NCBI RefSeq assembly: GCF_019967995.1
Contig: NZ_CP065377.1
Span: 1,984,001 to 2,048,000, forward strand
DNA: 64,000 nucleotides
Source: Faecalibacterium prausnitzii
Lineage (GTDB): Bacteria; Bacillota; Clostridia; Oscillospirales; Ruminococcaceae
Reading direction: 5' to 3'
Position 1 is the first letter of the stretch, and the number at the start of each line of letters is the position of its first letter. Below are positions 1 through 64,000 of this stretch, one piece after another. The notes beneath the pieces are model-generated. The model searched no databases, was not told where the DNA came from, and saw only the letters and a list, made by a program, of their open reading frames with translations. Both the position numbers and the translations under genes were made by a program.

Positions 1-1006
1 GTTCCGGCGGGTACTGGTTCAGCTCTTCCACGCTGATGAGGGTGCCCTCCGGGATGTGCATATACCCCAGCTCCTGCGCCATGGCCGTGTTGTTGACCAT
101 GCTGCGGCCGCTGAATGCCACCTTGCGGCCATCTTCCACGGCCAGGTCGATGATCTGCTGGACGCGGTAGATGTTGGATGCGAAGGTCGCAATGATGATG
201 CGCTTGTTCCGGGCGCGGGCAAACAGGCTGCGCACACCAGCGGCGACCTTCTGTTCGGTGGCCGTAAAGCCCGGACGCTCGGCATTGGTGGAGTCGCTCA
301 GCAGGGCCAGAACGCCCTTCTGGCCGTACTCGGACAGGGTGGTCAGGTCGGTGACGCCGCAGGCCAGCGGGGTGTAGTCGATCTTGAAGTCACCGGTCTG
401 GATGATGGTGCCTGCCGGGCTGTCGATGGCAAAGGCCACCGCATCCGGGATGGAGTGGTTCACATGGATGGGTTCCACCGTAAAGCAGCCCAACTTGAGC
501 TTCTGTTTGGGGGTGATCTCCACGAACTTGGTCTTGCCTGCCAGGCCGAACTCTTCCAGCTTGTTCCGGATGAGGCCGCAGGTCAGGCGGGTGCCGTAGA
601 TGGGCAGATCGAACTTTTGCAGCAGATAGGGGATGCTGCCGATGTGGTCTTCGTGGCCGTGGGTGATGAGCAGGCCCTTGATCTTCTCCTTATTCTGCAC
701 CACGAAGGTGAAATCCGGGATGACCAGATCCACGCCGTACATGTCGCTGTCCGGGAAGACGAGGCCGCAGTCCACGATGATCATATCGCCGCAGCACTCA
801 TAGACCGTCATATTCTTGCCCACTTCGCCCAGGCCGCCCAGCGGGTAGATGTGGATGGGCACAGCGGCCTCCTTGGGCTGCTGCGGGCGGCGGGGCCGCC
901 GCTGATAATAGGGGCGGCGGGTGCGGGGCCGCTTTTCGCCGGTGGATTCCGTGTTTCTGTTCTGAGCCTGTGCCATGGTCTGGCTCTGTTCCTTTGCCTG
1001 TGCCAT
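1..1006 (-). CDS. rnj: Ribonuclease J, N-terminal part (3' end outside window)
   Basis: The minus-strand reading gives about 335 residues of an RNase J, a metallo-beta-lactamase/beta-CASP exo- and endoribonuclease of Gram-positive mRNA decay and rRNA maturation. A basic, Gln/Arg-rich tail of roughly 40 residues precedes the catalytic domain. The metal-binding motif THGHEDHIG lies near 644-670, and a conserved SGRSMVNN stretch lies close to the left edge. The start is the ATG at 1006, preceded by a strong GGAGGT (1011-1016). The C-terminal dimerisation region is beyond the edge. The gene has its own promoter (1271-1299) and a leader of about 260 nt. RNase J1 versus J2 cannot be decided from one copy. 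Confidence 0.93.
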   Translation of the reverse strand, partial: MAQAKEQSQTMAQAQNRNTESTGEKRPRTRRPYYQRRPRRPQQPKEAAVPIHIYPLGGLGEVGKNMTVYECCGDMIIVDCGLVFPDSDMYGVDLVIPDFTFVVQNKEKIKGLLITHGHEDHIGSIPYLLQKFDLPIYGTRLTCGLIRNKLEEFGLAGKTKFVEITPKQKLKLGCFTVEPIHVNHSIPDAVAFAIDSPAGTIIQTGDFKIDYTPLACGVTDLTTLSEYGQKGVLALLSDSTNAERPGFTATEQKVAAGVRSLFARARNKRIIIATFASNIYRVQQIIDLAVEDGRKVAFSGRSMVNNTAMAQELGYMHIPEGTLISVEELNQYPPE

Positions 1007-1270
1007 TCGTACCTCCAAAAATCAATCACAAAACGCAGGCTCGCCCGTTCTGCGGGCGGCCTGTCCTCACAAAGAAGCGGGCAAGCTCTGCCGCTTCCAT
1101 CAAACCATCGTATAGAATTTATCGTTTCAGCGCTGTTTCACGAGCGCAGAGTCGGGTCTGCGCAGCACATTGCAACCTGTCAGTCCATCTGTTCGATGCG
1201 ACCGCGGCGCAGCCGTGCAGCCCCTGAGCGCACCCCTCCGGTGCACCCCTATACGCATTTTGTTACAAAC
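1007..1270 (-). promoter_or_regulatory. Long structured 5' leader of the RNase J gene
   Basis: About 260 nt separate the predicted transcription start (near 1265) from the RNase J ATG. Read on the minus strand it holds two G+C-rich hairpins close to the gene: one with GAAGCGG/CCGCTTC arms around 1063-1090 and one with CAGGC..GCCTG arms around 1034-1062. I match it to no known riboswitch. RNA-degradation enzymes are often autoregulated through their own leaders, so this is a plausible target, but that is inference. Confidence 0.45.
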
Positions 1271-1299
1271 AGTATAGTATTTCTCACCCTTTTTGTCAA
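1271..1299 (-). promoter_or_regulatory. Sigma-A promoter for RNase J
   Basis: On the minus strand: -35 TTGACA (1294-1299), a 17-nt spacer, and -10 TATACT (1271-1276). It faces away from the rnhA promoter, so 1007-1405 is a divergent intergenic region. Confidence 0.8.
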
Positions 1300-1342
1300 T
1301 TCCAAGGTTGGGCTGTGCGGCAGCAAATTATGCGTCCCCCTC

Positions 1343-1372
1343 TTGACAGAAACGGAAAAATGGCTCTAAATA
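1343..1372 (+). promoter_or_regulatory. Probable promoter for rnhA
   Basis: A consensus -35 TTGACA (1343-1348) is followed 17-18 nt later by CTAAAT/TAAATA (1366-1372). The leader to the ATG at 1406 would be about 28 nt, with GGGAG just upstream of the start. Confidence 0.6.
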
Positions 1373-1405
1373 GAAGCATCTACAACAACACACCGGGAGA
1401 ACCAC

Positions 1406-1870
1406 ATGAAACAAGTTGAAGTTTACACCGACGGCGCATGCAGCGGCAACCCCGGCCCCGGCGGCTGGGGGGCGGTGCTGCGCTACCGTTTCAACGGCAA
1501 GGTCTACGAGAAGGAGCTCAGCGGCGGCGACGCTTCCACCACCAACAACCGGATGGAGCTGACGGCCTTCATCGAGGCGCTGCGCCAGTTGAAAGAGCCC
1601 TGCGAGGTGCGCCTGTGCTCCGACAGCCAGTACGTCATCAACGGGCTGGAAAAAGGCTGGGCCAAAGGCTGGAAGCGCCGGGGCTGGAAAAAATCCGACG
1701 GCTCCCCTGCCCTGAACCCGGACCTGTGGGAACAGGCGCTGGAGCAGGAGGCCCGCCACAAGATCACCTATGTCTGGGTCAAGGGCCACGCAGGCCACCC
1801 GGAGAATGAGCGCTGCGACCAGCTGGCCGTGGCACAAAGTCAGGCACACGGAGGGAGACAGGGACGATGA
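1406..1870 (+). CDS. rnhA: Ribonuclease HI
   Basis: A 154-residue type I RNase H, which cleaves the RNA strand of RNA-DNA hybrids such as R-loops and replication primers. The four catalytic carboxylates are visible: D9 (TDG), E51 (NNRMEL), D73 (SDSQYV) and D138 (CDQLA), with the usual active-site histidine region near H128/H131 ([11 protein letters not shown]). The basic stretch at residues 83-97 matches the handle that binds the hybrid in E. coli-type enzymes. The gene starts the transcript from the promoter near 1343 and overlaps the next gene by 4 bp (ATGA), so the two are probably translationally coupled. Confidence 0.97.
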
Positions 1871-2391
1871 GCGATACGTTTTTGCCCGGCAGCGGGTTCG
1901 ACACCTACGAAGAACAGGATAAGGTCCTGGTGGGCCTGTGCGGCGGCAGAGGCTGCCGGGCCGCCGTCCGCATCCTGCAGCAGCAGGGCTTTGCCGTGGC
2001 GGGCGCAGTGGTCCGCCTGACCGACGCCGACGACACCGTGCAGGCCGCAAAGGACGCGGCCAAGGCCCTCGGCATCGAGTGCGTCACCCTGAACGCTTCT
2101 GAGCTGGCAAGCCAGCTGGCCGAAGAAGCACTGCCCGGCGACCTGCGCTTCCCTGCCCTGCTGGCCGCTGCCGACCGGCTGGGCATCCAGTACATCGCCA
2201 CCGGCCACCATGCGCGGGTGGAGACGGATGCAGACGGCGTGAGCCACCTGCTGCCCGCCGCCGATGCAGCCAGCGACGAGAGCGCTGCTCTGGCCGCTCT
2301 GCCGCAGGAGACGCTGGCCCGGCTCATCCTGCCGCTGGGCGATTTCTCGCCCGATGAGCTTTCCGACCTGGCCGAAGAGCTCCAGTTCTGA
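1867..2391 (+). CDS. Truncated, degenerate MnmA-like protein (probable pseudoenzyme)
   Basis: A 174-residue protein resembling the N-terminal nucleotide-binding half of tRNA 2-thiouridylase MnmA, which is normally about 360 residues. Conserved-looking segments are KVLVGL followed by a glycine loop near residues 19-30, [10 protein letters not shown] near 112-121, and the closing [17 protein letters not shown]. The MnmA PP-loop SGGVDS reads CGGRGC here, and the catalytic CxxC region expected before YIATGH is missing ([16 protein letters not shown] instead). The RNA-binding and beta-barrel C-terminal domains are absent. It is intact, has no frameshift, and overlaps rnhA by 4 bp. Thiolation activity is unlikely; a retained nucleotide-binding or regulatory role is only a guess. 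Confidence 0.7.
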
Positions 2392-2410
2392 TCCTGCCCG
2401 GAAATGCACA

Positions 2411-2450
2411 AGAGGCCCTGGACCGTTCGGTCCAGAGCCTCTTTCTTTTT
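2411..2450 (+). terminator. Intrinsic terminator after the rnhA operon
   Basis: Hairpin AGAGGC-CCTGGACC / GGTCCAG-AGCCTCT with a GTTC-type loop, followed by TTTCTTTTT. It separates the rnhA operon from the convergent mgsA gene. Confidence 0.85.
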
Positions 2451-2454
2451 GATT

Positions 2455-2862
2455 TCAGCTGTTCTGGGGGTGGACGATGTCGCGCCAGTCGAGGTCGCCG
2501 CGCTCCAGACCATGGATGAGCACCTCTGCGGTGGCGATGTTGGTGGCCAGCGGGATGTTGTGCACATCACACAGGCGCAGCAGCGTCATCTCATTGGGCT
2601 CACTGGGCTTTGCATTGATGGGGTCGCGGAAGAACAGGAGCAGATCGACCTCATTGCAGGCGATGCGGGACGCGATCTGCTGGTCGCCGCCCTGAATGCC
2701 CGCCAGGAATCGCTGGACCTGCAGGCCCGTTGCCTCGGCGATCATCTTGCCGGTCGTACCGGTGGCCACCAATTTATGCTGGCTCAGGATCCGGCAGTAT
2801 GCCGTACAGAACTGAACCATCAGCTCCTTTTTGGAGTCATGCGCGATCAGTGCAATCGTCAT
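2455..2862 (-). CDS. mgsA: Methylglyoxal synthase
   Basis: A 135-residue protein that converts dihydroxyacetone phosphate to methylglyoxal and phosphate, a bypass that relieves sugar-phosphate build-up when phosphate is short. Family signatures are clear: [10 protein letters not shown] at the N-terminus, ATGTTG at residues 33-38 (phosphate-binding), GGDQQI near 58-63, LLFFRDP with the catalytic aspartate, and [11 protein letters not shown] with the active-site histidine. Length is normal. It is monocistronic with its own promoter (2918-2946), and GGAGAGG precedes the ATG. The window also contains phosphofructokinase, triosephosphate isomerase and Pgk, the glycolytic steps around its substrate. 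Confidence 0.97.
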
Positions 2863-2917
2863 CGGTCAACCTCTCCTTTACGTTCCCCATGTGCTGGGCC
2901 ATTTCCTTGCACATATC

Positions 2918-2946
2918 ATAGTATCATAGTTTCTCTCTTTTTACAA
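2918..2946 (-). promoter_or_regulatory. Promoter for mgsA
   Basis: Minus strand: -35 TTGTAA (2941-2946), 17-nt spacer, -10 TACTAT (2918-2923), about 50 nt upstream of the mgsA start. Confidence 0.65.
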
Positions 2947-3017
2947 CAGGTTTTTGGACAAAAGCGCCGATTTTTTCGGGAGTTTCTCCAATTTCCACCG
3001 AAATCCGCGCATCATCG

Positions 3018-5222
3018 TCACGCACCTGCCGTGGCTGCAGCATCCGCCGGAGCCGCAGCTGCGTCGTTCTGCCCGGCATCCTCTGCCTCCCCGGCGGCAA
3101 GGTCAGCTGTGCCGTCCGCATCGGCGGCCGTTTCGGGCTGCGCCTGCGACTCTGCTGCCGCCTCGTCCACGGTCAGGGTGCCGTCCTTCATCGCATAGTA
3201 GGCGTTGAAGATATCCGCCACCAGTGTGCCGGTGCGGGCACCGGCACCGCCGTATTCCACCACGATGCCGATGGCGATCTCCGGGTCTTCCGCCGGGCCA
3301 TAGGCGATCATGGCGGCGTTGGTGTAGTGCTTATAGGTGCTGCCTGCATAGTAGCCCTCGCTGCGCTGGGGACTGCCGGTCTTGCAGGCGATGGTGTGGG
3401 GGTAGCTGGCCAGCGCCGGGATGGTCTGGGCCACCCCCAGCATCCCTTCCCTGACCAGGTCAAAGGTCTCGCCCTTGTCTTCGACGACATCCATAACCTC
3501 CGGCTGGGTCTCTTCCAGCGTCTTTCCGGTGTTGGAGTCGAGGATGGCCTTGACGAAGTGGGTGCGGTAGCGGGTGCCGCGGTTGGCCAGCGTGGCGGCA
3601 TAGGTCGCCAGCTGGATGGGCGTGACCGCCGTGTTGCCCTGGCCGATGGCGGCCTGCACGTCCAGCGACTCGGTGTAGTTGGAGTCGTTCTTGGTGGTCA
3701 GGCGGCCCAGCGCCTCGCTGACCTCCACGCCGGTGCGCTGGCCCAAGCCCAGCTTGTAGGCATAGGCGTCGTAGACATCGCTGGTCAGGCGCCGGCCCAC
3801 ATCGTAGAAGAAGATGTTGCAGCTCCACTTGATGGCAGTCACGACGTCGATGTTGCCGCTGTGGCCATGGCGGGTGCATTTGGGGTGATAGTCCTTATAA
3901 TAGGTATAGACGCCGTTGCACAGCACCGTGGAATATCGGTCGATCAGCCCCGTATCCAGCGCCGCCACTGCCACGCTGGGCTTGTAGGTGGAGCCGGGGG
4001 TATACAGGCCCTGCAACGCGCGGTTGAACAGGGGCATGTTCTCATCCTCGCTGTATGCGCTGTAATTGGCGGCGTAAAGGTTCTGGTCAAAGCTGGGGTA
4101 ATTGGACGCTGCCAGCACACCGCCGGTCTTGACGTCGATGACGACGACCGCACCGGCGTTAGCCTGCTTGCTGTCCGCATAGCTGTTCCGGATCCACTCC
4201 ACGTTCTTTGCCAGCGCCTGATCGACGGCCTTCTGGAACTCGCTGTCGATGGTCAGCTGGACGGTGTGGCCCGGTTCCGGCACGGTGGTCAGGGCCGTGT
4301 TCACGATGACGCCGTCCGAGTTGCGGGTGATGGTCTCCACGCCATCCTTGCCGCGCAGCTCGTCCTCATAGGCAGATTCCAGACCGGAAATGCCGATGAC
4401 GTCGTTCATGTTGTAGCCTTTTTCCTTGAGCGGATAGGTCACCTGCCCGTTCTCGTCGGTCACCTTCCACTTTTCGGCCGTGATCTTGCCCACCCGGCCC
4501 AGCACATGGGGCAGAACGGTGCCCTGCTCGTAGCTGCGGGCGCTCGTCTCCACGATCTCCACGCCCGGCAGGGTGAGGCTGTTCTCCTTGATGGTGGCCA
4601 CGGTGGCCTCGCTGACGTTTTCCGCCAGAATGAAGTTGTTGACGTTGGAAAACGCCTGCAGCTGCATCTCGTAGTGGATGCCGCCCAGGATGCGCTGCCA
4701 GTAGAAAGAGAAATCGGCAAGGTCATAGTCCTCCACCAGCTTTTCCATCACATCGTCGGCGGTGGCGTACTGCTGCAGGCCCAGGTTTTCCTTCATGGCG
4801 GCAAGGGAGCGCTGCTCGGCGGCGTTGTCGCTCTCCGCCGTGTACGCATAGTGCCCGGCGGCATCCGCCTGCCCGATGAGCAGGCTGTCGTTCCAGCTCT
4901 CGCCGTTCTCGCCCAGCAGGCCGACCAGCTTCTGGAGCAGGGCGTCCAGATCTTCGTCGCCCATCAGCAGCTTGTTCAGCACCACGTTGTAGCCCGTCAC
5001 GCTGGAAGCGATGCGCTCGCCCTTGCTGTCCACGATGTTGCCGCGGGCGGCCGTGACGGTAAATTTATAATCGGTCGTGTTGGTGGCCTGCGCCTTGAAG
5101 CTGTCGCCGTTGACCAGCTGCAGAAAGATCAGCCGGAAGCCGTACAGCCCGATGATCACACCTGCGGCGGCGATGAGGAGCATCATCCGCCGCGCGGCCG
5201 TTTTGCGTTCGTCTTGGTTCAT
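3018..5222 (-). CDS. mrdA: Penicillin-binding protein 2 (elongasome transpeptidase)
   Basis: A 734-residue class B penicillin-binding protein. A cytoplasmic basic N-terminus precedes one membrane anchor (residues 13-36), then the PBP dimerisation region and the transpeptidase domain with S411-xx-K414 (GSTYKP), SCN at 467-469 and KTG at 614-616. It cross-links peptidoglycan during lateral growth, working with RodA and the MreBCD scaffold. It is the last gene of the mreB-mreC-mreD-mrdA cluster, 25 bp after mreD. The final 45 residues (about 688-734) are an Ala/Asp/Glu/Gln-rich low-complexity tail that is probably disordered outside the membrane. rodA is not in the window. Confidence 0.95.
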   Translation of the reverse strand: MNQDERKTAARRMMLLIAAAGVIIGLYGFRLIFLQLVNGDSFKAQATNTTDYKFTVTAARGNIVDSKGERIASSVTGYNVVLNKLLMGDEDLDALLQKLVGLLGENGESWNDSLLIGQADAAGHYAYTAESDNAAEQRSLAAMKENLGLQQYATADDVMEKLVEDYDLADFSFYWQRILGGIHYEMQLQAFSNVNNFILAENVSEATVATIKENSLTLPGVEIVETSARSYEQGTVLPHVLGRVGKITAEKWKVTDENGQVTYPLKEKGYNMNDVIGISGLESAYEDELRGKDGVETITRNSDGVIVNTALTTVPEPGHTVQLTIDSEFQKAVDQALAKNVEWIRNSYADSKQANAGAVVVIDVKTGGVLAASNYPSFDQNLYAANYSAYSEDENMPLFNRALQGLYTPGSTYKPSVAVAALDTGLIDRYSTVLCNGVYTYYKDYHPKCTRHGHSGNIDVVTAIKWSCNIFFYDVGRRLTSDVYDAYAYKLGLGQRTGVEVSEALGRLTTKNDSNYTESLDVQAAIGQGNTAVTPIQLATYAATLANRGTRYRTHFVKAILDSNTGKTLEETQPEVMDVVEDKGETFDLVREGMLGVAQTIPALASYPHTIACKTGSPQRSEGYYAGSTYKHYTNAAMIAYGPAEDPEIAIGIVVEYGGAGARTGTLVADIFNAYYAMKDGTLTVDEAAAESQAQPETAADADGTADLAAGEAEDAGQNDAAAAPADAAATAGA

Positions 5223-5247
5223 CCGTTCTCCTTTTGGCGCAGCCGGT

Positions 5248-5781
5248 TCAGACTACGTCGTTGTCGATCTTGAATTCCGCATGGATGCGGCGCACTGCCC
5301 CGAACAGCACCAGACAGACCGGGATGGTCAGCGCCGCCGTGGGCAGCACGAACCACAGATACCGCTCCACTGCCCCGCTGTAGCCGGGCATGTAGTAGAA
5401 GAACAGCCAGTCCAGCGAGAGCACCAGCAGCACCGCCGCCGTTTCCAGCAGGACAACATTCGCCGCCGAGGTTTTGAAGTAGAGCTGCATGACCGCCGAG
5501 AGCAGAAAACAGAGCAGCAGCAGCTCAAAGGCCAGCAGCCCGGCGGTGCGGCCTGCGGTGTAGTCCCACATCAGGCCGCAGATGGCACCGAAGATGCCCC
5601 CCGCGAACTCGCCTTCCTCCACCGCGACGGCCAGCGCCAGCGGCAGCAGCCAGAGGGGCTTTGCCTCCCCCAGCTGGAACAGCCCCGGCAGGGTCTGCAA
5701 GACCGTGCACAGCAGCATCAGCAGCGCATAGCAGACCCATTTGGCGATCTGGCTGCGCTTGCGCTTGCGGCGTGATTCCAT
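5248..5781 (-). CDS. mreD: Rod shape-determining protein MreD
   Basis: A 177-residue, highly hydrophobic protein with a basic N-terminus and about five membrane segments, located between mreC and mrdA exactly where mreD is expected. MreD is a polytopic partner of MreC and PBP2 in the elongasome. Identity rests on size, topology and position, because MreD sequences are poorly conserved. The ATG follows the mreC stop by 12 nt and is preceded by a GAGG-type ribosome binding site. Confidence 0.88.
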   Translation of the reverse strand: MESRRKRKRSQIAKWVCYALLMLLCTVLQTLPGLFQLGEAKPLWLLPLALAVAVEEGEFAGGIFGAICGLMWDYTAGRTAGLLAFELLLLCFLLSAVMQLYFKTSAANVVLLETAAVLLVLSLDWLFFYYMPGYSGAVERYLWFVLPTAALTIPVCLVLFGAVRRIHAEFKIDNDVV

Positions 5782-5793
5782 GGCAGGGCCTCC

Positions 5794-6624
5794 TCAGAAA
5801 TTGGTGATGATGAATGCGTGGCGCACCGTGCGCGGGTCGGCGCCCGGCTCGATGACCGCGATGGACGATTTGCCGCTGACCTCCGGCACCACTTCCCGGA
5901 CCACGCCCACCAGCACATCCGCCGGGAAAACGCCGCCCAGCCCCGTGGTGATGACCTGGTCGCTCTTCTGCGTCAGGGTGTTGCGGTTCAGGTTGGTCAG
6001 CACACACAGGCCGTCGGCCGCATAGTCCGAGCTGCCGGTGATGATGCCGTTGTCCCGCGTGCGGGAAACGACGCCCGCCGCGTTGAAGTTGGGGTGCAGG
6101 ATGGTCATGACCTTGCAGCTGGTGGCTTCCACTTCCACCACCATGCCCAGCAGATAGCCCTCGTCGCTGACGACGGTGTCGTTCAGCTCCACGCCGTCCA
6201 CTGAGCCCTGATCCAGCGTGAAGCCGTAAAAGGCATCCAGCGGGTCGCGGCCGATGACAAAAGCCGAGGCGCAGCTCATCTCCGGGCGGGTGTTCTGGAT
6301 GTTGGCCAGCGCCTTGTAGGCTTCGTTCTCCGCCTTGAGCCGGTCGTAGTCCACCATCTGTTTGCGCAGCTCGGCGTTTTCGGCAGTGAGCTGCTCGTTC
6401 TCGTCCAGAATGGCCCCGATGTTGGTGTAGTTCTCCCACAGGGAGGCCACGCGGTCGCCCACCATGGCCGCCGCCTTCTGGAACGGGGCCACGGCCACGC
6501 TCAGCAGCTCCTGCGGGGCGGCGGTCAGGCGGTCGTTGGCACCGGCATAGGCCATGATGCCCACCAGGAACACCGCGATGCCGATGAGGATCTTAAATTT
6601 CCAGGTATCGAAAAAATCTTTCAA
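5794..6624 (-). CDS. mreC: Rod shape-determining protein MreC
   Basis: A 276-residue bitopic protein: one membrane segment (about residues 10-29), a coiled coil with regularly spaced Glu/Lys/Leu (about 65-110), and the two-barrel periplasmic-type MreC domain (ASAFVIGRDP, LGMVVEV, GGVFPADVLVG). It links MreB inside the cell to PBP2 outside it. I place the start at the TTG of 6624, because GGAGG sits 8 nt upstream and the in-frame ATG at 6675 lies before the terminator hairpin at 6643-6673. A 293-residue form from that ATG would carry an unlikely hydrophilic extension. Confidence 0.92.
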   Translation of the reverse strand: MKDFFDTWKFKILIGIAVFLVGIMAYAGANDRLTAAPQELLSVAVAPFQKAAAMVGDRVASLWENYTNIGAILDENEQLTAENAELRKQMVDYDRLKAENEAYKALANIQNTRPEMSCASAFVIGRDPLDAFYGFTLDQGSVDGVELNDTVVSDEGYLLGMVVEVEATSCKVMTILHPNFNAAGVVSRTRDNGIITGSSDYAADGLCVLTNLNRNTLTQKSDQVITTGLGGVFPADVLVGVVREVVPEVSGKSSIAVIEPGADPRTVRHAFIITNF

Positions 6625-6642
6625 GGGAACTTCCTCCGGTTG

Positions 6643-6673
6643 CAAAAAAGCGCGGACAGCCAGAGCCGTCCGC
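6643..6673 (-). terminator. Intrinsic terminator between mreB and mreC
   Basis: On the minus strand GCGGACGGC-TCTG-GCTGTCCGC is followed by GCTTTTTTG, immediately after the mreB stop codon. As mreC has no obvious promoter of its own here, partial read-through would give MreB in excess over MreC, MreD and PBP2. Confidence 0.75.
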
Positions 6674-6681
6674 ACTCTCTG

Positions 6682-7704
<1,023 letters not shown>

Positions 7705-7792
7705 AATGAAGCTCTCCTTCGTATTTCCGGTCTATCCAAAACGCAGGGCGGCGCAAACCAGTCTGCCGCCGATCGCAGAATAACACGACTAT

Positions 7793-7821
7793 ATTATAGC
7801 CGCAAGCAGAAGTTTTCTCAA
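7793..7821 (-). promoter_or_regulatory. Promoter for the mreB cluster
   Basis: Minus strand: -35 TTGAGA (7816-7821), 17-nt spacer, -10 TATAAT (7793-7798). The leader to the mreB ATG is about 80 nt. It lies just beyond the 3' end of maf. Confidence 0.8.
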
Positions 7822-7873
7822 GCGTTTTTACAGGTTTTTCCGGATTTTTTCATAAATCTCCGCGCCAAGCCGC

Positions 7874-8428
7874 TCAAAATCGCTCCAGCAGCCGGATGGT
7901 GCGGCTGACGGGCAGCCCCATGATGGTGTAATAGTCGCCCTCGATGCGGTCCAGCCAGAGGGCCGCGCGGCCCTGGATGGCATAGGCACCGGCCTTGTCG
8001 TAGGGTTCTTCGGTGGCGGCATAGCGCTCGATCTCCGCTTCGGAGATGGGGAAGAACTTCACGCGGCAGGTGTCCACGAAGCTCTCGGTGCGGGTGCCGT
8101 CCGAGATGCAGACACCTGTGTGGACCTCGTGCACCGCACCGGAAAGGGCCCGCAGCATCCGTCTGGCGTCCTCCACGCTGTGGGGCTTGCCGAACACTTC
8201 CCCTTTCACGTCCACGACGGTGTCGCAGCCGATGACCACCGCGCCGGGGTGCTGGGCCGAGACTGCCTGGCACTTGCCCCGCGCCAGCATTTCCACCAGC
8301 TCAGCAGGGGTGTCGGCGGTCACGGTGCTCTCGTCAAAATCGCTGGCGCAGACGGTAAAATCGGTGGTGTACAGGCTCAGCAGCTCTCTGCGCCGGGGGC
8401 TGCCGGAGGCCAAAATCAGTTGTTTCAT
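7874..8428 (-). CDS. maf: Maf-family nucleotide pyrophosphatase
   Basis: A 184-residue Maf protein, a house-cleaning pyrophosphatase acting on non-canonical or pyrimidine nucleoside triphosphates. It has the family opening LASGSPRRREL (residues 5-15), DFDEST, the VIGCDTVV segment with the catalytic aspartate, and the late segment DKAGAYAIQG. The ATG at 8428 lies 1 nt beyond the dut stop, and a GGGAAAA ribosome-binding stretch sits in the end of dut, so the two nucleotide-sanitising genes are coupled. A longer frame extends upstream, but the LASGS motif fixes the start. Confidence 0.95.
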   Translation of the reverse strand: MKQLILASGSPRRRELLSLYTTDFTVCASDFDESTVTADTPAELVEMLARGKCQAVSAQHPGAVVIGCDTVVDVKGEVFGKPHSVEDARRMLRALSGAVHEVHTGVCISDGTRTESFVDTCRVKFFPISEAEIERYAATEEPYDKAGAYAIQGRAALWLDRIEGDYYTIMGLPVSRTIRLLERF

Positions 8429-8429
8429 T

Positions 8430-8876
8430 TTATTTTCCCGTCGAGCCGAAGCCGCCCTCGCCGCGCTGGGTGCCGCCCAGCTCCTCCACCTGCGCAAAGG
8501 CTGCGGTGTACACCGGCGCGATGCAGAGCTGCGCCACCCGCTCACCGGGCTGGATGGTGTAGGCCTCGCCGCCCAGATTGACCATGGGCACCTTCAGTTC
8601 CCCGCGATAATCGCTGTCCACGACACCGACGCCGTTGGCCATGCACAGGCCGTGCTTGATGGACAGGCCGCTCCGGGCATAGACCAGCGCCACGCAGTGA
8701 GCGCCGGGCAGCTCGATGGCAAGGCCGGTAGGCACCAGCACCCGCTGCATGGGGGCCACGGTCAGGGGTTCGTCCAGCACAGCGCACAGGTCGGCTGCGG
8801 CCGCGCCCGGCGTCGCGTAGGCGGGCACCTTCGCCCGCGCATCCAATACTTTATAGTTTACCGTGATGGGTTCCAT
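8430..8876 (-). CDS. dut: dUTP diphosphatase
   Basis: A 148-residue trimeric dUTPase that hydrolyses dUTP to dUMP, keeping uracil out of DNA and supplying thymidylate synthesis. Motif 1 (AAAADLCA), motif 2 (ARSGLS), motif 3 (GVVDSDYRGE), motif 4 (RVAQLCI) and the C-terminal motif 5 (RGEGGFGSTG) are all present in order. The ATG at 8876 has GGAG 6 nt upstream. An in-frame ATG at 8888 has a poorer site and would add four residues. It is cotranscribed with maf. Confidence 0.96.
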   Translation of the reverse strand: MEPITVNYKVLDARAKVPAYATPGAAAADLCAVLDEPLTVAPMQRVLVPTGLAIELPGAHCVALVYARSGLSIKHGLCMANGVGVVDSDYRGELKVPMVNLGGEAYTIQPGERVAQLCIAPVYTAAFAQVEELGGTQRGEGGFGSTGK

Positions 8877-8969
8877 TTTATTCTCCATTTCGCCTGCCCG
8901 CTGCCGCAGGGCCCGGCATCTTCTGTTTTGCTCGATCTCATTCAGACAGCTCCGGCTTCACCGGCCTGC

Positions 8970-9018
8970 CAAGGGCTCCCCTTTTAGGGGAGCTGGCACG
9001 CGAAGCGTGACTGAGAGG
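8970..9018 (+). repeat. Palindromic intergenic repeat, copy A
   Basis: It consists of GGCTCCCC-TTTT-AGGGGAGC, then GGCACGCGAAGCGTGAC, then CTGAGAGG. Both inner hairpins match the copies at 51365-51421, 56409-56505 and 63741-63810. This copy seems to lack the left outer CCTCTC arm. It fills the gap between the U32 peptidase gene and dut. Confidence 0.75.
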
Positions 9019-9019
9019 C

Positions 9020-11089
9020 TCAATTCGTTCCTTTGAAATACAGCCCGCGGGTGAACTCGCCCTCGAACGGGGCATGCTGGCGGATGCTGTCCAGAATGGC
9101 GGCGGCCTCCTCGCGGGTCTCCAGCGTGAAATAGGCCACGCCGTAGTCCACCGTCAGGGCACCGGGTTTGTCGCCCATGTAGATGGGCACCGGATTATAA
9201 ATAGTACGCACTCCCATGCCGCAGCGCACCGGGAACTTTTTGGCCTTGCGGTCGGTCAGCAGGCCGGTCTTGTCGCAGTGGGCGCAATCGTGGATGTTCT
9301 GCAGCGGGCAGGCGCGGGTGACCATCAGCGGCATGTGGCCGTAGACGATCACGCCCGTGGGCACCGGCTGGCCGTTCTGCGCCGGGGCAATGGACGTGAT
9401 GTCGCTGTCCTTGACCTCCGGCAGGATGAGGATGGCGTTCAGGCCGTGGTCGGCATAGAACTGAGCCGACAGCTGGTTGGTCACATTCAGGCCGAAACCG
9501 CCGGAGAGCGGCAGGCCGCGGCACATCCGCAGGTGGGCGATGTTGCCCGCCTCGTAGCCCGCAAACCCGGCCTCCTGCGTCGCCGCGATGCGGCGGGCGG
9601 TGTCCGCTTCCAGCGCGCCGAACATGACGCGGGGCAGTTCGAGGATGGTCTTGCTGCGCCACGCACGGGGGACGCGGTCTGCCTGCGCGATGGGCAGGAT
9701 GAGCGCTTCGATGCCGGAGAGCGCCTGTTCCGGCACCTGGTCCCAGCTCTCGAACCGGGCGCGGAGCGTCCGATGGGGCGGCAAAGTGCGCTGCGGCAGC
9801 GGAGCCAGCTCCACCTCGTGCATCGGCCAGGGGCGCAGGGTCTCGCGCTTCTGCTGCAGGCCCTCCAGCGCGGTGCGGCGCAGCTCATTGACGGCGCTGC
9901 CCGGCACGAACCACGGCCCGCCGTCCATCTCCACGTCGATCTTCTCCACCGCAAACGGTGTGCCGCCCGTCTTGGACAGGCTGCGCTGCAAGCTCTCGGT
10001 GGGGTCGGTGCGGGCGGGCTGGGGTTCGGCGTCGCCGTAGGCAAAGGCGCGGTTGCCGTCTGCATCGGTGACGGTCAGCTTCTCGCCGCCCTCCTCGATC
10101 TCCAGCTTCATCTTCACCGGCACGCGGGAGCGCTCCCGGCGGTACAGCTCCCGCAGGGCGGGCAGGGTCTTCCGGGTCAGTTCCGCGTCGGCCTCACTGC
10201 GGACGCCAAACATCGTGCCGTCGATCTTGCCATCCAGATAGCCGGACGTGAAACCGGACCGGCTGAACGCATTCTTCAGCAGGTCGCGGTCATAGGCGCG
10301 GCCTTCGCGGCCCGCCAGGCAGGCATTGACCGCCGCCGCCACGTATTCCGGTGTGCGCAGACGGCCCTCGATCTTGGCCGAGGCCACGCCGATGGCCTGC
10401 AGCCTGTCCAGCTTGTCGATGACGGAATTGTCCTTCAGGGACAGGTGATGCAGGCGGCCCGGCCTGCCCTCCGGCAGGGGGTTCGCCTCAAACGGCAGGC
10501 GGCAGGGGCCTGCGCAGGAGCCGCGGTTGCCGCTGCGCCCGCCCAGAAAAGCCGACATGTAGCACTGGCCGCTGACGCACATGCACAGCGCCCCGTGGAC
10601 GAAGCACTCGGTCTCGATGCCGCAGTTCCGGGTGATGGCTTCCACCTCCGGCAGGCTCAGCTCGCGGGCCAGCACCACGCGGGTGAAACCCAGGTCCTTC
10701 AGCTCCAGCGCGCCCTGCAAGGTGTGGACGCTCATCTGGGTGGAGCCGTGGCGGGGCAGTTCCGGGGCGATCTCCCCGATGAGCTTTGCCACCGCCAGGT
10801 CCTGGCAGATGACGGCATCCGCGCCGCTGGCGGCCACGGCCCGCACGGCATCCGCCAGCTGGGCCAGTTCGGTGCCGTAAACGGTGGTGTTCAGCGCCAC
10901 ATGCACCTTGACCCCACGCACATGGCAGAAGCGGACGGCCTCCTTCAGGCTGTCCGCATCAAAGTTTCCCGCGCTGGTGCGGGCGTTGAAGCCCGAAAAC
11001 CCCAGATACACGGCGTCCGCACCGCTGAACACGGCGGCATGGAGCATCTCTTCACTGCCCACTGGGGCAAGGATCTCAATCTTCGACAT
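9020..11089 (-). CDS. U32-family peptidase / RlhA-like protein
   Basis: A 689-residue protein with the U32 domain in the N-terminal half and an extra C-terminal region. The PROSITE-type U32 signature is present as ECFVHGALC followed by GQCYMS (about residues 170-190), with nearby GNRGSCAGPCR cysteines that could bind an iron-sulfur cluster. Some U32 members (RlhA, TrhP, UbiU/V) modify 23S rRNA, tRNA or ubiquinone rather than act as proteases. The two-part architecture with a late CAHCDKTG cysteine pair resembles the RlhA-like subgroup (23S rRNA C2501 hydroxylation). The exact substrate is not provable here. It overlaps zapA by 14 bp, so they form one transcription unit. Confidence 0.88.
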   Translation of the reverse strand: MSKIEILAPVGSEEMLHAAVFSGADAVYLGFSGFNARTSAGNFDADSLKEAVRFCHVRGVKVHVALNTTVYGTELAQLADAVRAVAASGADAVICQDLAVAKLIGEIAPELPRHGSTQMSVHTLQGALELKDLGFTRVVLARELSLPEVEAITRNCGIETECFVHGALCMCVSGQCYMSAFLGGRSGNRGSCAGPCRLPFEANPLPEGRPGRLHHLSLKDNSVIDKLDRLQAIGVASAKIEGRLRTPEYVAAAVNACLAGREGRAYDRDLLKNAFSRSGFTSGYLDGKIDGTMFGVRSEADAELTRKTLPALRELYRRERSRVPVKMKLEIEEGGEKLTVTDADGNRAFAYGDAEPQPARTDPTESLQRSLSKTGGTPFAVEKIDVEMDGGPWFVPGSAVNELRRTALEGLQQKRETLRPWPMHEVELAPLPQRTLPPHRTLRARFESWDQVPEQALSGIEALILPIAQADRVPRAWRSKTILELPRVMFGALEADTARRIAATQEAGFAGYEAGNIAHLRMCRGLPLSGGFGLNVTNQLSAQFYADHGLNAILILPEVKDSDITSIAPAQNGQPVPTGVIVYGHMPLMVTRACPLQNIHDCAHCDKTGLLTDRKAKKFPVRCGMGVRTIYNPVPIYMGDKPGALTVDYGVAYFTLETREEAAAILDSIRQHAPFEGEFTRGLYFKGTN

Positions 11090-11501
11090 TCTGTTCCCTC
11101 TGTTTTTCCTGTTCCTGCTCGGTCTGCGCGGCCTTTTCGCGGTCCTGTTTTGCCTTCAGGCGGGCCAGCTGCTCCCGCAGGGCTGCATTTTCGCGTCGGA
11201 GCGTCTCATTCTCCGCTTTTGCCTTATCCTCCGCGAGCTTCGCATGGGCTGCATCCGCGATATAGCTCTGGATCTGGCTGCGCATGTTCTCGGCGCTGCC
11301 GGTGCTCTTTTTGTACTCGTCCAGATAGTCCATGGCGCAGAACACTGCCGCCTTGGTCACCGAAAGGTTTTCGTTTCCGTCCAGCAGCTTTGCGATATCC
11401 TCGTCCAGCTTTTTGGCCAGAGAGGTGATATACTTTTCCGAATCCGTCGTTGCGATCGCATAGGGCGCGCCCGCAATGTTCACTCGCACTTTATTAACCA
11501 T
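11076..11501 (-). CDS. zapA: Cell division protein ZapA
   Basis: A 141-residue ZapA-type protein. The N-terminal beta-sheet domain (VNKVRVNIAGAPYAIAT) and the helix KYITSLAKKLDEDI are typical of this FtsZ-ring-associated family, and the C-terminal 70 residues form a long Glu/Lys/Arg/Gln-rich coiled coil ending in a charged tail. ZapA bundles FtsZ filaments. The ATG at 11501 has GAGG upstream; a longer frame upstream lacks family similarity. The coiled coil is longer than in the roughly 85-residue Bacillus protein. It is followed in the same transcript by the U32 gene. Confidence 0.85.
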   Translation of the reverse strand: MVNKVRVNIAGAPYAIATTDSEKYITSLAKKLDEDIAKLLDGNENLSVTKAAVFCAMDYLDEYKKSTGSAENMRSQIQSYIADAAHAKLAEDKAKAENETLRRENAALREQLARLKAKQDREKAAQTEQEQEKQREQNVED

Positions 11502-11950
11502 CGTATCCTCACTTTGCACGCCGCATGGCCTCTGCACGGCGGGAGCGGTTCCGAGTTTCCCGGTTTTTCGGACGCATTTTCGGGATCTTCGGGCACAAAC
11601 CCGCCTGCGCCCGAAAACCGGGGCGCGGCTTTTTCGTTCTGAGCGGAATTTCTCTCCGAATTGCCGGGGTGCCGCCGTTCTCCTGCAGCAGCTCCCGGCC
11701 CGCTGTACCCTTATTATAATATAAATGGAGCGCAAGAAAAAGTGCTAAATTTGAATTTTTAGCAGATTTGTCAGAAAGAGGGGTCCAAAAATAGCAGTAA
11801 CGGCAAAAATTGGCTCTTTTCCTTGCATTCATGCGCAGAACTGATTATAATATCATTGTTGTGTAGCAGGGCTGAGGGAAAGAGGAGAGTTTCCCTGCTG
11901 CGTTCAAATTCAGAAAGAGCACCCGTGAGTGTGCGGATAGGAGTTCCTTT
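11502..11950. promoter_or_regulatory. Divergent intergenic region between zapA and glgP
   Basis: A gene-free stretch of 449 bp. The left half is the zapA leader (about 200 nt) with several G+C-rich hairpins, including CCCCGG-TTTT-CGGGG-like arms near 11610-11630. A -10 TATAAT for zapA lies at 11713-11718 (minus) with only a weak T-rich -35. The glgP promoter is at 11823-11851. Short open frames here have no ribosome binding site or recognisable content. Confidence 0.5.
11823..11851 (+). promoter_or_regulatory. Promoter for glycogen phosphorylase
   Basis: -35 TTGCAT (11823-11828), 17-nt spacer, -10 TATAAT (11846-11851). The roughly 93-nt leader contains a hairpin with GCAGGG/CCCTGC arms before the ribosome binding site AGGAG. 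Confidence 0.8.
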
Positions 11951-14347
11951 ATGACTACGAAAGAATTTGCAAAAATTCTTCAGGACAAGCTGACCAGCGA
12001 GTACGGCGTGGATCTGAGCGTTGCTTCCAATCAGCAGATCTATCGTTCCCTTGCTCTGATCTGCCGCCAGATGATGAGTGAGAACCACAAAAAGTTCCAG
12101 TCCAAGGCGATCGGCACCGGCTCCAAGCAGGTTTATTACCTGTGCATGGAGTTTCTGATGGGCCGCAGCCTGAAGATGAGCCTGTTCAATCTGGGCCTGA
12201 ACGATGTGGCACAGCAGACTCTGGCCGCTGCTGACATCAACATCGACGGCATCTTCGAGGAAGAGCCCGATGCCGGTCTGGGCAACGGTGGTCTGGGCCG
12301 TCTGGCAGCCTGCTATCTGGACGGCATGGCCACCACCGGCATCTGCGGCACCGGCTACTCCATCCTGTATGAGTACGGCATCTTCAAGCAGAAGATCGTG
12401 GACGGCTGGCAGCAGGAGCGCGCCGACAACTGGCTGCCCGGCGGTCAGGTCTGGCTGAAGAGCCACCCGGACCAGGCCATCGAGGTCCGCTTTGACGGCG
12501 AGATCCACGAGAACTGGGATCACGGCTTCCATTATATCCAGCACACCAACTACAACAGCGTCATGGCGGTTCCTTCCGACATGTACGTGCAGGGCTACGA
12601 CGGAAAGGGCGTTGCCAAGCTGCGCCTGTGGCAGGCAAAGGCCCCGGACTTTGATATGTCCAGCTTCTCTCTGGGCAATTACAACACGGCCATGAGCAAG
12701 AACGCCAACGCCGAGCTGATCTCCAAGGTCCTCTACCCCAACGACAACCACGTCGAGGGCAAGATCCTGCGCCTGCGCCAGCAGTACTTCCTGTCTGCCG
12801 CTTCCATCGGCGACATCGTCCAGAATCACCTGGCTACCTACGGCACCCTGGAGAACCTGGGTGACAAGGTGGCCATCCAGCTGAACGATACCCACCCGAC
12901 CCTGGCCATCCCCGAAATGATGCGCATCCTGCTGGACGAGTGCGGCTTTGGCTGGGACAAGAGCTTCGACATCTGCCAGAAGGTCTTCGCCTACACCAAC
13001 CACACCGTCATGGCCGAGGCTCTGGAAAAGTGGAACGTAGACATCTTCAAGATGACTCTGCCCCGCATCTACCAGATCGTGGTCGAGATGAACCGCCGCG
13101 CCCGCGAAGAGCTGGAGAAGGCATTCCCCGGCGACGAGGGCAAGATCAACTACATGGCCCTGATCGGCGACAACCAGGTCCGCATGGCCAACATCTGCGC
13201 TTATACCTCGCACAGCATCAACGGCGTGTCCAAGCTGCACAGCGAGATCATCAAGGACAGCGTCTTCCACGATTACTACCTGTTCAAGCCGAAGGCGTTC
13301 AAGAACGTGACCAACGGCATCGCTTACCGCCGCTGGCTGCTGGCCTCCAACCCGGAGCTGTGCAAGCTGCTGGATGAGACCATCGGCGACGGCTACAAGC
13401 ACGACGCTGCCGACCTGAGCAAGCTGAACAAGTATGCTGACGACAAGACCGTGCTGAAGAAGCTGAACGAGATCAAGCTGGACAACAAGAAGAACTTCGC
13501 CGCTTATCTGGAGAAGAGCACCGGCCAGTCCATCGACCCGAACTCCATCTTCGACTGCCAGGTCAAGCGGATGCACGAGTACAAGCGCCAGCACCTGAAC
13601 GCGCTGAACATCGCTGCTCAGTATCTGTATCTGAAGGAGAACCCCAACGCCGACTTCATCCCCAAGACCTACATCTTCGGCGCAAAGGCTGCTCCCGGCT
13701 ACTACATGGCCAAGCAGATGATCCGCATGATCTGCAAGCTGGGCGACCTCATCAACAACGACCCCGTCGTCCGCGAAAAGCTGCGCGTGGTCTATCTGGA
13801 AGAGTACTGCGTCTCCCTGAGCGAGCACCTGATGCCCGCTGCCGAGGTCTCTGAGCAGATCTCTCTGGCAGGCACCGAGGCTTCCGGTACCGGCAACATG
13901 AAGTTCATGCTGAACGGTGCCATCACGCTGGGTACCCTGGACGGTGCCAACGTCGAGATCGCCGATGCCGCTGGCAAGGAGAACGAGCTGATCTTCGGTA
14001 TGCTGACGCCTGAGGTCAACAACCTCAAGCAGGTCGGCTATCACCCCAACGCCTTCATCATGGGCGACGATGTGGCCAACGCAGCCCTGAACTTCCTGGA
14101 GCGCGGCTGGAACGGTGAGAACTTCCACGAAGTCACCGAGAACCTGCGCAGCAGCGACCCGTACATGGTCATGGCCGACTTCAAGGATTACCGCCGTGCA
14201 CAGGCCGACCTGCAGCGTCTGTATGCCGACCGTGAGGCCTGGGCCCGCATGAGCCTGAAGAACATCGCCAACAGCGGCATCTTCAGCGCCGACCGTTCCG
14301 TCCTGGATTACGCCCGCGATATCTGGAACGCACCTGTCGTAAAATAA
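11951..14347 (+). CDS. glgP: Glycogen/starch/maltodextrin phosphorylase
   Basis: A 798-residue GT35 phosphorylase that releases glucose-1-phosphate from alpha-1,4-glucans. The pyridoxal-phosphate site EASGTGNMKFMLNGA is intact, with the Schiff-base lysine at about residue 651. Other conserved segments are GLGNGGLGRLAACYLD (residues 109-124), QLNDTHPT, and VKRMHEYKRQ. Length matches the family. Codon use is strongly biased to a few C- and G-ending codons, which suggests high expression. It has its own promoter and a strong terminator, and is followed by a GH13 enzyme, pointing to storage or dietary glucan breakdown. Confidence 0.97.
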   Translation: MTTKEFAKILQDKLTSEYGVDLSVASNQQIYRSLALICRQMMSENHKKFQSKAIGTGSKQVYYLCMEFLMGRSLKMSLFNLGLNDVAQQTLAAADINIDGIFEEEPDAGLGNGGLGRLAACYLDGMATTGICGTGYSILYEYGIFKQKIVDGWQQERADNWLPGGQVWLKSHPDQAIEVRFDGEIHENWDHGFHYIQHTNYNSVMAVPSDMYVQGYDGKGVAKLRLWQAKAPDFDMSSFSLGNYNTAMSKNANAELISKVLYPNDNHVEGKILRLRQQYFLSAASIGDIVQNHLATYGTLENLGDKVAIQLNDTHPTLAIPEMMRILLDECGFGWDKSFDICQKVFAYTNHTVMAEALEKWNVDIFKMTLPRIYQIVVEMNRRAREELEKAFPGDEGKINYMALIGDNQVRMANICAYTSHSINGVSKLHSEIIKDSVFHDYYLFKPKAFKNVTNGIAYRRWLLASNPELCKLLDETIGDGYKHDAADLSKLNKYADDKTVLKKLNEIKLDNKKNFAAYLEKSTGQSIDPNSIFDCQVKRMHEYKRQHLNALNIAAQYLYLKENPNADFIPKTYIFGAKAAPGYYMAKQMIRMICKLGDLINNDPVVREKLRVVYLEEYCVSLSEHLMPAAEVSEQISLAGTEASGTGNMKFMLNGAITLGTLDGANVEIADAAGKENELIFGMLTPEVNNLKQVGYHPNAFIMGDDVANAALNFLERGWNGENFHEVTENLRSSDPYMVMADFKDYRRAQADLQRLYADREAWARMSLKNIANSGIFSADRSVLDYARDIWNAPVVK

Positions 14348-14466
14348 ACCGTCTTATCGATCAACTTCTCCGTCTCGCTTCCGCTCGCCAGCCCCCCTGA
14401 TCGGGGTGCCTCTGGCGAAGAGAAGAAACTCTTCGCATTGACGGAAAGGTTTAACCTCATGATACC

Positions 14467-14504
14467 AAAAGCTCCGGACTGTACAACGGCTCCGGAGCTT
14501 TTTT
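14467..14504 (+). terminator. Intrinsic terminator after glgP
   Basis: A perfect 12-bp stem AAAAGCTCCGGA / TCCGGAGCTTTT with a 12-nt loop, then TT. Some read-through probably feeds the GH13 gene, whose start codon lies 20 nt downstream. Confidence 0.9.
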
Positions 14505-14524
14505 CGAGAAAGGAACGACCCGAC

Positions 14525-16381
14525 TTGTCTTGCCTGTTCAACAGCTACGATCCCTATTTCAAGCAGCCCTTCGGTGCCGTGCGGGCCGGGCAGAGCGTCC
14601 GGCTCTCCCTCTGCATCCCCGAAGAACTCGGCTATGTGGACCCGCACCTCGTCCTTCAGAAAGAGGGCCGGTTCGACGTGCCGGTGTACTACCGGATGAA
14701 CTTCAACGGCCAGACCCCCAAGCAGAACCATTTCTCGGTCGAAGTCACCCTCAACGACCCCGGCCTCTACTTCTACTATTTTGACCTCTATACCGACTTC
14801 CGCCGCATCGTGCGCGGGCCGGACAACTGCGGCATGGTCAGCTGGCAGGACGGTGAGAAATGGCAGATCACGGTCTACGATGCCGCCTTCGAGACGCCGG
14901 AGTCCATCAAGGGCAAGGTATTCTACCAGATCTTCCCGGACCGCTTCTGCGAAGGGGTGGAGAACAAGCCCATGCCCTTCCCGGACCGCATCTATCAGGC
15001 CGACAAACACGCCGAACCCTTCTGGCAGCCCAACGAGGTGGGCGGCCACCTGAACGAGGACTACTTCGGCGGCGACCTGAAGGGCATCCAGCTCAAGCTG
15101 CCCTACCTACACGAGATGGGCGTGGATTTCCTCTACCTGAATCCCATCTTTGAGGCCCACTCCAACCACCGCTACAACACCGCCGACTACCTCAACGTAG
15201 ACCCCCTGCTGGGCACCAACGAGGAGTTCGAGGCGCTGTGCGCCGAGGCGAAGAAGTACGGCATCGGCATCGTGCTGGACGGTGTGTTCAGCCACACCGG
15301 TTCCGACAGCCGCTATTTCAACCGCGAGGGCCGCTACGGCGAAGGCGGCGCTTACCGCGACCCCAGCTCCCCGTACCGCAGCTGGTACGATTTCGACCCG
15401 AAGTACAAGGGCGGCTACCGCAGCTGGTGGGGCTTCGAGACCCTGCCCGAAGTCAACGAGGAGACCCCCTCTTACGTCGAGTTCATCACCGGCGTGGGCG
15501 GCGTCATCGATACCTGGCTGCGGCGCGGTGCCGCCGGTTTCCGGCTGGATGTGGCCGACGAGCTGCCGGATGAGTTCATCGAACAGATCCGCACCGCCGT
15601 CAAGCGGGTCAGCCCCGAAAAGTTCCTGCTGGGCGAAGTCTGGGAGGACGCCACCACCAAATACGGCTTCAACCAGCGCCGCACCTACCTGCTGGGCAAG
15701 GGGCTGGACAGCGTGATGAACTATCCGTTCAAGAATGCCGTGCTGGATTTCGTCAAGGGCAAGCCCGCCGAGCAGGCTGCCAACGAGATCCTGACCATCT
15801 GCGAGCACTACCCTGCCCCCGCCATGGACACGGCGCTGAATTTCCTCTCCACCCACGACACCGAGCGCGCCCTGACCGTCATCGCCGACGAGCCCGCCAA
15901 CGGCCGGGGCCGGGAATGGCAGAGCGGCCGCTGTGTGACCGGCGACGCCTACGAGGAGGGGCTGCTCCGGCTCCGGATGGCCTACGCCATCATCTACACC
16001 CTGCCGGGTGTGCCCTGCCTGTACTACGGCGACGAGATCGCCATGCAGGGCTACCGCGACCCGTTCAACCGGGCCTTCTTCCGCTGGGACGCCCACGAGC
16101 AGCGTCTGCGCCCCGTTCTGGCACAGCTGGCCCAGCTGCGCCACACCTGCGAGGCGTTCCGCACCGGCAAGCTCAACGTCCTGCGGGCCGAGGGCGGCAT
16201 CCTGCACTACCAGCGCATCGGCGAGGCGGAGACGGCGGAGATCATCGTCAACCGCACCGAACACATCATCGTGGAGACGCTGGCCAGCGGCAAGAGCACC
16301 GAAGTGAACCCCATGGGCTTCACCATCGTGGTGGAAGAGGTCGGCCACAACCCGAACCACAGCTACTACGATTATATCTGA
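14525..16381 (+). CDS. GH13 alpha-amylase / neopullulanase-like glucanohydrolase
   Basis: A 618-residue GH13 enzyme with an N-terminal beta-sandwich (about residues 1-125), a catalytic barrel and a short C-terminal beta-domain. The four GH13 regions are visible: DGVFSHTG, GFRLDVADE (nucleophile D342), GEVWED (acid/base E371) and STHDTER (D445). The architecture and the segment KVFYQIFPDRF resemble neopullulanase or cyclomaltodextrinase types acting on short alpha-glucans. No signal peptide is visible, so it is probably intracellular and works with the phosphorylase. I place the start at TTG 14525 (AAGGA 10 nt upstream) because the in-frame ATG at 14459 lies before the glgP terminator. Confidence 0.88.
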   Translation: MSCLFNSYDPYFKQPFGAVRAGQSVRLSLCIPEELGYVDPHLVLQKEGRFDVPVYYRMNFNGQTPKQNHFSVEVTLNDPGLYFYYFDLYTDFRRIVRGPDNCGMVSWQDGEKWQITVYDAAFETPESIKGKVFYQIFPDRFCEGVENKPMPFPDRIYQADKHAEPFWQPNEVGGHLNEDYFGGDLKGIQLKLPYLHEMGVDFLYLNPIFEAHSNHRYNTADYLNVDPLLGTNEEFEALCAEAKKYGIGIVLDGVFSHTGSDSRYFNREGRYGEGGAYRDPSSPYRSWYDFDPKYKGGYRSWWGFETLPEVNEETPSYVEFITGVGGVIDTWLRRGAAGFRLDVADELPDEFIEQIRTAVKRVSPEKFLLGEVWEDATTKYGFNQRRTYLLGKGLDSVMNYPFKNAVLDFVKGKPAEQAANEILTICEHYPAPAMDTALNFLSTHDTERALTVIADEPANGRGREWQSGRCVTGDAYEEGLLRLRMAYAIIYTLPGVPCLYYGDEIAMQGYRDPFNRAFFRWDAHEQRLRPVLAQLAQLRHTCEAFRTGKLNVLRAEGGILHYQRIGEAETAEIIVNRTEHIIVETLASGKSTEVNPMGFTIVVEEVGHNPNHSYYDYI

Positions 16382-16393
16382 CCCTCAACGAAC

Positions 16394-16432
16394 AAGGCCC
16401 GTGGGATCGCAAGACCGCGGGCCTTGTTTTCT
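16394..16432 (+). terminator. Intrinsic terminator after the GH13 gene
   Basis: Stem AAGGCCCGTGG / CCGCGGGCCTT (one G-T pair), followed by GTTTTCTT. Confidence 0.85.
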
Positions 16433-16446
16433 TAAATCAGGACATC

Positions 16447-16475
16447 TTGTAATCCCGCCCTCGTTATTATATAAT
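16447..16475 (+). promoter_or_regulatory. Promoter for the NfeD-SPFH-YhcH operon
   Basis: -35 TTGTAA (16447-16452), 17-nt spacer, -10 TATAAT (16470-16475), about 50 nt before the first start codon. Confidence 0.75.
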
Positions 16476-16527
16476 AAACGAAAAGAGGCCCTTCGTCTCG
16501 TTTTCATCTGCAAGGGAGGGAGTATCT

Positions 16528-16977
16528 ATGCCCATTGACCCCATCTTCTGGCTCATCGCAGCCATCGGCTTTCTGGTGCTGGAGGGAATGACCTTCAGCA
16601 TGGTATCCATCTGGTTTGCAGCGGGCAGTGCGGCTGCTCTGCTGAGCTGCCTGTTCTGGCCGTCGTTCCGGGTGCAGGCGGTGGTGTTCATCGTGGTCAG
16701 CATCCTCTGCCTGGCGGCGTTCAAGCCGCTGGCCGACAAGCTGCGCCGGAAGCACACCCCCACCAACGGCGACCGCAGCCTTGGCCGCGAGGCAAAGGTC
16801 CTGACCCCGGTCTCCGCCGGGAAGACCGGCCGTGTCCGGCTGGACGGCGTGGACTGGAACGCCCGCTGCGCCACCCCCGGCGACGCACTGGAGCCGGGCC
16901 AGACCTGCCGTGTGACCGAGATCCACAGTACCCTGCTCATCGTGGAGCCTGTCCTGACCGAATCATCCACCCACTGA
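16528..16977 (+). CDS. NfeD-like membrane protein
   Basis: A 149-residue protein with two to three membrane segments (about residues 5-25, 30-45 and 47-65) and a C-terminal OB-fold-like soluble domain (LGREAKVLTPVSAGKTGRVRLDG ... CRVTEI), the plan of short NfeD proteins. NfeD proteins are partners of SPFH/stomatin proteins and are usually encoded next to them, as here, where an SPFH gene follows by 16 bp. The pair is thought to organise membrane microdomains. GGGAGG precedes the ATG. The protease domain of long NfeD proteins is absent. Confidence 0.85.
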   Translation: MPIDPIFWLIAAIGFLVLEGMTFSMVSIWFAAGSAAALLSCLFWPSFRVQAVVFIVVSILCLAAFKPLADKLRRKHTPTNGDRSLGREAKVLTPVSAGKTGRVRLDGVDWNARCATPGDALEPGQTCRVTEIHSTLLIVEPVLTESSTH

Positions 16978-16993
16978 AAAAAGGAGCGTCCCT

Positions 16994-17902
16994 ATGCCCA
17001 TCATGCTGTTTGTGATCCTTGCACTGGTCTTCGTCATCCTTCTCATCGTCATCACCAACATCGTCATCGTGCCCCAGTCCATGACCTACGTCATCGAGCG
17101 GCTGGGCAGCTACTCCGACAGCTGGAGCGCCGGCCTGCACGTCAAGATCCCGTTCGTGGAGCGGGTGGCCAAAAAGGTCAGCCTGAAGGAGCAGGTCGCT
17201 GACTTCCCTCCCCAGCCGGTCATCACCCGCGACAACGTCACCATGCAGATCGACACCGTGGTCTTCTTCCAGGTCATGGATGCCAAGCTCTACACCTACG
17301 GCGTCAACCAGCCCATCGCGGCCATCGAGAGCCTGTCTGCCACCACCCTGCGCAACATCATCGGTGAAATGGAGCTGGACCACACCCTGACCAGCCGCGA
17401 TGTCATCAACGGCAAGATCACGGCCATTCTGGACGAAGCCACCGACAAGTGGGGCATCAAGGTCAACCGCGTCGAGGTCAAGAACATCATCCCCCCGCGT
17501 GAGATCCAGGAGGCCATGGAAAAGCAGATGAAGGCCGAGCGCGAGAAGCGCGCCGTCATCCTGAAGGCCGACGGTGAAAAGCAGGCCGCCATCACCGCCG
17601 CCGAGGGCGAAAAGGAAGCCGCCATCCTCCGCGCCGACGCCGTCAAGCAGCAGCGCATCCTCGAAGCCGAGGGCGAGGCACAGGCCATCCTCGCGGTGCA
17701 GCAGGCCAACGCCGACGCCATCCGCCTGCTGAACGAGGCCATGCCCAGCGACAAGGTGCTGGCCATCCGCAGTCTGGAAGCGCTGGCCAAGGTCGCCAAC
17801 GGCAAGGCCACCAAGATCATCATCCCGTCCGAGCTGCAGAACCTCGGCGGCGTGGTGCCCAGCATCAAAGAGCTGCTGACTGACCCGAAGGACGCAGAAT
17901 AA
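16994..17902 (+). CDS. SPFH/band 7 (stomatin-like, QmcA-type) protein
   Basis: A 302-residue SPFH protein: one N-terminal membrane segment (residues 3-25), the SPFH domain (QSMTYVIERLGSYSDSW through NRVEVKNIIPP), and a helical region of alternating Ala/Glu/Lys/Gln (about 180-240) expected to form the oligomerising coiled coil. IIPPREIQEAMEKQMKAER is a hallmark of slipin/QmcA members. It is likely to form ring or cage assemblies at the membrane with the upstream NfeD protein. Length and order match known NfeD-slipin pairs. A second, unrelated-looking SPFH protein is encoded at 48997-49998. Confidence 0.93.
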   Translation: MPIMLFVILALVFVILLIVITNIVIVPQSMTYVIERLGSYSDSWSAGLHVKIPFVERVAKKVSLKEQVADFPPQPVITRDNVTMQIDTVVFFQVMDAKLYTYGVNQPIAAIESLSATTLRNIIGEMELDHTLTSRDVINGKITAILDEATDKWGIKVNRVEVKNIIPPREIQEAMEKQMKAEREKRAVILKADGEKQAAITAAEGEKEAAILRADAVKQQRILEAEGEAQAILAVQQANADAIRLLNEAMPSDKVLAIRSLEALAKVANGKATKIIIPSELQNLGGVVPSIKELLTDPKDAE

Positions 17903-17913
17903 GGAGCCTGTTT

Positions 17914-18390
17914 ATGATCTACGATACCCTGAACAACCTGCCAAACTATCTGGGCATGAGCGAAAATCTGGACGCCGTCATTGAGTTCGTCATGGCGCGG
18001 GACATCAACAACCTCCCCGCCGGAAAGACCCGCATCCTCGGCGAGAAGGCCGTCGTCACAGTCAGCACCGTGACCCCGCAGCCCGGCGACAAGACCCCCT
18101 TCGTCCGCCGGGACACCCACCTGACGCTGGAGACCGACCTCGAAGGCAGCGAGCTGTTTGAAGTCTCGCTGGGCGAGTTCAGCCCCACCAAGCCCACTGA
18201 TGAGGCTGCTGACATCACGGTCGGCAGCGCGGGCACCAGCATTGCCGGGATGCTCTGCGAAGGCCGCTTCGTCCTCTATCTGGCTGGGGAGCCGTACAAG
18301 TCCGGCCTGAAGGCGCAGGGCTGCGGCAAGCTGAAAAAGGCCGTGTTCAGCATCGAGCTGGACGAGGACGCCGAAGAAACCGAAGCGTAA
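17914..18390 (+). CDS. YhcH/YjgK/YiaL family protein
   Basis: A 158-residue protein of the YhcH/YjgK/YiaL family (related to EbgC), cupin-like proteins usually tied to sugar or sialic-acid metabolism. Supporting features are the opening MIYDTLNNLPNYLGMSENLDAVIEF, the internal DTHLTLE segment with the expected His-Glu pair, and GRFVLYLAGEPYKSGL followed by KKAVFSIEL near the end. It starts 11 bp after the SPFH gene, with AAGGAG upstream, and ends the operon. Why it is paired with NfeD/SPFH is unclear. Substrate unknown. Confidence 0.8.
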   Translation: MIYDTLNNLPNYLGMSENLDAVIEFVMARDINNLPAGKTRILGEKAVVTVSTVTPQPGDKTPFVRRDTHLTLETDLEGSELFEVSLGEFSPTKPTDEAADITVGSAGTSIAGMLCEGRFVLYLAGEPYKSGLKAQGCGKLKKAVFSIELDEDAEETEA

Positions 18391-18395
18391 ACCAA

Positions 18396-18434
18396 GACCC
18401 CTCTACGCAGCGTAGGTTGCGCAGAGGGGTTTTC
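18396..18434 (+). terminator. Intrinsic terminator after the YhcH gene
   Basis: Stem ACCCCTCT-CGCA / GCG-AGAGGGGT around the stop, followed by TTTTC. Confidence 0.8.
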
Positions 18435-18478
18435 TATGCTATCCTGTCTGCAACGCAAACGAACAGGAGGAATCCATT

Positions 18479-19624
18479 ATGAATACCTATGTGACCGGAA
18501 ACACCATCCGGCTGCTGCGGGAAGCCAAGGGCCTGACGCAGGCAGAGCTTGCCCGCCAGCTCCTGGTCAGCGCCAAAACGGTCTCCAAATGGGAGACCGC
18601 CAAGGGCCTGCCCGACATCTCTCTGCTGGAACCGCTGGCCGCTGCACTGGGCGTGTCGGTGCTGGAACTGATGCAGGGCGAACCGGTGGTCAACCGGAAC
18701 CGTGCCGCCAATCTGCTGCGTTCCAAGCTCTACGTCTGCCCCCTCTGCGGGAACGTGCTCCACTCCACCGGTCAGGCCGTGGTGAGCTGCTGCGGCATCA
18801 CGCTGCCCGCGTTGGACATCGCGGATGCCGATGACGCCGACGAGAAGCACCAGCTGACCATTGAGCGGGTGGAAGATGAACTTTTCGTTACCCTGCACCA
18901 CCCCATGGAGAAGGGCCACTTCATCTCCTTCATCGCCTATCTCACCGGCGACAAGCTCCAGCTCGTCAAGCTCTACCCAGAGGGCGAAGCCAGCTGCCGG
19001 TTCCCGCTGCGGGGCACTGGAGTGCTCTATTTTTACTGCAACCGCCACGGCCTGATGAAAGCCCCAGACCTCCGCACGGCCACCCGCCGCACTCCGCCCC
19101 AGAAGATCCATCTGCGGGAGCCGGACGAGCGTGACCGCGAACAGGTCATGACGTATCGGAAGGAATTTCTCGCCCTCGGCTCCCGGATGGACGGCACCTC
19201 GGCGCTGGACCAATTCGACGATTTCGACGCCTGGCTGGCCCAGATTCGGAAACTGACCGACCCCCGCACGACGCCCGCCGGGCTTGTTCCTGCCACCGAA
19301 TATCTGGCGCTGGACGAGCACGAACGCCTTGTGGGCATGACCAACCTGCGCCATCGCCTGAACGACTATCTGCTCACCTACGGCGGGCACATCGGCTACA
19401 GCGTCCGCCCCTCCGAGCGGCAGAACGGCTATGCCACCCAGATGCTCCGCCTGACGCTGGAACAGGCCAGAGCGCGCGGCATCGGGAAGGTGCGCATCTG
19501 CTGCGACCACTACAACGTCGCTTCCGCCAAAACCATCCGCGCCAACGGCGGCGTCCTCGAAGACGAACAGTTTGACCCGCAGGATGGAACCCTGACCCAG
19601 CGGTACTGGATCTCCAACAATTAA
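18479..19624 (+). CDS. HTH (XRE) - desulfoferrodoxin-like - GNAT fusion protein
   Basis: A 381-residue three-domain protein. Residues 6-66 form an XRE helix-turn-helix (IRLLREAKGLTQAELA ... SKWETAKGLPDISLL). Residues 84-193 match desulfoferrodoxin: a CPLC..CC set (C87, C90, C104, C105), as in the rubredoxin-like iron centre, and the five superoxide-reductase iron ligands H124 (EKH), H141 (HHPM), H147 (GHFI), C187 and H190 (YCNRHG). Residues 212-381 form a GNAT acetyltransferase, with an acetyl-CoA loop at RQNGYA (314-319). Inference: an iron-based redox sensor controlling DNA binding and/or acetylation. No promoter is clear; AGGAGG precedes the ATG. Target genes and acetyl acceptor are unknown. 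Confidence 0.9.
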   Translation: MNTYVTGNTIRLLREAKGLTQAELARQLLVSAKTVSKWETAKGLPDISLLEPLAAALGVSVLELMQGEPVVNRNRAANLLRSKLYVCPLCGNVLHSTGQAVVSCCGITLPALDIADADDADEKHQLTIERVEDELFVTLHHPMEKGHFISFIAYLTGDKLQLVKLYPEGEASCRFPLRGTGVLYFYCNRHGLMKAPDLRTATRRTPPQKIHLREPDERDREQVMTYRKEFLALGSRMDGTSALDQFDDFDAWLAQIRKLTDPRTTPAGLVPATEYLALDEHERLVGMTNLRHRLNDYLLTYGGHIGYSVRPSERQNGYATQMLRLTLEQARARGIGKVRICCDHYNVASAKTIRANGGVLEDEQFDPQDGTLTQRYWISNN

Positions 19625-19627
19625 GAA

Positions 19628-19668
19628 ACCCTCTCCGTCAAAGCCTGTCGACTTTGGCGGAGAGGGTC
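19628..19668. terminator. Bidirectional hairpin between the HTH fusion gene and mgtE
   Basis: Stem ACCCTCTCCGTCAAAG / CTTTGGCGGAGAGGGT between convergent genes. The T-tract is weak on the plus side (TCTTATATT), and A-runs on the other side are short. Confidence 0.65.
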
Positions 19669-19676
19669 TTATATTA

Positions 19677-21056
19677 TCAACCCAGATGGAACAGATCAAT
19701 AAGAACGACCATGGCAAGGCCGTAATAGACCACAACGGCCACCAGATCGTTGATGGTGGTGATGAGCGGGCCGGAGGCCACAGCGGGGTCGATGTGGATC
19801 TTGTGGAACAGCATGGGGATGACCGTGCCCACCAGGCTGGAAACGACCATGGCGATGATCAGCGCCACGCCGACACAGCCGGACAGCAGGAAGGCTTCGC
19901 CCCAAGCATACGCCTTGAAGAAATGGATATAGCAGCCCAGGAAGCCCAGCGCCATCACAGCCAGCAGTGCGCCGTTCACCAGACCGACCCGCATCTCCTT
20001 CCAGAGCAGCTGGAGCTTTTTGGCGGTGGTCAGGTTCTCGTCCACCAGCACACGGATGGTCACGGCCAGCGACTGGGTGCCCACGTTGCCGGCCATGTCC
20101 AGCACCATAGACTGGAAGCAGATGACGATGGGCAGCACCGCCACCACCGACTCGAACGCACCGACGACCGAGGAGACGAGCATTCCGAGGAAGAGCAGGG
20201 CGATCAGCCAGGGCAGGCGCTTCTTCACGCTCTCGAAAACGCCCTCGTTCAGGTCCTCTTCGCTGGTCAGGCCGCCCAGTTTTGCGTAATCGTCGCCCAT
20301 CTCGTCATCGACCAGTTCGACCACGTCGGACGAGGTGATGATGCCGACCAGCTTCCCCGCATCGTTCAGCACCGGGAGCGAGCGCTCGGCGTAGTCCACG
20401 ATGCGGTCGATGCAGTCGCTGATCTTCTCGTGGTCGGTCACATAGGGGTACGACCGCGCGATGAGCTTTTCGAGCCGGTCGTCCGCGCGGGCAATGATGA
20501 GGTCTTTCAGGTCGATGGCACCATAGAACTTGTCGTTCTCGTCCACGACGTACAGGGTGGAGATATTGTCGTTCTCGCCCGCCTGCTTCACCAGCTCGCT
20601 CATCGCCTGCCGGATGGTCATATCCTTCCGGATGGAGATATAGTTGGTGGTCATGCTGCTGCCGATCTCATCCTCGCCGTAGGAGAGCAGCATCCGGACG
20701 TCCTCAGCGGAGTCGCGATCCAGCTGGCCGACGATCTTGGCCTTGTCCTCTTCTTCGAGGTCATCCAGCGCGTCCACCGCATCGTCCGAATCCATGTTGG
20801 AGACGACTTTCGCCGCCTTTTCCGAGGGCAGCTCTTTCAGATACGGCTCTGCATCGTCGAGGTAGGAGAAGATCTCTGCCACACGCTCGATGCCCAGCAC
20901 CGGGTACAGCTTCTGGCGCTCGTCCGGCGTCAGCGCCGTCAGCGCATCGGCCAGGTCGTTTTCGTGGTAGTCGGAAAGCTTTTCCGCCAGCTCTGCCTGC
21001 GGCAGACCGCTGTGGATGAGGTTCAGGATCTCTTCCTGGTAATTCTTCTTCTGCAT
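19677..21056 (-). CDS. mgtE: Magnesium transporter MgtE
   Basis: A 459-residue MgtE channel: an N-terminal helical domain (about residues 1-125), a CBS pair (about 130-255), and five membrane helices (about 280-455). The pore segment with PLITTINDL and the signature MVLDMAGNVGTQ are present. MgtE imports Mg2+ and closes when intracellular Mg2+ fills sites between the N and CBS domains. I chose ATG 21056 because AGGAAGGG lies 8 nt upstream; an in-frame ATG at 21086 adds ten residues but falls inside the leader terminator region. The gene sits behind a leader of about 210 nt that ends in an intrinsic terminator. Confidence 0.95.
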   Translation of the reverse strand: MQKKNYQEEILNLIHSGLPQAELAEKLSDYHENDLADALTALTPDERQKLYPVLGIERVAEIFSYLDDAEPYLKELPSEKAAKVVSNMDSDDAVDALDDLEEEDKAKIVGQLDRDSAEDVRMLLSYGEDEIGSSMTTNYISIRKDMTIRQAMSELVKQAGENDNISTLYVVDENDKFYGAIDLKDLIIARADDRLEKLIARSYPYVTDHEKISDCIDRIVDYAERSLPVLNDAGKLVGIITSSDVVELVDDEMGDDYAKLGGLTSEEDLNEGVFESVKKRLPWLIALLFLGMLVSSVVGAFESVVAVLPIVICFQSMVLDMAGNVGTQSLAVTIRVLVDENLTTAKKLQLLWKEMRVGLVNGALLAVMALGFLGCYIHFFKAYAWGEAFLLSGCVGVALIIAMVVSSLVGTVIPMLFHKIHIDPAVASGPLITTINDLVAVVVYYGLAMVVLIDLFHLG

Positions 21057-21267
21057 CTTGGTTCCCTTCCTGCCCATTCCGGGCATAAAAAATACACCGC
21101 GTCGGTCAAGCTCGACTCCTGCGGTGTATCATGGGCACATGCAGTTCAGGACGCGGCAGACTCATTCGCCTGGCCCGCATCGCAGGAGAAACGTTGTTTG
21201 GGGTGATCCGTATGGTCACTGGACATGGAAATCAAACGCCTCCTGAAACTGAGATTTGCCGTTCGGC
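21057..21267 (-). promoter_or_regulatory. mgtE leader RNA, candidate cation-responsive attenuator
   Basis: The predicted transcript runs about 210 nt before mgtE. In RNA sense it has CAGUUUCAGGA near the start that can pair with UCCUGAACUG about 90 nt later, an inner CAGGAG/CUCCUG pairing that competes with it, a GUGACC/GGAUCAC hairpin, and finally the terminator at 21087-21129. This is riboswitch-like architecture. I could not line it up with the M-box core as I remember it, so the class is left open. Confidence 0.55.
21087..21129 (-). terminator. Leader terminator upstream of mgtE
   Basis: Minus strand: ATACACCGC ... GCGGTGTAT with an inner GTCGAGC-type stem, followed by TTTTTT. It ends about 30 nt before the mgtE start, so it must be bypassed for mgtE expression. 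Confidence 0.85.
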
Positions 21268-21273
21268 CTCGTT

Positions 21274-21302
21274 ATGATACTACGGCCGGGCGGATTTTTC
21301 AA
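21274..21302 (-). promoter_or_regulatory. Promoter for mgtE
   Basis: Minus strand: -35 TTGAAA (21297-21302), 17-nt spacer, -10 TATCAT (21274-21279). Confidence 0.75.
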
Positions 21303-21352
21303 CCCCTTTTACAAAACTTTTACCGATTCTGAGCCGGATTTCAAGACATGAT

Positions 21353-21389
21353 AAAACCGGAACGCATCGAAAGATACGTTCCGGCTTTT
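21353..21389 (-). terminator. Terminator of the GntR-ABC exporter operon
   Basis: Minus strand: AAAAGCCGGAACGTATC / GATGCGTTCCGGTTTT hairpin with one mismatch, immediately after the permease gene. Confidence 0.85.
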
Positions 21390-21390
21390 G

Positions 21391-22038
21391 TCACTTTTTG
21401 TATTTTCCGTACCATGTCACCGACACCCGCCAGGACACGGCATACAGGGTCAGTACCACCAGCAGAAGCACTGCGGCCAGCCAGAGGGGTACAGGCAGCG
21501 GCACACTTCCCGTGCCGTTCTGCTGCAGTTCATCCATCACGGCACCGCCGCCGCCCAGCAGGGCACCCAATCCGACAAAGGTCAGGATATAGATCATGCT
21601 GGCTTTTTCTGCCCCAAAACGGTACAGCAGCGGCAGAGAAATACCGTTGACCAGCAGGATGGCACACACACTGCCCGCCAGCAGGGACAGCACATCCTTG
21701 TCCGGAGCCGTTCCGGTGCGCAGAGGGATCACCGTTACGAACAGTCCTCCGATCACAACAGCCGCCGCAGCGCAGAACAGACCGATGAGGTACTTTTCCG
21801 CCACCAGCGTCTTTTTGCTCACCGGAAGCGTCCGGCCATACTCCACCCAACCGACACTCTGATCGTAGGCAAGCAGGTTCACCGGCAAGATGCCCAGAAA
21901 AATGGCCGCATAACTCACCGGGAACACATAGGCGCTCGATGTGCTGAACACCCACACCAGCACAAATGCAACAGTCAGGTACATGGCTTTCATACTGGTT
22001 CTGACCTGATACCAATCCTTCAACAGCAACCCTTTCAT
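21391..22038 (-). CDS. ABC-2 type transporter permease
   Basis: A 215-residue membrane protein with six predicted segments (about residues 17-37, 39-58, 85-108, 121-138, 142-162 and 184-205). It begins MKGLLLKDWYQVR, the opening typical of the ABC2_membrane_5 type permeases that pair with YtrB-like ATPases. It overlaps the ATPase gene by 4 bp (ATGA) and is the last gene of a GntR-ATPase-permease operon. Such systems usually handle export or stress from wall-active peptides, but the substrate here is unknown. Confidence 0.85.
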   Translation of the reverse strand: MKGLLLKDWYQVRTSMKAMYLTVAFVLVWVFSTSSAYVFPVSYAAIFLGILPVNLLAYDQSVGWVEYGRTLPVSKKTLVAEKYLIGLFCAAAAVVIGGLFVTVIPLRTGTAPDKDVLSLLAGSVCAILLVNGISLPLLYRFGAEKASMIYILTFVGLGALLGGGGAVMDELQQNGTGSVPLPVPLWLAAVLLLVVLTLYAVSWRVSVTWYGKYKK

Positions 22039-22883
22039 CGCATATTCTCCCCTTTCACCATCAATACAAACAGTTCCTCGATACTCACCGGTGTCAGGGT
22101 GCTGCCCAACGGGACAAGTTCCCTTTTCACCAGTGCCTCGGCCCCGTAGGCTGTCACCCGATGGCTGACGATGGCGTTTTTATCCAGCTCCTCCAATTGC
22201 CCGGCAGTGCCGTGCCAGAGGGCGTATTCTTCCCGCAGGGTGTCTTTGTCCTCGCAGAGCAGGAGCCTGCCCTTGTGCAGGAAGGCAATGGTGTCGCAGA
22301 GCTTTTCCAGATCACTGACAATGTGGGACGAGATAAGAATGGCGTGGTCTTCGTCCCGCACAAAATCCAGCAGCAGGTCGATGAGCTCATCCCGAACGAC
22401 AGGGTCCAGGCCGCTGGTGGCTTCGTCCAGAAGCAGCAGCTTCGGATGGTGGGACAGTGCCACTGCAAGGCAGAGTTTCATCTTCATGCCGGTGGAGTAT
22501 TCGTTATACTTTTTCTTAGCAGGCAGTTCAAAGCGCTTGCAAAATCCGGCATAGACCCCGGCGTCCCAATTGCGGTAGATGCCCGCCATCACCTTTCCCA
22601 CCTGTTCGGCGGTCAGGCAGGTGGGGATGCCATCGCCGCTCAGCACCACGCCGATGTCCTCCTTGGTGCAGGGGGATGCTTCCAGGTCGTCTTTCCCCAG
22701 CACCCGGATGGTGCCGGACTCCGGTGGAAGTATTCCCAAAATCAGCTTCAGGGTCGTGCTCTTGCCCGCACCGTTCTCGCCGATGAGGCCGCAGACCGTG
22801 CCGCCGGGCAGGGTTAAATCGATAGGGCCCAGGGTAAAATCCGGATACGTTTTCTGTACGCCGTGCAGTTCCAGTGCGTTCAT
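22035..22883 (-). CDS. ABC transporter ATP-binding protein
   Basis: A 282-residue ABC ATPase. Walker A is GENGAGKST (about residues 35-43), the signature is YSTGMKMKL, a variant of LSGGQ seen in this exporter family, Walker B is LLLLDEATSGLDP, and the H-loop is ILISSHIVSDLEKL. The ATG at 22883 is preferred because GGGAGGA lies 6-7 nt upstream; an ATG at 22889 would be too close to it. The preceding GntR gene ends 2 nt before the start. Together with the permease it forms an exporter under control of the GntR regulator. Confidence 0.93.
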   Translation of the reverse strand: MNALELHGVQKTYPDFTLGPIDLTLPGGTVCGLIGENGAGKSTTLKLILGILPPESGTIRVLGKDDLEASPCTKEDIGVVLSGDGIPTCLTAEQVGKVMAGIYRNWDAGVYAGFCKRFELPAKKKYNEYSTGMKMKLCLAVALSHHPKLLLLDEATSGLDPVVRDELIDLLLDFVRDEDHAILISSHIVSDLEKLCDTIAFLHKGRLLLCEDKDTLREEYALWHGTAGQLEELDKNAIVSHRVTAYGAEALVKRELVPLGSTLTPVSIEELFVLMVKGENMR

Positions 22884-22885
22884 CT

Positions 22886-23257
22886 TCATTCCTCCCACAG
22901 CAGTTCCAGCATTTCGACAAGGTCGTTCTTTGCCAGCCCGCAGGACGCCGCCAGCCGGACGGCCTCCGTCAGGTGCGATTCAATTTGCTTCAGATTCTCC
23001 TCCCGGAGCAGTTCCGTGTTTTTCGCCGCCACGAAGAAGCCTTTGGCCGGGATGGCATACAGAAAGCCCTCCTTTTCCAGCTCATCGTAGGCGCGTTTGG
23101 TCGTGATGACGCTGATGCGCAGGTCGCGCGCCAGCGCCCGGATGGACGGCAGCGCCTCGTCCGGCTGCAGATTACCGTTCAATATCTCATTTTTGATCTG
23201 GGTATAGATCTGGTCATAGATCGGTGCTCCGCTTTTGTTGTCGATAAAAAGATTCAC
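22886..23257 (-). CDS. GntR-family regulator, YtrA type
   Basis: A 123-residue short GntR protein: a winged HTH (PIYDQIYTQIKNEILNG ... LPSIRALARDLRISVITTKRAYDELEKEGF) and a small C-terminal dimerisation helix pair, without an effector domain, as in YtrA regulators that sit in front of ABC exporters. The start is GTG 23257, with GGGGGGAG upstream; ATG 23320 would put the promoter and operator inside the gene. It probably represses its own operon through the palindrome at 23280-23293. Confidence 0.9.
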   Translation of the reverse strand: MNLFIDNKSGAPIYDQIYTQIKNEILNGNLQPDEALPSIRALARDLRISVITTKRAYDELEKEGFLYAIPAKGFFVAAKNTELLREENLKQIESHLTEAVRLAASCGLAKNDLVEMLELLWEE

Positions 23258-23279
23258 ATCGCTCCCCCCTCCGTCTTGT

Positions 23280-23293
23280 CTGTACATGTACAG
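23280..23293. promoter_or_regulatory. Probable operator of the GntR regulator
   Basis: CTGTACATGTACAG is a perfect 14-bp palindrome that begins at the -10 element of the operon promoter and covers the likely transcription start, an ideal repressor position. Confidence 0.7.
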
Positions 23294-23320
23294 TATATAC
23301 AGTTGACGCAGAGTTGTCAA
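23292..23320 (-). promoter_or_regulatory. Promoter of the GntR-ABC operon
   Basis: Minus strand: -35 TTGACA (23315-23320), 17-nt spacer, -10 TATACT (23292-23297). Near-consensus. Confidence 0.88.
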
Positions 23321-23331
23321 GAGGCAACTGC

Positions 23332-23368
23332 AAAAAAGCAGCCGCTCCCAACGGGAACGGCTGCTTTT
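23332..23368 (-). terminator. Terminator after proS
   Basis: Minus strand: AAAAGCAGCCGTTCCC / GGGAGCGGCTGCTTTTTT around GTT. It separates proS from the GntR promoter. Confidence 0.88.
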
Positions 23369-23398
23369 GGTTTTTCTTATGCAGTTCCTGCGAACGGC

Positions 23399-24838
23399 TC
23401 AGTAGGCCACGCCCCAATAGACCATGGCCTTGGCGGGCTTGCCGCAGCAGGGGCAGACATCGCTCAGGTGCTCCTGCGCGAAGGGCATGCAGCGGCTGGA
23501 CAGACCTGCCTCTTCCTTCATCTTCATCTCGCAGGCCAGGTCACCGCACCACATGGTCTTGATATAGCCGGTGTTGGCCTTGGCCAGCTCCTTGACCTCG
23601 TCCATGGTGGTGGCTGCCCAGGTGCGCTTTTCGCGGTTGGCCAGAGCGCGCTCGTACAGGTCCTTGCGCAGGGCCTCCAGCTGGGCCGGGATGGCCGTTT
23701 CCAGCTCATCCAGAGAGACGAAGACCTTCTCGCGGGTGTCGCGGCGGACCAGGACGCACTGGTTCTTCTCCAGATCCTTGGGGCCGATCTCCAGGCGGAG
23801 GGGCACACCCTTCATCTCCCACTGGGAGAACTTCCAGCCGGGGGCGTTGTCGCTGTCGTCCAGCTTGACGCGGGCGTACTTGCTGATCTTCTCAGCCAGC
23901 TCCGCGGCCTTCTCAGAAACACCGGGCTTGTGGGCGGCGATGGGCACGACCACGACCTGGATAGGAGCCACAGCGGGCGGCAGGATCAGGCCGTCGTCGT
24001 CGCCGTGGGTCATGATGATGGCACCCACCAGACGGGTCGAAACGCCCCAGCTGGTCTGGAACGGGTGGTGCAGCTGGTTGTCGCGGCCGGTGAAGGTCAC
24101 GTCATAGGCCTTGCTGAACTTATCACCGAAGTAGTGGCTGGTGCCGCTCTGCAGGGCCTTGCCGTCCTTCATCATCGCCTCGATGGTGTAGGTCGCCTCC
24201 GCACCGGCAAACTTCTCTTTATCGGTCTTGCGGCCCTTGACAACAGGGATGGCGAGATCCTGCTCGCAGACGTCTGCGTAGCAGTTCAGCTGCTGCTGGG
24301 TCTCAGCCTCAGCCTCGGCAGCGGTCTCGTGGATGGTGTGGCCCTCCTGCCACCAGAACTCGCGGCTGCGCAGGAAGGGACGGGTGGTCTTCTCCCAGCG
24401 CACGACGCTGCACCACTGGTTGTACTTCATGGGCAGCTCACGGTAGCTGTGCAGCACGCGGGACCAGTGGTCGCAGAACATGGTCTCGCTGGTGGGGCGC
24501 ACCGCCAGACGCTCTTCCAGCTTGTCCGAGCCGCCCATCGTGACCCACGCCACCTCCGGCGCGAAGCCATTGACCAGCTCGCCTTCCTTCTGCAGCAGGC
24601 TCTCCGGGATCAGCACGGGCATGGCCACGTTCTCATGACCGGTGGCCTTGAAGCGGGCATCCATGTCCTTCTGGATCAGCTCCCAGATGGCCTGGCCGTA
24701 GGGGCGCAGGATGATGAAGCCCTTCACGCTGGAATACTCGACCAGCTCTGCCTTGACGCAGATGTCGGTGTACCACTGCGCAAAGTTCTCTTCCTGGCTG
24801 GTGATCGCCTGCACGAGTTTCTTGTTGTCTTTTGCCAT
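23399..24838 (-). CDS. proS: Prolyl-tRNA synthetase (ProS type 3, archaeal/eukaryotic-like)
   Basis: A 479-residue class II synthetase of the short form lacking the YbaK-like editing insertion. Motif 2 ([14 protein letters not shown]) and motif 3 ([17 protein letters not shown]) are clear, as is the RPTSETMF segment. The anticodon-binding domain follows, with a C-terminal zinc-type region (CPCCGKP) ending in a conserved Tyr. It charges tRNA-Pro; a tRNA-Pro gene lies at 59492-59567. GGAGG precedes the ATG. I saw no T-box in the short gap (about 65 nt) between it and the acpP terminator. Confidence 0.97.
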
Positions 24839-24904
24839 TTTCTTTTATCCTCCAAAGCCGTGCGCCAAACGCCCTGCTCCCAGGCCGTTCCGCACGAACT
24901 CATA

Positions 24905-24958
24905 TTAAAAGCCCCGCCGCAGCACCGCCGTGTGCAGCGCCGGGAAACGGGGCCTTTT
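24905..24958 (-). terminator. Terminator after acpP
   Basis: Minus strand: AAAGGCCCCG ... CGGGGCTTTT with a G+C-rich loop of about 30 nt, ending in TTTTAATA. It lies between acpP and proS, so proS probably has its own start or depends on read-through. Confidence 0.75.
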
Positions 24959-24970
24959 GCAGCGTCCGGA

Positions 24971-25204
24971 TCAGCCCTGATGGCTGTCCACAAAGTTCAC
25001 CACGTCACCCACGGTGCGCAGCGTCTCGATGGCGTCATCCGGCACCTCGATGCCGAACTCATCCTCCAGCGTCATGACCATATCCACGATGTCCAGGCTG
25101 TCGGCCTCGAAATCGCTCATGATGTCGCTCTCCATCGTGATCTTGGCGGGGTCGATATCCAGCTGTTCCGCCAGCAGGGCACGAATTTTCTCAAAGGTAT
25201 CCAT
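24971..25204 (-). CDS. acpP: Acyl carrier protein
   Basis: A 77-residue acidic four-helix protein. The phosphopantetheine attachment site is the serine of EADSLDIVDMVM, followed by the typical helix II acidic face (LEDEFGIEVPDD). It carries acyl chains in fatty-acid synthesis. I prefer ATG 25204 (GGAG 9 nt upstream) to the GTG at 25210, which is only 3 nt from the ribosome binding site. No other fatty-acid gene is nearby, so this may be a stand-alone or specialised copy; the sequence itself looks like a housekeeping AcpP. Confidence 0.95.
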   Translation of the reverse strand: MDTFEKIRALLAEQLDIDPAKITMESDIMSDFEADSLDIVDMVMTLEDEFGIEVPDDAIETLRTVGDVVNFVDSHQG

Positions 25205-25384
25205 TGTCACGGTCTCCTTTTGTCATCGATTCTTTGTTGTCCGCCCTGCGCAGCTGACCGGCCGCGCAAAGCACTCTCTATTTTTTATATCCCATGGGCC
25301 GCATCTTGTCAAGCCCTGTTTTGGATTCCGGAACGGATGCGGCGGAAATTTCCGATAAAAATTGCGGAAAGCACAGTTTTCCGC

Positions 25385-25413
25385 TTGACAGAATCCCGTT
25401 TGCTTCTTATGAT
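25385..25413 (+). promoter_or_regulatory. Promoter for dapF-dapL
   Basis: -35 TTGACA (25385-25390), 17-nt spacer, -10 TATGAT (25408-25413), about 40 nt before the dapF start. Confidence 0.85.
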
Positions 25414-25452
25414 AATAAGAGGTTCGTTATAACTACCGAAAGGATGAACGCG

Positions 25453-26301
25453 ATGAAGTTCTCATTTACCAAAATGCAGGGCTGCGCCAACGACTATATC
25501 TATCTGGACTGCCGGTCCTCCGGCGTGCCGGAGAACATTGTTCCGCTGGCCCGGAAGCTCTCGGCGCGGCATTTCTCGGTGGGTGCCGACGGCATCATCT
25601 GCATCTGCGCCCCGGAAACGCCGGGCGCAGACGGCACCATGCGCATCTTCAACGCCGACGGCAGCGAGGCGCAGATGTGCGGCAACGGCATCCGCTGCGT
25701 GGCTGAGTGGCTGCATGTGCATGAACCGGCCTGCGCAGCAAAGCCCGTGCTGAAGATCGACACCCGCAGCGGCCGGAAGACGCTGACCCGGATGGGCGAG
25801 GAGCTGTGGCAGGTGGAGATGGGGGCCTATTCCACCCGCGCCGCCGATCTGCCCGCCGTGAACATGGGCGAAGGGCCGCTGGTCCGCTGCCCGCTGACGG
25901 TGGACGGCAAGACCTGGGAGGTCACCTGCATCAGCGTGGGCAATCCCCACTGCGTCACCCTTGTGCCGGAGGTGGACGGCCTCAAGCTGGAGGCCATCGG
26001 CCCGGCGTTCGAGTCCCACCCGAACTTCCCGGAGCGGATCAACACCGAGTTCGTCGAGTTCGTGGACCGCACCCGCCTGAAGATGCGGGTGTGGGAGCGC
26101 GGCAGCGGCGAGACCTGGGCCTGCGGCACCGGCACCTGCGCCACGGTGGCCGCTCTGGTGGAGCAGGGCCTGTGCCCCGCGGGCGAGGACGTCCATGTGG
26201 CGCTGCGCGGCGGCGAGCTGACCATCCGGGTCCTGCCCGGCCAGCAGCTGCTCATGACCGGCGCGGCCTCCACCGTTTACGAAGCTGTGATCGAAGTCTA
26301 A
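25453..26301 (+). CDS. dapF: Diaminopimelate epimerase
   Basis: A 282-residue DapF that interconverts LL- and meso-diaminopimelate for lysine and peptidoglycan synthesis. The two catalytic cysteines are visible: C76 in MCGNGIRC and C224 in ACGTGTCA. Other landmarks are FTKMQGCANDYIYLD at the start and NPHCV. The ATG at 25453 is favoured over ATG 25444 because AAAGGA lies 8 nt upstream of the former and abuts the latter. It is followed by dapL after 27 bp, the preceding step of the same pathway. Confidence 0.96.
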   Translation: MKFSFTKMQGCANDYIYLDCRSSGVPENIVPLARKLSARHFSVGADGIICICAPETPGADGTMRIFNADGSEAQMCGNGIRCVAEWLHVHEPACAAKPVLKIDTRSGRKTLTRMGEELWQVEMGAYSTRAADLPAVNMGEGPLVRCPLTVDGKTWEVTCISVGNPHCVTLVPEVDGLKLEAIGPAFESHPNFPERINTEFVEFVDRTRLKMRVWERGSGETWACGTGTCATVAALVEQGLCPAGEDVHVALRGGELTIRVLPGQQLLMTGAASTVYEAVIEV

Positions 26302-26328
26302 CGTTAGAAAGAATCGAGGGAAAATACA

Positions 26329-27516
26329 ATGAAAATGAATCATCATTACGGTGAGCTGAAGGCAAGCTATCTGTTCGTGGACATCGCCCACAAGGTCGCC
26401 GCCTATCAGGAAGCACACCCCGAAAAAGAGATCATCCGCCTGGGCATCGGCGATGTGACCCAGCCTCTGGCCAAGTGCGTCGTCACCGCCATGCAGGACG
26501 CCGCCGCTGAGATGGGCACCAAAGAAGGCTTCCACGGCTACGGCCCGGAGCAGGGCTACCCCTTCCTGAAGCAGGCCATCCAGGGCTATTATGCCGGCCG
26601 CGGCACCCGGCTGGACGAGGATGAGATCTTCATCTCCGACGGTGCCAAGAGCGACCTGGCCAACGTGCTGGGCCTGTTCGATGTGGACAACACCGTTCTG
26701 GTTCCGGACCCCGTCTACCCCACCTACGTGGACGACAACGTGACCGACGGCCGCAGGATCATCTACGGCCGCACCAGCCAGGAGAACGGTTTCCTGGGGA
26801 TGCCCGATGAGAACGTGAAGGCAGACATCATCTATATTTGCAGCCCCAACAACCCCACCGGTGCCGCTTACACCCGCGAGCAGCTCAAGGAGTGGGTGGC
26901 CTATGCCCGCAAGAACAGCGCCGTCATCCTCTACGATGCCGCCTACGAGTGCTTCATCACCGACGAGCACCTGGCCCGCAGCATCTTCGAGATCGAGGGT
27001 GCCCGCGAATGCGCCATCGAGATCTGCTCCTTCTCCAAAATCGCAGGCTTCACCGGCACCCGCTGCGGCTACACCATCGTGCCCAAGGAGCTGGAGCGCG
27101 AGGGCATGAACCTGAACAAGCTCTGGCTGCGCCGCCAGACCACCAAGTTCAACGGTGTGCCCTACGTCGTGCAGCGCGCCGCTGCCGCCGTCTTTACCGA
27201 GAGCGGTATGGCCGAGATCCAGCAGAACCTCGACTACTACCGCCAGAACGCCAAGGTCATCGCCGATGCGCTGGACGCATGCGGCGTGTGGTACTGCGGC
27301 GGCAAGAACAGCCCCTACATCTGGCTGCGCTGCCCCGGCAATATGAAGAGCTGGGAGTTCTTCGACTGGCTGCTGGAGAACTGCGGCGTCGTCGGCACCC
27401 CCGGCGTTGGCTTCGGTGCATGCGGCGAGGGCTATTTCCGCCTGACCGCCTTCGGCGATGCGGAGAAGACCCGGACCGCCGCTGAGCGCATCCAGACCGC
27501 CATCCAGGCCCTGTAA
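26329..27516 (+). CDS. dapL: LL-diaminopimelate aminotransferase
   Basis: A 395-residue fold-type I aminotransferase that makes LL-diaminopimelate directly from tetrahydrodipicolinate, the short DAP route known from chlamydiae, plants and Clostridia. Conserved features are GIGDVTQPL, PDPVYPTYVD, SPNNPTG, and the pyridoxal-phosphate lysine K237 in SFSKIAGFTGTR. It forms an operon with dapF, whose substrate is its product, so the two make meso-DAP for the wall together with the ddl and murI gene products encoded elsewhere in the window. Confidence 0.96.
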   Translation: MKMNHHYGELKASYLFVDIAHKVAAYQEAHPEKEIIRLGIGDVTQPLAKCVVTAMQDAAAEMGTKEGFHGYGPEQGYPFLKQAIQGYYAGRGTRLDEDEIFISDGAKSDLANVLGLFDVDNTVLVPDPVYPTYVDDNVTDGRRIIYGRTSQENGFLGMPDENVKADIIYICSPNNPTGAAYTREQLKEWVAYARKNSAVILYDAAYECFITDEHLARSIFEIEGARECAIEICSFSKIAGFTGTRCGYTIVPKELEREGMNLNKLWLRRQTTKFNGVPYVVQRAAAAVFTESGMAEIQQNLDYYRQNAKVIADALDACGVWYCGGKNSPYIWLRCPGNMKSWEFFDWLLENCGVVGTPGVGFGACGEGYFRLTAFGDAEKTRTAAERIQTAIQAL

Positions 27517-27528
27517 TTTTTTGCAAGC

Positions 27529-27578
27529 AAAAAGGCGATGCAGTTTTTGTACGACTGCATCGCCTTTTCTGTTTTTTC
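27529..27578 (+). terminator. Terminator after dapL (bidirectional)
   Basis: Stem AAAAAGGCGATGCAG / CTGCATCGCCTTTT with an 11-nt loop, followed by CTGTTTTTT. It also closes the convergent oadB transcript. Confidence 0.9.
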
Positions 27579-27588
27579 CGGTCCGGTC

Positions 27589-27717
27589 TTATTTCCGGCC
27601 CGTCAGCCGGTTCAGCAGCATCACCGCCAGGACCAGCACACCGATGACGAGGATGATGCCGACCATTCCGATCACCATGATGGGCAGAGTGGTCATCCAC
27701 GAAGAAAGATGAAGCAT
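27589..27717 (-). CDS. 42-residue OadG-like small membrane protein
   Basis: This short gene encodes MLHLSSWMTTLPIMVIGMVG then about ten more hydrophobic residues and MLLNRLTGRK: one membrane helix with a short basic C-terminus. It has an excellent ribosome binding site (GGAGGTG, 6 nt from ATG) and starts 13 bp after the decarboxylase beta-subunit gene. Gamma subunits (OadG type) of sodium-pumping decarboxylases are small single-pass proteins encoded beside beta, so a minimal gamma-like subunit is likely. The sequence is too short for a firm family assignment. Confidence 0.7.
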   Translation of the reverse strand: MLHLSSWMTTLPIMVIGMVGIILVIGVLVLAVMLLNRLTGRK

Positions 27718-27730
27718 AAACACACCTCCG

Positions 27731-28861
27731 TTAAGCCATCAGAGTCAGGATCAGGCCGCCTGCAATGACGGACGCGATCTGCCCCGAAACGTTGACGCTG
27801 ATGGAGTACATCAGCAGGAAATTCTGGTTGTCCTCTTCCAGGCCCATCTTGTTGACGACGCGGCCGCTCATGGGGAAGGCCGAGATGCCGGCAGCGCCGA
27901 TCATCGGGTTCAGCTTTTTGCCCTCCGGCAGGAAGAGATTCAGCAGCTTTGCAAACAGCACACCGCCTGCGGTATCGAAGACAAAGGCCACCAGACCCAG
28001 TGCGAGGATCAGCAGGGTGTCGGGCCGGACGAACTTGTCTGCGGTCATCTGCCCGGCTACGGTCAGGCCCAGCACGATGGTGATGAGGTTCGCCAGCACA
28101 TTCTGCGCCGTTTCACTCAGCACATTCAGCACGCCGCACTCCCGCAGCAGGTTGCCGAACATCAGGAAGCCCACCAGCGCCACACTGGCCGGGGCCACCA
28201 TGCCCGCGATGATGGTCACAACGATCGGGAACAGGATCTTGGTCAGCTGGGAGACGCTGCCCTTCTCGTAGGACATCCGAATGCGGCGCTCCTTCCGGGT
28301 GGTCAGCAGCCTGATGACCGGCGGCTGCACGATGGGCACCAGCGCCATGTAGCTGTAGGCAGCCACCATGATGGCACCGAGGTACTGGGAGTTGAGGGTG
28401 TTGGCCACGAAAATGGCGGTGGGGCCGTCGGCTGCACCGATCACGGCGATGGACGCGGCATCCTTCAGGTCAAAGAAGAAGCCCGCCAGGAACAGCGTGA
28501 AAAAGATGCCGAACTGTGCTGCCGCACCAAAGAGCATAAGCCACGGCTTTTCCAGCAGGGGGCCAAAGTCGATCATGGCGCCGATGCCGATGAAGAGCAG
28601 CAGCGGGAACAGCTCGTTGGACATGCCCGCCTCAAACAGGGCCGAAATGGGGCCGACGGTCTCTCCCTGGGTGATGGCACCCGACAGGGGCAGGTTGACC
28701 AGAATGGCACCAAAGCCCATGGGCAGCAGCAGGCTCGGCTCCATCTTTTTTGCGATGGCAAGGTAGATGAGCAGCGCACCGATGCCCCACATCACCACCA
28801 TCTGCCAGGTCAGATTCCCGAAATTGGAAAAGAGCCCGGCGAACGTGTTCAGAAAGTTCAT
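27731..28861 (-). CDS. oadB: Sodium-pumping decarboxylase beta subunit
   Basis: A 376-residue polytopic protein of the OadB/GcdB/MmdB family, which couples decarboxylation of a carboxybiotin carrier to Na+ export. Typical segments include IGIGAMIDFGPLL, the catalytic and sodium-binding region VIGAADGPTAIF with its conserved Asp, and GGVLFAKLLNLF plus NPMIGAAGISAFPMSGRVV near the end. ATG 28861 is preceded by GAGG. The alpha (carboxyltransferase) and biotin-carrier subunits are not in the window, so oxaloacetate, glutaconyl-CoA and methylmalonyl-CoA cannot be told apart. The gene has a long leader containing a terminator. Confidence 0.92.
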   Translation of the reverse strand: MNFLNTFAGLFSNFGNLTWQMVVMWGIGALLIYLAIAKKMEPSLLLPMGFGAILVNLPLSGAITQGETVGPISALFEAGMSNELFPLLLFIGIGAMIDFGPLLEKPWLMLFGAAAQFGIFFTLFLAGFFFDLKDAASIAVIGAADGPTAIFVANTLNSQYLGAIMVAAYSYMALVPIVQPPVIRLLTTRKERRIRMSYEKGSVSQLTKILFPIVVTIIAGMVAPASVALVGFLMFGNLLRECGVLNVLSETAQNVLANLITIVLGLTVAGQMTADKFVRPDTLLILALGLVAFVFDTAGGVLFAKLLNLFLPEGKKLNPMIGAAGISAFPMSGRVVNKMGLEEDNQNFLLMYSISVNVSGQIASVIAGGLILTLMA

Positions 28862-29040
28862 AGTTTTACCTCCTCGTGTTCCGGTGCCAAAGGCAAGAAA
28901 AAAGAGACTCCTGCCACAGCACCCTGTCTGTGACAAAAGTCTCAAGCGAACACATGACATCGGGCATTTCTGCCGTGATGACGCTGCCATGCAGCACCCC
29001 GCAGACCCTGCGGAGCGCTCTTTACTCCCTTTTATCGGGT
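28862..29040 (-). promoter_or_regulatory. oadB leader RNA with internal terminator (candidate attenuator)
   Basis: The promoter at 29044-29072 gives a leader of about 175 nt. In RNA sense it begins AGACCCGAUAAAAGGGAGUA, contains several G+C-rich hairpins, then the terminator at 28897-28943, then the ribosome binding site. I could not assign it to T-box, lysine, B12 or Na+-type riboswitches by eye. Confidence 0.55.
28897..28943 (-). terminator. Leader terminator upstream of oadB
   Basis: Minus strand: outer arms GAGACT / AGTCTC, inner arms GTCACAG / CTGTGGC, followed by TTTTTT. It lies before the oadB ribosome binding site. Confidence 0.8.
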
Positions 29041-29043
29041 CTT

Positions 29044-29072
29044 ATTAAATCAGACTGCGTCCCCGCTGTCAA
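29044..29072 (-). promoter_or_regulatory. Promoter for oadB
   Basis: Minus strand: -35 TTGACA (29067-29072), 17-nt spacer, -10 TTTAAT (29044-29049). Confidence 0.75.
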
Positions 29073-29104
29073 GAGGTTTTCCGGATTCTTTGCCAAATTT
29101 TGCT

Positions 29105-29992
29105 TCAGCGCTCGAACGTCGTGCTCAGGGTCGTGGCCCAGTGCTGGCCGGGGGCGAGGCAGGCGGCGGCAGCGCGTTCGGTCCAGGCCTGCGGGTCGCA
29201 CTCGGCACCGGGCAGGGACTGCCACGGCTCGATGCAGACGAAGCGGACCGGCTTTGCCGGGGCCGACCAGATGAGAGAATACGGGTAGCCCTCGACGTTG
29301 CAGACGATGTGGCGGCCGGTGTCCTTTTCGTAGATGCCCAGCGTCCTGGTGCGCAGGCCCGCCATGCAGAAGCTGTCGTTGGCGAAGAGGTCGTCCGTGA
29401 GCGGGATGGCGGAGACGTTCTTCCACCGGTAGCCGCACCTGCCGGTCAGCAGGCCGTTGGGGTAAGCGTCCAGGATCATCGGGCTTTCGGGCTGGTCGAA
29501 GCGGAACTCGTAATCGGTGGTGGTGTGGCTGGCATCAAAGGGGATGCGGAAGGCCGGGTGGTAGCCGATGCCGAAGCGCAGCTCCTCTGCGGCGGTTTCG
29601 GGGTTCACGACCGTCAGGGTGTGGTGGACGGTCTTCCCCTCCAGCCGGAAGGTGCTGGTGAGGACAAAATCGAAGGGGAAGCGCTCGGCCTTGATCGCAT
29701 CGTCCGAGCGCAGTTCCAGCTCAATGGTGTCACCCTCGGCGCGGAGCAGGGTGTGCTCCAGATCCCGTGCAAAGCCGTGCTGGCCGCCCTTGTAGGTCTT
29801 GCCGCCATGGGTGAAGGTGCCGCCGGGCAGTTTGCCCGTCCAGGGGAAGAGGATGGGCGCATGACGCTTCCAGACCGCCGGGTCGGCCTGCCAGAGCAGC
29901 TCTTCGCCCGCTGCGTTCTTCAGGCTGACGGCCTCCGCGCCAAGGGTGTCCACGGTCAGAGTCAGAAATTCGTTGTGGATGGTTGCCTGCAT
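29105..29992 (-). CDS. Aldose 1-epimerase family protein
   Basis: A 295-residue galactose mutarotase-like beta-sandwich protein. Recognisable parts are LVDTLGAE-type opening (TVDTLGAEAVSLKN), PILFPWTGKL, GFARDLEHTL (with the HG-F active-site segment KGGQHGFAR), and GIGYHPAFRIPF with the catalytic histidine. It most resembles the LacX/YeaD-like branch that epimerises sugars or sugar phosphates. It is the last gene after the sirtuin and 2-hydroxyacid dehydrogenase genes, 22 bp after the latter, with AAGGAG upstream. Substrate unknown. Confidence 0.88.
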   Translation of the reverse strand: MQATIHNEFLTLTVDTLGAEAVSLKNAAGEELLWQADPAVWKRHAPILFPWTGKLPGGTFTHGGKTYKGGQHGFARDLEHTLLRAEGDTIELELRSDDAIKAERFPFDFVLTSTFRLEGKTVHHTLTVVNPETAAEELRFGIGYHPAFRIPFDASHTTTDYEFRFDQPESPMILDAYPNGLLTGRCGYRWKNVSAIPLTDDLFANDSFCMAGLRTRTLGIYEKDTGRHIVCNVEGYPYSLIWSAPAKPVRFVCIEPWQSLPGAECDPQAWTERAAAACLAPGQHWATTLSTTFER

Positions 29993-30014
29993 GATTCGTT
30001 CTCCTTTTTCATTG

Positions 30015-30977
30015 TTATCGGTTGACGATGTGCTCGCCGTTTCCGTCCAGGAAGGTGCGCAGGTTCCGGGTGGTGATGTCCATCAGGTTCTGCAGCGCTT
30101 CCTTTGTCGTCCATGCAATGTGCGGGGTGAGGAGGGCGTGGGGCTCCTTCCGGAGCGGGCTGTCCGCCGGGAGGGGTTCGGTGGCAAAGGCGTCGGCCCC
30201 GTAAAAGCCCAGCTGCCCGCTGCGGAGCGCCGCCGTGACCGCTGTTTCGTCCACAAGGGCACCGCGCGCGGTGTTCAGCAGGATGGCACCGGGCTTCATC
30301 TGCGCCAGTGCCTCCGCACCCATGAGCCCCCGCGTCTGGGGCGTGGCCGGGCAGTGGAGGCTGAGGACGTCGCTCTCCTTCAGCAGGTCGGCAAACGGCA
30401 CGAACTCCACACCGTCGGCGGCATATTCCGGCCGGACGGTCCGGGTGCAGACGAGCACCCGCATCCCGAATGCTCTGGCGATGCGGGCTGTCTGCCGCCC
30501 GATGCTGCCGTAGCCGTAGATGCCGAAGATCTTGCCGTACAGCTCCATCTGGGGCAGCAGGCCGTAGCCTGCCGGGATATCCAGCTGCCACAGGCCGTCC
30601 TTGACGGCGCGGTCATACCGCTCGGCACACTGGACGATGGCCAGCAGCAGGCTGAAGGTCATCTGCGCCACGCTGTAGGTCGAGTAGCCGGGCACATTCG
30701 CCACGGCCACGCCATGGCGGCGGCAGGCGTCCAGATCCAGATTGTCAGTGCCGGTGGCGATGATGCCCACGAACTTCAGGTTCGGGCACTGGGCTAGGAT
30801 GGCTTCATCCATCCGGCATTTGTTGAGGAAGACGACCTCGGCATCCCCGATACGGGGCGCAATCTCCTCGTAGGCCGTGCGGACGTAGCTGGTGGTATCC
30901 GGGATGAGGGCTTTGACCCCCGACCAGTCGAGGTCGCCCTCGTGCATGACATAGCGTTCCAGAATGACAGCTTTCAT
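30015..30977 (-). CDS. D-isomer specific 2-hydroxyacid dehydrogenase
   Basis: A 320-residue NAD-dependent dehydrogenase. The nucleotide-binding loop is GIYGYGSIG (GxGxxG with D/T after the second strand), the catalytic arginine sits in LLNTARGALVDE, and the His-Trp end is HIAWTTKEA. It probably reduces a 2-oxoacid such as glycerate/hydroxypyruvate or phenylpyruvate type; the substrate cannot be fixed from sequence. GGAGGAG precedes ATG 30977. Its start overlaps the sirtuin stop by 4 bp (ATGA). Confidence 0.92.
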   Translation of the reverse strand: MKAVILERYVMHEGDLDWSGVKALIPDTTSYVRTAYEEIAPRIGDAEVVFLNKCRMDEAILAQCPNLKFVGIIATGTDNLDLDACRRHGVAVANVPGYSTYSVAQMTFSLLLAIVQCAERYDRAVKDGLWQLDIPAGYGLLPQMELYGKIFGIYGYGSIGRQTARIARAFGMRVLVCTRTVRPEYAADGVEFVPFADLLKESDVLSLHCPATPQTRGLMGAEALAQMKPGAILLNTARGALVDETAVTAALRSGQLGFYGADAFATEPLPADSPLRKEPHALLTPHIAWTTKEALQNLMDITTRNLRTFLDGNGEHIVNR

Positions 30978-31705
30978 CGCTTCTCCTCCAATTCCACGTC
31001 CTCGCGGAGCACCTGCCCGATGGGCTGGGCGATGCACAGGTCTGCGCTTTCGTCCGCCGGGGTGGGCTGCATGTTGATGACGACGAGATGCCGGCCCCGG
31101 AAATACCGCAGCAGCCCCGCCGCCGGGTAGACCACCAGACTGGTGCCGCCCACGATGAGGGTATCGGCCCGGCGGATGGCCTGCACGGCCCCGGAGACGA
31201 CCTCGTCGTCCAGCCCTTCTTCGTATAGCACCACGTCCGGCTTGACGATGCCGCCGCAGTCCGGGCAGCGGGGCACACCGGTGCTGTTGGCGATGAAGTC
31301 GATGTCGTAGAACTTGCCGCATCCGGTGCAGTAGTTGCGCAGGGTGCTGCCGTGCAGCTCATAGACGGTCTTGGACCCTGCCGCCTGGTGCAGGCCGTCG
31401 ATGTTCTGGGTGACGACCGCTTTCAGCCTGCCCTCGCGTTCGAGTTTGGCCAGCCGCAGATGGGCGGCATTGGGCCTTGCCCCTTTCACGATGAGCTTAT
31501 CGCGGTAAAAACGGTAAAATTCCTCTGGATTTTGTTCCCAGAAGGTGTGGCTCAGGATGGTTTCGGGCGGGTAATCGTATTTCTGATGATACAGCCCGTC
31601 CACGCTCCGGAAGTCCGGGATGCCGCTCTCCGTGGAGACGCCCGCACCGCCGAAGAAGACGATGCTGTCGCTCTCCTGGATGATTTTCTCCAGCGCAGGA
31701 ACCAT
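30974..31705 (-). CDS. cobB: NAD-dependent protein deacylase (sirtuin)
   Basis: A 243-residue Sir2-family enzyme that removes acyl groups from lysines using NAD+. Signatures: GAGVSTESGIPDFRS (NAD loop), TQNIDGLH, the catalytic histidine in ELHGS, and a zinc ribbon CTGC (one CxxC pair) and CPDC (second pair) 20 residues later. Short bacterial sirtuins of this length are usually class III/U. The ATG at 31705 has only a distant AGGGG, so translation may be modest. A -10 TATACT lies at 31747-31752 on the minus strand. It leads an operon with the dehydrogenase and the epimerase. Confidence 0.94.
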   Translation of the reverse strand: MVPALEKIIQESDSIVFFGGAGVSTESGIPDFRSVDGLYHQKYDYPPETILSHTFWEQNPEEFYRFYRDKLIVKGARPNAAHLRLAKLEREGRLKAVVTQNIDGLHQAAGSKTVYELHGSTLRNYCTGCGKFYDIDFIANSTGVPRCPDCGGIVKPDVVLYEEGLDDEVVSGAVQAIRRADTLIVGGTSLVVYPAAGLLRYFRGRHLVVINMQPTPADESADLCIAQPIGQVLREDVELEEKR

Positions 31706-31796
31706 AACAAAAAACGCCCCTTTCCAGCAGATTTGGTTACACGTCCAGTATAACACAAATCCGGCGGAAAGGAAGCGTTTCTTTTGGTTCTCTGGT

Positions 31797-32687
31797 TCAG
31801 CGGCCGTTCTCGGCAAACAGGGTGCCGAGGGCCGCAAAGAGGTCGTGCGGGAGCATCCCGGCTTCGCCGTGCACGGCGGCGGCGCGGTCGGCAGCGGCCC
31901 CGTGGAGGTAGACCGCGCAGACGGCAGCCTCAAAGGCAGGCAGCCCGCAGGCCAGCAGAGCGCTGGTCATACCGGCCAGCACATCGCCGCTGCCCCCGCG
32001 TGACAGGCCGGGGTTGCCGGTGGGGTTCACCGCGCACCGGCCATCCGGGGCCGCGATGACCGTCTGCGCCCCCTTGAGCACGACCACGGCGTTCCACGCT
32101 CTGGCAAACCGCAGGGCGGTGCCCTCCCGGTCGGCGTGGATGGCCGCAGCGGACAGCCCGGTCAGCCGGGCCATCTCGCCGGGGTGGGGTGTTAAAATCA
32201 GTTCACCCTTCGGATGAAGCATTTTTCCAGCTTGCAACAGGTCGGCGGCGGCGTTCAGGCCGTCGGCGTCCAGCACGGCACTGCCCGCAAAGCCGGGCAG
32301 GAGCGTTTGTACCAGTGTCCGGGTCTCGGCGGCGCGGGCCATGCTCTGGGCCGTGTAGCCCAGCCCCGGCCCCAGCAGAAGGACGGTCGCCTTCTGGCGC
32401 TGGATGCAGGGGATGCTCTCCGGCGCGATGCCGCATTCGGCCCCGGCCTCGCAGGGGCAGAGGCAGCACTCCGGCAGGCGGGCAGACACCGCCGCCAGCA
32501 CCGGTTCCACGCTGGCCAGCGTGACGATGCCCGCACCGGTGCGCAGAGCGCCTTCCACCGCCAGCGCTGCCGCACCCCGGTAGCTGGCGCTGCCTGCCAC
32601 GGCCAGCACGGCCCCGAAGGTACCTTTGTGGCTGTCCCGCGGGCGGGGGCGAAGACACGTCCAAACATACGCGGCGTCTGTTTTCAT
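31797..32687 (-). CDS. nnrD: ADP-dependent NAD(P)H-hydrate dehydratase
   Basis: A 296-residue ribokinase-like enzyme that repairs hydrated NAD(P)H. It has the glycine-rich ADP site NPGLSRGGSGDVLAGM, the LVLKGAQT-type segment (VVLKGAQTVIAAPDG), and LTPHPGEMARL. The partner epimerase domain (NnrE), often fused at the N-terminus, is absent here. The start at ATG 32687 lies 5 bp after the stop of the GTPase-NYN gene, whose last codons supply a GAGAGG ribosome binding site, so the two are cotranscribed. Confidence 0.93.
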   Translation of the reverse strand: MKTDAAYVWTCLRPRPRDSHKGTFGAVLAVAGSASYRGAAALAVEGALRTGAGIVTLASVEPVLAAVSARLPECCLCPCEAGAECGIAPESIPCIQRQKATVLLLGPGLGYTAQSMARAAETRTLVQTLLPGFAGSAVLDADGLNAAADLLQAGKMLHPKGELILTPHPGEMARLTGLSAAAIHADREGTALRFARAWNAVVVLKGAQTVIAAPDGRCAVNPTGNPGLSRGGSGDVLAGMTSALLACGLPAFEAAVCAVYLHGAAADRAAAVHGEAGMLPHDLFAALGTLFAENGR

Positions 32688-32692
32688 AAGGT

Positions 32693-35290
32693 TTACACCT
32701 CTCCCTGCAAATAGTTCCGGATCTCCTTCTCGACCTCCTGCACTTCCTGATGGAACATGCGGGCCGAGACGCGAAGGGCACCGTGGCCCAGAATGATGAT
32801 CTGTTCCATGCCGTCGGAGGTGGCCACGCGGACCCGCCGCCCCTTGCCGATCTCGTGGGTAACATGCTCGATGAACATATCCGCCGTCTCGGCCTCCTTG
32901 GTGTAGACGACGTGGATGTTGTGATATTGCTCGATGACGCCGGGGCTGCCCGGCACACGGTAGGCATCGAACACGAGGATGAGCACACACTTTTTGAACC
33001 CCTGATAGTTGCACAGGATGTCCATCAGCTTCTTGCGGGCGGCATCAAGGCTCTGTTTGGAGAGCTCGTTCAGCTCATCCCACGCAAAGATGATGTTGTA
33101 GCCATCCACCAGCAGGTATTCGGGCGCGATCTCCCACTGCTCGGCGTCAAAATCCGGGCGCTCGGTCTTCCGGGTCGGGCGGAATGCGGCCAGCGGGTCC
33201 CGCTTGATGGGGCCATAGGTCTGCTCAAAGATCTTCAGCAGCTCGGCGTCCTCTTCCAGCGTGGCGCGGTAGGCGGCCATCCGGCGGGGCCGGGTGGCCG
33301 CCTCTTCCGCCGGGCGGGCGGTCTTGCCCCAGCCGCTGTCCACGTGCATGTGGCTGCGTACCTGTTCCCAGGGCACCACGAACCCGGCCCCATGGGAGCA
33401 GAAGACCGAATCCGCCGGGTTGTCGAGGTCGTGTTCCGGCTCGTAGCCGATGGCTGCCAGCACCTCGTCGGTGTTGTGGCAGGGACGGTAGCCATCCAGC
33501 GTCAGACTCAGGTGCCCCCGGCCCCGCGTGTAGCCCACTACGTCCATCGGGTAGCTGCGCATCGTGGAGGCCGGGGCTGTGCCGGTCAGGGTGGCCGTCT
33601 GGCCATCCGGAGCCGTCTGGGGCGGGTCGAAGCTGCCGCCCATCTGCTGGATGTCGTTCATCGCACGGCCCACATTCTCGGCCGGAAGTTCCAGCCGGAA
33701 GGCGTACCACGGCTCCAGCAGCTGCGCTTTGTGGATCTGCGCGGCCATCATCAGGCCCTGCCGCACCGCGCGGTAGGTCGCCTGCCGGAAATCGCCGCCC
33801 TCGGTATGCTTCAGGTGGGCGCGGCCCGCGATGAGGGTGATCTTCACATCGGTCAGCGGGGCACCGGCCAGCACACCAAGGTGCTGTTTTTCTTCGAGAT
33901 GGGTCAGCACCAGACGCTGCCAGTTCTTATCCAGCACCTCTTCGCGGCAGTCGGCCGCAAACTGCATCCCGCTGCCGCGGGGCAGAGGTTCCAGCTTGAG
34001 GTGGACTTCGGCATAGTGGCGGAGCGGCTCATAGTGGCCCACGCCCTCGATGGCCTCGGTGATCGTCTCCTTATATAAAATGCCGCCGGGGCCGAAGCAC
34101 ACCTCCAGCCCATAGCGCTCTGCCAGCAGGCTCCGGAGCACCTCCAGCTGGATCTCGCCCATGAGCTGGACGTGGATCTCGCCCAGCGTCTCGTTCCAGA
34201 CGACGTGGAGCTGGGGTTCCTCTTCTTCCAGCCGGTGGAGCTTGCCGAGAGCTGCGTGGACGTCAGCCCCCTCCGGCAGAAGCACCTGATAGCTCAGCAC
34301 CGGCTCCAGGACCGGCAGGTCGCCGTCCCGCTCTGCGCCCAGCCCCTCGCCGGGGCGGGCTTTGGTCAGTCCGGTGACGGCGCAGACCTGCCCCGGCCCG
34401 ATGCGCTCGGCCAGCGTATACCTGGCACCGGAATAAAGGCGGAGCTGGTTGGCCTTTTCGGCCCAGGGCTCCCCGTCCACTTCGCCGGTGAGCTGGGCCT
34501 TGACCTTCAGTTCGCCGCCGGTCACGCGCAGCCAGGTCAGCCGGGCCCCCTGCTCATCCTGCGAGATCTTGAACACCCGTGCGCCGAAAGCCTCCAGCGC
34601 GGGAGCCGGGCGAGTGAAGCGGTCCAGCCCGGCCAGAAGTTCGTCCACACCCTCCAGCCTGAGCGCTGCGCCGAACCAGCACGGGAAGACATGCCGCCGG
34701 GCGATGGCCGGGAGAATGTCGGCATCGGTCAGTTCCCCTTTGTCGAGGACGGTTTCCATCAGCCGCTCGTCGCAGAGGGCCAGCGCTTCGTCGCGGGCGG
34801 ACGCATCGGCCCCGAAATCCACAAAGCCGTCCCCCAGCCGATGGTTGAGCTGTTCCAGCAGCGCCTCCCGGCCGGGGCCGGGCAGGTCCATCTTATTGAG
34901 GAAAACGAAGGTCGGGATGTGATACCGCCGCAGCAGACGCCAGAGCGTTTCGGTGTGGCTCTGGACGCCGTCGGTGCCGCTGATGACCAGCACCGCATAA
35001 TCGAGTACCTGCAGGGTGCGCTCGGTCTCGGTGGAAAAGTCCACATGGCCGGGGGTATCCAGCAGGGTGAAGTCGGTGTTTCCTGCCGTCAGCAGGGCCT
35101 GCTTGGAAAAGATGGTGATGCCGCGCGCCTTTTCCAGCGCGTCGGTGTCGAGAAAGGCGTCCTTGTGGTCCACGCGGCCCAGCTTCCGGATGGCACCGGC
35201 GCGGTAGAGCATGGCTTCGGAAAGGGTGGTCTTGCCGGAGTCCACATGGGCGAGGATGCCCACCACCAGCTGCTTGTGCGGGTTTTCCAT
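32693..35290 (-). CDS. TetM/EF-G-like ribosomal GTPase fused to a YacP/Rae1-type NYN nuclease domain
   Basis: An 865-residue fusion. Residues 1-640 form a translational GTPase of the TetM/TetO ribosome-protection type, with P-loop AHVDSGKTT, GITIF, DTPGHVDF and NKMD, followed by the EF-G-like domains II to V. After a linker of about 70 residues, residues 722-865 match YacP/Rae1 NYN proteins, with VDGYNIIFAW, VFDAYRVPG, EAETADMFIE, VATSDGMEQ and the acidic residues of the catalytic pocket. Rae1 of Bacillus cleaves mRNA in the ribosomal A site, so the fusion may bring a nuclease to that site. The ATG at 35290 is chosen for its spacing to GGAAGG. Tetracycline resistance cannot be inferred. Confidence 0.9.
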   Translation of the reverse strand: MENPHKQLVVGILAHVDSGKTTLSEAMLYRAGAIRKLGRVDHKDAFLDTDALEKARGITIFSKQALLTAGNTDFTLLDTPGHVDFSTETERTLQVLDYAVLVISGTDGVQSHTETLWRLLRRYHIPTFVFLNKMDLPGPGREALLEQLNHRLGDGFVDFGADASARDEALALCDERLMETVLDKGELTDADILPAIARRHVFPCWFGAALRLEGVDELLAGLDRFTRPAPALEAFGARVFKISQDEQGARLTWLRVTGGELKVKAQLTGEVDGEPWAEKANQLRLYSGARYTLAERIGPGQVCAVTGLTKARPGEGLGAERDGDLPVLEPVLSYQVLLPEGADVHAALGKLHRLEEEEPQLHVVWNETLGEIHVQLMGEIQLEVLRSLLAERYGLEVCFGPGGILYKETITEAIEGVGHYEPLRHYAEVHLKLEPLPRGSGMQFAADCREEVLDKNWQRLVLTHLEEKQHLGVLAGAPLTDVKITLIAGRAHLKHTEGGDFRQATYRAVRQGLMMAAQIHKAQLLEPWYAFRLELPAENVGRAMNDIQQMGGSFDPPQTAPDGQTATLTGTAPASTMRSYPMDVVGYTRGRGHLSLTLDGYRPCHNTDEVLAAIGYEPEHDLDNPADSVFCSHGAGFVVPWEQVRSHMHVDSGWGKTARPAEEAATRPRRMAAYRATLEEDAELLKIFEQTYGPIKRDPLAAFRPTRKTERPDFDAEQWEIAPEYLLVDGYNIIFAWDELNELSKQSLDAARKKLMDILCNYQGFKKCVLILVFDAYRVPGSPGVIEQYHNIHVVYTKEAETADMFIEHVTHEIGKGRRVRVATSDGMEQIIILGHGALRVSARMFHQEVQEVEKEIRNYLQGEV

Positions 35291-35305
35291 GGTCTGCACC
35301 CTTCC

Positions 35306-35725
35306 TTATAAAAAGCTGATGCAGAGTGCCACCACCACCAGCGGCACCCCCAGCACCAGATTGGAGAGCATACTGCAATAGGTACGCTCCTCCGGCTCCA
35401 GCTCCTCAAAGGAGACGATCTTCTCGTCGGCATAGTCCATGATGGAGCGGGTGGCGTGGAACTTTTTCTGCGGCTTGATCCCCTTGAACTCTTCGAGCAG
35501 ATGGTGGATGGTCAGGCCGTCCAGCCGCATATAGTCCACCCACGCCCAGATGAGCAGCACCACGCCGCACAGAAAACCCGGTGCCTCCCACATGGAGAAG
35601 GTTCCATCGCTGACATACCGCTCCCACAGCAGCATCAGCACAGCCACGATGGAAGTGCGGGTCACAGTTTTATATAAGATGGGATGAAGCATATAGCCTT
35701 TGTACATCGCGCGTAGTTTTTTCAT
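35306..35725 (-). CDS. Hypothetical membrane protein
   Basis: A 139-residue protein I do not recognise. It has a basic N-terminus (MKKLRAMYKGYM), two adjacent membrane segments (about residues 20-34 and 48-66), a central charged cytoplasmic or external stretch with DEKIVSFEELEPEE, and a last hydrophobic segment ending ISFL (about 118-139). AAGGAG precedes ATG 35725, and a -10 TACAAT lies about 35 nt upstream. It ends 15 bp before the GTPase-NYN gene and is probably cotranscribed with it, which could make it a membrane partner; this is only context. Confidence 0.75.
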   Translation of the reverse strand: MKKLRAMYKGYMLHPILYKTVTRTSIVAVLMLLWERYVSDGTFSMWEAPGFLCGVVLLIWAWVDYMRLDGLTIHHLLEEFKGIKPQKKFHATRSIMDYADEKIVSFEELEPEERTYCSMLSNLVLGVPLVVVALCISFL

Positions 35726-36103
35726 GGTTTGCTCCTTATTCCGATACAGATACATTTTATTGTAGCATGTTTTTATGAAAAAAGATAGCAGAATCGTCCG
35801 TGGTGAAAAAACAGTCCACCTTTTTTTCTTTTGAAGCCTGCCGCTTTCCGCGGCCACCCGGCGCTTTGGATTCTTTTGCATTTTTCCGCTGCTGCTTTTC
35901 ATGCAAAAGCGGCTGTCACCCTTTTGTTTCCAATTTATTGCTTTAATCCGTTGACTTCTTTTCAATACAGTGCTAAAATATCTGGAGTGCGACTTTTGCC
36001 CTTCCTGTGCATTTTTTCGTGGAGGACAGGCCACACTCGTTCAGGAATAGGAAAAAACGGCGCAGGCAGACCGCCAGTGCCAGAGATCTGGGAGGATCCA
36101 TCC
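35726..36103. promoter_or_regulatory. Divergent intergenic region before the peptide importer
   Basis: A gene-free stretch of 378 bp, visibly A+T-richer than its neighbours. The promoter of the first binding-protein gene (TTGACT, 17 nt, TAAAAT) lies at 35951-35979, giving a leader of about 118 nt. On the other strand a -10 TACAAT serves the 139-residue membrane protein. I saw no further gene or structured RNA. Confidence 0.6.
35951..35979 (+). promoter_or_regulatory. Promoter for the first oligopeptide-binding protein
   Basis: -35 TTGACT (35951-35956), 17-nt spacer, -10 TAAAAT (35974-35979). Confidence 0.8.
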
Positions 36104-38134
36104 ATGAGTATCAATTTTGAGTCTCACAAGCTCGACCGCCGCAGCTTCCTCAAGGGCGCAGGCATGGTCGGCGCAGCTGGGCTGCTGGCCGCCTGCGGCG
36201 GCAAGTCCGACAACGGCAGCAGCGCTACTTCCACCAGCGGTGCCGCAGCCCCCAACACCACCGGCGCCACCCCGCTGAAGGAGTTCATCTCCTTTGAGAG
36301 CGGCAACCGGGAGCTGGAAAGCTGGAATATACTGTACACCCAGAGGGCTGAGGACGCCAACGTCATCACCAACCTGTGGGACGGCCTGCTGAGCTTCGAC
36401 TGCTACGGCAAGGTCGTGCCCGCCATCGCTTCCAGCTGGGAGCACAACGACGATTCCACCGTCTGGACCTTCCACCTGCGCGATGACGTCGATTGGGTCG
36501 ATGCCAACGGCGAGGTGAAGGATCACCTGACCAGCAAGGATTTCCTGGTCGGCTTCGAGTGGGTCATGAACGCCTACAAGAATGAGGCCAACAACACCTC
36601 CATGCCCAACGATACCGTCGTGGGCGCTGCCGATTACTACGAGCAGACCAAGGCAGCCGGCGACGCTGCTGCCGACATGACCTATGAGGACATGCTGGCT
36701 GCCGGTGTCGGCATCGAGGCTCCCGATGACTACACGCTGGTCTTCACCTGCAAGGACCCCTGCCCGTACTTCGACACCGTGGCGGCTTACAACAGCTTCT
36801 ACCCCGTCGCTCCCGCCCTGCTCGACGAGCTGGGCATCGAGGGCTTCCGCGGCTGCGACAACACTACCATGTGGTACAATGGCCCGTACGTCGTCGAGGA
36901 GTATATCCAGGGCAACACCAAGAGCTATATCCCCAACCCCAGCTACTACGATGCAGCCAACGTCAGCCGCTTTGAGCGCCTGACCATCACCATGATCTCC
37001 GATGGCTCCATCAGCCTGCAGCTGTACGAGAACCGTGAGCTGGACGAGGTCGATCTGGGCGAGAGCAGCATCGCCACCATCCAGGCCGATCCTTCCAACG
37101 TGTTCAACCAGCAGCTGTGCGAGAAGCGCCCCAAGAAGTTCAGCTACTGCTTCATCTTCAACTACGACAAGCGCAAGGCCGACGGCACCGCCGATGAGAA
37201 CTGGAACAAGGCCATCGCCAACAAGGCATTCCGCCAGTGCTTCTCCAAGGGTCTGGAGCTGTCCAAGTTCTACGCTCGCTACAACCCCATCAACCCGCTG
37301 AAGTGCGAGAACGACTTCTTTACCATGAGCGGCCTGTGCTACACCACCGACGGCACCGATTACACCAGCCTGGTCGCTAAGGAGCTGGGTCTGGATGGCG
37401 AGAAGTATGATGGCAAGACCATGAAGCGTCTGCGCGCCAACAACGGCGACATCACCGACCTGAAAAAGCAGGCCATGGACGAGCTGAGTGCCATCGGCGT
37501 CACCTTCCCGGTGCACTGCTCTTACTATATCCTGGCCGGTTCCACCACCGCTCTGGACAGCGCGACCGTCCTGAAGCAGTGCTTCACCGACAGCTTCGGC
37601 GATGACTTCATCGTGCTGGACATCGAGACCTTCGTCTCCTCCACCATGAAGGAGGTCGTGGCACCCAAGCTGCAGAGCTTCGTCCACATGGGCTGGGGCG
37701 CTGACTTCGGCGATCCCATCAACTTCCTGGCCCAGATCATCGTCCACGACGACAACGCTTACTACAGCTGCAACATGACCAACATCGAGGGCATCGCCGA
37801 GAACGGTGCCGCCGATTACCAGAAGGATCTGGTGGCTGCCTACGAGCAGTTCACCGACCTGGTCAACGAGGGCCGCGTCATCGTCAACGACACCGATGCA
37901 CGCTACGCTGCCTTCGCAAAGGCTGAGGCCTACTTCCTGGAGGAGAATCTGATCTTCCCCACCGTCTACGATGTGACCTGGTGCCTGACCCACGCCAACG
38001 AGTACAGCAAGATCAACGCCATGTACGGCCCCTGCAACTACAAGGCGGTCAACTGGGAGACCAGCGAAGAGGCTTACACCACCGAGCAGTACGAGGAGTT
38101 CGCCGCTGCTTTCGATGCAGCCACCCAGGCCTGA
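36104..38134 (+). CDS. oppA: Oligopeptide ABC transporter substrate-binding lipoprotein, copy 1
   Basis: A 676-residue SBP family 5 (OppA/DppA-like) protein. The N-terminus has a twin-arginine motif (DRRSFLKGAGM) and a lipobox (LLAAC, cysteine near residue 26), then a Ser/Thr/Ala-rich linker, as in Tat-exported lipoproteins. The mature domain shows TNLWDGLLSFD, WTFHLRDDVDW and repeated peptide-binding-fold segments. It binds extracellular peptides and delivers them to the permease encoded from 40671. GGGAGG precedes ATG 36104. Codon bias suggests high expression. Ligand preference is unknown. The neighbouring paralogue is close in sequence, most strongly over the last 45 residues. Confidence 0.94.
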   Translation: MSINFESHKLDRRSFLKGAGMVGAAGLLAACGGKSDNGSSATSTSGAAAPNTTGATPLKEFISFESGNRELESWNILYTQRAEDANVITNLWDGLLSFDCYGKVVPAIASSWEHNDDSTVWTFHLRDDVDWVDANGEVKDHLTSKDFLVGFEWVMNAYKNEANNTSMPNDTVVGAADYYEQTKAAGDAAADMTYEDMLAAGVGIEAPDDYTLVFTCKDPCPYFDTVAAYNSFYPVAPALLDELGIEGFRGCDNTTMWYNGPYVVEEYIQGNTKSYIPNPSYYDAANVSRFERLTITMISDGSISLQLYENRELDEVDLGESSIATIQADPSNVFNQQLCEKRPKKFSYCFIFNYDKRKADGTADENWNKAIANKAFRQCFSKGLELSKFYARYNPINPLKCENDFFTMSGLCYTTDGTDYTSLVAKELGLDGEKYDGKTMKRLRANNGDITDLKKQAMDELSAIGVTFPVHCSYYILAGSTTALDSATVLKQCFTDSFGDDFIVLDIETFVSSTMKEVVAPKLQSFVHMGWGADFGDPINFLAQIIVHDDNAYYSCNMTNIEGIAENGAADYQKDLVAAYEQFTDLVNEGRVIVNDTDARYAAFAKAEAYFLEENLIFPTVYDVTWCLTHANEYSKINAMYGPCNYKAVNWETSEEAYTTEQYEEFAAAFDAATQA

Positions 38135-38175
38135 TCGGTTTTTGAGCGCATTCTAAGTTAAGCACTTTTCCCCCG

Positions 38176-38217
38176 GCGGGAGCTGTTCGCAAAGCGGATG
38201 GCTCCCGCTCTTTTATT
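38176..38217 (+). terminator. Terminator after binding protein copy 1
   Basis: Stem GCGGGAGC / GCTCCCGC with a 17-nt loop, followed by TCTTTTATT. Confidence 0.85.
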
Positions 38218-38384
38218 ATGTAAAGTGTTTCACACCTGTTCGTTTGTGAAGAACAATTTCGGTTGTTTTGTCTTTCAAAAGCAGTGTTAAACTTTTTGCA
38301 TCCTTCGTCAGACAAAAACAAATATATTTCATCGTTTTCCACAGTCTATCTTTCTTTTTTGAAGAAGTTCCTGTCCATGCTCCA

Positions 38385-38413
38385 TTGACAGCTTATTCTT
38401 TTAATGATATAAT
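38385..38413 (+). promoter_or_regulatory. Consensus promoter for binding protein copy 2 and the importer genes
   Basis: -35 TTGACA (38385-38390), exactly 17 nt, -10 TATAAT (38408-38413): a perfect sigma-A promoter. Confidence 0.92.
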
Positions 38414-38599
38414 AATCAGCGTGTTAAGGTTTTGCGGGAGGAGCACAGGCACAGACAGAGGGGTCTGTATCTGCGCTCTTTTGTATTCCTCAGCAGTACA
38501 GGAGATGCGAAGCTCCCGCAAAGGAGTGGGAAACAAGCAGGACAACGCGCCCTGCACCATGCACCGAAGCACGGAAAAAATTTTAGGGAGGATAACACA

Positions 38600-40627
38600 A
38601 TGAACATCAATCACGAGTCTCATGCAATCAGCCGCCGCAGCTTTCTGAAGGCTTCCGGCGTTGTTGGTGCCGCCGGCATCCTGGCAGCCTGTGGCGGCAG
38701 CTCCAGCAGCTCCACCGCTGCTTCTTCCGGCGCAACCAGCGCCCCCAACACCACCGGCGCTACTCCGCTGAAGGAGTTCATCTCCTGGGAGGGCACCAAC
38801 CGTGAGCTGGAGAGCTGGAACATGCTGTACAGCCAGATGGCTTCCGACATGAATGTCACCACCAACCTGTGGGAGGGCCTGCTGAGCTTTGACTGCTACG
38901 GCAAGGCCGTGCCTTCCGTGGCCAAGGAGTGGAGCCACAACGAGGACTCCTCCGTCTGGACCTTCAACCTGCGCGACGATGTCGACTGGGTGGACGTCAA
39001 CGGCGAGGTCAAGGCTCACCTGACCAGCAAGGACTTCCTCGTGGGTCTGGAGTGGGTGCTGAACGCAGCCAAGAACCAGGCCAACAACACCTCCATGCCC
39101 AACGAGACTCTGGTGGGCGCTGCGGACTACTACCAGAAGACCAGCGACATGGGCGACGCCGCTGCCGACCTGACCTACGAAGATATGCTGGCCGCCGGTG
39201 TGGGCATTGAGGCTACCGATGATTACACTCTGGTCTTCACCTGCAAGAATCCCTGCCCGTACTTCGATACCGTGGCTGCTTACACCAGCTTCTACCCCGT
39301 CTCTGAGGACCTGATCACCGAGCTGGGCATCGAGGGCTTCCGTGCCTGCGACTACACCAACATGTGGTACAACGGCCCGTATGTGGTGGAGGAGTTCATC
39401 AGCCAGAACACTAAGAGCTACATCCCCAACCCCAACTACTATGGTGCAGACGATGTGTCCCGCTTCGACCGCTTCACCGTTACCATGATCAGCGACGGCA
39501 CCGTCACCTTCCAGCTGTATCAGAACCGTGAGCTGGACGAGATGGATGTCGGCGAGAGCACCCTGACCACCATCCAGGCCGATCCCAACAGCGAGTACAA
39601 TGCTCAGCTGTGCGAGAAGCGCCCCAAGAAGTTCAGCTACCAGATGCACTTCAACTATCAGAAGAACAATGAGGACGGCACCCCCGACGACAACTGGAAC
39701 AAGGCCATCGCCAACACCGCCTTCCGTCAGTGCTTCTACAAGGGCCTGGAGCTGACCAACTGGTATGCACGTACCAACAAGATCAACCCCCTGAAGTGCG
39801 AGAACGACTACTACACCATGCCGGGCGTCTGCTACAACACCAAGGGCGAGGAGTACTCCACCCTGGTCGCCAAGGAGATGGGCTTCGACAAGGAGTCTTA
39901 TGACGGCAAGACCATGATCCGCCTGCGCGCCAACAATGGCGACATCGCGGACCTGAAGAAGCAGGCTATGGACGAGCTGAGCGCCATCGGCGTCACCTTC
40001 CCCGTCCACGCTGCTTACTACATCATCGCCAGCAACTCCACCGCTCTGGACAGCGCAACCGTCCTGAAGCAGTGCTTCACCGACAGCTTCGGCGATGACT
40101 TCATCGTGCTGGACATCAAGACCTTCGTTTCCTCCATCACCCAGGAAGTCCGTAACCCGCAGCTGCAGAGCTTCGTCATCAACGGCTGGGGCGCTGACTT
40201 CGGTGACCCCGTCAACTTCGTTGGTCAGGAGATCCTGCACGACGACAACGCCTACTACAGCTGGTACTACTCCAACATCGCTAAGATCGTCGAGGCCGGC
40301 CCCGCTGACTGGCAGAAGGATCTGGTGGCCTGCTACGAGGAGTTCACCGATCTGGTCAACACCGCAAAGGCCATCGTCGATGATACCGATGCCCGCTATG
40401 CTGCCTTCGCAAAGGCTGAGGCCAGCATGCTGAACAACGTTCTGGCCTGCCCCTGCTACTTCGAGGTGGCCTGGACTCTGACCCACGCCAACGAGTACAG
40501 CAAGATCAACGCCATGTACGGCCCCTGCAACTACAAGGCTGTCAACTGGGAGACCAGCGAAGAGGCTTACACCACCGAGCAGTACGAGGAGTTCGCTGCT
40601 GCATTCGATGCTGCCACCAAGGCCTGA
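38600..40627 (+). CDS. oppA: Oligopeptide ABC transporter substrate-binding lipoprotein, copy 2
   Basis: A 675-residue paralogue of the preceding binding protein, with the same twin-arginine motif (SRRSFLKASG) and lipobox (ILAAC). The linker is Ser-rich. Most blocks of the mature protein are shared with copy 1, including the last 45 residues almost unchanged, while scattered differences (YQMHFNYQKNN versus YCFIFNYDKRK, for example) could alter peptide choice. AGGGAGG precedes ATG 38600. It leads the permease and ATPase genes and is probably the main partner of the importer. Gene duplication, not a sequencing artefact, is supported by the different flanks. Confidence 0.94.
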   Translation: MNINHESHAISRRSFLKASGVVGAAGILAACGGSSSSSTAASSGATSAPNTTGATPLKEFISWEGTNRELESWNMLYSQMASDMNVTTNLWEGLLSFDCYGKAVPSVAKEWSHNEDSSVWTFNLRDDVDWVDVNGEVKAHLTSKDFLVGLEWVLNAAKNQANNTSMPNETLVGAADYYQKTSDMGDAAADLTYEDMLAAGVGIEATDDYTLVFTCKNPCPYFDTVAAYTSFYPVSEDLITELGIEGFRACDYTNMWYNGPYVVEEFISQNTKSYIPNPNYYGADDVSRFDRFTVTMISDGTVTFQLYQNRELDEMDVGESTLTTIQADPNSEYNAQLCEKRPKKFSYQMHFNYQKNNEDGTPDDNWNKAIANTAFRQCFYKGLELTNWYARTNKINPLKCENDYYTMPGVCYNTKGEEYSTLVAKEMGFDKESYDGKTMIRLRANNGDIADLKKQAMDELSAIGVTFPVHAAYYIIASNSTALDSATVLKQCFTDSFGDDFIVLDIKTFVSSITQEVRNPQLQSFVINGWGADFGDPVNFVGQEILHDDNAYYSWYYSNIAKIVEAGPADWQKDLVACYEEFTDLVNTAKAIVDDTDARYAAFAKAEASMLNNVLACPCYFEVAWTLTHANEYSKINAMYGPCNYKAVNWETSEEAYTTEQYEEFAAAFDAATKA

Positions 40628-40670
40628 GTTTTTTACCGCACCCCAAAATAAAAGTTAAAGGTTCGATAAC

Positions 40671-41621
40671 ATGTTAAAATACACGGTTAAGCGGCTGCTC
40701 CAGTCGCTTGTCACAATCTTTTTGATCGCAACAGCCGTCTTTTTGATGATGCGCTGTCTGCCGACGGACTACTACTTCACTGAGGAACAGCTCATGAAGT
40801 TCACCGATCAGCAGAAGACCGCTGCTCTGGAAGCAGCCGGCCTGACCGACCCCATCCCCACCCAGCTGATCAAGTTCTACAACGATCTGCTGCATCTGGA
40901 CTTCGGCACATCCCGCCGCATCCAGAACGGTGCATCGGTGGTCAAGGTCATCGGCAAAAAGTTCGGCGTCTCGATGCGCCTGGGCCTCACCGCCTCCGGC
41001 ATCTCTCTGGTGCTGGGTGTGCTGATGGGCATTCTGCAGGCGGCATTCAAGGACAAAGTGTTCGACTGGATCGGCACGGCTTACACCGTGTTCGTCAACG
41101 CAGTTCCTTCTCTGGTCTCGTATTCGCTGGTCCTGGTCTTCGGCTCCAAGTACCTGGGCTTCCCCACGCTGTACTCCACCCGCAATGTGGGTGCGTCCAG
41201 CGTGCTGCCCATCACCTGCCTGTCGCTGGCTTCCATTGCAGGCTATGCCCTGTGGACCCGCCGCTACATGGTCGATGAGCTCACCCGCGACTACATCAAA
41301 CTGGCGCGTGTCAAGGGCCTGAGCTCCCGCGAGATCATGTTCAAGCACGTGCTGCGCAACGCCATGGTCCCCATGGTGCAGTATATCCCCCAGTCCATCC
41401 TGCTGACGGTCGGCGGCTCTCTGCTGATGGAGCGCTTCTTCTCCGTCCCCGGCATGGGCCCCCTGCTGACCGACGCCATCCAGCGTTATGACCTGAACGT
41501 CGTGCAGACGCTGGTCATCCTGTATGCCGTTCTGGGCATCGTGGGTGTTTTCCTGGGCGACGTGCTGATGATGGTGGTCGACCCGCGTATTACTCTGACC
41601 GGAAAGGAGGAAGCTCGCTGA
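40671..41621 (+). CDS. oppB: Oligopeptide ABC transporter permease OppB
   Basis: A 316-residue inner-membrane permease with six membrane helices: one near the start (residues 8-28), then a large extracytoplasmic loop, then five from about 100 onward. The EAA-type loop contacting the ATPases is RDYIKLARVKGLSSREIMFKHVLRNA. It forms the pore with OppC. It starts 43 bp after the binding-protein gene and overlaps oppC by 1 bp. Confidence 0.94.
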   Translation: MLKYTVKRLLQSLVTIFLIATAVFLMMRCLPTDYYFTEEQLMKFTDQQKTAALEAAGLTDPIPTQLIKFYNDLLHLDFGTSRRIQNGASVVKVIGKKFGVSMRLGLTASGISLVLGVLMGILQAAFKDKVFDWIGTAYTVFVNAVPSLVSYSLVLVFGSKYLGFPTLYSTRNVGASSVLPITCLSLASIAGYALWTRRYMVDELTRDYIKLARVKGLSSREIMFKHVLRNAMVPMVQYIPQSILLTVGGSLLMERFFSVPGMGPLLTDAIQRYDLNVVQTLVILYAVLGIVGVFLGDVLMMVVDPRITLTGKEEAR

Positions 41622-42562
41622 TGGCTAAGGCATCGGATTTTGAGGGCAAGAAGCAGGACGAACTGTTCTACTTCGTCGAATACTCTCCGGAAGAAGCCGA
41701 GCGCATCGGCTATTCCAACTATTCCTACTGGGGTTCCGTCATCCAGAACTTCCTCAAGCAGAAGGTTGCTGTCTTCTGCCTGATCCTGTTCCTGGCACTG
41801 AGCGTGTTCTCTTTCATCGCACTGGCCATTGGCAAGTACGATTACACCACCCTGATCTCGGATACGAGCAAGGCATTCATCAAGCCGAACAGCGAATACT
41901 GGTTCGGCACCGACAACCTCGGCCGTGACTACTGGTGCCAGGTGTGGTACGCCACCCAGGTCTCCATCCGTCTGGCTCTGGTCGTTGCCGTTGGCGAGAG
42001 CATCGTCGGCGTCATCTTCGGCCTGATCTGGGGCTACGTCCGCAGCCTGGACCGCTTCTTCACGGAGCTGTACAACCTGATCGACAACGTGCCCTATATC
42101 ATCTATATGACCCTGATCGCCCTGATGGTCGGTCAGAGCTTCTGGATCATGGCCATTTCGATGATCGCCATCAACTGGCTGTCCATGGCGCGCCGTGTCC
42201 GTAACATGGTCTTCATGTTCCGTGACCGCGAGTACAACCTCGCTTCCCGCTGCCTTGGCACCCCGCTGTGGCGTGTTCTGACCAAGAACATCCTGCCGTA
42301 TCTGGTCTCTGTCATCATCCTGCGCATGGCGCTTTCCATCCCCGGCACCATCAACCTGGAGTCTACGCTGTCCTACCTGGGCCTGGGCCTGGGCATCGAC
42401 ACCCCGTCTCTGGGCCTGCTCCTGAGCAAGGTGCGCGGCTTCTTCCTGGATTACCCGTACCTGCTGGTCTTCCCTGCATCCATCGTGTCCATCATCTCGA
42501 TCTCGTTCTACATCATGGGCAACGCTTTGTCGGATGCGGCAGACCCGCGCAACCACGTTTGA
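41621..42562 (+). CDS. oppC: Oligopeptide ABC transporter permease OppC
   Basis: A 313-residue permease. A cytoplasmic N-terminal stretch of about 45 residues precedes the first membrane helix (about 48-70); the typical OppC segment EYWFGTDNLGRDYW follows, then five helices with the ATPase-contact loop DREYNLASRCLGTPLWRVLTKNILP. The ending NALSDAADPRNHV is characteristic. It shares the TGATG junction with oppB, so translation is coupled. Confidence 0.95.
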   Translation: MAKASDFEGKKQDELFYFVEYSPEEAERIGYSNYSYWGSVIQNFLKQKVAVFCLILFLALSVFSFIALAIGKYDYTTLISDTSKAFIKPNSEYWFGTDNLGRDYWCQVWYATQVSIRLALVVAVGESIVGVIFGLIWGYVRSLDRFFTELYNLIDNVPYIIYMTLIALMVGQSFWIMAISMIAINWLSMARRVRNMVFMFRDREYNLASRCLGTPLWRVLTKNILPYLVSVIILRMALSIPGTINLESTLSYLGLGLGIDTPSLGLLLSKVRGFFLDYPYLLVFPASIVSIISISFYIMGNALSDAADPRNHV

Positions 42563-42584
42563 TAGATTGGAGAGAGAAACGTAA

Positions 42585-43640
42585 ATGGATAGAAAACCGA
42601 TTATCTCTGCCAAAGACGTGGAGATCACTTTTAGCCTGCGCGGCCGCAAACTGAACGCCATCCGCAAGTGCTCGCTGGATCTGTATGAAGGCGAGACCCT
42701 CGCCATCGTCGGCGAGTCCGGCTCCGGCAAGTCCGTGTTTACCAAGACCTTTGTGGGTATGCTGGATGCCAACGGTACCATCACCGGCGGCTCCATCCTG
42801 TACGAAGGCCGCGATATGACCAAGTTCACCGAAAAGGACTGGCTTGGTGTCCGCGGTAAGAAGATCGCCATGGTCATGCAGGACCCGATGACCAGCCTGA
42901 ACCCGCTGAAGAAGATCGGCAAGCAGATCCAGGAGAGCATCGAGCATCACCAGGGCCTGAAAGGCGAAGCCGCCAAGAAGGCCGCCATTGAGATGCTGGG
43001 CAAGGTCGGCATCCCCGACCCGGAGCGCCGCTACGAGCAGTATCCGCACGAGTTTTCCGGCGGTATGCGCCAGCGTGTCGTCATCGCCATTGCAGCAGCC
43101 TGCCGCCCGCAGATCCTGATCTGCGACGAGCCGACCACCGCACTGGATGTGACCATCCAGGCGCAGATCCTGCAGCTCATCCGCGATCTGCAGAAAGAGC
43201 TGGGCATGTCCGTCATCTACATCACCCATGACCTGGGTGTTGTGGCCAACGTGGCAGACCGCGTGGCCGTCATGTACGCCGGCCAGATCGTGGAATACGG
43301 CACCGTTCAGGAGATCTTCTACGACGCATGGCATCCCTACACCTGGGCGCTGCTGCAGGCGCTGCCGCAGCTGGGCACCAAGGGCGAGAGCCTGCCCACC
43401 GTGGACGGCACTCCCCCGAACCTGTTCAACGAGATCCATGGCGATGCTTTCGCCCCCCGCAACAAACACGCGCTGGCGATCGACTTCGTGGCAGAACCTC
43501 CGTTCTTCCAGGTGTCCGAGACCCATGCAGCAAAGACCTGGTATCTGGACCCGCGCGCGCCCAAGATTGAGCGCCCGCACTCCATCCAGAACCTTCGTGA
43601 GAAAATGGGAAAGATGGGAGGTTCCAACTTAAATGGCTGA
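42585..43640 (+). CDS. oppD: Oligopeptide ABC transporter ATPase OppD
   Basis: A 351-residue ATPase with Walker [10 protein letters not shown] (about residues 46-54), Q-loop [10 protein letters not shown], signature FSGGMRQRV, Walker [13 protein letters not shown], and H-loop YITHDLGVV. The C-terminal oligopeptide/dipeptide transporter extension contains [13 protein letters not shown]; the cysteines of the Fe-S-type motif seen in some OppD proteins are absent here. It powers the importer as a heterodimer with OppF. It begins 22 bp after oppC and overlaps oppF by 8 bp. Confidence 0.95.
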
Positions 43641-44574
43641 GCGTGAAAAGCTGATTGAGCTGAAAGACCTTCAGATCACCTTTGGCTCTGGCAAAAAGAA
43701 ATTTGTGGCTGTGGACCATGTCAATTTTGACATCTACAAGGGCGAGACCTTCTCGCTGGTCGGCGAGTCCGGCTCCGGCAAGACCACCATTGGCCGTGCC
43801 ATCTGCCGCATCAACCCGACCTCCGGCGGCGACATCCTCTTCAAAGGCCAGAAGATCAACGGCAAGATCTCCAAAGAGCTGGACCAGGAGGTCATCCGCA
43901 AGATCCAGATGATCTTCCAGGACCCCATGGCATCCCTGAACGAGCGCGCCAAGGTCGAGTACATCGTGGCCGAGGGTCTGCTGAACCACCACCTGTACAA
44001 AGACCAGGAAGACCTGCACAACAAGGTCATGGACGCGCTGCACGAAGTCGGCCTGCTGCCGGAGTTCGCTTCCCGCTTCCCGCACGAGTTCTCCGGCGGC
44101 CAGCGTCAGCGCATCGGCATCGCCCGTGCTCTGGTCATGCAGCCGGAGTTCATCGTGGCCGATGAGCCCATCTCGGCTCTGGACGTCTCCATCCGCGCAC
44201 AGGTGCTGAACCTGCTGAACGAGATGAAGAAGAGCCGCGGCCTGACCTACCTGTTCATCGCACATGACCTGTCGGTCGTCCGGTTCATCTCGGACCGCAT
44301 CGCCGTCATCAGCAAGGGCCGTATCGTGGAGCTGGCCGAGGCGGAAGAGCTGTTCCTCCATCCGCTGCACCCCTACACCAAAGCCCTGCTGAGCGCCGTT
44401 CCCATCCCCGACCCCGCTCTGGAGAAGAACAAGAAGCTGCTTGTTTATGATCCGTCCATCCACGATTACAGCGTGGAGAAGCCGGTCTGGGAAGAGATCG
44501 CCAACGGTCACTTCGTCTATGGCAACCAGCGCGAGCTGGAAGGCTACCGCAAGGAGTACGAAAGCCAGCTTTAA
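43633..44574 (+). CDS. oppF: Oligopeptide ABC transporter ATPase OppF
   Basis: A 313-residue ATPase with Walker [11 protein letters not shown]-loop [10 protein letters not shown], signature FSGGQRQRI, Walker [13 protein letters not shown], and H-loop FIAHDLSVV, plus the C-terminal [16 protein letters not shown] extension typical of OppF/DppF. It is the last gene of the importer operon, ending before a strong terminator. The ribosome binding site GGGAGG lies within the end of oppD. Confidence 0.95.
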
Positions 44575-44607
44575 GCTGAACCGCTTTCCGGTATTTTAAC
44601 ACAAATG

Positions 44608-44645
44608 CCCCGCCGTTTGAGGGAGACCTCAGCGGCGGGGTTTTG
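44608..44645 (+). terminator. Terminator of the opp operon
   Basis: Stem CCCCGCCG-TTTGAGG / CCTCAG-CGGCGGGG with a GAGA-type loop, followed by TTTTG. Confidence 0.9.
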
Positions 44646-44825
44646 TGCTGTTATCACCTTTCCTGGTAGGAGAGGCCTTTGCAGGCCGGGTAACCCCTGC
44701 TGGACGCGGAAAGTCGTTTTCTATCGAAAACAGAAATGCTCCGCTGTCGAGACCAGCGGCATCTATACGATGCTGTGGATCTCAACAGCGGAGCACTCTA
44801 TTTTATGAGCTAGACGGAGAGGTTC
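44646..44825. repeat. Inverted-repeat-rich spacer between oppF and gpmI
   Basis: It contains a loose CTTTCC ... GGAAAG hairpin (about 44659-44713), a small GTTTTC-TATC-GAAAAC hairpin, and a long inverted repeat at 44737-44795 (TGCTCCGCTGTCGAGA / TCTCAACAGCGGAGCA, 27-nt loop) that may act as the gpmI terminator although the T-run on the minus side is poor. No gene seen. Confidence 0.5.
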
Positions 44826-46352
44826 TTACTCCACGATGATGCTCTTACCGGTCATCTCTGCGGGGACAGGCAGACCGATATAGGGCAGCATGGTGGGCGC
44901 AATGTCGGCCAGGCAGCCGCCCTCGCGCAGCTTCACATCGCCGCAGCCAATGGCCACAAAGGGCACCACATTGGTGGTGTGTGCGGTGAAGGGCGTGCCG
45001 TCGGGGTTCTTCATCTTCTCTGCATTGCCGTGATCGGCGGTCAGGAAGGCGCAGCCGCCCGCATCCAGCACAGCGGTGACAACTTCCTTGACGGCAGCGT
45101 CCACGGCCTCTACGGCCTTCACAGCGGCCTCAAAGACGCCGGTGTGGCCGACCATGTCGCAGTTGGCGAAGTTCAGGATGATGACATCATACTTGCCGCT
45201 CTCGATCCGCTGCTTGCACTCTGCAGCGACCTCCGGAGCGCTCATCTCCGGCTGCAGGTCGTAGGTGGCCACCTTCGGGCTGGGGATGACGCAGCGGTCC
45301 TCCCCCGCGTAGGGAGCCTCGACACCGCCGTTGAAGAAGAAGGTGACGTGTGCGTACTTCTCGGTCTCGGCGATGCGCAGCTGGGTCTTGCCGTTCTCGG
45401 ACAGGTACTGGCCCAGAACGTTCTTCAGCTCCACGGGAGGATAGGCGACCTCGCAGTTGGGCATGGTAGCGTCATACTCGGCCATGCAGACGTAGTGGAC
45501 CTGCTTGCGGCCGCCGCGGCGCTCAAAGCCGGTGAAGGCGTCGTCGCAGAAGATGCGGGTCATCTGGCGGGCACGGTCGGGGCGGAAGTTCATGAAGATG
45601 ACGGTGTCGCCGTCCTGCACACGGCCGCCCTCGCAGGTGACACAGGGCAGAACGAACTCGTCGGTCTTGTCGTTGGCGTAGGATGCCTCGATCGCCTCTG
45701 CAGCGTTGGCATACCGCTCGCCCTCGCCGTAGACGAACGCCGCGTAGGCCTTCTCCTCACGGTCCCAGTTGTTGTCGCGGTCCATGGCGTAGTAACGGCC
45801 GGAGACGCTGGCGATCTTGCCGATGCCCAGCGCGTCGAGCTTGGCCTGCAGGTCGGCCAGGAAGCCCTTGCCGGAGTGCGGGTCGGTATCACGGCCGTCG
45901 GTGATGCAGTGGAGATAGACCTCCTTGGCACCCATGTGCTTGGCCATTTCCAGCACACCGAACCAGTGGTCAGCGTGGCTGTGGACGCCGCCGGTGCCGA
46001 CCAGGCCCATCAGGTGGATGGCCTTCCCTGCGTCGATGGCAGCTTTCATGTTCTTGACGAGGACCGGGTTCTTGAGCATCTCGCCGTCCTGGATGGACTT
46101 GGTGATGAGGGTCAGCTGCTGATAAACGATGCGGCCTGCGCCCATGTTGGTGTGGCCGACCTCAGAGTTGCCCATCTGGCCGTCGGGCAGGCCGACTGCC
46201 ATGCCGGAAGCGTCGATGGTGGTCATGGGGTACTTTGCCATCAGAGAGTCGATAAACGGCTTGTTTGCGGCAGCCACAGCGTTGCCATAGGTCTCGTTGG
46301 GGGTCCAGCCAAAGCCGTCCATGATGCAGAGCATTACGGGTTTCTTGGACAT
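44826..46352 (-). CDS. gpmI: 2,3-bisphosphoglycerate-independent phosphoglycerate mutase
   Basis: A 508-residue manganese-dependent iPGM that interconverts 3- and 2-phosphoglycerate. The metal-binding and phosphoserine motifs are visible: MDGFGW near residue 11, GNSEVGHTNMG with the catalytic serine (about 61-71), ITDGRDTDP, NFANCDMVGHTG, and TADHGNAEKM near the end. It follows pgk and tpiA in a lower-glycolysis block on the minus strand, each gene separated by a terminator-like hairpin. GGAG precedes the ATG. Confidence 0.97.
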   Translation of the reverse strand: MSKKPVMLCIMDGFGWTPNETYGNAVAAANKPFIDSLMAKYPMTTIDASGMAVGLPDGQMGNSEVGHTNMGAGRIVYQQLTLITKSIQDGEMLKNPVLVKNMKAAIDAGKAIHLMGLVGTGGVHSHADHWFGVLEMAKHMGAKEVYLHCITDGRDTDPHSGKGFLADLQAKLDALGIGKIASVSGRYYAMDRDNNWDREEKAYAAFVYGEGERYANAAEAIEASYANDKTDEFVLPCVTCEGGRVQDGDTVIFMNFRPDRARQMTRIFCDDAFTGFERRGGRKQVHYVCMAEYDATMPNCEVAYPPVELKNVLGQYLSENGKTQLRIAETEKYAHVTFFFNGGVEAPYAGEDRCVIPSPKVATYDLQPEMSAPEVAAECKQRIESGKYDVIILNFANCDMVGHTGVFEAAVKAVEAVDAAVKEVVTAVLDAGGCAFLTADHGNAEKMKNPDGTPFTAHTTNVVPFVAIGCGDVKLREGGCLADIAPTMLPYIGLPVPAEMTGKSIIVE

Positions 46353-46380
46353 AAATGGTATCTCCTTTGATTTTGAACTA

Positions 46381-46428
46381 AAAAGCGCCCGGCTTCAGCG
46401 CTTGCAAACGGCGCGGCCGGGCGCTGGG
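46381..46428 (-). terminator. Terminator after tpiA
   Basis: Minus strand: GCGCCCGGC ... GCCGGGCGC with a loop of about 20 nt, followed by TTTTTAG, just upstream of gpmI. Confidence 0.8.
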
Positions 46429-46472
46429 GTGATTTGCAAAAGGCAGTGTGCGATGCGGGGAAGCTCTCTTTC

Positions 46473-47243
46473 TCAGCCCTTGGTCGCAGCGTTGACGATG
46501 ACTGCAAAATCCGGAGCCTTCAGGGATGCGCCGCCGATCAGGCCGCCATCGACGTCCTTCTTGCTCAGCAGCTCTTCGCAATTCTTTGCGTTCATGCTGC
46601 CGCCATACTGCACAGTGGTCGCCTCGGCCACGGCCTCGCCGTAGACCTCGCCGATGACCTTGCGGATCTGGCCGCAGACTTCCTCTGCCTGGTCTGCCGT
46701 AGCGGTCTTGCCGGTGCCGATGGCCCAGATGGGCTCATACGCGATGACGACGTTGGCCATCTGCTCTGCGGTGACATCGCGCAGAGCGATCTTGGTCTGC
46801 ATCCGGACCAGCTCCTCGGTCACGCCCTCTTCGCGCTGCTCCAGGCTCTCGCCCACGCAGATGATGACCTTCAGGCCCGCGTTCAGCGCAGCCAGAGCGC
46901 GCTTGTTGACGGTCTGATCGGTCTCTGCGAAGTACTGGCGGCGCTCGGAGTGGCCGACGATGACGTACTCCACGCCCAGATCCACCAGCATCTCTGCGCT
47001 GATCTCACCGGTGAACGCACCGGACTTCTCGAAGTGGACGTTCTCAGCACCGACATGGATGTTGGTGCCCTTGGTCTTTTCCACAGCCGTCACCAGATCG
47101 GTGAACGGAGTGCAGATGACGACCTCGCAGGAAGCATCCTTGACGGCAGGGATCAGCTCGTCCACCAGCTTGGCTGCTTCCGAAGCGGTCTTGTTCATCT
47201 TCCAGTTGCCTGCAATGATTGCCTTACGCTTTGCCTTATCCAT
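46473..47243 (-). CDS. tpiA: Triosephosphate isomerase
   Basis: A 256-residue TIM barrel that interconverts dihydroxyacetone phosphate and glyceraldehyde-3-phosphate. The active-site residues are present: K15 (GNWKMN), H98 (VGHSERR) and E170 ([14 protein letters not shown]), followed by the phosphate-gripper YGGS. Codon use is biased as in other highly expressed genes here. It lies between pgk and gpmI on the same strand. GGAG precedes the ATG. Confidence 0.98.
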
Positions 47244-47275
47244 GATCTCTATCTCCTTCTATTTACCTACGTACC

Positions 47276-47309
47276 AAAAAAGGTGCGGCGGCGCCATGCC
47301 GCCGCACCT
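47276..47309 (-). terminator. Terminator after pgk
   Basis: Minus strand: AGGTGCGGCGG / CCGCCGCACCT with a loop of about 10 nt, then TTTTTTGG, between pgk and tpiA. Read-through would make tpiA and gpmI submolar to pgk. Confidence 0.88.
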
Positions 47310-47333
47310 CGATCCTGCTGTTGCGAGCGCGAA

Positions 47334-48542
47334 TTATGCGTTCTGGATGACAGCGATGCCGGGCAGCTCCTTGCCCTCCAGATACTCCAGAGAAGCGCCG
47401 CCGCCGGTGGAGATGTGGGTCATCTTATCGCCCAGACCCATCTGCTGGACTGCTGCTGCGCTGTCGCCGCCGCCGATGACGGTGGTAGCGCCGCTCTCAG
47501 CCATAGCCTGTGCCACAGCCAGGGTGCCTGCTGCCAGAGTCGGGTTCTCGAAGACGCCCATGGGGCCGTTCCAGACAACGGTCTTGGAAGCCTTGACGGC
47601 CTCAGCAAACAGCTTGGTGCTCTCCGGGCCGATGTCGCAGCCTTCCATATCGGCAGGCATTGCGGTCACGGGCACAACGGTGGTCTCGACGGGTGCGTCG
47701 ATGGGATCGGGGAAGTCCTTGATGCAGACGGCATCGACGGGCAGGAGCAGCTTGACGCCCTTCTCCTGAGCCTTTGCCATCATCTCCTTGCAGTAGTCCA
47801 GCTTGGAGTCATCGCACAGGCTCTTGCCGACTTCGTAGCCCTGTGCCTTGACGAAGGTATAAGCCATGCCGCCGCCGATGATCAGGGTATCGACCTTCTC
47901 CAGCAGGTTGGAGATGACGTTCAGCTTATCGGCGACCTTTGCGCCGCCCAGGATGGCGGTGAAGGGACGCTCCGGGTCGTTGACGGCATTGCCCAAGTAC
48001 TTGATCTCCTTCTCCATCAGGTAACCGACAGCGGTATCCTTGACGTAGTCGGTGACACCAGCGGTGGAGCAGTGTGCGCGATGGCAGCTGCCGAAAGCGT
48101 CATCCACGTATGCGTCCGCCAGAGAAGCCAGCTCCTCGGAGAACTCCGGCATGTTCTTGGTCTCTTCCTTGCGGAAACGGGTGTTCTGGAGCAGGACAAC
48201 GTCGCCGTTGTTCATGGCAGCCACAGCAGCCTTTGCGTTCTCGCCCACGACGTTGTCGTCGTCTGCGAACACAACGGTCTTGCCCAGCTTTGCGCTCAGG
48301 GCAGCTGCAACGGGAGCCAGGCTGAACTTTGCCTCAGGGCCGTTCTTGGGCTTGCCCAGGTGGCTGCACAGGATGACCTTTGCGCCATCATTGAGCAGCT
48401 TCTGGATGGTGGGCAGAGCTGCGTTGATGCGGTTCTCGTTGGTGATGACGCCGTCCTTCATCGGGACGTTGAAGTCGCAGCGGACCAGAACCTTCTTGCC
48501 GCAGTAATTCTCGTCGTCGATCGTCTTCTTACCTAAACCCAT
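47334..48542 (-). CDS. pgk: Phosphoglycerate kinase
   Basis: A 402-residue enzyme transferring phosphate from 1,3-bisphosphoglycerate to ADP. It shows [14 protein letters not shown] (residues 18-31), the substrate-binding arginine segment [26 protein letters not shown] and the C-terminal GGGDSAAAV nucleotide site with [14 protein letters not shown]. It is the first gene of the pgk-tpiA-gpmI block, with a strong promoter at 48622-48650 and GAGGAG upstream of the ATG. gap is not in the window. Confidence 0.98.
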
Positions 48543-48621
48543 GGTAATAAACTCCTCTCAAATTCTTTTCATCGGAATCGAATTTCACTCGTTATCGGGG
48601 CTTGCCTCCCCGTACACTTCT

Positions 48622-48650
48622 ATTATAAACAAAAACTGTGTGGTTTGCAA
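48622..48650 (-). promoter_or_regulatory. Promoter for pgk
   Basis: Minus strand: -35 TTGCAA (48645-48650), 17-nt spacer, -10 TATAAT (48622-48627), with an approximately 75-nt leader. Confidence 0.8.
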
Positions 48651-48746
48651 GGACAGGCAATAGATAATTTATTAACAAACTTTCCCCGTATCCCGGTGGA
48701 AATGTGTCTATTTTGACTGAAAGGCGGAGCAACTCCCCTTTTTCAT

Positions 48747-48788
48747 GAAAAAAAGAACCTCTGAAAAGCATTTTTTCCAAAGGTTCCC
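48747..48788 (-). terminator. Terminator after the ribbon-helix-helix gene
   Basis: Minus strand: GGAACCTTTG ... CAGAGGTTC followed by TTTTTTT. Confidence 0.85.
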
Positions 48789-48793
48789 TTCTC

Positions 48794-48997
48794 TTATTTG
48801 AGATCCAGTTCCGGCGGCAGGTCGATCTCATCTGAGACATACTTGCCATTCTTCTTCCGTTGACGCACACACTCGGTGAGCAGATACTCGATCTGTCCGT
48901 TCACCGAGCGGAAATCATCTTCAGCCCACGCGGCAAGGGCTTCGTAGAGCTTCGCGTTCAGGCGGAGCGGGATCTGCTTTTTGGGTTCTGCTGCCAT
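48794..48997 (-). CDS. Arc/CopG-type ribbon-helix-helix protein
   Basis: A 67-residue protein. The N-terminal [36 protein letters not shown] segment fits the beta-strand plus two-helix RHH fold that binds DNA as a dimer, with alternating polar residues (Q, P, R, N) on the strand. The last 15 residues are acidic ([12 protein letters not shown]). Its ATG overlaps the stop of the upstream SPFH gene by 1 nt (TGATG), so it is translated by coupling. It is not paired with a toxin; regulation of the SPFH gene or a link to membrane stress is possible but unproven. Confidence 0.82.
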
Positions 48998-49998
48998 CAG
49001 TAGAGGCTGCCGCTGTTCACAATGGGCTGAGCGTCACGGTTGCCGCAGAGCACGACCAGCAGGTTGGAGACCATTGCTGCCTTGCGCTCATCGTCGAGCT
49101 CGACCACCTTGTTTTCATTCAGGCGTTCCAGTGCCATTTCCACCATGCCGACGGCACCGTCCACGATCATCTTACGGGCGTCGATGATGGCGCTGGCCTG
49201 CTGGCGCTGCAGCATGACGGCTGCGATTTCCGGCGCGTAAGCCAGATAGGTGATGCGAGCTTCGATGATCTCGATGCCGGCCTCGGTCACATTTTTCTGG
49301 ATCTCGTCCTGGATGCGCTTGGCCACGACCTCGGACGAACCGCGCAGGCTGCCTTCGTCGGCGATACCGTCACCGGTGGTGTCCACATTGGGGGCCACAT
49401 CATAGGGGTAGACCCGCACGACGTTGCGCAGGGCGCTGTCGCACTGAAGGGACAGGTACTCTTTGTAGTTGTCCACGTTGAAGACGGCTTTCGCGGTATC
49501 GGTCACGCGCCAGATGACGGCAATGCCGATCTCCACCGGGTTGCCCAGGCAATCGTTGATCTTCTGGCGGGAGTTGTTCAGGGTCATGATCTTGAGGGAG
49601 ATCTTTTTGCCATCCTGCTCCCGGCTCGCCTGCACAACGGGCATCTTCTGGACATCGCCGCTCTGGCTCAGCACTGTGCCTGCGGCGGGGTTGACGGAGG
49701 TGCAGAAGGGATTCACCCAATAGAAGCCCTCCCCTTTCAGGGTGCCGATGTAATCACCGAAGAGGGTCAGCACCAATGCTTCCTCCGGCTTCAGCACCTT
49801 CAGGCCGCAGAGCAGGAAAATGCCGACGATGCCATAGACGATGCTCAGCACCAACAAAATCACGCCCGGCACGTTATGTTCTGTCGTGAGCAGTATCCCA
49901 CCCAGCACGAACACGATGATGGCCGCAACATAGCCGAGCAAGGTCAGCAGCAGCATCGTCATTCCGTTCTTCTTCGTTTGCAAGATCTTCTCTTCCAT
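48997..49998 (-). CDS. SPFH/band 7 domain protein
   Basis: A 333-residue SPFH protein with two N-terminal membrane segments (about residues 14-38 and 44-64), the second running straight into the SPFH domain ([33 protein letters not shown]). C-terminal helices contain [34 protein letters not shown]. This matches the subgroup with a paired hydrophobic anchor that typically lies beside small RHH genes. It probably oligomerises at the membrane. The ATG at 49998 has AAGGAGG upstream. It has its own promoter (50048-50076) and is coupled to the RHH gene. Confidence 0.88.
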
Positions 49999-50047
49999 GT
50001 AAGATCCCTCCTTATCGGGTCTGGAAGTGTTTCTATCTGATATCAAA

Positions 50048-50076
50048 ATCATATCATGTTGTATTTCATCTGTCAA
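50048..50076 (-). promoter_or_regulatory. Promoter for the SPFH-RHH operon
   Basis: Minus strand: -35 TTGACA (50071-50076), 17-nt spacer, -10 TATGAT (50048-50053). Confidence 0.85.
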
Positions 50077-50087
50077 GAGGAAACAAC

Positions 50088-50123
50088 AAAAAAGGCACCC
50101 TCGCCTTTCGACGAGAGTGCCTT
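50088..50123 (-). terminator. Terminator after rplL
   Basis: Minus strand: AAGGCACTCTCG / CGAGGGTGCCTTTTTT with a TCGAAAGG loop. Confidence 0.9.
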
Positions 50124-50169
50124 CATTTCAAGAATCGAAATTCAAGAAAGAACGTTCAGGGGGATCAAA

Positions 50170-50544
50170 TTACTTGATCTCGACCTTAGCGCCAGCCTCT
50201 TCCAGCTTCTTCTTGATGTCCTCAGCCTCAGCCTTGGAAGCCTTCTCCTTGACAGCCTTGGGAGCGCCGTCAACGATAGCCTTAGCCTCCTTCAGGCCCA
50301 GACCGGTGATCTCCTTGACCAGCTTGATGACCTGCATCTTGGTAGCGCCAGCCTCAGCCAGGATGACGTCGAACTCGGTCTTCTCTTCCTCAGCGGCAGC
50401 AGCAGCGCCAGCAGCAGCGGGAGCAGCAGCAGCAACAGCGGAAACACCGAACTCTTCGCAGTAAGCGTCGATCAGTTCCTTCAGCTCCAGGACGGACAGC
50501 TCCTTGACGGAGTCGATGATGGCAGTAATCTTCTCAGAAGCCAT
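50170..50544 (-). CDS. rplL: 50S ribosomal protein L7/L12
   Basis: A 124-residue stalk protein: N-terminal dimerisation helices ([19 protein letters not shown]), an Ala-rich hinge (about residues 37-53), and the C-terminal factor-binding domain ([34 protein letters not shown]). It recruits translational GTPases to the ribosome. It follows rplJ by 72 bp, as usual, and ends before a strong terminator. Confidence 0.98.
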
Positions 50545-50616
50545 GGTAATAACCCTCCAATATAAATGGTTTTGTGTTTGTTGATTTCAGATCGTTAAGC
50601 AGCAGTCACGCAGCAA

Positions 50617-51132
50617 TTAAGCAGCGGGCTCTTCCTGCTTGTCGGCATAAGCCTGCATTGCAACAGCCAGACCAGACAGAGTGCTGGTGAGGGCGCCTGC
50701 AAACATGGACAGCATGCCTTCGCGGTTGGGCAGCTTTGCGATGGCGTTGGTCTCGGCAGCGTCCATGACCTTGCCTTCCATGAAGCCAGCCTTGACGACG
50801 AACTTCTTGGACTTATCGCCATCCTGATACTTGCACAGGATGCGGGCAGCGGACATGGGATCTTCCTCGTGAGCAAAAGCGATAGCGGTATCGCCCTTGA
50901 ACTGCTCAGCCAGGCCCTCCAGAGAGGTACCCTTAACAGCCAGACGCAGCATGGTGTTCTTCACGACCATATAATCGACGCCTGCCTCACGCAGCTCCTT
51001 ACGGAGCTTGGTGTCGTTCTCGACGTTAATGCCGCCGTAAGCGACGACGCAGCCGGAAACCGCACTCTCAAACTTTGCCTTCAGATCAGCGACATAAGCC
51101 TGCTTCTCAGAAAGAATCTTTGCACTGGGCAT
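50617..51132 (-). CDS. rplJ: 50S ribosomal protein L10
   Basis: A 171-residue stalk base protein with VADLKAKFESAVSGCVVAYGGI near the start, the typical LRKELREAGVDYMVVKNTMLRLA, and a C-terminal helix that carries L7/L12 dimers. It is transcribed with rplL from the promoter at 51310-51338, behind a leader that matches the L10 autoregulatory type. AAACGAGGTG precedes the ATG. Confidence 0.98.
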   Translation of the reverse strand: MPSAKILSEKQAYVADLKAKFESAVSGCVVAYGGINVENDTKLRKELREAGVDYMVVKNTMLRLAVKGTSLEGLAEQFKGDTAIAFAHEEDPMSAARILCKYQDGDKSKKFVVKAGFMEGKVMDAAETNAIAKLPNREGMLSMFAGALTSTLSGLAVAMQAYADKQEEPAA

Positions 51133-51303
51133 TCGGTTTCACCTCGTTTCAAAAACTTGTATCGAACACTGAAACTCAGAGATCAAAAAAGCCTCTTTCC
51201 CGCACTGTGTCCGAGAAAGAGGCATAAAACAACATTATGCGCGTTTCTCGGCAGGCGGCTTAGCCTTACGCTGGGTTCCAGCACCTGCTGTCTCAAAAAC
51301 AGC
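51133..51303 (-). promoter_or_regulatory. L10 (rplJL) autoregulatory leader with attenuator
   Basis: A leader of about 170 nt. In RNA sense it shows GACAGCAGGUGCUGG followed by AAGGCUAAGCCGCCUGCCGAG, the kink-turn-type L10-binding region of ribosomal protein leaders, and then a strong terminator (51185-51223). L10-L12 binding to such a leader normally promotes termination when ribosomal protein is in excess. Confidence 0.8.
51185..51223 (-). terminator. Attenuator terminator in the L10 leader
   Basis: Minus strand: GCCTCTTTCTCGG ... GCGGGAAAGAGGC followed by TTTTTTGATC. Confidence 0.9.
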
Positions 51304-51309
51304 ATGATT

Positions 51310-51338
51310 ATTTTACCGCAAACGCGCGGTGTTGTCAA
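51310..51338 (-). promoter_or_regulatory. Promoter of rplJL
   Basis: Minus strand: -35 TTGACA (51333-51338), 17-nt spacer, -10 TAAAAT (51310-51315). Confidence 0.88.
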
Positions 51339-51364
51339 GTGCTTTTTTGAAGATTTTTTATTTT

Positions 51365-51421
51365 CCTCTCTTTGGCTCCCATAATAGGGAAGCTGGCTGC
51401 GCCAAAGCGCAGACTGAGAGG
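51365..51421 (+). repeat. Palindromic intergenic repeat, copy B
   Basis: CCTCTC, then GGCTCCC-ATAATA-GGGAAGC, then GGCTGCGCCAAAGCGCAGAC, then TGAGAGG. Outer CCTCTC/GAGAGG arms and both inner hairpins match the other copies, with more divergence. It lies between rplA and the rplJL promoter. Confidence 0.7.
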
Positions 51422-51436
51422 TTTTATTTCTTCAAA

Positions 51437-52129
<693 letters not shown>

Positions 52130-52186
52130 TGTATATCCTCCTATGTGGTCATGCGGGCAGTTTTATGCCCTCCCACTGTTGTTGTC

Positions 52187-52612
52187 TCAGCCCTCGACGG
52201 TGACGCCCATGGAGCGGCAGGTGCCACGGACCATGCTGCATGCAGCTTCCAGAGAAGCAGCGTTCAGGTCGGGCATCTTGGTCTTCGCGATCTCTTCCAC
52301 CTGAGCAGCGGTCAGAGAAGCAACCTTTTCCTTGTTGGGCTTGCCGGAAGCGGTGTTGATGCCAGCGGCCTTCTTGATCAGAACGGCTGCCGGAGGAGTC
52401 TTGGTGATGAAGCTGAAGGAGCGGTCAGCGTAAACGGTGATGACGACGGGGATGACATAACCCATCTGGTTCTTGGTACGCTCGTTGAACTCCTTGGTGA
52501 AGGCCATGATGTTGACGCCCTTCTGACCCAGAGCAGGGCCAACAGGGGGAGCCGGAGTCGCCTTGCCGGCCTCGATCTGCAGCTTAATGTAGCCAGTAAC
52601 TTTCTGTGCCAT
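52187..52612 (-). CDS. rplK: 50S ribosomal protein L11
   Basis: A 141-residue L11 with the flexible N-terminal domain ([25 protein letters not shown]) and the rRNA-binding C-terminal domain ([23 protein letters not shown] ... GTCRSMGV). It sits at the GTPase centre and is needed for stringent-response activation. It lies 131 bp downstream of nusG. The gap holds only weak hairpins. Confidence 0.98.
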
Positions 52613-52743
52613 GATAAATGCACCTCCAAAAATCTGTGGTGAGTTGCGGCGCCGTGTAGGCGCCTCCCACGAGCATGTGCGCGGTGCACACGCTCTATAA
52701 GAACCGCACTGCGGTCTTACCTTGGTAAACGGATGCCGGTTGG

Positions 52744-53274
52744 TTACGGCAGCTCGACCTGCGCGATGTCCACCTCAGCGGGCGTCTCGCGGCCAAACAT
52801 GTTGACCTTGAGCTTGACTTTGAAGCTCTCGGTGTCGATGCCCTCCACAAGGCCCATAAAGCCTTCCAGGGGGCCGGCAGTGATCTGCACGGTGTCGCCG
52901 ACTTTGAAATCGACGGTCAGCGGAGCTGCCTTCTCGACGCCCATCTTCTCGACCTCCTCAGCGGAGAGCGGGACGGGCTTGGATGCGGGGCCGACGAAAC
53001 CGGTGCAGCCGCGCGTGTTGCGCACCACATACCAGGTATCGTCGTTCATGACCATCTTGACCAGAACGTAACCGGGGAACAGCTTGTGCTCCACCATACG
53101 CTCCTTGCCGTCCTTGATCTCAGGGACCATCTCGGTGGGGACCTTGATGTCACAGATCAGGTCTTGCAGACGGCGGTTCTCGACCATGGTCTGCAGGTCC
53201 GTTGCAACCTTATTCTCGTAACCGGAATAGGTATGGACTACATACCAGAGGGCTTCATTGGACTGATCTTCCAT
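52744..53274 (-). CDS. nusG: Transcription termination/antitermination factor NusG
   Basis: A 176-residue NusG with the NGN domain opening ([21 protein letters not shown]), [24 protein letters not shown], and the C-terminal KOW domain ([24 protein letters not shown]). It binds RNA polymerase and couples it to ribosomes or Rho. It stands in the standard secE-nusG-rplK order. GGAGG precedes the ATG. Confidence 0.98.
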
Positions 53275-53299
53275 TTTTCAAACCTCCGTTTCAAGATGT

Positions 53300-53551
53300 T
53301 CATGCGCCGATGATCAGGCCCAGGATGCCGCCGAAAATGGCATCCAGCGCGATCATGACAACGGCAGCGATCGCCACGGTGACGAGCACGACGACGGTGT
53401 TGGTCTTGGTGTCCTCTTTGGACGGCCACACGACCTTCTTCAGCTCGCTCTTCGTGTCGCGGAAGAACTTCGCAACGCGGTTGCAAAAGCCCTTCACGGC
53501 GGCCTTCATTCTGGCCACAAAGCCCGGCTTTTTCTCGGTTTTGTCTGCCAT
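53300..53551 (-). CDS. secE: Preprotein translocase subunit SecE
   Basis: An 83-residue single-span SecE: a basic amphipathic stretch (FVARMKAAVKGFCNRVAKFFRDTKSELKKVVWPS) followed by one membrane helix (about residues 53-81). The KKVVWPSKEDT segment is the family hallmark. It stabilises SecY in the translocon. It lies between rpmG and nusG, its usual place. Confidence 0.96.
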   Translation of the reverse strand: MADKTEKKPGFVARMKAAVKGFCNRVAKFFRDTKSELKKVVWPSKEDTKTNTVVVLVTVAIAAVVMIALDAIFGGILGLIIGA

Positions 53552-53568
53552 GATGTCGTCCGCCTTTC

Positions 53569-53718
53569 TTACTTGGTTTCGCGATGAACGGTGTGCTTCT
53601 TGCAGAAGCGGCAGTACTTCTTCATCTCAAGACGATCGGGGTTGTTCTTCTTGTTCTTCGTGGTGTTGTAGTTGCGCTGCTTGCACTCGGTGCAGGCCAG
53701 AGTGATTTTAACGGTCAT
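53569..53718 (-). CDS. rpmG: 50S ribosomal protein L33
   Basis: A 49-residue zinc-binding L33, with CxxC pairs CTEC (residues 9-12) and CRFC (36-39), so it is the C+ form, and the closing [10 protein letters not shown]. It is the first gene of the rpmG-secE-nusG-rplK-rplA transcript, 17 bp before secE. GGAGG precedes ATG 53718. No tRNA-Trp is inserted here, unlike in some relatives. Confidence 0.96.
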
Positions 53719-53821
53719 TTGTTGACACCTCCATTATAACGGTTGTTTTGAACCTCCCTCGGCTTGCGGGAGCGCCTTCAAAACAGGGCGCACTTAATAA
53801 CCCCGCAAAAGAGGTGTTATC

Positions 53822-53850
53822 ATTGTATCACGTCTTTTTCCATCCGTCAA
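53822..53850 (-). promoter_or_regulatory. Promoter of the rpmG-secE-nusG transcript
   Basis: Minus strand: -35 TTGACG (53845-53850), 17-nt spacer, -10 TACAAT (53822-53827). The leader is about 100 nt. Confidence 0.85.
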
Positions 53851-53918
53851 GCGGATTTTCTGCGGTTTTTCAACTTTTTTGAAAAAATTTTCTTTTGCTT
53901 CTTTCTGGTTCTGCCCGC

Positions 53919-53947
53919 TTGCATCCCGCGCATAGATATTGTATAAT
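53919..53947 (+). promoter_or_regulatory. Promoter for ddl-murI
   Basis: -35 TTGCAT (53919-53924), 17-nt spacer, -10 TATAAT (53942-53947), about 55 nt before ddl. Confidence 0.82.
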
Positions 53948-54008
53948 AACAGCGTCTATACCTATATAGAGAAATTCCGGCCTTCCGGCCGTACGATCAG
54001 GAGAGATC

Positions 54009-55106
54009 ATGATGCAATCTGAAGAGAAACTCTGTGTCGTCGTGTTGTTCGGCGGCATGTCCAGCGAGCACGAGGTCAGCTGCGTGTCCGCCGGGACCTT
54101 CGTTGACAACCTCGACCCCAGCCGCTACGAAGTGCTGACCGTGGGCATCACCAAAGAGGGCCGCTGGCTGTGCACCGAGGCTTCCAGCGCCCAGATGGCC
54201 GATGGCAGCTGGGAAGAGCTGCCCGGCAACATGCCCTGTGTCATCAGCCCGGACCGTGCCGACCACGGCATGATCCTGTTCGCTCCTTCCGGCCAGGTGG
54301 AAAAGCTGCACGTGGATGTCGTCATCCCGGCCCTGCACGGCCTGTGGGGCGAGGACGGCACGGTGCAGGGCCTGCTGGAGCTGGCCGGCATCCCCTACGT
54401 GGGCTGCGGCGTTCTGGCCAGCGCCGTCTGCATGGATAAGGCGGTAGCCAACGCCCTGTTCGACGCCGCCGGCATCCCCCACACCCGGTGGCTGGCTGCC
54501 AACCGCTGGGAGATCGAATCCGACCTCGAAGGCGTCTGCGACGGTGCCATCGCGAAGCTGGGCTGGCCCATCTTCGTCAAGCCCGCCAACGCCGGTTCCA
54601 GCGTCGGCATCACCAAGGCCCACGACCGCGCCGAGCTGAAGGACGCCATCCGGCTGGCTCTGGAGAACGACCGCAAGGTCGTCTTTGAGGCCTTCGTGGA
54701 CGGTCATGAGGTCGAGTGTGCCGTCATCGGCTCCGACCCCGCTGTGGCCACCCGCCCCGGCGAGATCCTGGCCGGTGCCGAGTTCTACACCTACGACGAC
54801 AAGTACAAGAACGGTGTGAGCCAGGTGGTCATCCCGGCCCGGCTCGACGAGGCCAAGCTCGACGAGGTAAAGACCTACGCCGCCATGGCCTACACGGCCC
54901 TGAACTGCGAGGGCCTGGCCCGCTGCGACTTCTTCGTGGAGCATGGCACCAACCGGGTGATGATCAACGAGATCAACACCTTCCCCGGCTTCACCCCCAT
55001 CAGCATGTACCCCAAGCTCATGGAGCACGAGGGCACCCCTGTGCCCGCCCTGATCGACCATCTGATCGAACTGGCGCTGGAAAGGACGGAAAAGCAGCAT
55101 GGATAA
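54009..55106 (+). CDS. ddl: D-alanine-D-alanine ligase
   Basis: A 365-residue ATP-grasp ligase making the D-Ala-D-Ala dipeptide of peptidoglycan. Conserved parts are LFGGMSSEHEVS near residue 14, ALHGLWGEDGTVQGLLEL, the ATP-binding PIFVKPANAGSSVGI, and the Mg-binding ending CDFFVEHGTNRVMINEINTFPGFT. A second ATG at 54012 is equally possible from the AGGAGAG spacing. It overlaps murI by 8 bp; the pair supplies D-Ala-D-Ala and D-Glu. Confidence 0.96.
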   Translation: MMQSEEKLCVVVLFGGMSSEHEVSCVSAGTFVDNLDPSRYEVLTVGITKEGRWLCTEASSAQMADGSWEELPGNMPCVISPDRADHGMILFAPSGQVEKLHVDVVIPALHGLWGEDGTVQGLLELAGIPYVGCGVLASAVCMDKAVANALFDAAGIPHTRWLAANRWEIESDLEGVCDGAIAKLGWPIFVKPANAGSSVGITKAHDRAELKDAIRLALENDRKVVFEAFVDGHEVECAVIGSDPAVATRPGEILAGAEFYTYDDKYKNGVSQVVIPARLDEAKLDEVKTYAAMAYTALNCEGLARCDFFVEHGTNRVMINEINTFPGFTPISMYPKLMEHEGTPVPALIDHLIELALERTEKQHG

Positions 55107-55923
55107 CCGCCCCATCGGCGTATTTGACAGCGGCCTCGGCGGCCTGACCGGCGTGAAGGAGCTGCGCAAGCGGCTCCCCCACGAGAACATCGTCTACTTC
55201 GGCGACACCGGCCGTGTGCCCTACGGCAGCCGCAGCCCGGAGACCATCCTGCAGTATGCCCGGCAGGACATCGCGTTTCTGCTGTCCCAGAATGTCAAGT
55301 GCATCATGGCCGCCTGCGGCACGGTGTCCAGCACCTACCCCGCCGCCGAGGCGGCGCTGCTGCCCGTGCCCTACCTGGGCGTCGTGGATGCGGCTGCGCG
55401 GGAGGCTGCTTTTTCCACCCGCAACCGCCGCATCGGCGTCATCGGCACCGCGGCCACCATCCGCTCCCGCAGCTATGAGACCCTGCTGCGCAAACTGGTG
55501 CCGGGCGTGGAGATCACGGCCCGCCCCTGCCCGCTCTTCGTGCCGCTGGTGGAGGCCGGTTACGTGGACCACAGCGCGGAAGACAAGCAGGAAGTGACCC
55601 GGCTCGTCATCGCCCAGTACCTCACCGAGGTGCGGGATGCCGGGGTGGACACCCTCATTCTGGGCTGCACCCACTATCCCCTCATCAAGACCATGATCGG
55701 CGAATTCATGGGCCGGGACGTCGTGCTGGTGGACCCGGCCAAGACCGCCGCCCACCATCTGGAACGCACCCTCAGCGAGCGCGGTCTGCGGGCCAACCAC
55801 CCCGCCGGGCAGGCGCATTTCTACGTCAGCGACACGCCGGACAGTTTTTCGCAGACGGCAGACCTCTTCCTCGGCGAGTACAAGGGAGGGCCGGTGGAGC
55901 AGATCGCCATCGACAAATACTAA
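55099..55923 (+). CDS. murI: Glutamate racemase
   Basis: A 274-residue racemase providing D-glutamate for peptidoglycan. The two catalytic cysteines lie in AACGTVSST and LGCTHYPL, and the start PIGVFDSGLGGLTGVKEL holds the catalytic aspartate and serine. Its start lies within the last codons of ddl. Length is standard. Confidence 0.97.
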   Translation: MDNRPIGVFDSGLGGLTGVKELRKRLPHENIVYFGDTGRVPYGSRSPETILQYARQDIAFLLSQNVKCIMAACGTVSSTYPAAEAALLPVPYLGVVDAAAREAAFSTRNRRIGVIGTAATIRSRSYETLLRKLVPGVEITARPCPLFVPLVEAGYVDHSAEDKQEVTRLVIAQYLTEVRDAGVDTLILGCTHYPLIKTMIGEFMGRDVVLVDPAKTAAHHLERTLSERGLRANHPAGQAHFYVSDTPDSFSQTADLFLGEYKGGPVEQIAIDKY

Positions 55924-55941
55924 AGCGAAGGACAAACGAAC

Positions 55942-56400
55942 GTGAAGGAAGATTTCATCATCCGCATCAAGAGCCGCTCGGAGCAGTTCGAGCACACCCA
56001 GCCCGTCCGGGTGGACGAGGATGACCGCATCGAACTGATGACCTACGGCAGCTTCGTGAAAAAGGGCGACACCTACTATATCACTTATAAAGAGACCGAG
56101 ACCATCGGCTTTGCCGGCTGCACCACCACCATCAAGATCGCAGCCGACGGCAGCCGGGTGGGCCTGCTCCGGTTCGGCCCGGCCAACGCCCAGCTCATCA
56201 TCGAGCGGGACCGCCGGAGCATCTGCCACTATGAGACCGAGGTCGGCTCCCTGACGCTGGGCGTGACTGGCGACGGCATCGAGTGCAGCCTGACCGAAAC
56301 GGGCGGCACGGCCCGATTCAGCTATCTGCTGGACGCCGACGACCCCATCTCCATCATCAACCGCAACACGCTGGAAATTTCCGTGCAAAAGCCAAATTAA
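55942..56400 (+). CDS. DUF1934 (YwiB-like) protein
   Basis: A 152-residue protein of the DUF1934 family, predicted to be a small calycin-like beta-barrel: FIIRIKSRSEQFE at the start, DRIELMTYGSFVKKGDTYYITYKETE, TTTIKIAADG, and LGVTGDGIECSLTETGGTARFSYLL. The start codon is GTG with a weak AAGGAC-type site. It follows murI by 18 bp, and in many Firmicutes its homologue lies next to argS, as here. Function unknown. Confidence 0.85.
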   Translation: MKEDFIIRIKSRSEQFEHTQPVRVDEDDRIELMTYGSFVKKGDTYYITYKETETIGFAGCTTTIKIAADGSRVGLLRFGPANAQLIIERDRRSICHYETEVGSLTLGVTGDGIECSLTETGGTARFSYLLDADDPISIINRNTLEISVQKPN

Positions 56401-56408
56401 AGCGGTTC

Positions 56409-56505
56409 ACCCTCTCCGTCCGCGCTTTCGAGTGCAAAGTTTCTCTCGTTTGCGAAAAGCTCTCCCCCCTTTGGGAGAGCTGGACGCGAAGCGGCCTGAG
56501 AGGGT
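56409..56505 (+). repeat. Palindromic intergenic repeat, copy C
   Basis: Outer arms ACCCTCTC (56409-56416) and GAGAGGGT (56498-56505). Inside are GCTCTCCCCCC-TTT-GGGAGAGC and GGACGCGAAGCGGCC. It matches copy D closely on its right half and occupies the DUF1934-argS gap. Confidence 0.8.
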
Positions 56506-56527
56506 CAGCCCGTGAAAGGATAAAACA

Positions 56528-58342
56528 ATGACTGAATTCGAAAAGACCTACCAGAACTACAACCCCCGCTCGGCTGCCCTGAGCGAGGCCCGCGCTCTGC
56601 TGACCGCTGCGGCCAAGGCCGCCATGGCCGACGGCACCCTGCCCGAAGCCGAGCTGCCCGCTTTCATCGTGGAGATCCCCGCTGACACCAAGAACGGTGA
56701 CATCGCCTCCAACCTGGCCATGGCCGGTGCCCGCACCTGGCGCAAGGCTCCCCGGATGATCGCCGACGCCCTCATCGCCCACCTGCCCTCCATCGAGGGC
56801 GGCGTCTTCGCCAAGGTGGAGGTGGCCGGCCCCGGCTTCATCAACCTGTTCCTGGCTCCGGCCTTCTGGGCCAGCGTCGTGCTGGGCGCAGCCGCCAACA
56901 AGGACTACGGCCGCACCGACTACGGCAAGGGTGCCAAGTACAACGTGGAGTTCGTCTCTGCCAACCCCACCGGCCCCATGCACATGGGCAACGCCCGCGG
57001 CGGCGCTCTGGGCGACTGCCTGGCCGCCGTGCTGGACTGGGCCGGTTACGATGTGACCCGCGAGTTCTACATCAACGACGCAGGCAACCAGATTCAGAAA
57101 TTCGGCAAGAGCCTGGCCGTCCGCTATTTGCAGAAGTTCTGCGGCGAGGAGGCCTATCCCCTGCCCGCTGAGTGCTACCAGGGCGGCGACATCAAGGTGC
57201 TGGCCGGGGAATTTGCCGACCTGCACGGCGACTGCTACGTGGCCGCCTGCCAGGGCATGGACGAAGAGACCCTGTTTGCCAGCGAAGCGTTCGAGACCCT
57301 GAAGAACACCCTCGTGGATTACGCACTGCCCAAGAACATCGCGGCCCTCAAGCGCGACCTGGGCAAGTACCGCATCGACTACGATGTCTGGTTCCACGAG
57401 AGCACCCTGCACGAGTCCGGCGCTGTCAAGGCTGTGGTCGAAAAGCTGCTGGAGCTGGGTGCCTGCTACAAGGCTGAGGATGGCGCCGTCATGTACCGCA
57501 GCGCCCAGTACGCCGCCAAGTACGGCACCGTCAACAAGAAGAAGACCGAGGACGGCACCGAGGAAGAGGCCAAGGACGAAGTTCTGGTCCGCGCCAACGG
57601 CATCCCCACCTACTTTGCCGCCGACATCGCCTACCACTACAACAAGCTGGCCACCCGCGGCTTTGCCAAGGCCATCGACGTCTGGGGTGCAGACCACCAC
57701 GGCCACGTCGCCCGCATGAAGGGTGCCATGGACGCCATCGGCCTGAACGGCAATGACCTCGACGTCGTGCTGATGCAGATGGTCAACCTGATGCGCGACG
57801 GCCAGCCCGTCCGCATGTCCAAGCGCACCGGCAACGCCATCACCCTGACCGACCTGCTGGAAGAGGTGCCCATCGACAGCGCCCGCTTCCTGTTCAACAT
57901 GCACGACGCCGGAAGCGGCATCGACTTCGACCTCGACCAGGCCGTCAAGACCGACAACGACAACCCGGTCTACTACGTCCAGTATGCACACGCCCGCATC
58001 TGCTCCATCCTCAAGAAGATGGAGAGCGAGGGTGTTGCCTTCGCGGGTGCCGACCAGGTGGATGCCACCCTGCTGACCGAGCCCTCCGAGATGGACCTCA
58101 TCCGGATGCTGGCCGCCTTCCCGCAGGAGATCGTCATGGCCGCTGAGAAGTACGATCCCAGCCGAATCAACCGCTTCGTCATCGACCTCGCCAGCGCCTT
58201 CCACCGCTTCTACGGCAGCTGCCGCATCCAGGGCGCAGACCCCGCCGTCCAGCAGGCCCGCCTGGCCCTCTGCATCGGCGTCAAGAACGTCATTTGCAAC
58301 GTGCTGACCATGTTCAAGATCAGCGTTCCGGAGAAGATGTAA
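56528..58342 (+). CDS. argS: Arginyl-tRNA synthetase
   Basis: A 604-residue class I synthetase. The HIGH-type motif reads HMGNARGG within SANPTGPMHMGNARGG, so the second histidine is Asn, a form I believe occurs in other clostridial ArgRS. KMSKS appears as RMSKRTGN. The N-terminal Add-1 domain (about residues 1-120) and the C-terminal anticodon domain (ARICSILKKMESEG ... AFHRFYGSCRI) are present. It charges tRNA-Arg. AAGGATAAAACA precedes the ATG. Confidence 0.97.
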   Translation: MTEFEKTYQNYNPRSAALSEARALLTAAAKAAMADGTLPEAELPAFIVEIPADTKNGDIASNLAMAGARTWRKAPRMIADALIAHLPSIEGGVFAKVEVAGPGFINLFLAPAFWASVVLGAAANKDYGRTDYGKGAKYNVEFVSANPTGPMHMGNARGGALGDCLAAVLDWAGYDVTREFYINDAGNQIQKFGKSLAVRYLQKFCGEEAYPLPAECYQGGDIKVLAGEFADLHGDCYVAACQGMDEETLFASEAFETLKNTLVDYALPKNIAALKRDLGKYRIDYDVWFHESTLHESGAVKAVVEKLLELGACYKAEDGAVMYRSAQYAAKYGTVNKKKTEDGTEEEAKDEVLVRANGIPTYFAADIAYHYNKLATRGFAKAIDVWGADHHGHVARMKGAMDAIGLNGNDLDVVLMQMVNLMRDGQPVRMSKRTGNAITLTDLLEEVPIDSARFLFNMHDAGSGIDFDLDQAVKTDNDNPVYYVQYAHARICSILKKMESEGVAFAGADQVDATLLTEPSEMDLIRMLAAFPQEIVMAAEKYDPSRINRFVIDLASAFHRFYGSCRIQGADPAVQQARLALCIGVKNVICNVLTMFKISVPEKM

Positions 58343-58353
58343 CCGGAAGTTTT

Positions 58354-58408
58354 CCCGCATACGAAAAGACCCGCTCATCCGACACTTCATCGGGTGGGCG
58401 GGTCTTCG
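58354..58408. terminator. Bidirectional terminator between argS and the CPBP protease gene
   Basis: Stem AAGACCCGCTCATCCGA / TCGGGTGGGCGGGTCTT, with short T-runs on both sides. Confidence 0.82.
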
Positions 58409-58416
58409 TTTGTCCC

Positions 58417-59244
58417 TTAATATTGGAAGTAGAGCTTCACTTCACCGATCTTCTTTTTCCGCAGCAGGATCGCCGCCGGGATGAGGTAGACCAGCACCGA
58501 CAGCAGCATCGAGGCATCGTAGCTGCTCACGCTCTCGGCCACACTCTCGGTGCCGTAGAGCCCGCCGACGAGCATGGAGATGATGTCCATGCCGCCATGT
58601 AAGAACACCGTGACCCAGAGGTTGCCGGTGCGGAAGTAGATGGCCGCATACAGCACCCCCAGCGACGCTGCGAAGATACACTGCATCAGCACCCCCAGCG
58701 GCGCACTGGACAGCAGATTCGTCAGGTGGGCGCAGCCAAACAGCAGACCCGACAGCAGGCAGGCCTTCCAGATGCCGCCCCGGCTCGTGCCGAAGTGCTC
58801 CAGCAGCGTCTCCGCGATGACGCCCCGGAACAAAAACTCCTCCGCGATGCCCACCAGAATCATATTGGCCAGAAAGCTCAGGATGCGCCAGAGCGGCAGC
58901 AGTGTGCCGTCTTCCGGCAGGCCGAACAGGATCTTTGCGTACAGCGTGTACGCCAGCAGGGCCAGCGGATACATTCCCACCAGCAGGCCGTTGAAGAAGC
59001 CGCAGCCCCGCTTTCGCAGCAGCTGCGCCTTGCCGGTGCGCTTCAGCAGCAGCACGGCCACGCCGACGCCGACCAGCTCCTGGATGCAGCCCAGCAGATA
59101 GTCGTCCGCATAGGCCAGATCAAAGCGGAACAGCATCAGCAAAAACACCACAAGGATCGACGTTAGGATCAGACTTCCCAGAAACAGCACCTCCGCCCCG
59201 ACACAGTAGCCGAGCGGATGGTTTTTGCGCAGACGTTTGAGCAT
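58417..59244 (-). CDS. CPBP family intramembrane metalloprotease
   Basis: A 275-residue protein with about eight membrane segments and the CPBP/CaaX protease motifs: EEFLFRG (motif 1), the FGCAHL histidine (motif 2) and VFLHGGMDI (motif 3). Family members act in prenyl-protein processing or in bacteriocin immunity and secretion; there is no bacteriocin gene nearby, so the substrate is unknown. ATG 59244 has GGAGG upstream. The promoter is at 59276-59304. Confidence 0.9.
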   Translation of the reverse strand: MLKRLRKNHPLGYCVGAEVLFLGSLILTSILVVFLLMLFRFDLAYADDYLLGCIQELVGVGVAVLLLKRTGKAQLLRKRGCGFFNGLLVGMYPLALLAYTLYAKILFGLPEDGTLLPLWRILSFLANMILVGIAEEFLFRGVIAETLLEHFGTSRGGIWKACLLSGLLFGCAHLTNLLSSAPLGVLMQCIFAASLGVLYAAIYFRTGNLWVTVFLHGGMDIISMLVGGLYGTESVAESVSSYDASMLLSVLVYLIPAAILLRKKKIGEVKLYFQY

Positions 59245-59275
59245 CGAATTTTCCTCCGTTGCAGATAGTGACTCT

Positions 59276-59304
59276 ATTGTAACATATTGGGGGAAATTGT
59301 TCAA
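59276..59304 (-). promoter_or_regulatory. Promoter for the CPBP protease gene
   Basis: Minus strand: -35 TTGAAC (59299-59304), 17-nt spacer, -10 TACAAT (59276-59281). The -35 lies within a short sequence that copies the T-arm of tRNA-Pro (see the entry at 59299). Confidence 0.7.
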
Positions 59305-59447
59305 ATCCCGCTTGCGGAGGCGGAAATACAGCAGCAGTCCCCTTGTTCGACATTCCTACTGGTCCAGGACCCGCGGGCTAAGCAACAGCCCTCAGGGCTG
59401 ATTGCTTGCCTTGCTTCGCAAGGCCGCCCTGTTCAAATCCCGCTGCA
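59299..59447 (+). repeat. Two tRNA-Pro 3'-end fragments in inverted orientation
   Basis: GTTCAAATCCCGCT occurs at 59299-59312 and again at 59431-59444 on the plus strand. The same 14 bases form the T-arm and 3' part of the tRNA-Pro gene at 59492-59567, which is on the minus strand. They bracket about 130 bp containing small hairpins (AGCCCT-C-AGGGCT and CCTTG-CTT-CGCAAGG). They look like duplication scars or old attachment sites. Confidence 0.6.
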
Positions 59448-59452
59448 AAGAT

Positions 59453-59491
59453 AAAAAAGACCAGACGGATAAAAATCCGTCTGGTCTTTTT

Positions 59492-59492
<1 letters not shown>
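59453..59492 (-). terminator. Terminator after tRNA-Pro
   Basis: A nearly perfect inverted repeat AAAAAAGACCAGACGGAT / ATCCGTCTGGTCTTTTTT around TTTT, immediately 3' of the tRNA. Confidence 0.92.
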
Positions 59493-59567
<75 letters not shown>

Positions 59568-59595
59568 AAAATACCGCAGCTTTTCGGCTGCGGTC

Positions 59596-59669
59596 TGGTT
59601 GGGGATGAGAGAATCGAACTCCCACAAGTAGAGTCAGAGTCTACCGCACTACCACTATGCAAATCCCCA
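59596..59669 (-). tRNA. tRNA-Gln (CTG)
   Basis: A 74-nt cloverleaf. Acceptor arms TGGGGAT / ATCCCCA with a U1-A72 start typical of tRNA-Gln, anticodon stem GTAGA / TCTAC, anticodon CTG, T-loop TTCGATTC, and encoded CCA. It lies upstream of tRNA-Pro on the same strand. Confidence 0.92.
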
Positions 59670-59821
59670 ATATTTTGTTTTGTCAGGAGCGTTGCTCGCT
59701 GCTGACAAGGGATATTATACTATCAAACCACCTTCTTGTCAACACTTTTTCAGAACTTTTTTGCCGAAGTTTTTCCGGTAAATTCTCTGCGCGATTTCAC
59801 GCGATTTTTACGTTCCAACTC

Positions 59822-59850
59822 TTGACACTGCCCCGCTTTGGGAATACTCT
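59822..59850 (+). promoter_or_regulatory. Promoter for the phosphofructokinase gene
   Basis: -35 TTGACA (59822-59827), 17-nt spacer, -10 TACTCT (59845-59850), about 60 nt before the ATG. Confidence 0.65.
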
Positions 59851-59910
59851 TATAGTACAAACTTCTCCTGCACGAGTGGGAAATTCAGAGAAAACGAGGG
59901 ATATTACGAG

Positions 59911-60987
59911 ATGAAAAAACGTGTTGGCATCCTGACCTCCGGCGGCGACTGCCCCGGCCTGAACGCCACCATCCGCGGCGTGGCAAAAGCTCTGTATGCC
60001 CGGATGGGCGACAGCGTCGAGATCGTGGGCATCCTGAACGGCTACCATGGCCTGATCACCGGCGACTACAAGGAGATGACGGAAGACGACTTCCGGGGCA
60101 TCCTGACGCTGGGCGGCACCATTCTGGGCACCAAGCGCACCCCCTTCAAGCTGATGCGCGTTGTGGAAGAAGACAAGATCGACAAGGTCGCAGCCATGAA
60201 GAAGACCTATAAGGACGCAAAGCTCGACTGTCTGCTCTGCCTGGGCGGCAACGGCACCCACAAGACCGCCAATCTCCTCTCTCAGGAGGGCCTGAACATC
60301 ATCGGCCTGCCCAAGACCATCGACAACGACATCTACGGCACCGACGTCACCTTCGGCTTCCACACCGCTGTGGATATCGCCACCGACGTCATCGACCGCA
60401 TCCACACCACCGCAGGCAGCCACAGCCGCGTGATGTGCATCGAGATCATGGGCAACAAGGCCGGCTGGCTGACCCTCTATTCCGGCATCGCCGGCGGCGC
60501 AGACATCATCCTGCTGCCCGAAATGCCCTACGACATCGACCGCGTCTGCGGTGCGGTGGAGCGCCGCGCCAAGAAGGGCTCCAACTTCTCCATCATCGCC
60601 GTGGCAGAGGGTGCCCTGAACGAGGAAGAGGCCAAACTGAAGCGGAAGGAATGGACCGCCAAGCGCGCCGAGGCGGGCTACACCACCGCCACCAGCCGCA
60701 TCGCCGCCGCCGTCCAGAAGAAGACCGGCATGGAGACCCGCGTCTGCATCCCCGGCCACATGCAGCGCGGTGGCAGCCCCAGCGCCTATGACCGTGTGCT
60801 GGCCACCCAGTTCGGCAGCTACGCCGCCAAGCTGGTGGAGATCGAGCGCTACGGCGTGACCGTCGCTCTGGTCAACGGCCACGTCACCGCCAACCGTCTG
60901 GAGGACATCGCCGGCAAGACCCGCAATGTTCCCGAAGGCTGTGAGCTGCTCACCGTCGCCCGCCGGATGGGCGTGAGCCTGGGCTGA
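59911..60987 (+). CDS. pfkA: 6-phosphofructokinase (GGNGT subtype)
   Basis: A 358-residue phosphofructokinase. The glycine-rich start GILTSGGDCPGLNATIRG and the catalytic PKTIDNDI (D138, D140) are standard, as is GGSPSAYDRV. The phosphoryl-donor loop reads LGGNGTHKTA, with N114 where the E. coli ATP enzyme has D103 in GGDGS, so donor choice (ATP, or pyrophosphate as in GGDD enzymes) is uncertain. The effector-binding C-terminal half fits the non-allosteric clostridial type. It has its own promoter and a terminator, and serves upper glycolysis. Confidence 0.92.
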   Translation: MKKRVGILTSGGDCPGLNATIRGVAKALYARMGDSVEIVGILNGYHGLITGDYKEMTEDDFRGILTLGGTILGTKRTPFKLMRVVEEDKIDKVAAMKKTYKDAKLDCLLCLGGNGTHKTANLLSQEGLNIIGLPKTIDNDIYGTDVTFGFHTAVDIATDVIDRIHTTAGSHSRVMCIEIMGNKAGWLTLYSGIAGGADIILLPEMPYDIDRVCGAVERRAKKGSNFSIIAVAEGALNEEEAKLKRKEWTAKRAEAGYTTATSRIAAAVQKKTGMETRVCIPGHMQRGGSPSAYDRVLATQFGSYAAKLVEIERYGVTVALVNGHVTANRLEDIAGKTRNVPEGCELLTVARRMGVSLG

Positions 60988-61007
60988 GGTTTTCCTGAAA
61001 ACGATAC

Positions 61008-61045
61008 AAAACGAGCGCTGCACCCACCATGCAGCGCTCGTTTTC
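61008..61045. terminator. Bidirectional terminator after pfkA
   Basis: Stem AAAACGAGCGCTGCA / TGCAGCGCTCGTTTT with a 7-nt loop. It separates pfkA from the convergent XRE gene. Confidence 0.9.
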
Positions 61046-61057
61046 GTTTGCTTCGTT

Positions 61058-61366
61058 TCATTTTGCCAGACCCTCCACGATTTTGGAGAGGGCATCCACC
61101 TGTTCCCCATCCAGACGCTTCAGGTTTTCCACCATCTTCCGGATGGTCTCCGGGTCTGCACTGCCGTCCTCAAAAAATTCTTTCGGCGTGATGTGGAGGT
61201 ACTCGCAGATGTAGAAGAAATTCGTCATCGTCGGAAAGGTCTTTCCATTCTCAATGCTATTGATATATCCATGGTTCTGCCCCAGCGACAAACTCATATC
61301 TCTGGCAGAGACACCTTTCTGCATTCTCAATTGTGCCAAACGTTTGGAGAACATCTCTTCGTACAT
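61058..61366 (-). CDS. XRE-family helix-turn-helix regulator
   Basis: A 102-residue regulator with an HTH at residues 8-62 (LAQLRMQKGVSARDMSLSLGQNHGYINSIENGKTFPTMTNFFYICEYL), then a short helical tail with acidic/basic residues (ETIRKMVENLKRLDGEQVDALSKIVEGL). ITPKEFF after the HTH is common in this group. ATG 61366 is chosen, with AAGGA upstream; ATG 61378 would be too near it. It is divergent from the unknown gene at 61514, with about 150 bp between, and is a good candidate to control it. The coding sequence is A+T-richer than its left neighbour. Confidence 0.85.
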   Translation of the reverse strand: MYEEMFSKRLAQLRMQKGVSARDMSLSLGQNHGYINSIENGKTFPTMTNFFYICEYLHITPKEFFEDGSADPETIRKMVENLKRLDGEQVDALSKIVEGLAK

Positions 61367-61440
61367 GCAAAGCACCATCCTTTTGTCATATTGTATCGGA
61401 TAGTATAGCAATTTTCGGCACTTTTTATGTTCCATTTCTC

Positions 61441-61469
61441 TTGTTGTGTCAGTTTATTTCTGATATAAT
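61441..61469 (+). promoter_or_regulatory. Promoter of the A+T-rich insert
   Basis: -35 TTGTTG (61441-61446), 17-nt spacer, -10 TATAAT (61464-61469), about 45 nt before the unknown gene at 61514. Confidence 0.7.
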
Positions 61470-61513
61470 TTGATTGGCAACAGAATTTATCCGAGATTTT
61501 GAGGAGGAATATC

Positions 61514-62167
61514 ATGTTAGGCTTTTTTAGTTTATTTTCAAAAGAACCCGAAAGAATATCCCCGTCTATAATTGAGGCATCTGACGACTTCCAGAAAAAT
61601 CTCAAAATCATAAAAAATCTTCAAGAACTCATTCGTGGAATGTCCATCTCCCCCGCAAAAGTTTCTTTTTCTACTGGATGTGCAAATCTAAGGCTTCATA
61701 CGATACCATTCACACTTTCTGCGGATATCAACAACTCAGAGCTTATTACCGCGTTAAACCGATACTATAATCATAAATATTTCTATCCTTCTCAAGCACA
61801 TAAATACGTTGACTCCGTTTCTGAATTGCAGAAATACTTATCTGACCTCTGGGCTGAAAGCGACAAAGATTTGGAAATCATTGAGGAACTTCTTTTTCGT
61901 GATGCTTATCATAAATCCCTTCGTCAAAGTTATCCTTTTTGCAACTACACTATACACGGGTTTGTAGAGGATGATTTTGGTGTATATCAAAACGACCAGC
62001 ATAATTATTCCCCTGTCAGAGGCAACTCAATTCATTTTTCCCATTCTTCCTATATTACACCTGCAATCTCCCCTACTACATCTTCTGGCCGCCAAAAAAC
62101 AGAAAAAAATTTGGAGAATGATTTTAGCACTTATAGTCAATTACTCTTGAAAAAAGTAAATGTATAA
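61514..62167 (+). CDS. Unknown protein, 217 residues, A+T-rich gene
   Basis: I do not recognise this protein. It opens MLGFFSLFSKEPERISPSIIE, contains an amphipathic stretch (DDFQKNLKIIKNLQELIRG), aromatic- and Tyr/His-rich sections in the middle (RYYNHKYFYPSQAHKY), and a polar Ser/Thr/Asn-rich tail. There is no signal peptide or membrane segment. GAGGAGG precedes ATG 61514. The gene is much richer in A+T than the flanks (20 of 60 G/C at 61741-61800, against 41 of 60 at 60541-60600 within pfkA), and it lies 15 bp before the repeat-protein gene, suggesting one transferred unit. Confidence 0.75.
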   Translation: MLGFFSLFSKEPERISPSIIEASDDFQKNLKIIKNLQELIRGMSISPAKVSFSTGCANLRLHTIPFTLSADINNSELITALNRYYNHKYFYPSQAHKYVDSVSELQKYLSDLWAESDKDLEIIEELLFRDAYHKSLRQSYPFCNYTIHGFVEDDFGVYQNDQHNYSPVRGNSIHFSHSSYITPAISPTTSSGRQKTEKNLENDFSTYSQLLLKKVNV

Positions 62168-62182
62168 TCGGGAGGTTTTTCT

Positions 62183-62527
62183 ATGGCAACAATTTATCGT
62201 GGAACTGGTTGGAGTTCGGACTGCATTGGTGAAACCAAAAACGGTACGGTCTACCGTGGCACCGGCTGGAGCTCAGATGCAGTTGGTGAGTACAAAGATG
62301 GTACGATTTATCGTGGCTGCGGCCTGCACTCGGATGCCATTGGCGAGTATAAAAATGGCACCATTTATACCGGCCTTGGCTTGCATTCCAGAGAAATCGG
62401 AGAATATAAGGATGGAACGATCTATCGTGGAATCGGTTGGAGTTCCACAGCCATCGGCGAATACAAAGAAGGCTCGGATGGTGTAGCCGCTGCGGCACTT
62501 CTGCTGTTGGCCGCTGACCTGCTCTGA
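62183..62527 (+). CDS. Five-repeat protein with hydrophobic tail (beta-flower-like)
   Basis: A 114-residue protein made of five 19-residue repeats of the form TIYRGxGWSSxxIGEYKxG, residues 3-98, followed by an Ala/Leu-rich hydrophobic end (about residues 102-114). The short alternating Tyr, Gly, Trp and Ser motifs suggest small beta-hairpins in a circular or flower-like arrangement. I recall that proteins with this kind of repeat plus a hydrophobic tail were described as beta-flower folds from predicted structures. No enzymatic motif is visible; the tail may insert in a membrane. It follows the unknown gene by 15 bp. GGGAGG precedes the ATG. Confidence 0.85.
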   Translation: MATIYRGTGWSSDCIGETKNGTVYRGTGWSSDAVGEYKDGTIYRGCGLHSDAIGEYKNGTIYTGLGLHSREIGEYKDGTIYRGIGWSSTAIGEYKEGSDGVAAAALLLLAADLL

Positions 62528-62546
62528 CGCAATTTGATCCATACGC

Positions 62547-62590
62547 AAAAAGGAGCACTCCCCTGCATCATGCAGAGGGGTGCTCCTTTT
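62547..62590. terminator. Bidirectional terminator after the repeat-protein gene
   Basis: Stem AAAAGGAGCACTCCCCTGCA / TGCAGAGGGGTGCTCCTTTT with a TCA-type loop. It also ends rfbB on the minus strand. Confidence 0.92.
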
Positions 62591-62620
62591 GGTTTTGCGA
62601 TTCCGAGGGCTTACAAGCAC

Positions 62621-63685
62621 TTACTTATTCTTGTACATTTCCTCGTAGTACTTCTGGTAGTTGCCGCTGGTGATGTGCTCCATCCACTCCTCGTGGTCGA
62701 GGTACCAGTCGATGGTCAGGACGATGCCCTTCTCGAACGGGGTCTCCGGGTACCAGCCCAGATCGTTCTTGATCTTGGTGGGGTCGATGCCGTAGCGGCG
62801 GTCATGGCCCAGACGGTCGGCAACGTGCTTGATGAGGTCTTCGCTGATGCCGTCATCCTTCAGGCGGTCGTGCAGCTGCTCGATGATGGTCTTGACGATG
62901 AAGATGTTGGGGCGCTCGTTGTGGCCGCCGACGTTGTAGACCTCGCCGATCTTGCCGCCATTGCAGACCATATCAATGGCCTTGCAGTGGTCTTCCACGT
63001 ACAGCCAGTCGCGGATCTGCATTCCGTCGCCGTAGACGGGCAGCTGCTTGTGGTGCTTGACGTTGTTGATCATCAGGGGGATCAGCTTCTCCGGGAACTG
63101 ATAGGGGCCGTAGTTGTTGGAGCAGCGGGTGATGTTGATGGGCATCCCGTAGGTATCGTGGAATGCCATGACGAACATGTCGGCACTGGCCTTGGAGGAA
63201 GAGTAGGGGCTGTGGGGGCACAGCGGGGTGGTCTCCATGAAGAAGCCCTCGGCACCCAGAGCGCCATAGACCTCGTCGGTCGAGACCTGCAGATACTTCT
63301 TGCCCTCTTTCCAGGTCTTGGCCTCGGCGTCATACCAGGCCTCCTTGGCGCGCTGCAGCAGGTTCACCGTGCCCATGACGTTGCTCTGGACGAAGATCTC
63401 CGGGTTCTTGATGGAGCGGTCCACGTGGCTCTCTGCGGCAAAGTTGATGACGTAATCGAAATCGTACTTTGCGAACAGGCCCTCGACCAGCTCCTTATCG
63501 CAGATATCGCCCTGCACGAAGACGTGGCGGGGGTCGCCCTCGACGTCCTTCAGGTTTTCCAGATTGCCCGCATAGGTCAGCTTATCCAGGTTGACCAGCA
63601 GGATTTCCGGGTACTTCTTGAGCATATAATGCACAAAGTTCGAGCCAATAAAGCCGGCGCAGCCGGTGATCAGATATTTTTTCAT
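62621..63685 (-). CDS. rfbB: dTDP-glucose 4,6-dehydratase
   Basis: A 354-residue SDR enzyme making dTDP-4-keto-6-deoxyglucose, the second step to dTDP-rhamnose. NAD site TGCAGFIGSNFVHYML at the start; catalytic Thr/Asp/Glu in STDEVYG; YxxxK as YSSSK; RCSNNYGPYQFPEKLIP is characteristic. Rhamnose is used in cell-wall polysaccharides. The rfbD-like gene immediately upstream on the same strand is the partial gene at 63809, separated by the repeat at 63741-63810. Confidence 0.96.
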   Translation of the reverse strand: MKKYLITGCAGFIGSNFVHYMLKKYPEILLVNLDKLTYAGNLENLKDVEGDPRHVFVQGDICDKELVEGLFAKYDFDYVINFAAESHVDRSIKNPEIFVQSNVMGTVNLLQRAKEAWYDAEAKTWKEGKKYLQVSTDEVYGALGAEGFFMETTPLCPHSPYSSSKASADMFVMAFHDTYGMPINITRCSNNYGPYQFPEKLIPLMINNVKHHKQLPVYGDGMQIRDWLYVEDHCKAIDMVCNGGKIGEVYNVGGHNERPNIFIVKTIIEQLHDRLKDDGISEDLIKHVADRLGHDRRYGIDPTKIKNDLGWYPETPFEKGIVLTIDWYLDHEEWMEHITSGNYQKYYEEMYKNK

Positions 63686-63740
63686 AGTTTGATTCTTTCC
63701 TCAAAACAATTTGTTTCTCTTTTTTCGTTTTTTTGATACA

Positions 63741-63810
63741 ACCTCTCAGTCACCTGCGGTGACAGCTCTCCCTTCGGGAGAGCTGGATGCGAAGCGGCCT
63801 GAGAGGGTTT
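63741..63810 (+). repeat. Palindromic intergenic repeat, copy D (complete)
   Basis: Outer arms AACCTCTCAG and CTGAGAGGGTT; inside are TCACC-TGC-GGTGA, then CAGCTCTCCC-TTC-GGGAGAGCTG, then GATGCGAAGCGGC. It reads as a nested palindrome. It is the clearest copy of the family and lies between rfbB and rfbD. Confidence 0.85.
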
Positions 63811-64000
63811 ACTTCATGCCGTTGTCGCCGTCCCAATGCTCAAAGAAGCAGGCCAGGGCAGCTTTCCAATCCCGCACCTCGTTGCCGACGGTGCAGCGCA
63901 GCATCCGGTTGTCCAGAGCGCTCCACTTGGGGCGGTCGGCGCTTTCGGGGTGCTTGGCCTTGTACTCCTCGCTGGTGCAGGGGGCCACGGTCGCGTCCAC
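63809..64000 (-). CDS. rfbD: dTDP-4-dehydrorhamnose reductase, C-terminal part
   Basis: The last 63 codons of a gene that continues past the right edge. The pattern RPKWSALDNRMLR followed by VRDWKAALACFFEH fits the C-terminus of RfbD (RP-NS-LD-KL, then DW--AL). The enzyme reduces dTDP-4-keto-rhamnose, the last step of dTDP-rhamnose synthesis, so it belongs with rfbB next door. The start is outside the window. A related NAD-sugar epimerase/reductase cannot be excluded on 63 residues. Confidence 0.78.
   Translation of the reverse strand: MDATVAPCTSEEYKAKHPESADRPKWSALDNRMLRCTVGNEVRDWKAALACFFEHWDGDNGMK

Follow-up and report, generated by a model that had tools for sequence, protein, structure and literature searches.

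Gene and Domain Organization

The window, i.e., the whole stretch of 64,000 nucleotides that was analysed, carries a gene in which an EF-G/Tet-type GTPase and a YacP/Rae1-type NYN nuclease are joined in one open reading frame, with nnrD downstream and a small open reading frame upstream (Table 1). The fusion had been proposed in the original prediction and was confirmed by Pfam, by matches to PDB sequences and by an AlphaFold2 model. The gene most likely starts at ATG 35290, because AAGGAAGGG, a probable ribosome-binding site that overlaps the stop codon of the small upstream frame, lies 8 nt before that ATG; the alternative upstream start, GTG 35299, would give 868 aa, and residues and domains are numbered from it throughout.

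Table 1. Features of the fused gene and its neighbors (window coordinates; residues counted from GTG 35299).
Feature	Position	Strand	Residues	Basis or remark
nnrD, NAD(P)H-hydrate dehydratase	31797..32687	(-)		5 nt downstream of fused gene
Fused gene, EF-G/Tet-type GTPase + YacP/Rae1 NYN nuclease	32693..35290	(-)		865 aa from ATG 35290
YacP/Rae1-type NYN nuclease domain (NYN_YacP)	32711..33115	(-)	729-863	Pfam
Linker	33125..33334	(-)	656-725	poorly conserved, low model confidence
C-terminal mini-domain	33335..33484	(-)	606-655	alignment; well modelled (AlphaFold2)
EF-G domain V (EFG_C)	33473..33724	(-)	526-609	Pfam
EF-G domain IV (EFG_IV)	33743..34081	(-)	407-519	Pfam
Domain IV tip loop GRAHLKHTEGGDF	33788..33826	(-)	492-504	alignment
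EF-G domain III	34091..34306	(-)	332-403	Pfam
EF-G domain II	34361..34585	(-)	239-313	under Pfam cut-off (21.5 v 27 bits)
GTPase domain GTP_EFTU	34616..35269	(-)	11-228	Pfam, E 7e-47
Probable ribosome-binding site AAGGAAGGG	35299..35307	(-)		8 nt before ATG 35290
Small ORF, 139 aa	35306..35725	(-)		membrane-protein-like by eye; 15 nt upstream of ATG 35290

The domain search that the original prediction had called for recovered the EF-G domains, with domain II below the cut-off, as well as NYN_YacP (PF05991), which was matched with an E value of 9.8e-49 and 166 bits against a cut-off of 24.6, placing the C-terminal domain within this family. When PDB sequences were searched, the fused protein matched EF-G, TetM (3j9y) and TetO, and its C-terminal 149 residues matched B. 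subtilis YacP/Rae1 (5mq8/5mq9) with an E value of about 2e-24; a separate list of PDB matches covers residues 6-642. The AlphaFold2 model, built with 59 sequences, had a mean pLDDT of 85 and a pTM of 0.66; the NYN part (728-866) was folded, with ten-residue blocks mostly at 83-93 and the lowest at 69, and pLDDT fell under 50 at residues 660-670 and 708-724 of the linker, which also holds a partly conserved ELxxIFExTYG stretch. The best named protein matches were from Faecalibacterium (94% to F. hattorii). The gene is located on the 2.94-Mb main contig of a genome whose one NYN_YacP protein is the fused protein, and EF-G domain IV was found there in three proteins, the fused one and two others that are EF-G-like and 712 and 713 aa long. 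The fusion is not an assembly artefact, since 136 of 393 genomes of the class were classed as carriers.

Conservation of the Active Sites and the C-Terminal Tail

Conservation was evaluated in an alignment of 65 fused rows (64 plus the window), 18 NYN-less relatives and 26 stand-alone NYN proteins, from which fourteen duplicate loci and the interrupted locus L084 were left out; near-copies among the kept fused rows are L033/L046 and L061/L062/L092. The P-loop (D20, G22, K23, T24), the G3 motif (D81, G84, H85) and the G4 motif NKxD (N135, K136, D138) were invariant in 65/65 fused rows, as were D732, N735, D778, D807 and D829 of the NYN part, four of which (D732, D778, D807, D829) are the acidic residues of NYN_YacP. 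The intact GTPase and the complete nuclease domain with its acidic residues, both claimed originally, were thereby borne out, and both enzyme active sites seem to be preserved within a single chain.

B. subtilis Rae1/YacP was found to align over 135 NYN residues, and the fusion retains the VDGYN, FDA, TKExETAD and ATSD motifs. Free-standing Rae1 orthologues are separate proteins of about 170-190 aa, whereas the window protein is 865 aa long with NYN as its C-terminal domain. The C-terminal tail is shorter in the window's fused protein than in B. subtilis Rae1: after a conserved EQ motif, 61-63 residues were counted in 24/24 measured stand-alone rows, against 32 to 72 in the 63 fused rows measured and 35 in the window, four rows lacking the search motif. 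Similarly, a C-terminal LExxR motif was present in 22/26 stand-alone rows versus 2/65 fused rows, the window not being among those 2; the four stand-alone rows without it read LDKIR, LQKIR, LDRMR and LDKIR. Rae1 is about 170 aa long, and from this length, not from the alignment, R166 would fall within the LExxR motif. The R166P substitution is one of the suppressors read as Rae1 loss of function in B. subtilis (PMC6613710). The difference could be read as a tail that is needed by free Rae1 and that would be dispensable once the GTPase tethers the nuclease to the ribosome.

Gene Neighborhoods

At stand-alone NYN loci, a SpoU methylase gene (rlmB) lies just upstream in 42 of 46 assessable loci, and a sigma-factor gene just downstream in 42 of 47. 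Neither gene, and hence not the order rlmB(yacO)-rae1-sigma factor of a free-standing Rae1, was found at any of 123 fused loci, some of which have short flanks and some of which may represent the same species from two collections. The stand-alone loci follow the yacO-rae1 order of B. subtilis, where a sigma-factor gene presumably comes next. yacO and rae1 are co-transcribed in that species (PMC6613710). No NYN gene follows the rlmB homologue in the window's genome, which, together with the absence of the stand-alone order at fused loci, points to the fusion as these genomes' substitute for rae1.

The link of stand-alone copies to an rRNA methylase gene, as well as a role in rRNA and tRNA maturation proposed for the domain (cited in PMC4342817), would suit a nuclease that cuts rRNA or tRNA, by cleavage at the decoding site or of A-site tRNA or in rRNA maturation, and not mRNA. 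This substrate is nevertheless considered rather unlikely, as Rae1 of B. subtilis, a close relative that has been characterised, is described as an endoribonuclease that acts on mRNA in the ribosomal A site and whose activity may be raised by stalling (PMC6613710). S1025 and bmrC/bmrD are among the targets known for Rae1 (PMC10632193).

The neighbors in the window were found beside the fusion in Faecalibacterium only. nnrD follows the fusion in 17/17 Faecalibacterium loci (L162-L177, L192), and the small ORF, which had no match in Pfam or NCBIfam, precedes it in 12/17, the exceptions being L177, without upstream sequence, and L164, L165, L166 and L192, without a match; neither was detected by tblastn in the other 125 loci, some with short flanks. 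Co-transcription of nnrD, fusion and small ORF, as originally proposed, is probable in the window in view of the tight spacing (5 nt and 15 nt), but the neighbors do not look like a conserved module, and because they adjoin the fusion in Faecalibacterium only, they say little on function and were dropped as a functional clue. A Monoglobus fused gene (L033:4998-7586) lies on a 518-kb record labelled plasmid, unlike the main-contig gene of the window, with spore-coat and recombinase genes downstream of it; the small ORF that directly precedes it has no detectable similarity to the Faecalibacterium one. Farther along the window, two tandem similar substrate-binding proteins, presumably of the peptide type, are encoded at 35831-38134 and 38432-40627, and the long open antisense frames on these genes (650 and 697 aa) are probably a composition effect only.

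Distribution of Fused and Stand-Alone Forms

The sample comprised 393 genomes of the window's class, at least 90% complete. NYN_YacP was found in 250 of them; the full fused protein was matched at an E value of 1e-80 or better in 171/393, and an NYN-less relative used as query gave matches at 1e-100 or better in 164/393. The fusion is present in 136/393 genomes, seven of which (G044, G156, G172, G185, G190, G235, G295) show it only as fragments, where a contig ends or the frame is interrupted. It usually occurs once per genome and spans 26 family codes, carriers including Faecalibacterium, Blautia and other Lachnospiraceae and Oscillospiraceae; similar fusions in other Clostridia, which the original prediction had expected, thus exist, and they are already in print. 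Stand-alone NYN only was found in 113/393 genomes, 91 of which have no GTPase of the fusion's family; G261, which has a 19-residue NYN fragment only, was not counted. An NYN-less GTPase of that family was found in 28/393, namely 22 among the 113 and 6 without any NYN (G146 was partly matched, G277 was short and G376 is without a listed row), and 138/393 have neither NYN nor the GTPase family, weak GTPase matches in G042, G102, G130, G203, G236, G333 and G381 being left out. A sample of the phylum (n = 149) added 8 genomes from outside the class in which the frame with NYN measures 877-909 aa; these were called fused by frame length alone, and a second NYN was found in none of them.

The two forms hardly ever occur together. 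Stand-alone NYN is present in 1/136 fused genomes (G284, 174 aa) against 113/257 others, with a Fisher value of 1.6e-24 that ignores shared descent; second NYN matches in G120, G174 and G208 fell below the cut-off, and those in G370 are short frames (81 and 49 aa). Since a stand-alone copy accompanies the fusion in just one genome, stand-alone Rae1 appears to be replaced by the NYN part, and the pattern suggests that the fusion stands in for it, although the exclusion may rest on few events. Each half also occurs alone in class genomes, so neither half needs the other. Neither the fusion nor either half was found in four members of the window's family (G126, G318, G348, G387), which indicates that the fused protein is dispensable. 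The co-occurrence of NYN-less GTPase and stand-alone NYN (22/28, odds ratio 5.6) was set aside as weak, 15 of the 28 genomes belonging to one family code.

Descent

Two quick trees, with SH-aLRT support only and with some rows of unusual composition or long branch, were built. The NYN tree held 69 rows, including at most 3 fused rows per family code (43 of the 65), and 42 of these 43 fell in one clade (support 99) together with one stand-alone row, L027; the remaining fused row, L083, sits on a very long branch outside the main fused clade. The GTPase tree held 67 rows, with at most 2 fused rows per family code (37 of the 65) and 26 NYN-less rows, the divergent L083 being excluded. All 37 fused rows fell in one clade (support 100), which also takes in L032, an NYN-less protein from a Ligilactobacillus plasmid, and the 63 family rows were split from TetM, TetO and both EF-Gs of the genome (support 99); the family thus did not group with TetM/TetO, the only two Tet proteins in the tree. 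The origin of the fusion is therefore close to single; most simply, the NYN part would have been joined once to a pre-existing NYN-less GTPase, and the two would rarely have come apart afterwards. Fused and stand-alone NYN genomes occur side by side in five family codes, so that the state has changed more than once. Some stand-alone NYN genes for which no SpoU neighbor was found belong to family codes with fused genomes as well (L007, L022, L023 and L029 in f23, L027 in f28); they are candidates for such later separations, L007 having a flank too short to judge.

Several single loci depart from the common pattern. L032 (4535-6926), whose neighbors on a plasmid of Ligilactobacillus salivarius are rpsN and a putative metal homeostasis gene, groups with the fused rows in the tree, which suggests that the gene was transferred and its NYN part lost. 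L083 (genome G198) and the copy in G336, both of family code f6, are divergent fused proteins of 841 and 851 aa, and L083 might be an independent fusion. In L084 (4266-6986, genome G190), one TAG interrupts the fused copy about 288 residues in, and the remainder stays in-frame, which may reflect decay, sequencing error or read-through.

The occurrence of each half alone, the 70-residue linker of low AlphaFold2 confidence and the five mixed family codes would also fit a fusion of convenience, in which an accessory translation-factor GTPase and an ordinary Rae1 NYN domain act separately on one chain. This account is judged unlikely, given that the fusion is retained across 26 family codes and that the C-terminal motif of stand-alone proteins is rare in fused ones.

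The GTPase Part and Ribosome Protection

The position of TetM P509, which is reported to contact C1054 of 16S rRNA (PMC8161019), lies in the domain IV tip loop. In the fused protein this loop, GRAHLKHTEGGDF, has H498, T499, D503 and F504 invariant (n = 65) and K497, at the position of P509, in 63/65 rows; in the 18 NYN-less rows the counts for H498, T499, D503, F504 and K497 were 18, 18, 18, 17 and 17. GRAHLKHTEGGDF is thus conserved in fused proteins and NYN-less relatives, and TetM and TetO read GLYYSPVSTPADF there, so that the fused protein does not have the loop of those two. Since the TetM triple mutant S508A/P509A/V510A is reported to stay active (PMC4750697), the difference is suggestive only as an argument on function. 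Against the NCBIfam model tet_protect, with a cut-off of 775 bits, the window protein reached 377.7 bits and five NYN-less relatives 375-460. Residues 606-655 form a mini-domain without counterpart in TetM/TetO in the alignment, in which C607, D624, S631, F633 and G637 are invariant in the 65 fused and 18 NYN-less rows. C634 and H652, near-invariant beside C607, are likewise common to fused and NYN-less members, and the three residues could form a possible metal site. Tet(B)P of C. perfringens (652 aa) may be a further NYN-less relative.

A fusion of a Tet protein with a YacP-like NYN domain was described by Atkinson (2015) in ten Clostridiales species, with a suggested role in resistance (PMC4342817). 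In the literature searched, neither a further report of the fusion nor an experimental study of it was found. The labels given by the sources to fused proteins are translation factor or, for P0114, tetracycline resistance protein, a name also given to NYN-less Ligilactobacillus relatives. That the protein protects against tetracycline or another A-site drug, with the nuclease as an added resistance step, is quite improbable: the TetM/TetO domain order is shared with about 29% identity over 600 residues, the role has been suggested in print, resistance labels are in use and the Monoglobus copy is plasmid-labelled, but the tet_protect scores (378 against 775 bits, and those of the NYN-less relatives) fall far short, K497 replaces the C1054-contacting proline in 63/65 rows, even if the active triple mutant means that loop letters alone do not exclude the role, and about a third of the class sample has the fusion, usually one per genome. 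The original claim that drug-bound ribosomes are sensed is not supported either, in view of the same score and the tip loop.

Proposed Function

The reading preferred here, which is given an even chance, is that the fused protein is this lineage's Rae1, mounted on a dedicated translational GTPase of the EF-G-like kind, and that it cuts mRNA in the manner of Rae1 after delivery to the ribosome. The spread and distribution of the fusion point to replacement of Rae1 rather than to a resistance gene. Ribosome binding would be expected from the GTPase's family, and mRNA would be the substrate by analogy with B. subtilis Rae1. In the order of events envisaged, the GTPase in its GTP form would enter the factor site of ribosomes whose A site is accessible and dock via domains II-V, bringing the tethered NYN domain beside the A site; upon GTP hydrolysis, domain IV would leave the decoding center or alternate with the NYN domain, which, on its 70-residue linker, would reach the A site and cut the mRNA there. 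Tet-type factors are reported to bind overlapping the A site (PMC8161019), and simultaneous binding by domain IV and a Rae1-like nuclease is doubtful; the sequential order is favored because the two cannot share the A site at once. The linker is modelled at low confidence, so that the geometry envisaged is tentative. The GTPase would, moreover, replace Rae1's own docking element.

A more tentative and less probable extension is a one-protein no-go-decay factor, in which the GTPase, driven by GTP, would clear or probe the A site and hand the ribosome to its own tethered nuclease; with the GTPase in place of the ribosome-docking tail, such a factor would have replaced Rae1 across a large part of gut Clostridia. 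If the reading of the fusion as a ribosome-delivered Rae1 holds, gut bacteria such as Faecalibacterium and Blautia would carry out ribosome-coupled mRNA decay through a GTPase-nuclease fusion, the way in which a translational GTPase is tied to mRNA cleavage could be tested directly within one polypeptide, and the resistance label on fused proteins would be corrected.

Comparison with Known Systems

B. subtilis Rae1 is a separate protein encoded after yacO, whereas here an EF-G-like GTPase carries the nuclease as its C-terminal domain. TetM and TetO resemble the fused protein in their EF-G-like domain order, intact GTPase and similar length of the GTPase part, but the fused protein differs from them in its separate clade, its domain IV tip loop and its C-terminal extension. 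Its identity to the two EF-G paralogues of its genome is 25-26%, and unlike EF-G and EF-G2, it has additional C-terminal parts. The Clostridial Tet-NYN fusions of Atkinson (2015) have the same architecture as the window gene, a GTPase with a C-terminal NYN domain in one chain, and their account in that paper consists of two sentences with the resistance suggestion (PMC4342817). The fusion itself is therefore not new, having been noticed previously in print; what the present analysis adds are its distribution, its relation to stand-alone Rae1, its origin and the difference in the tail.
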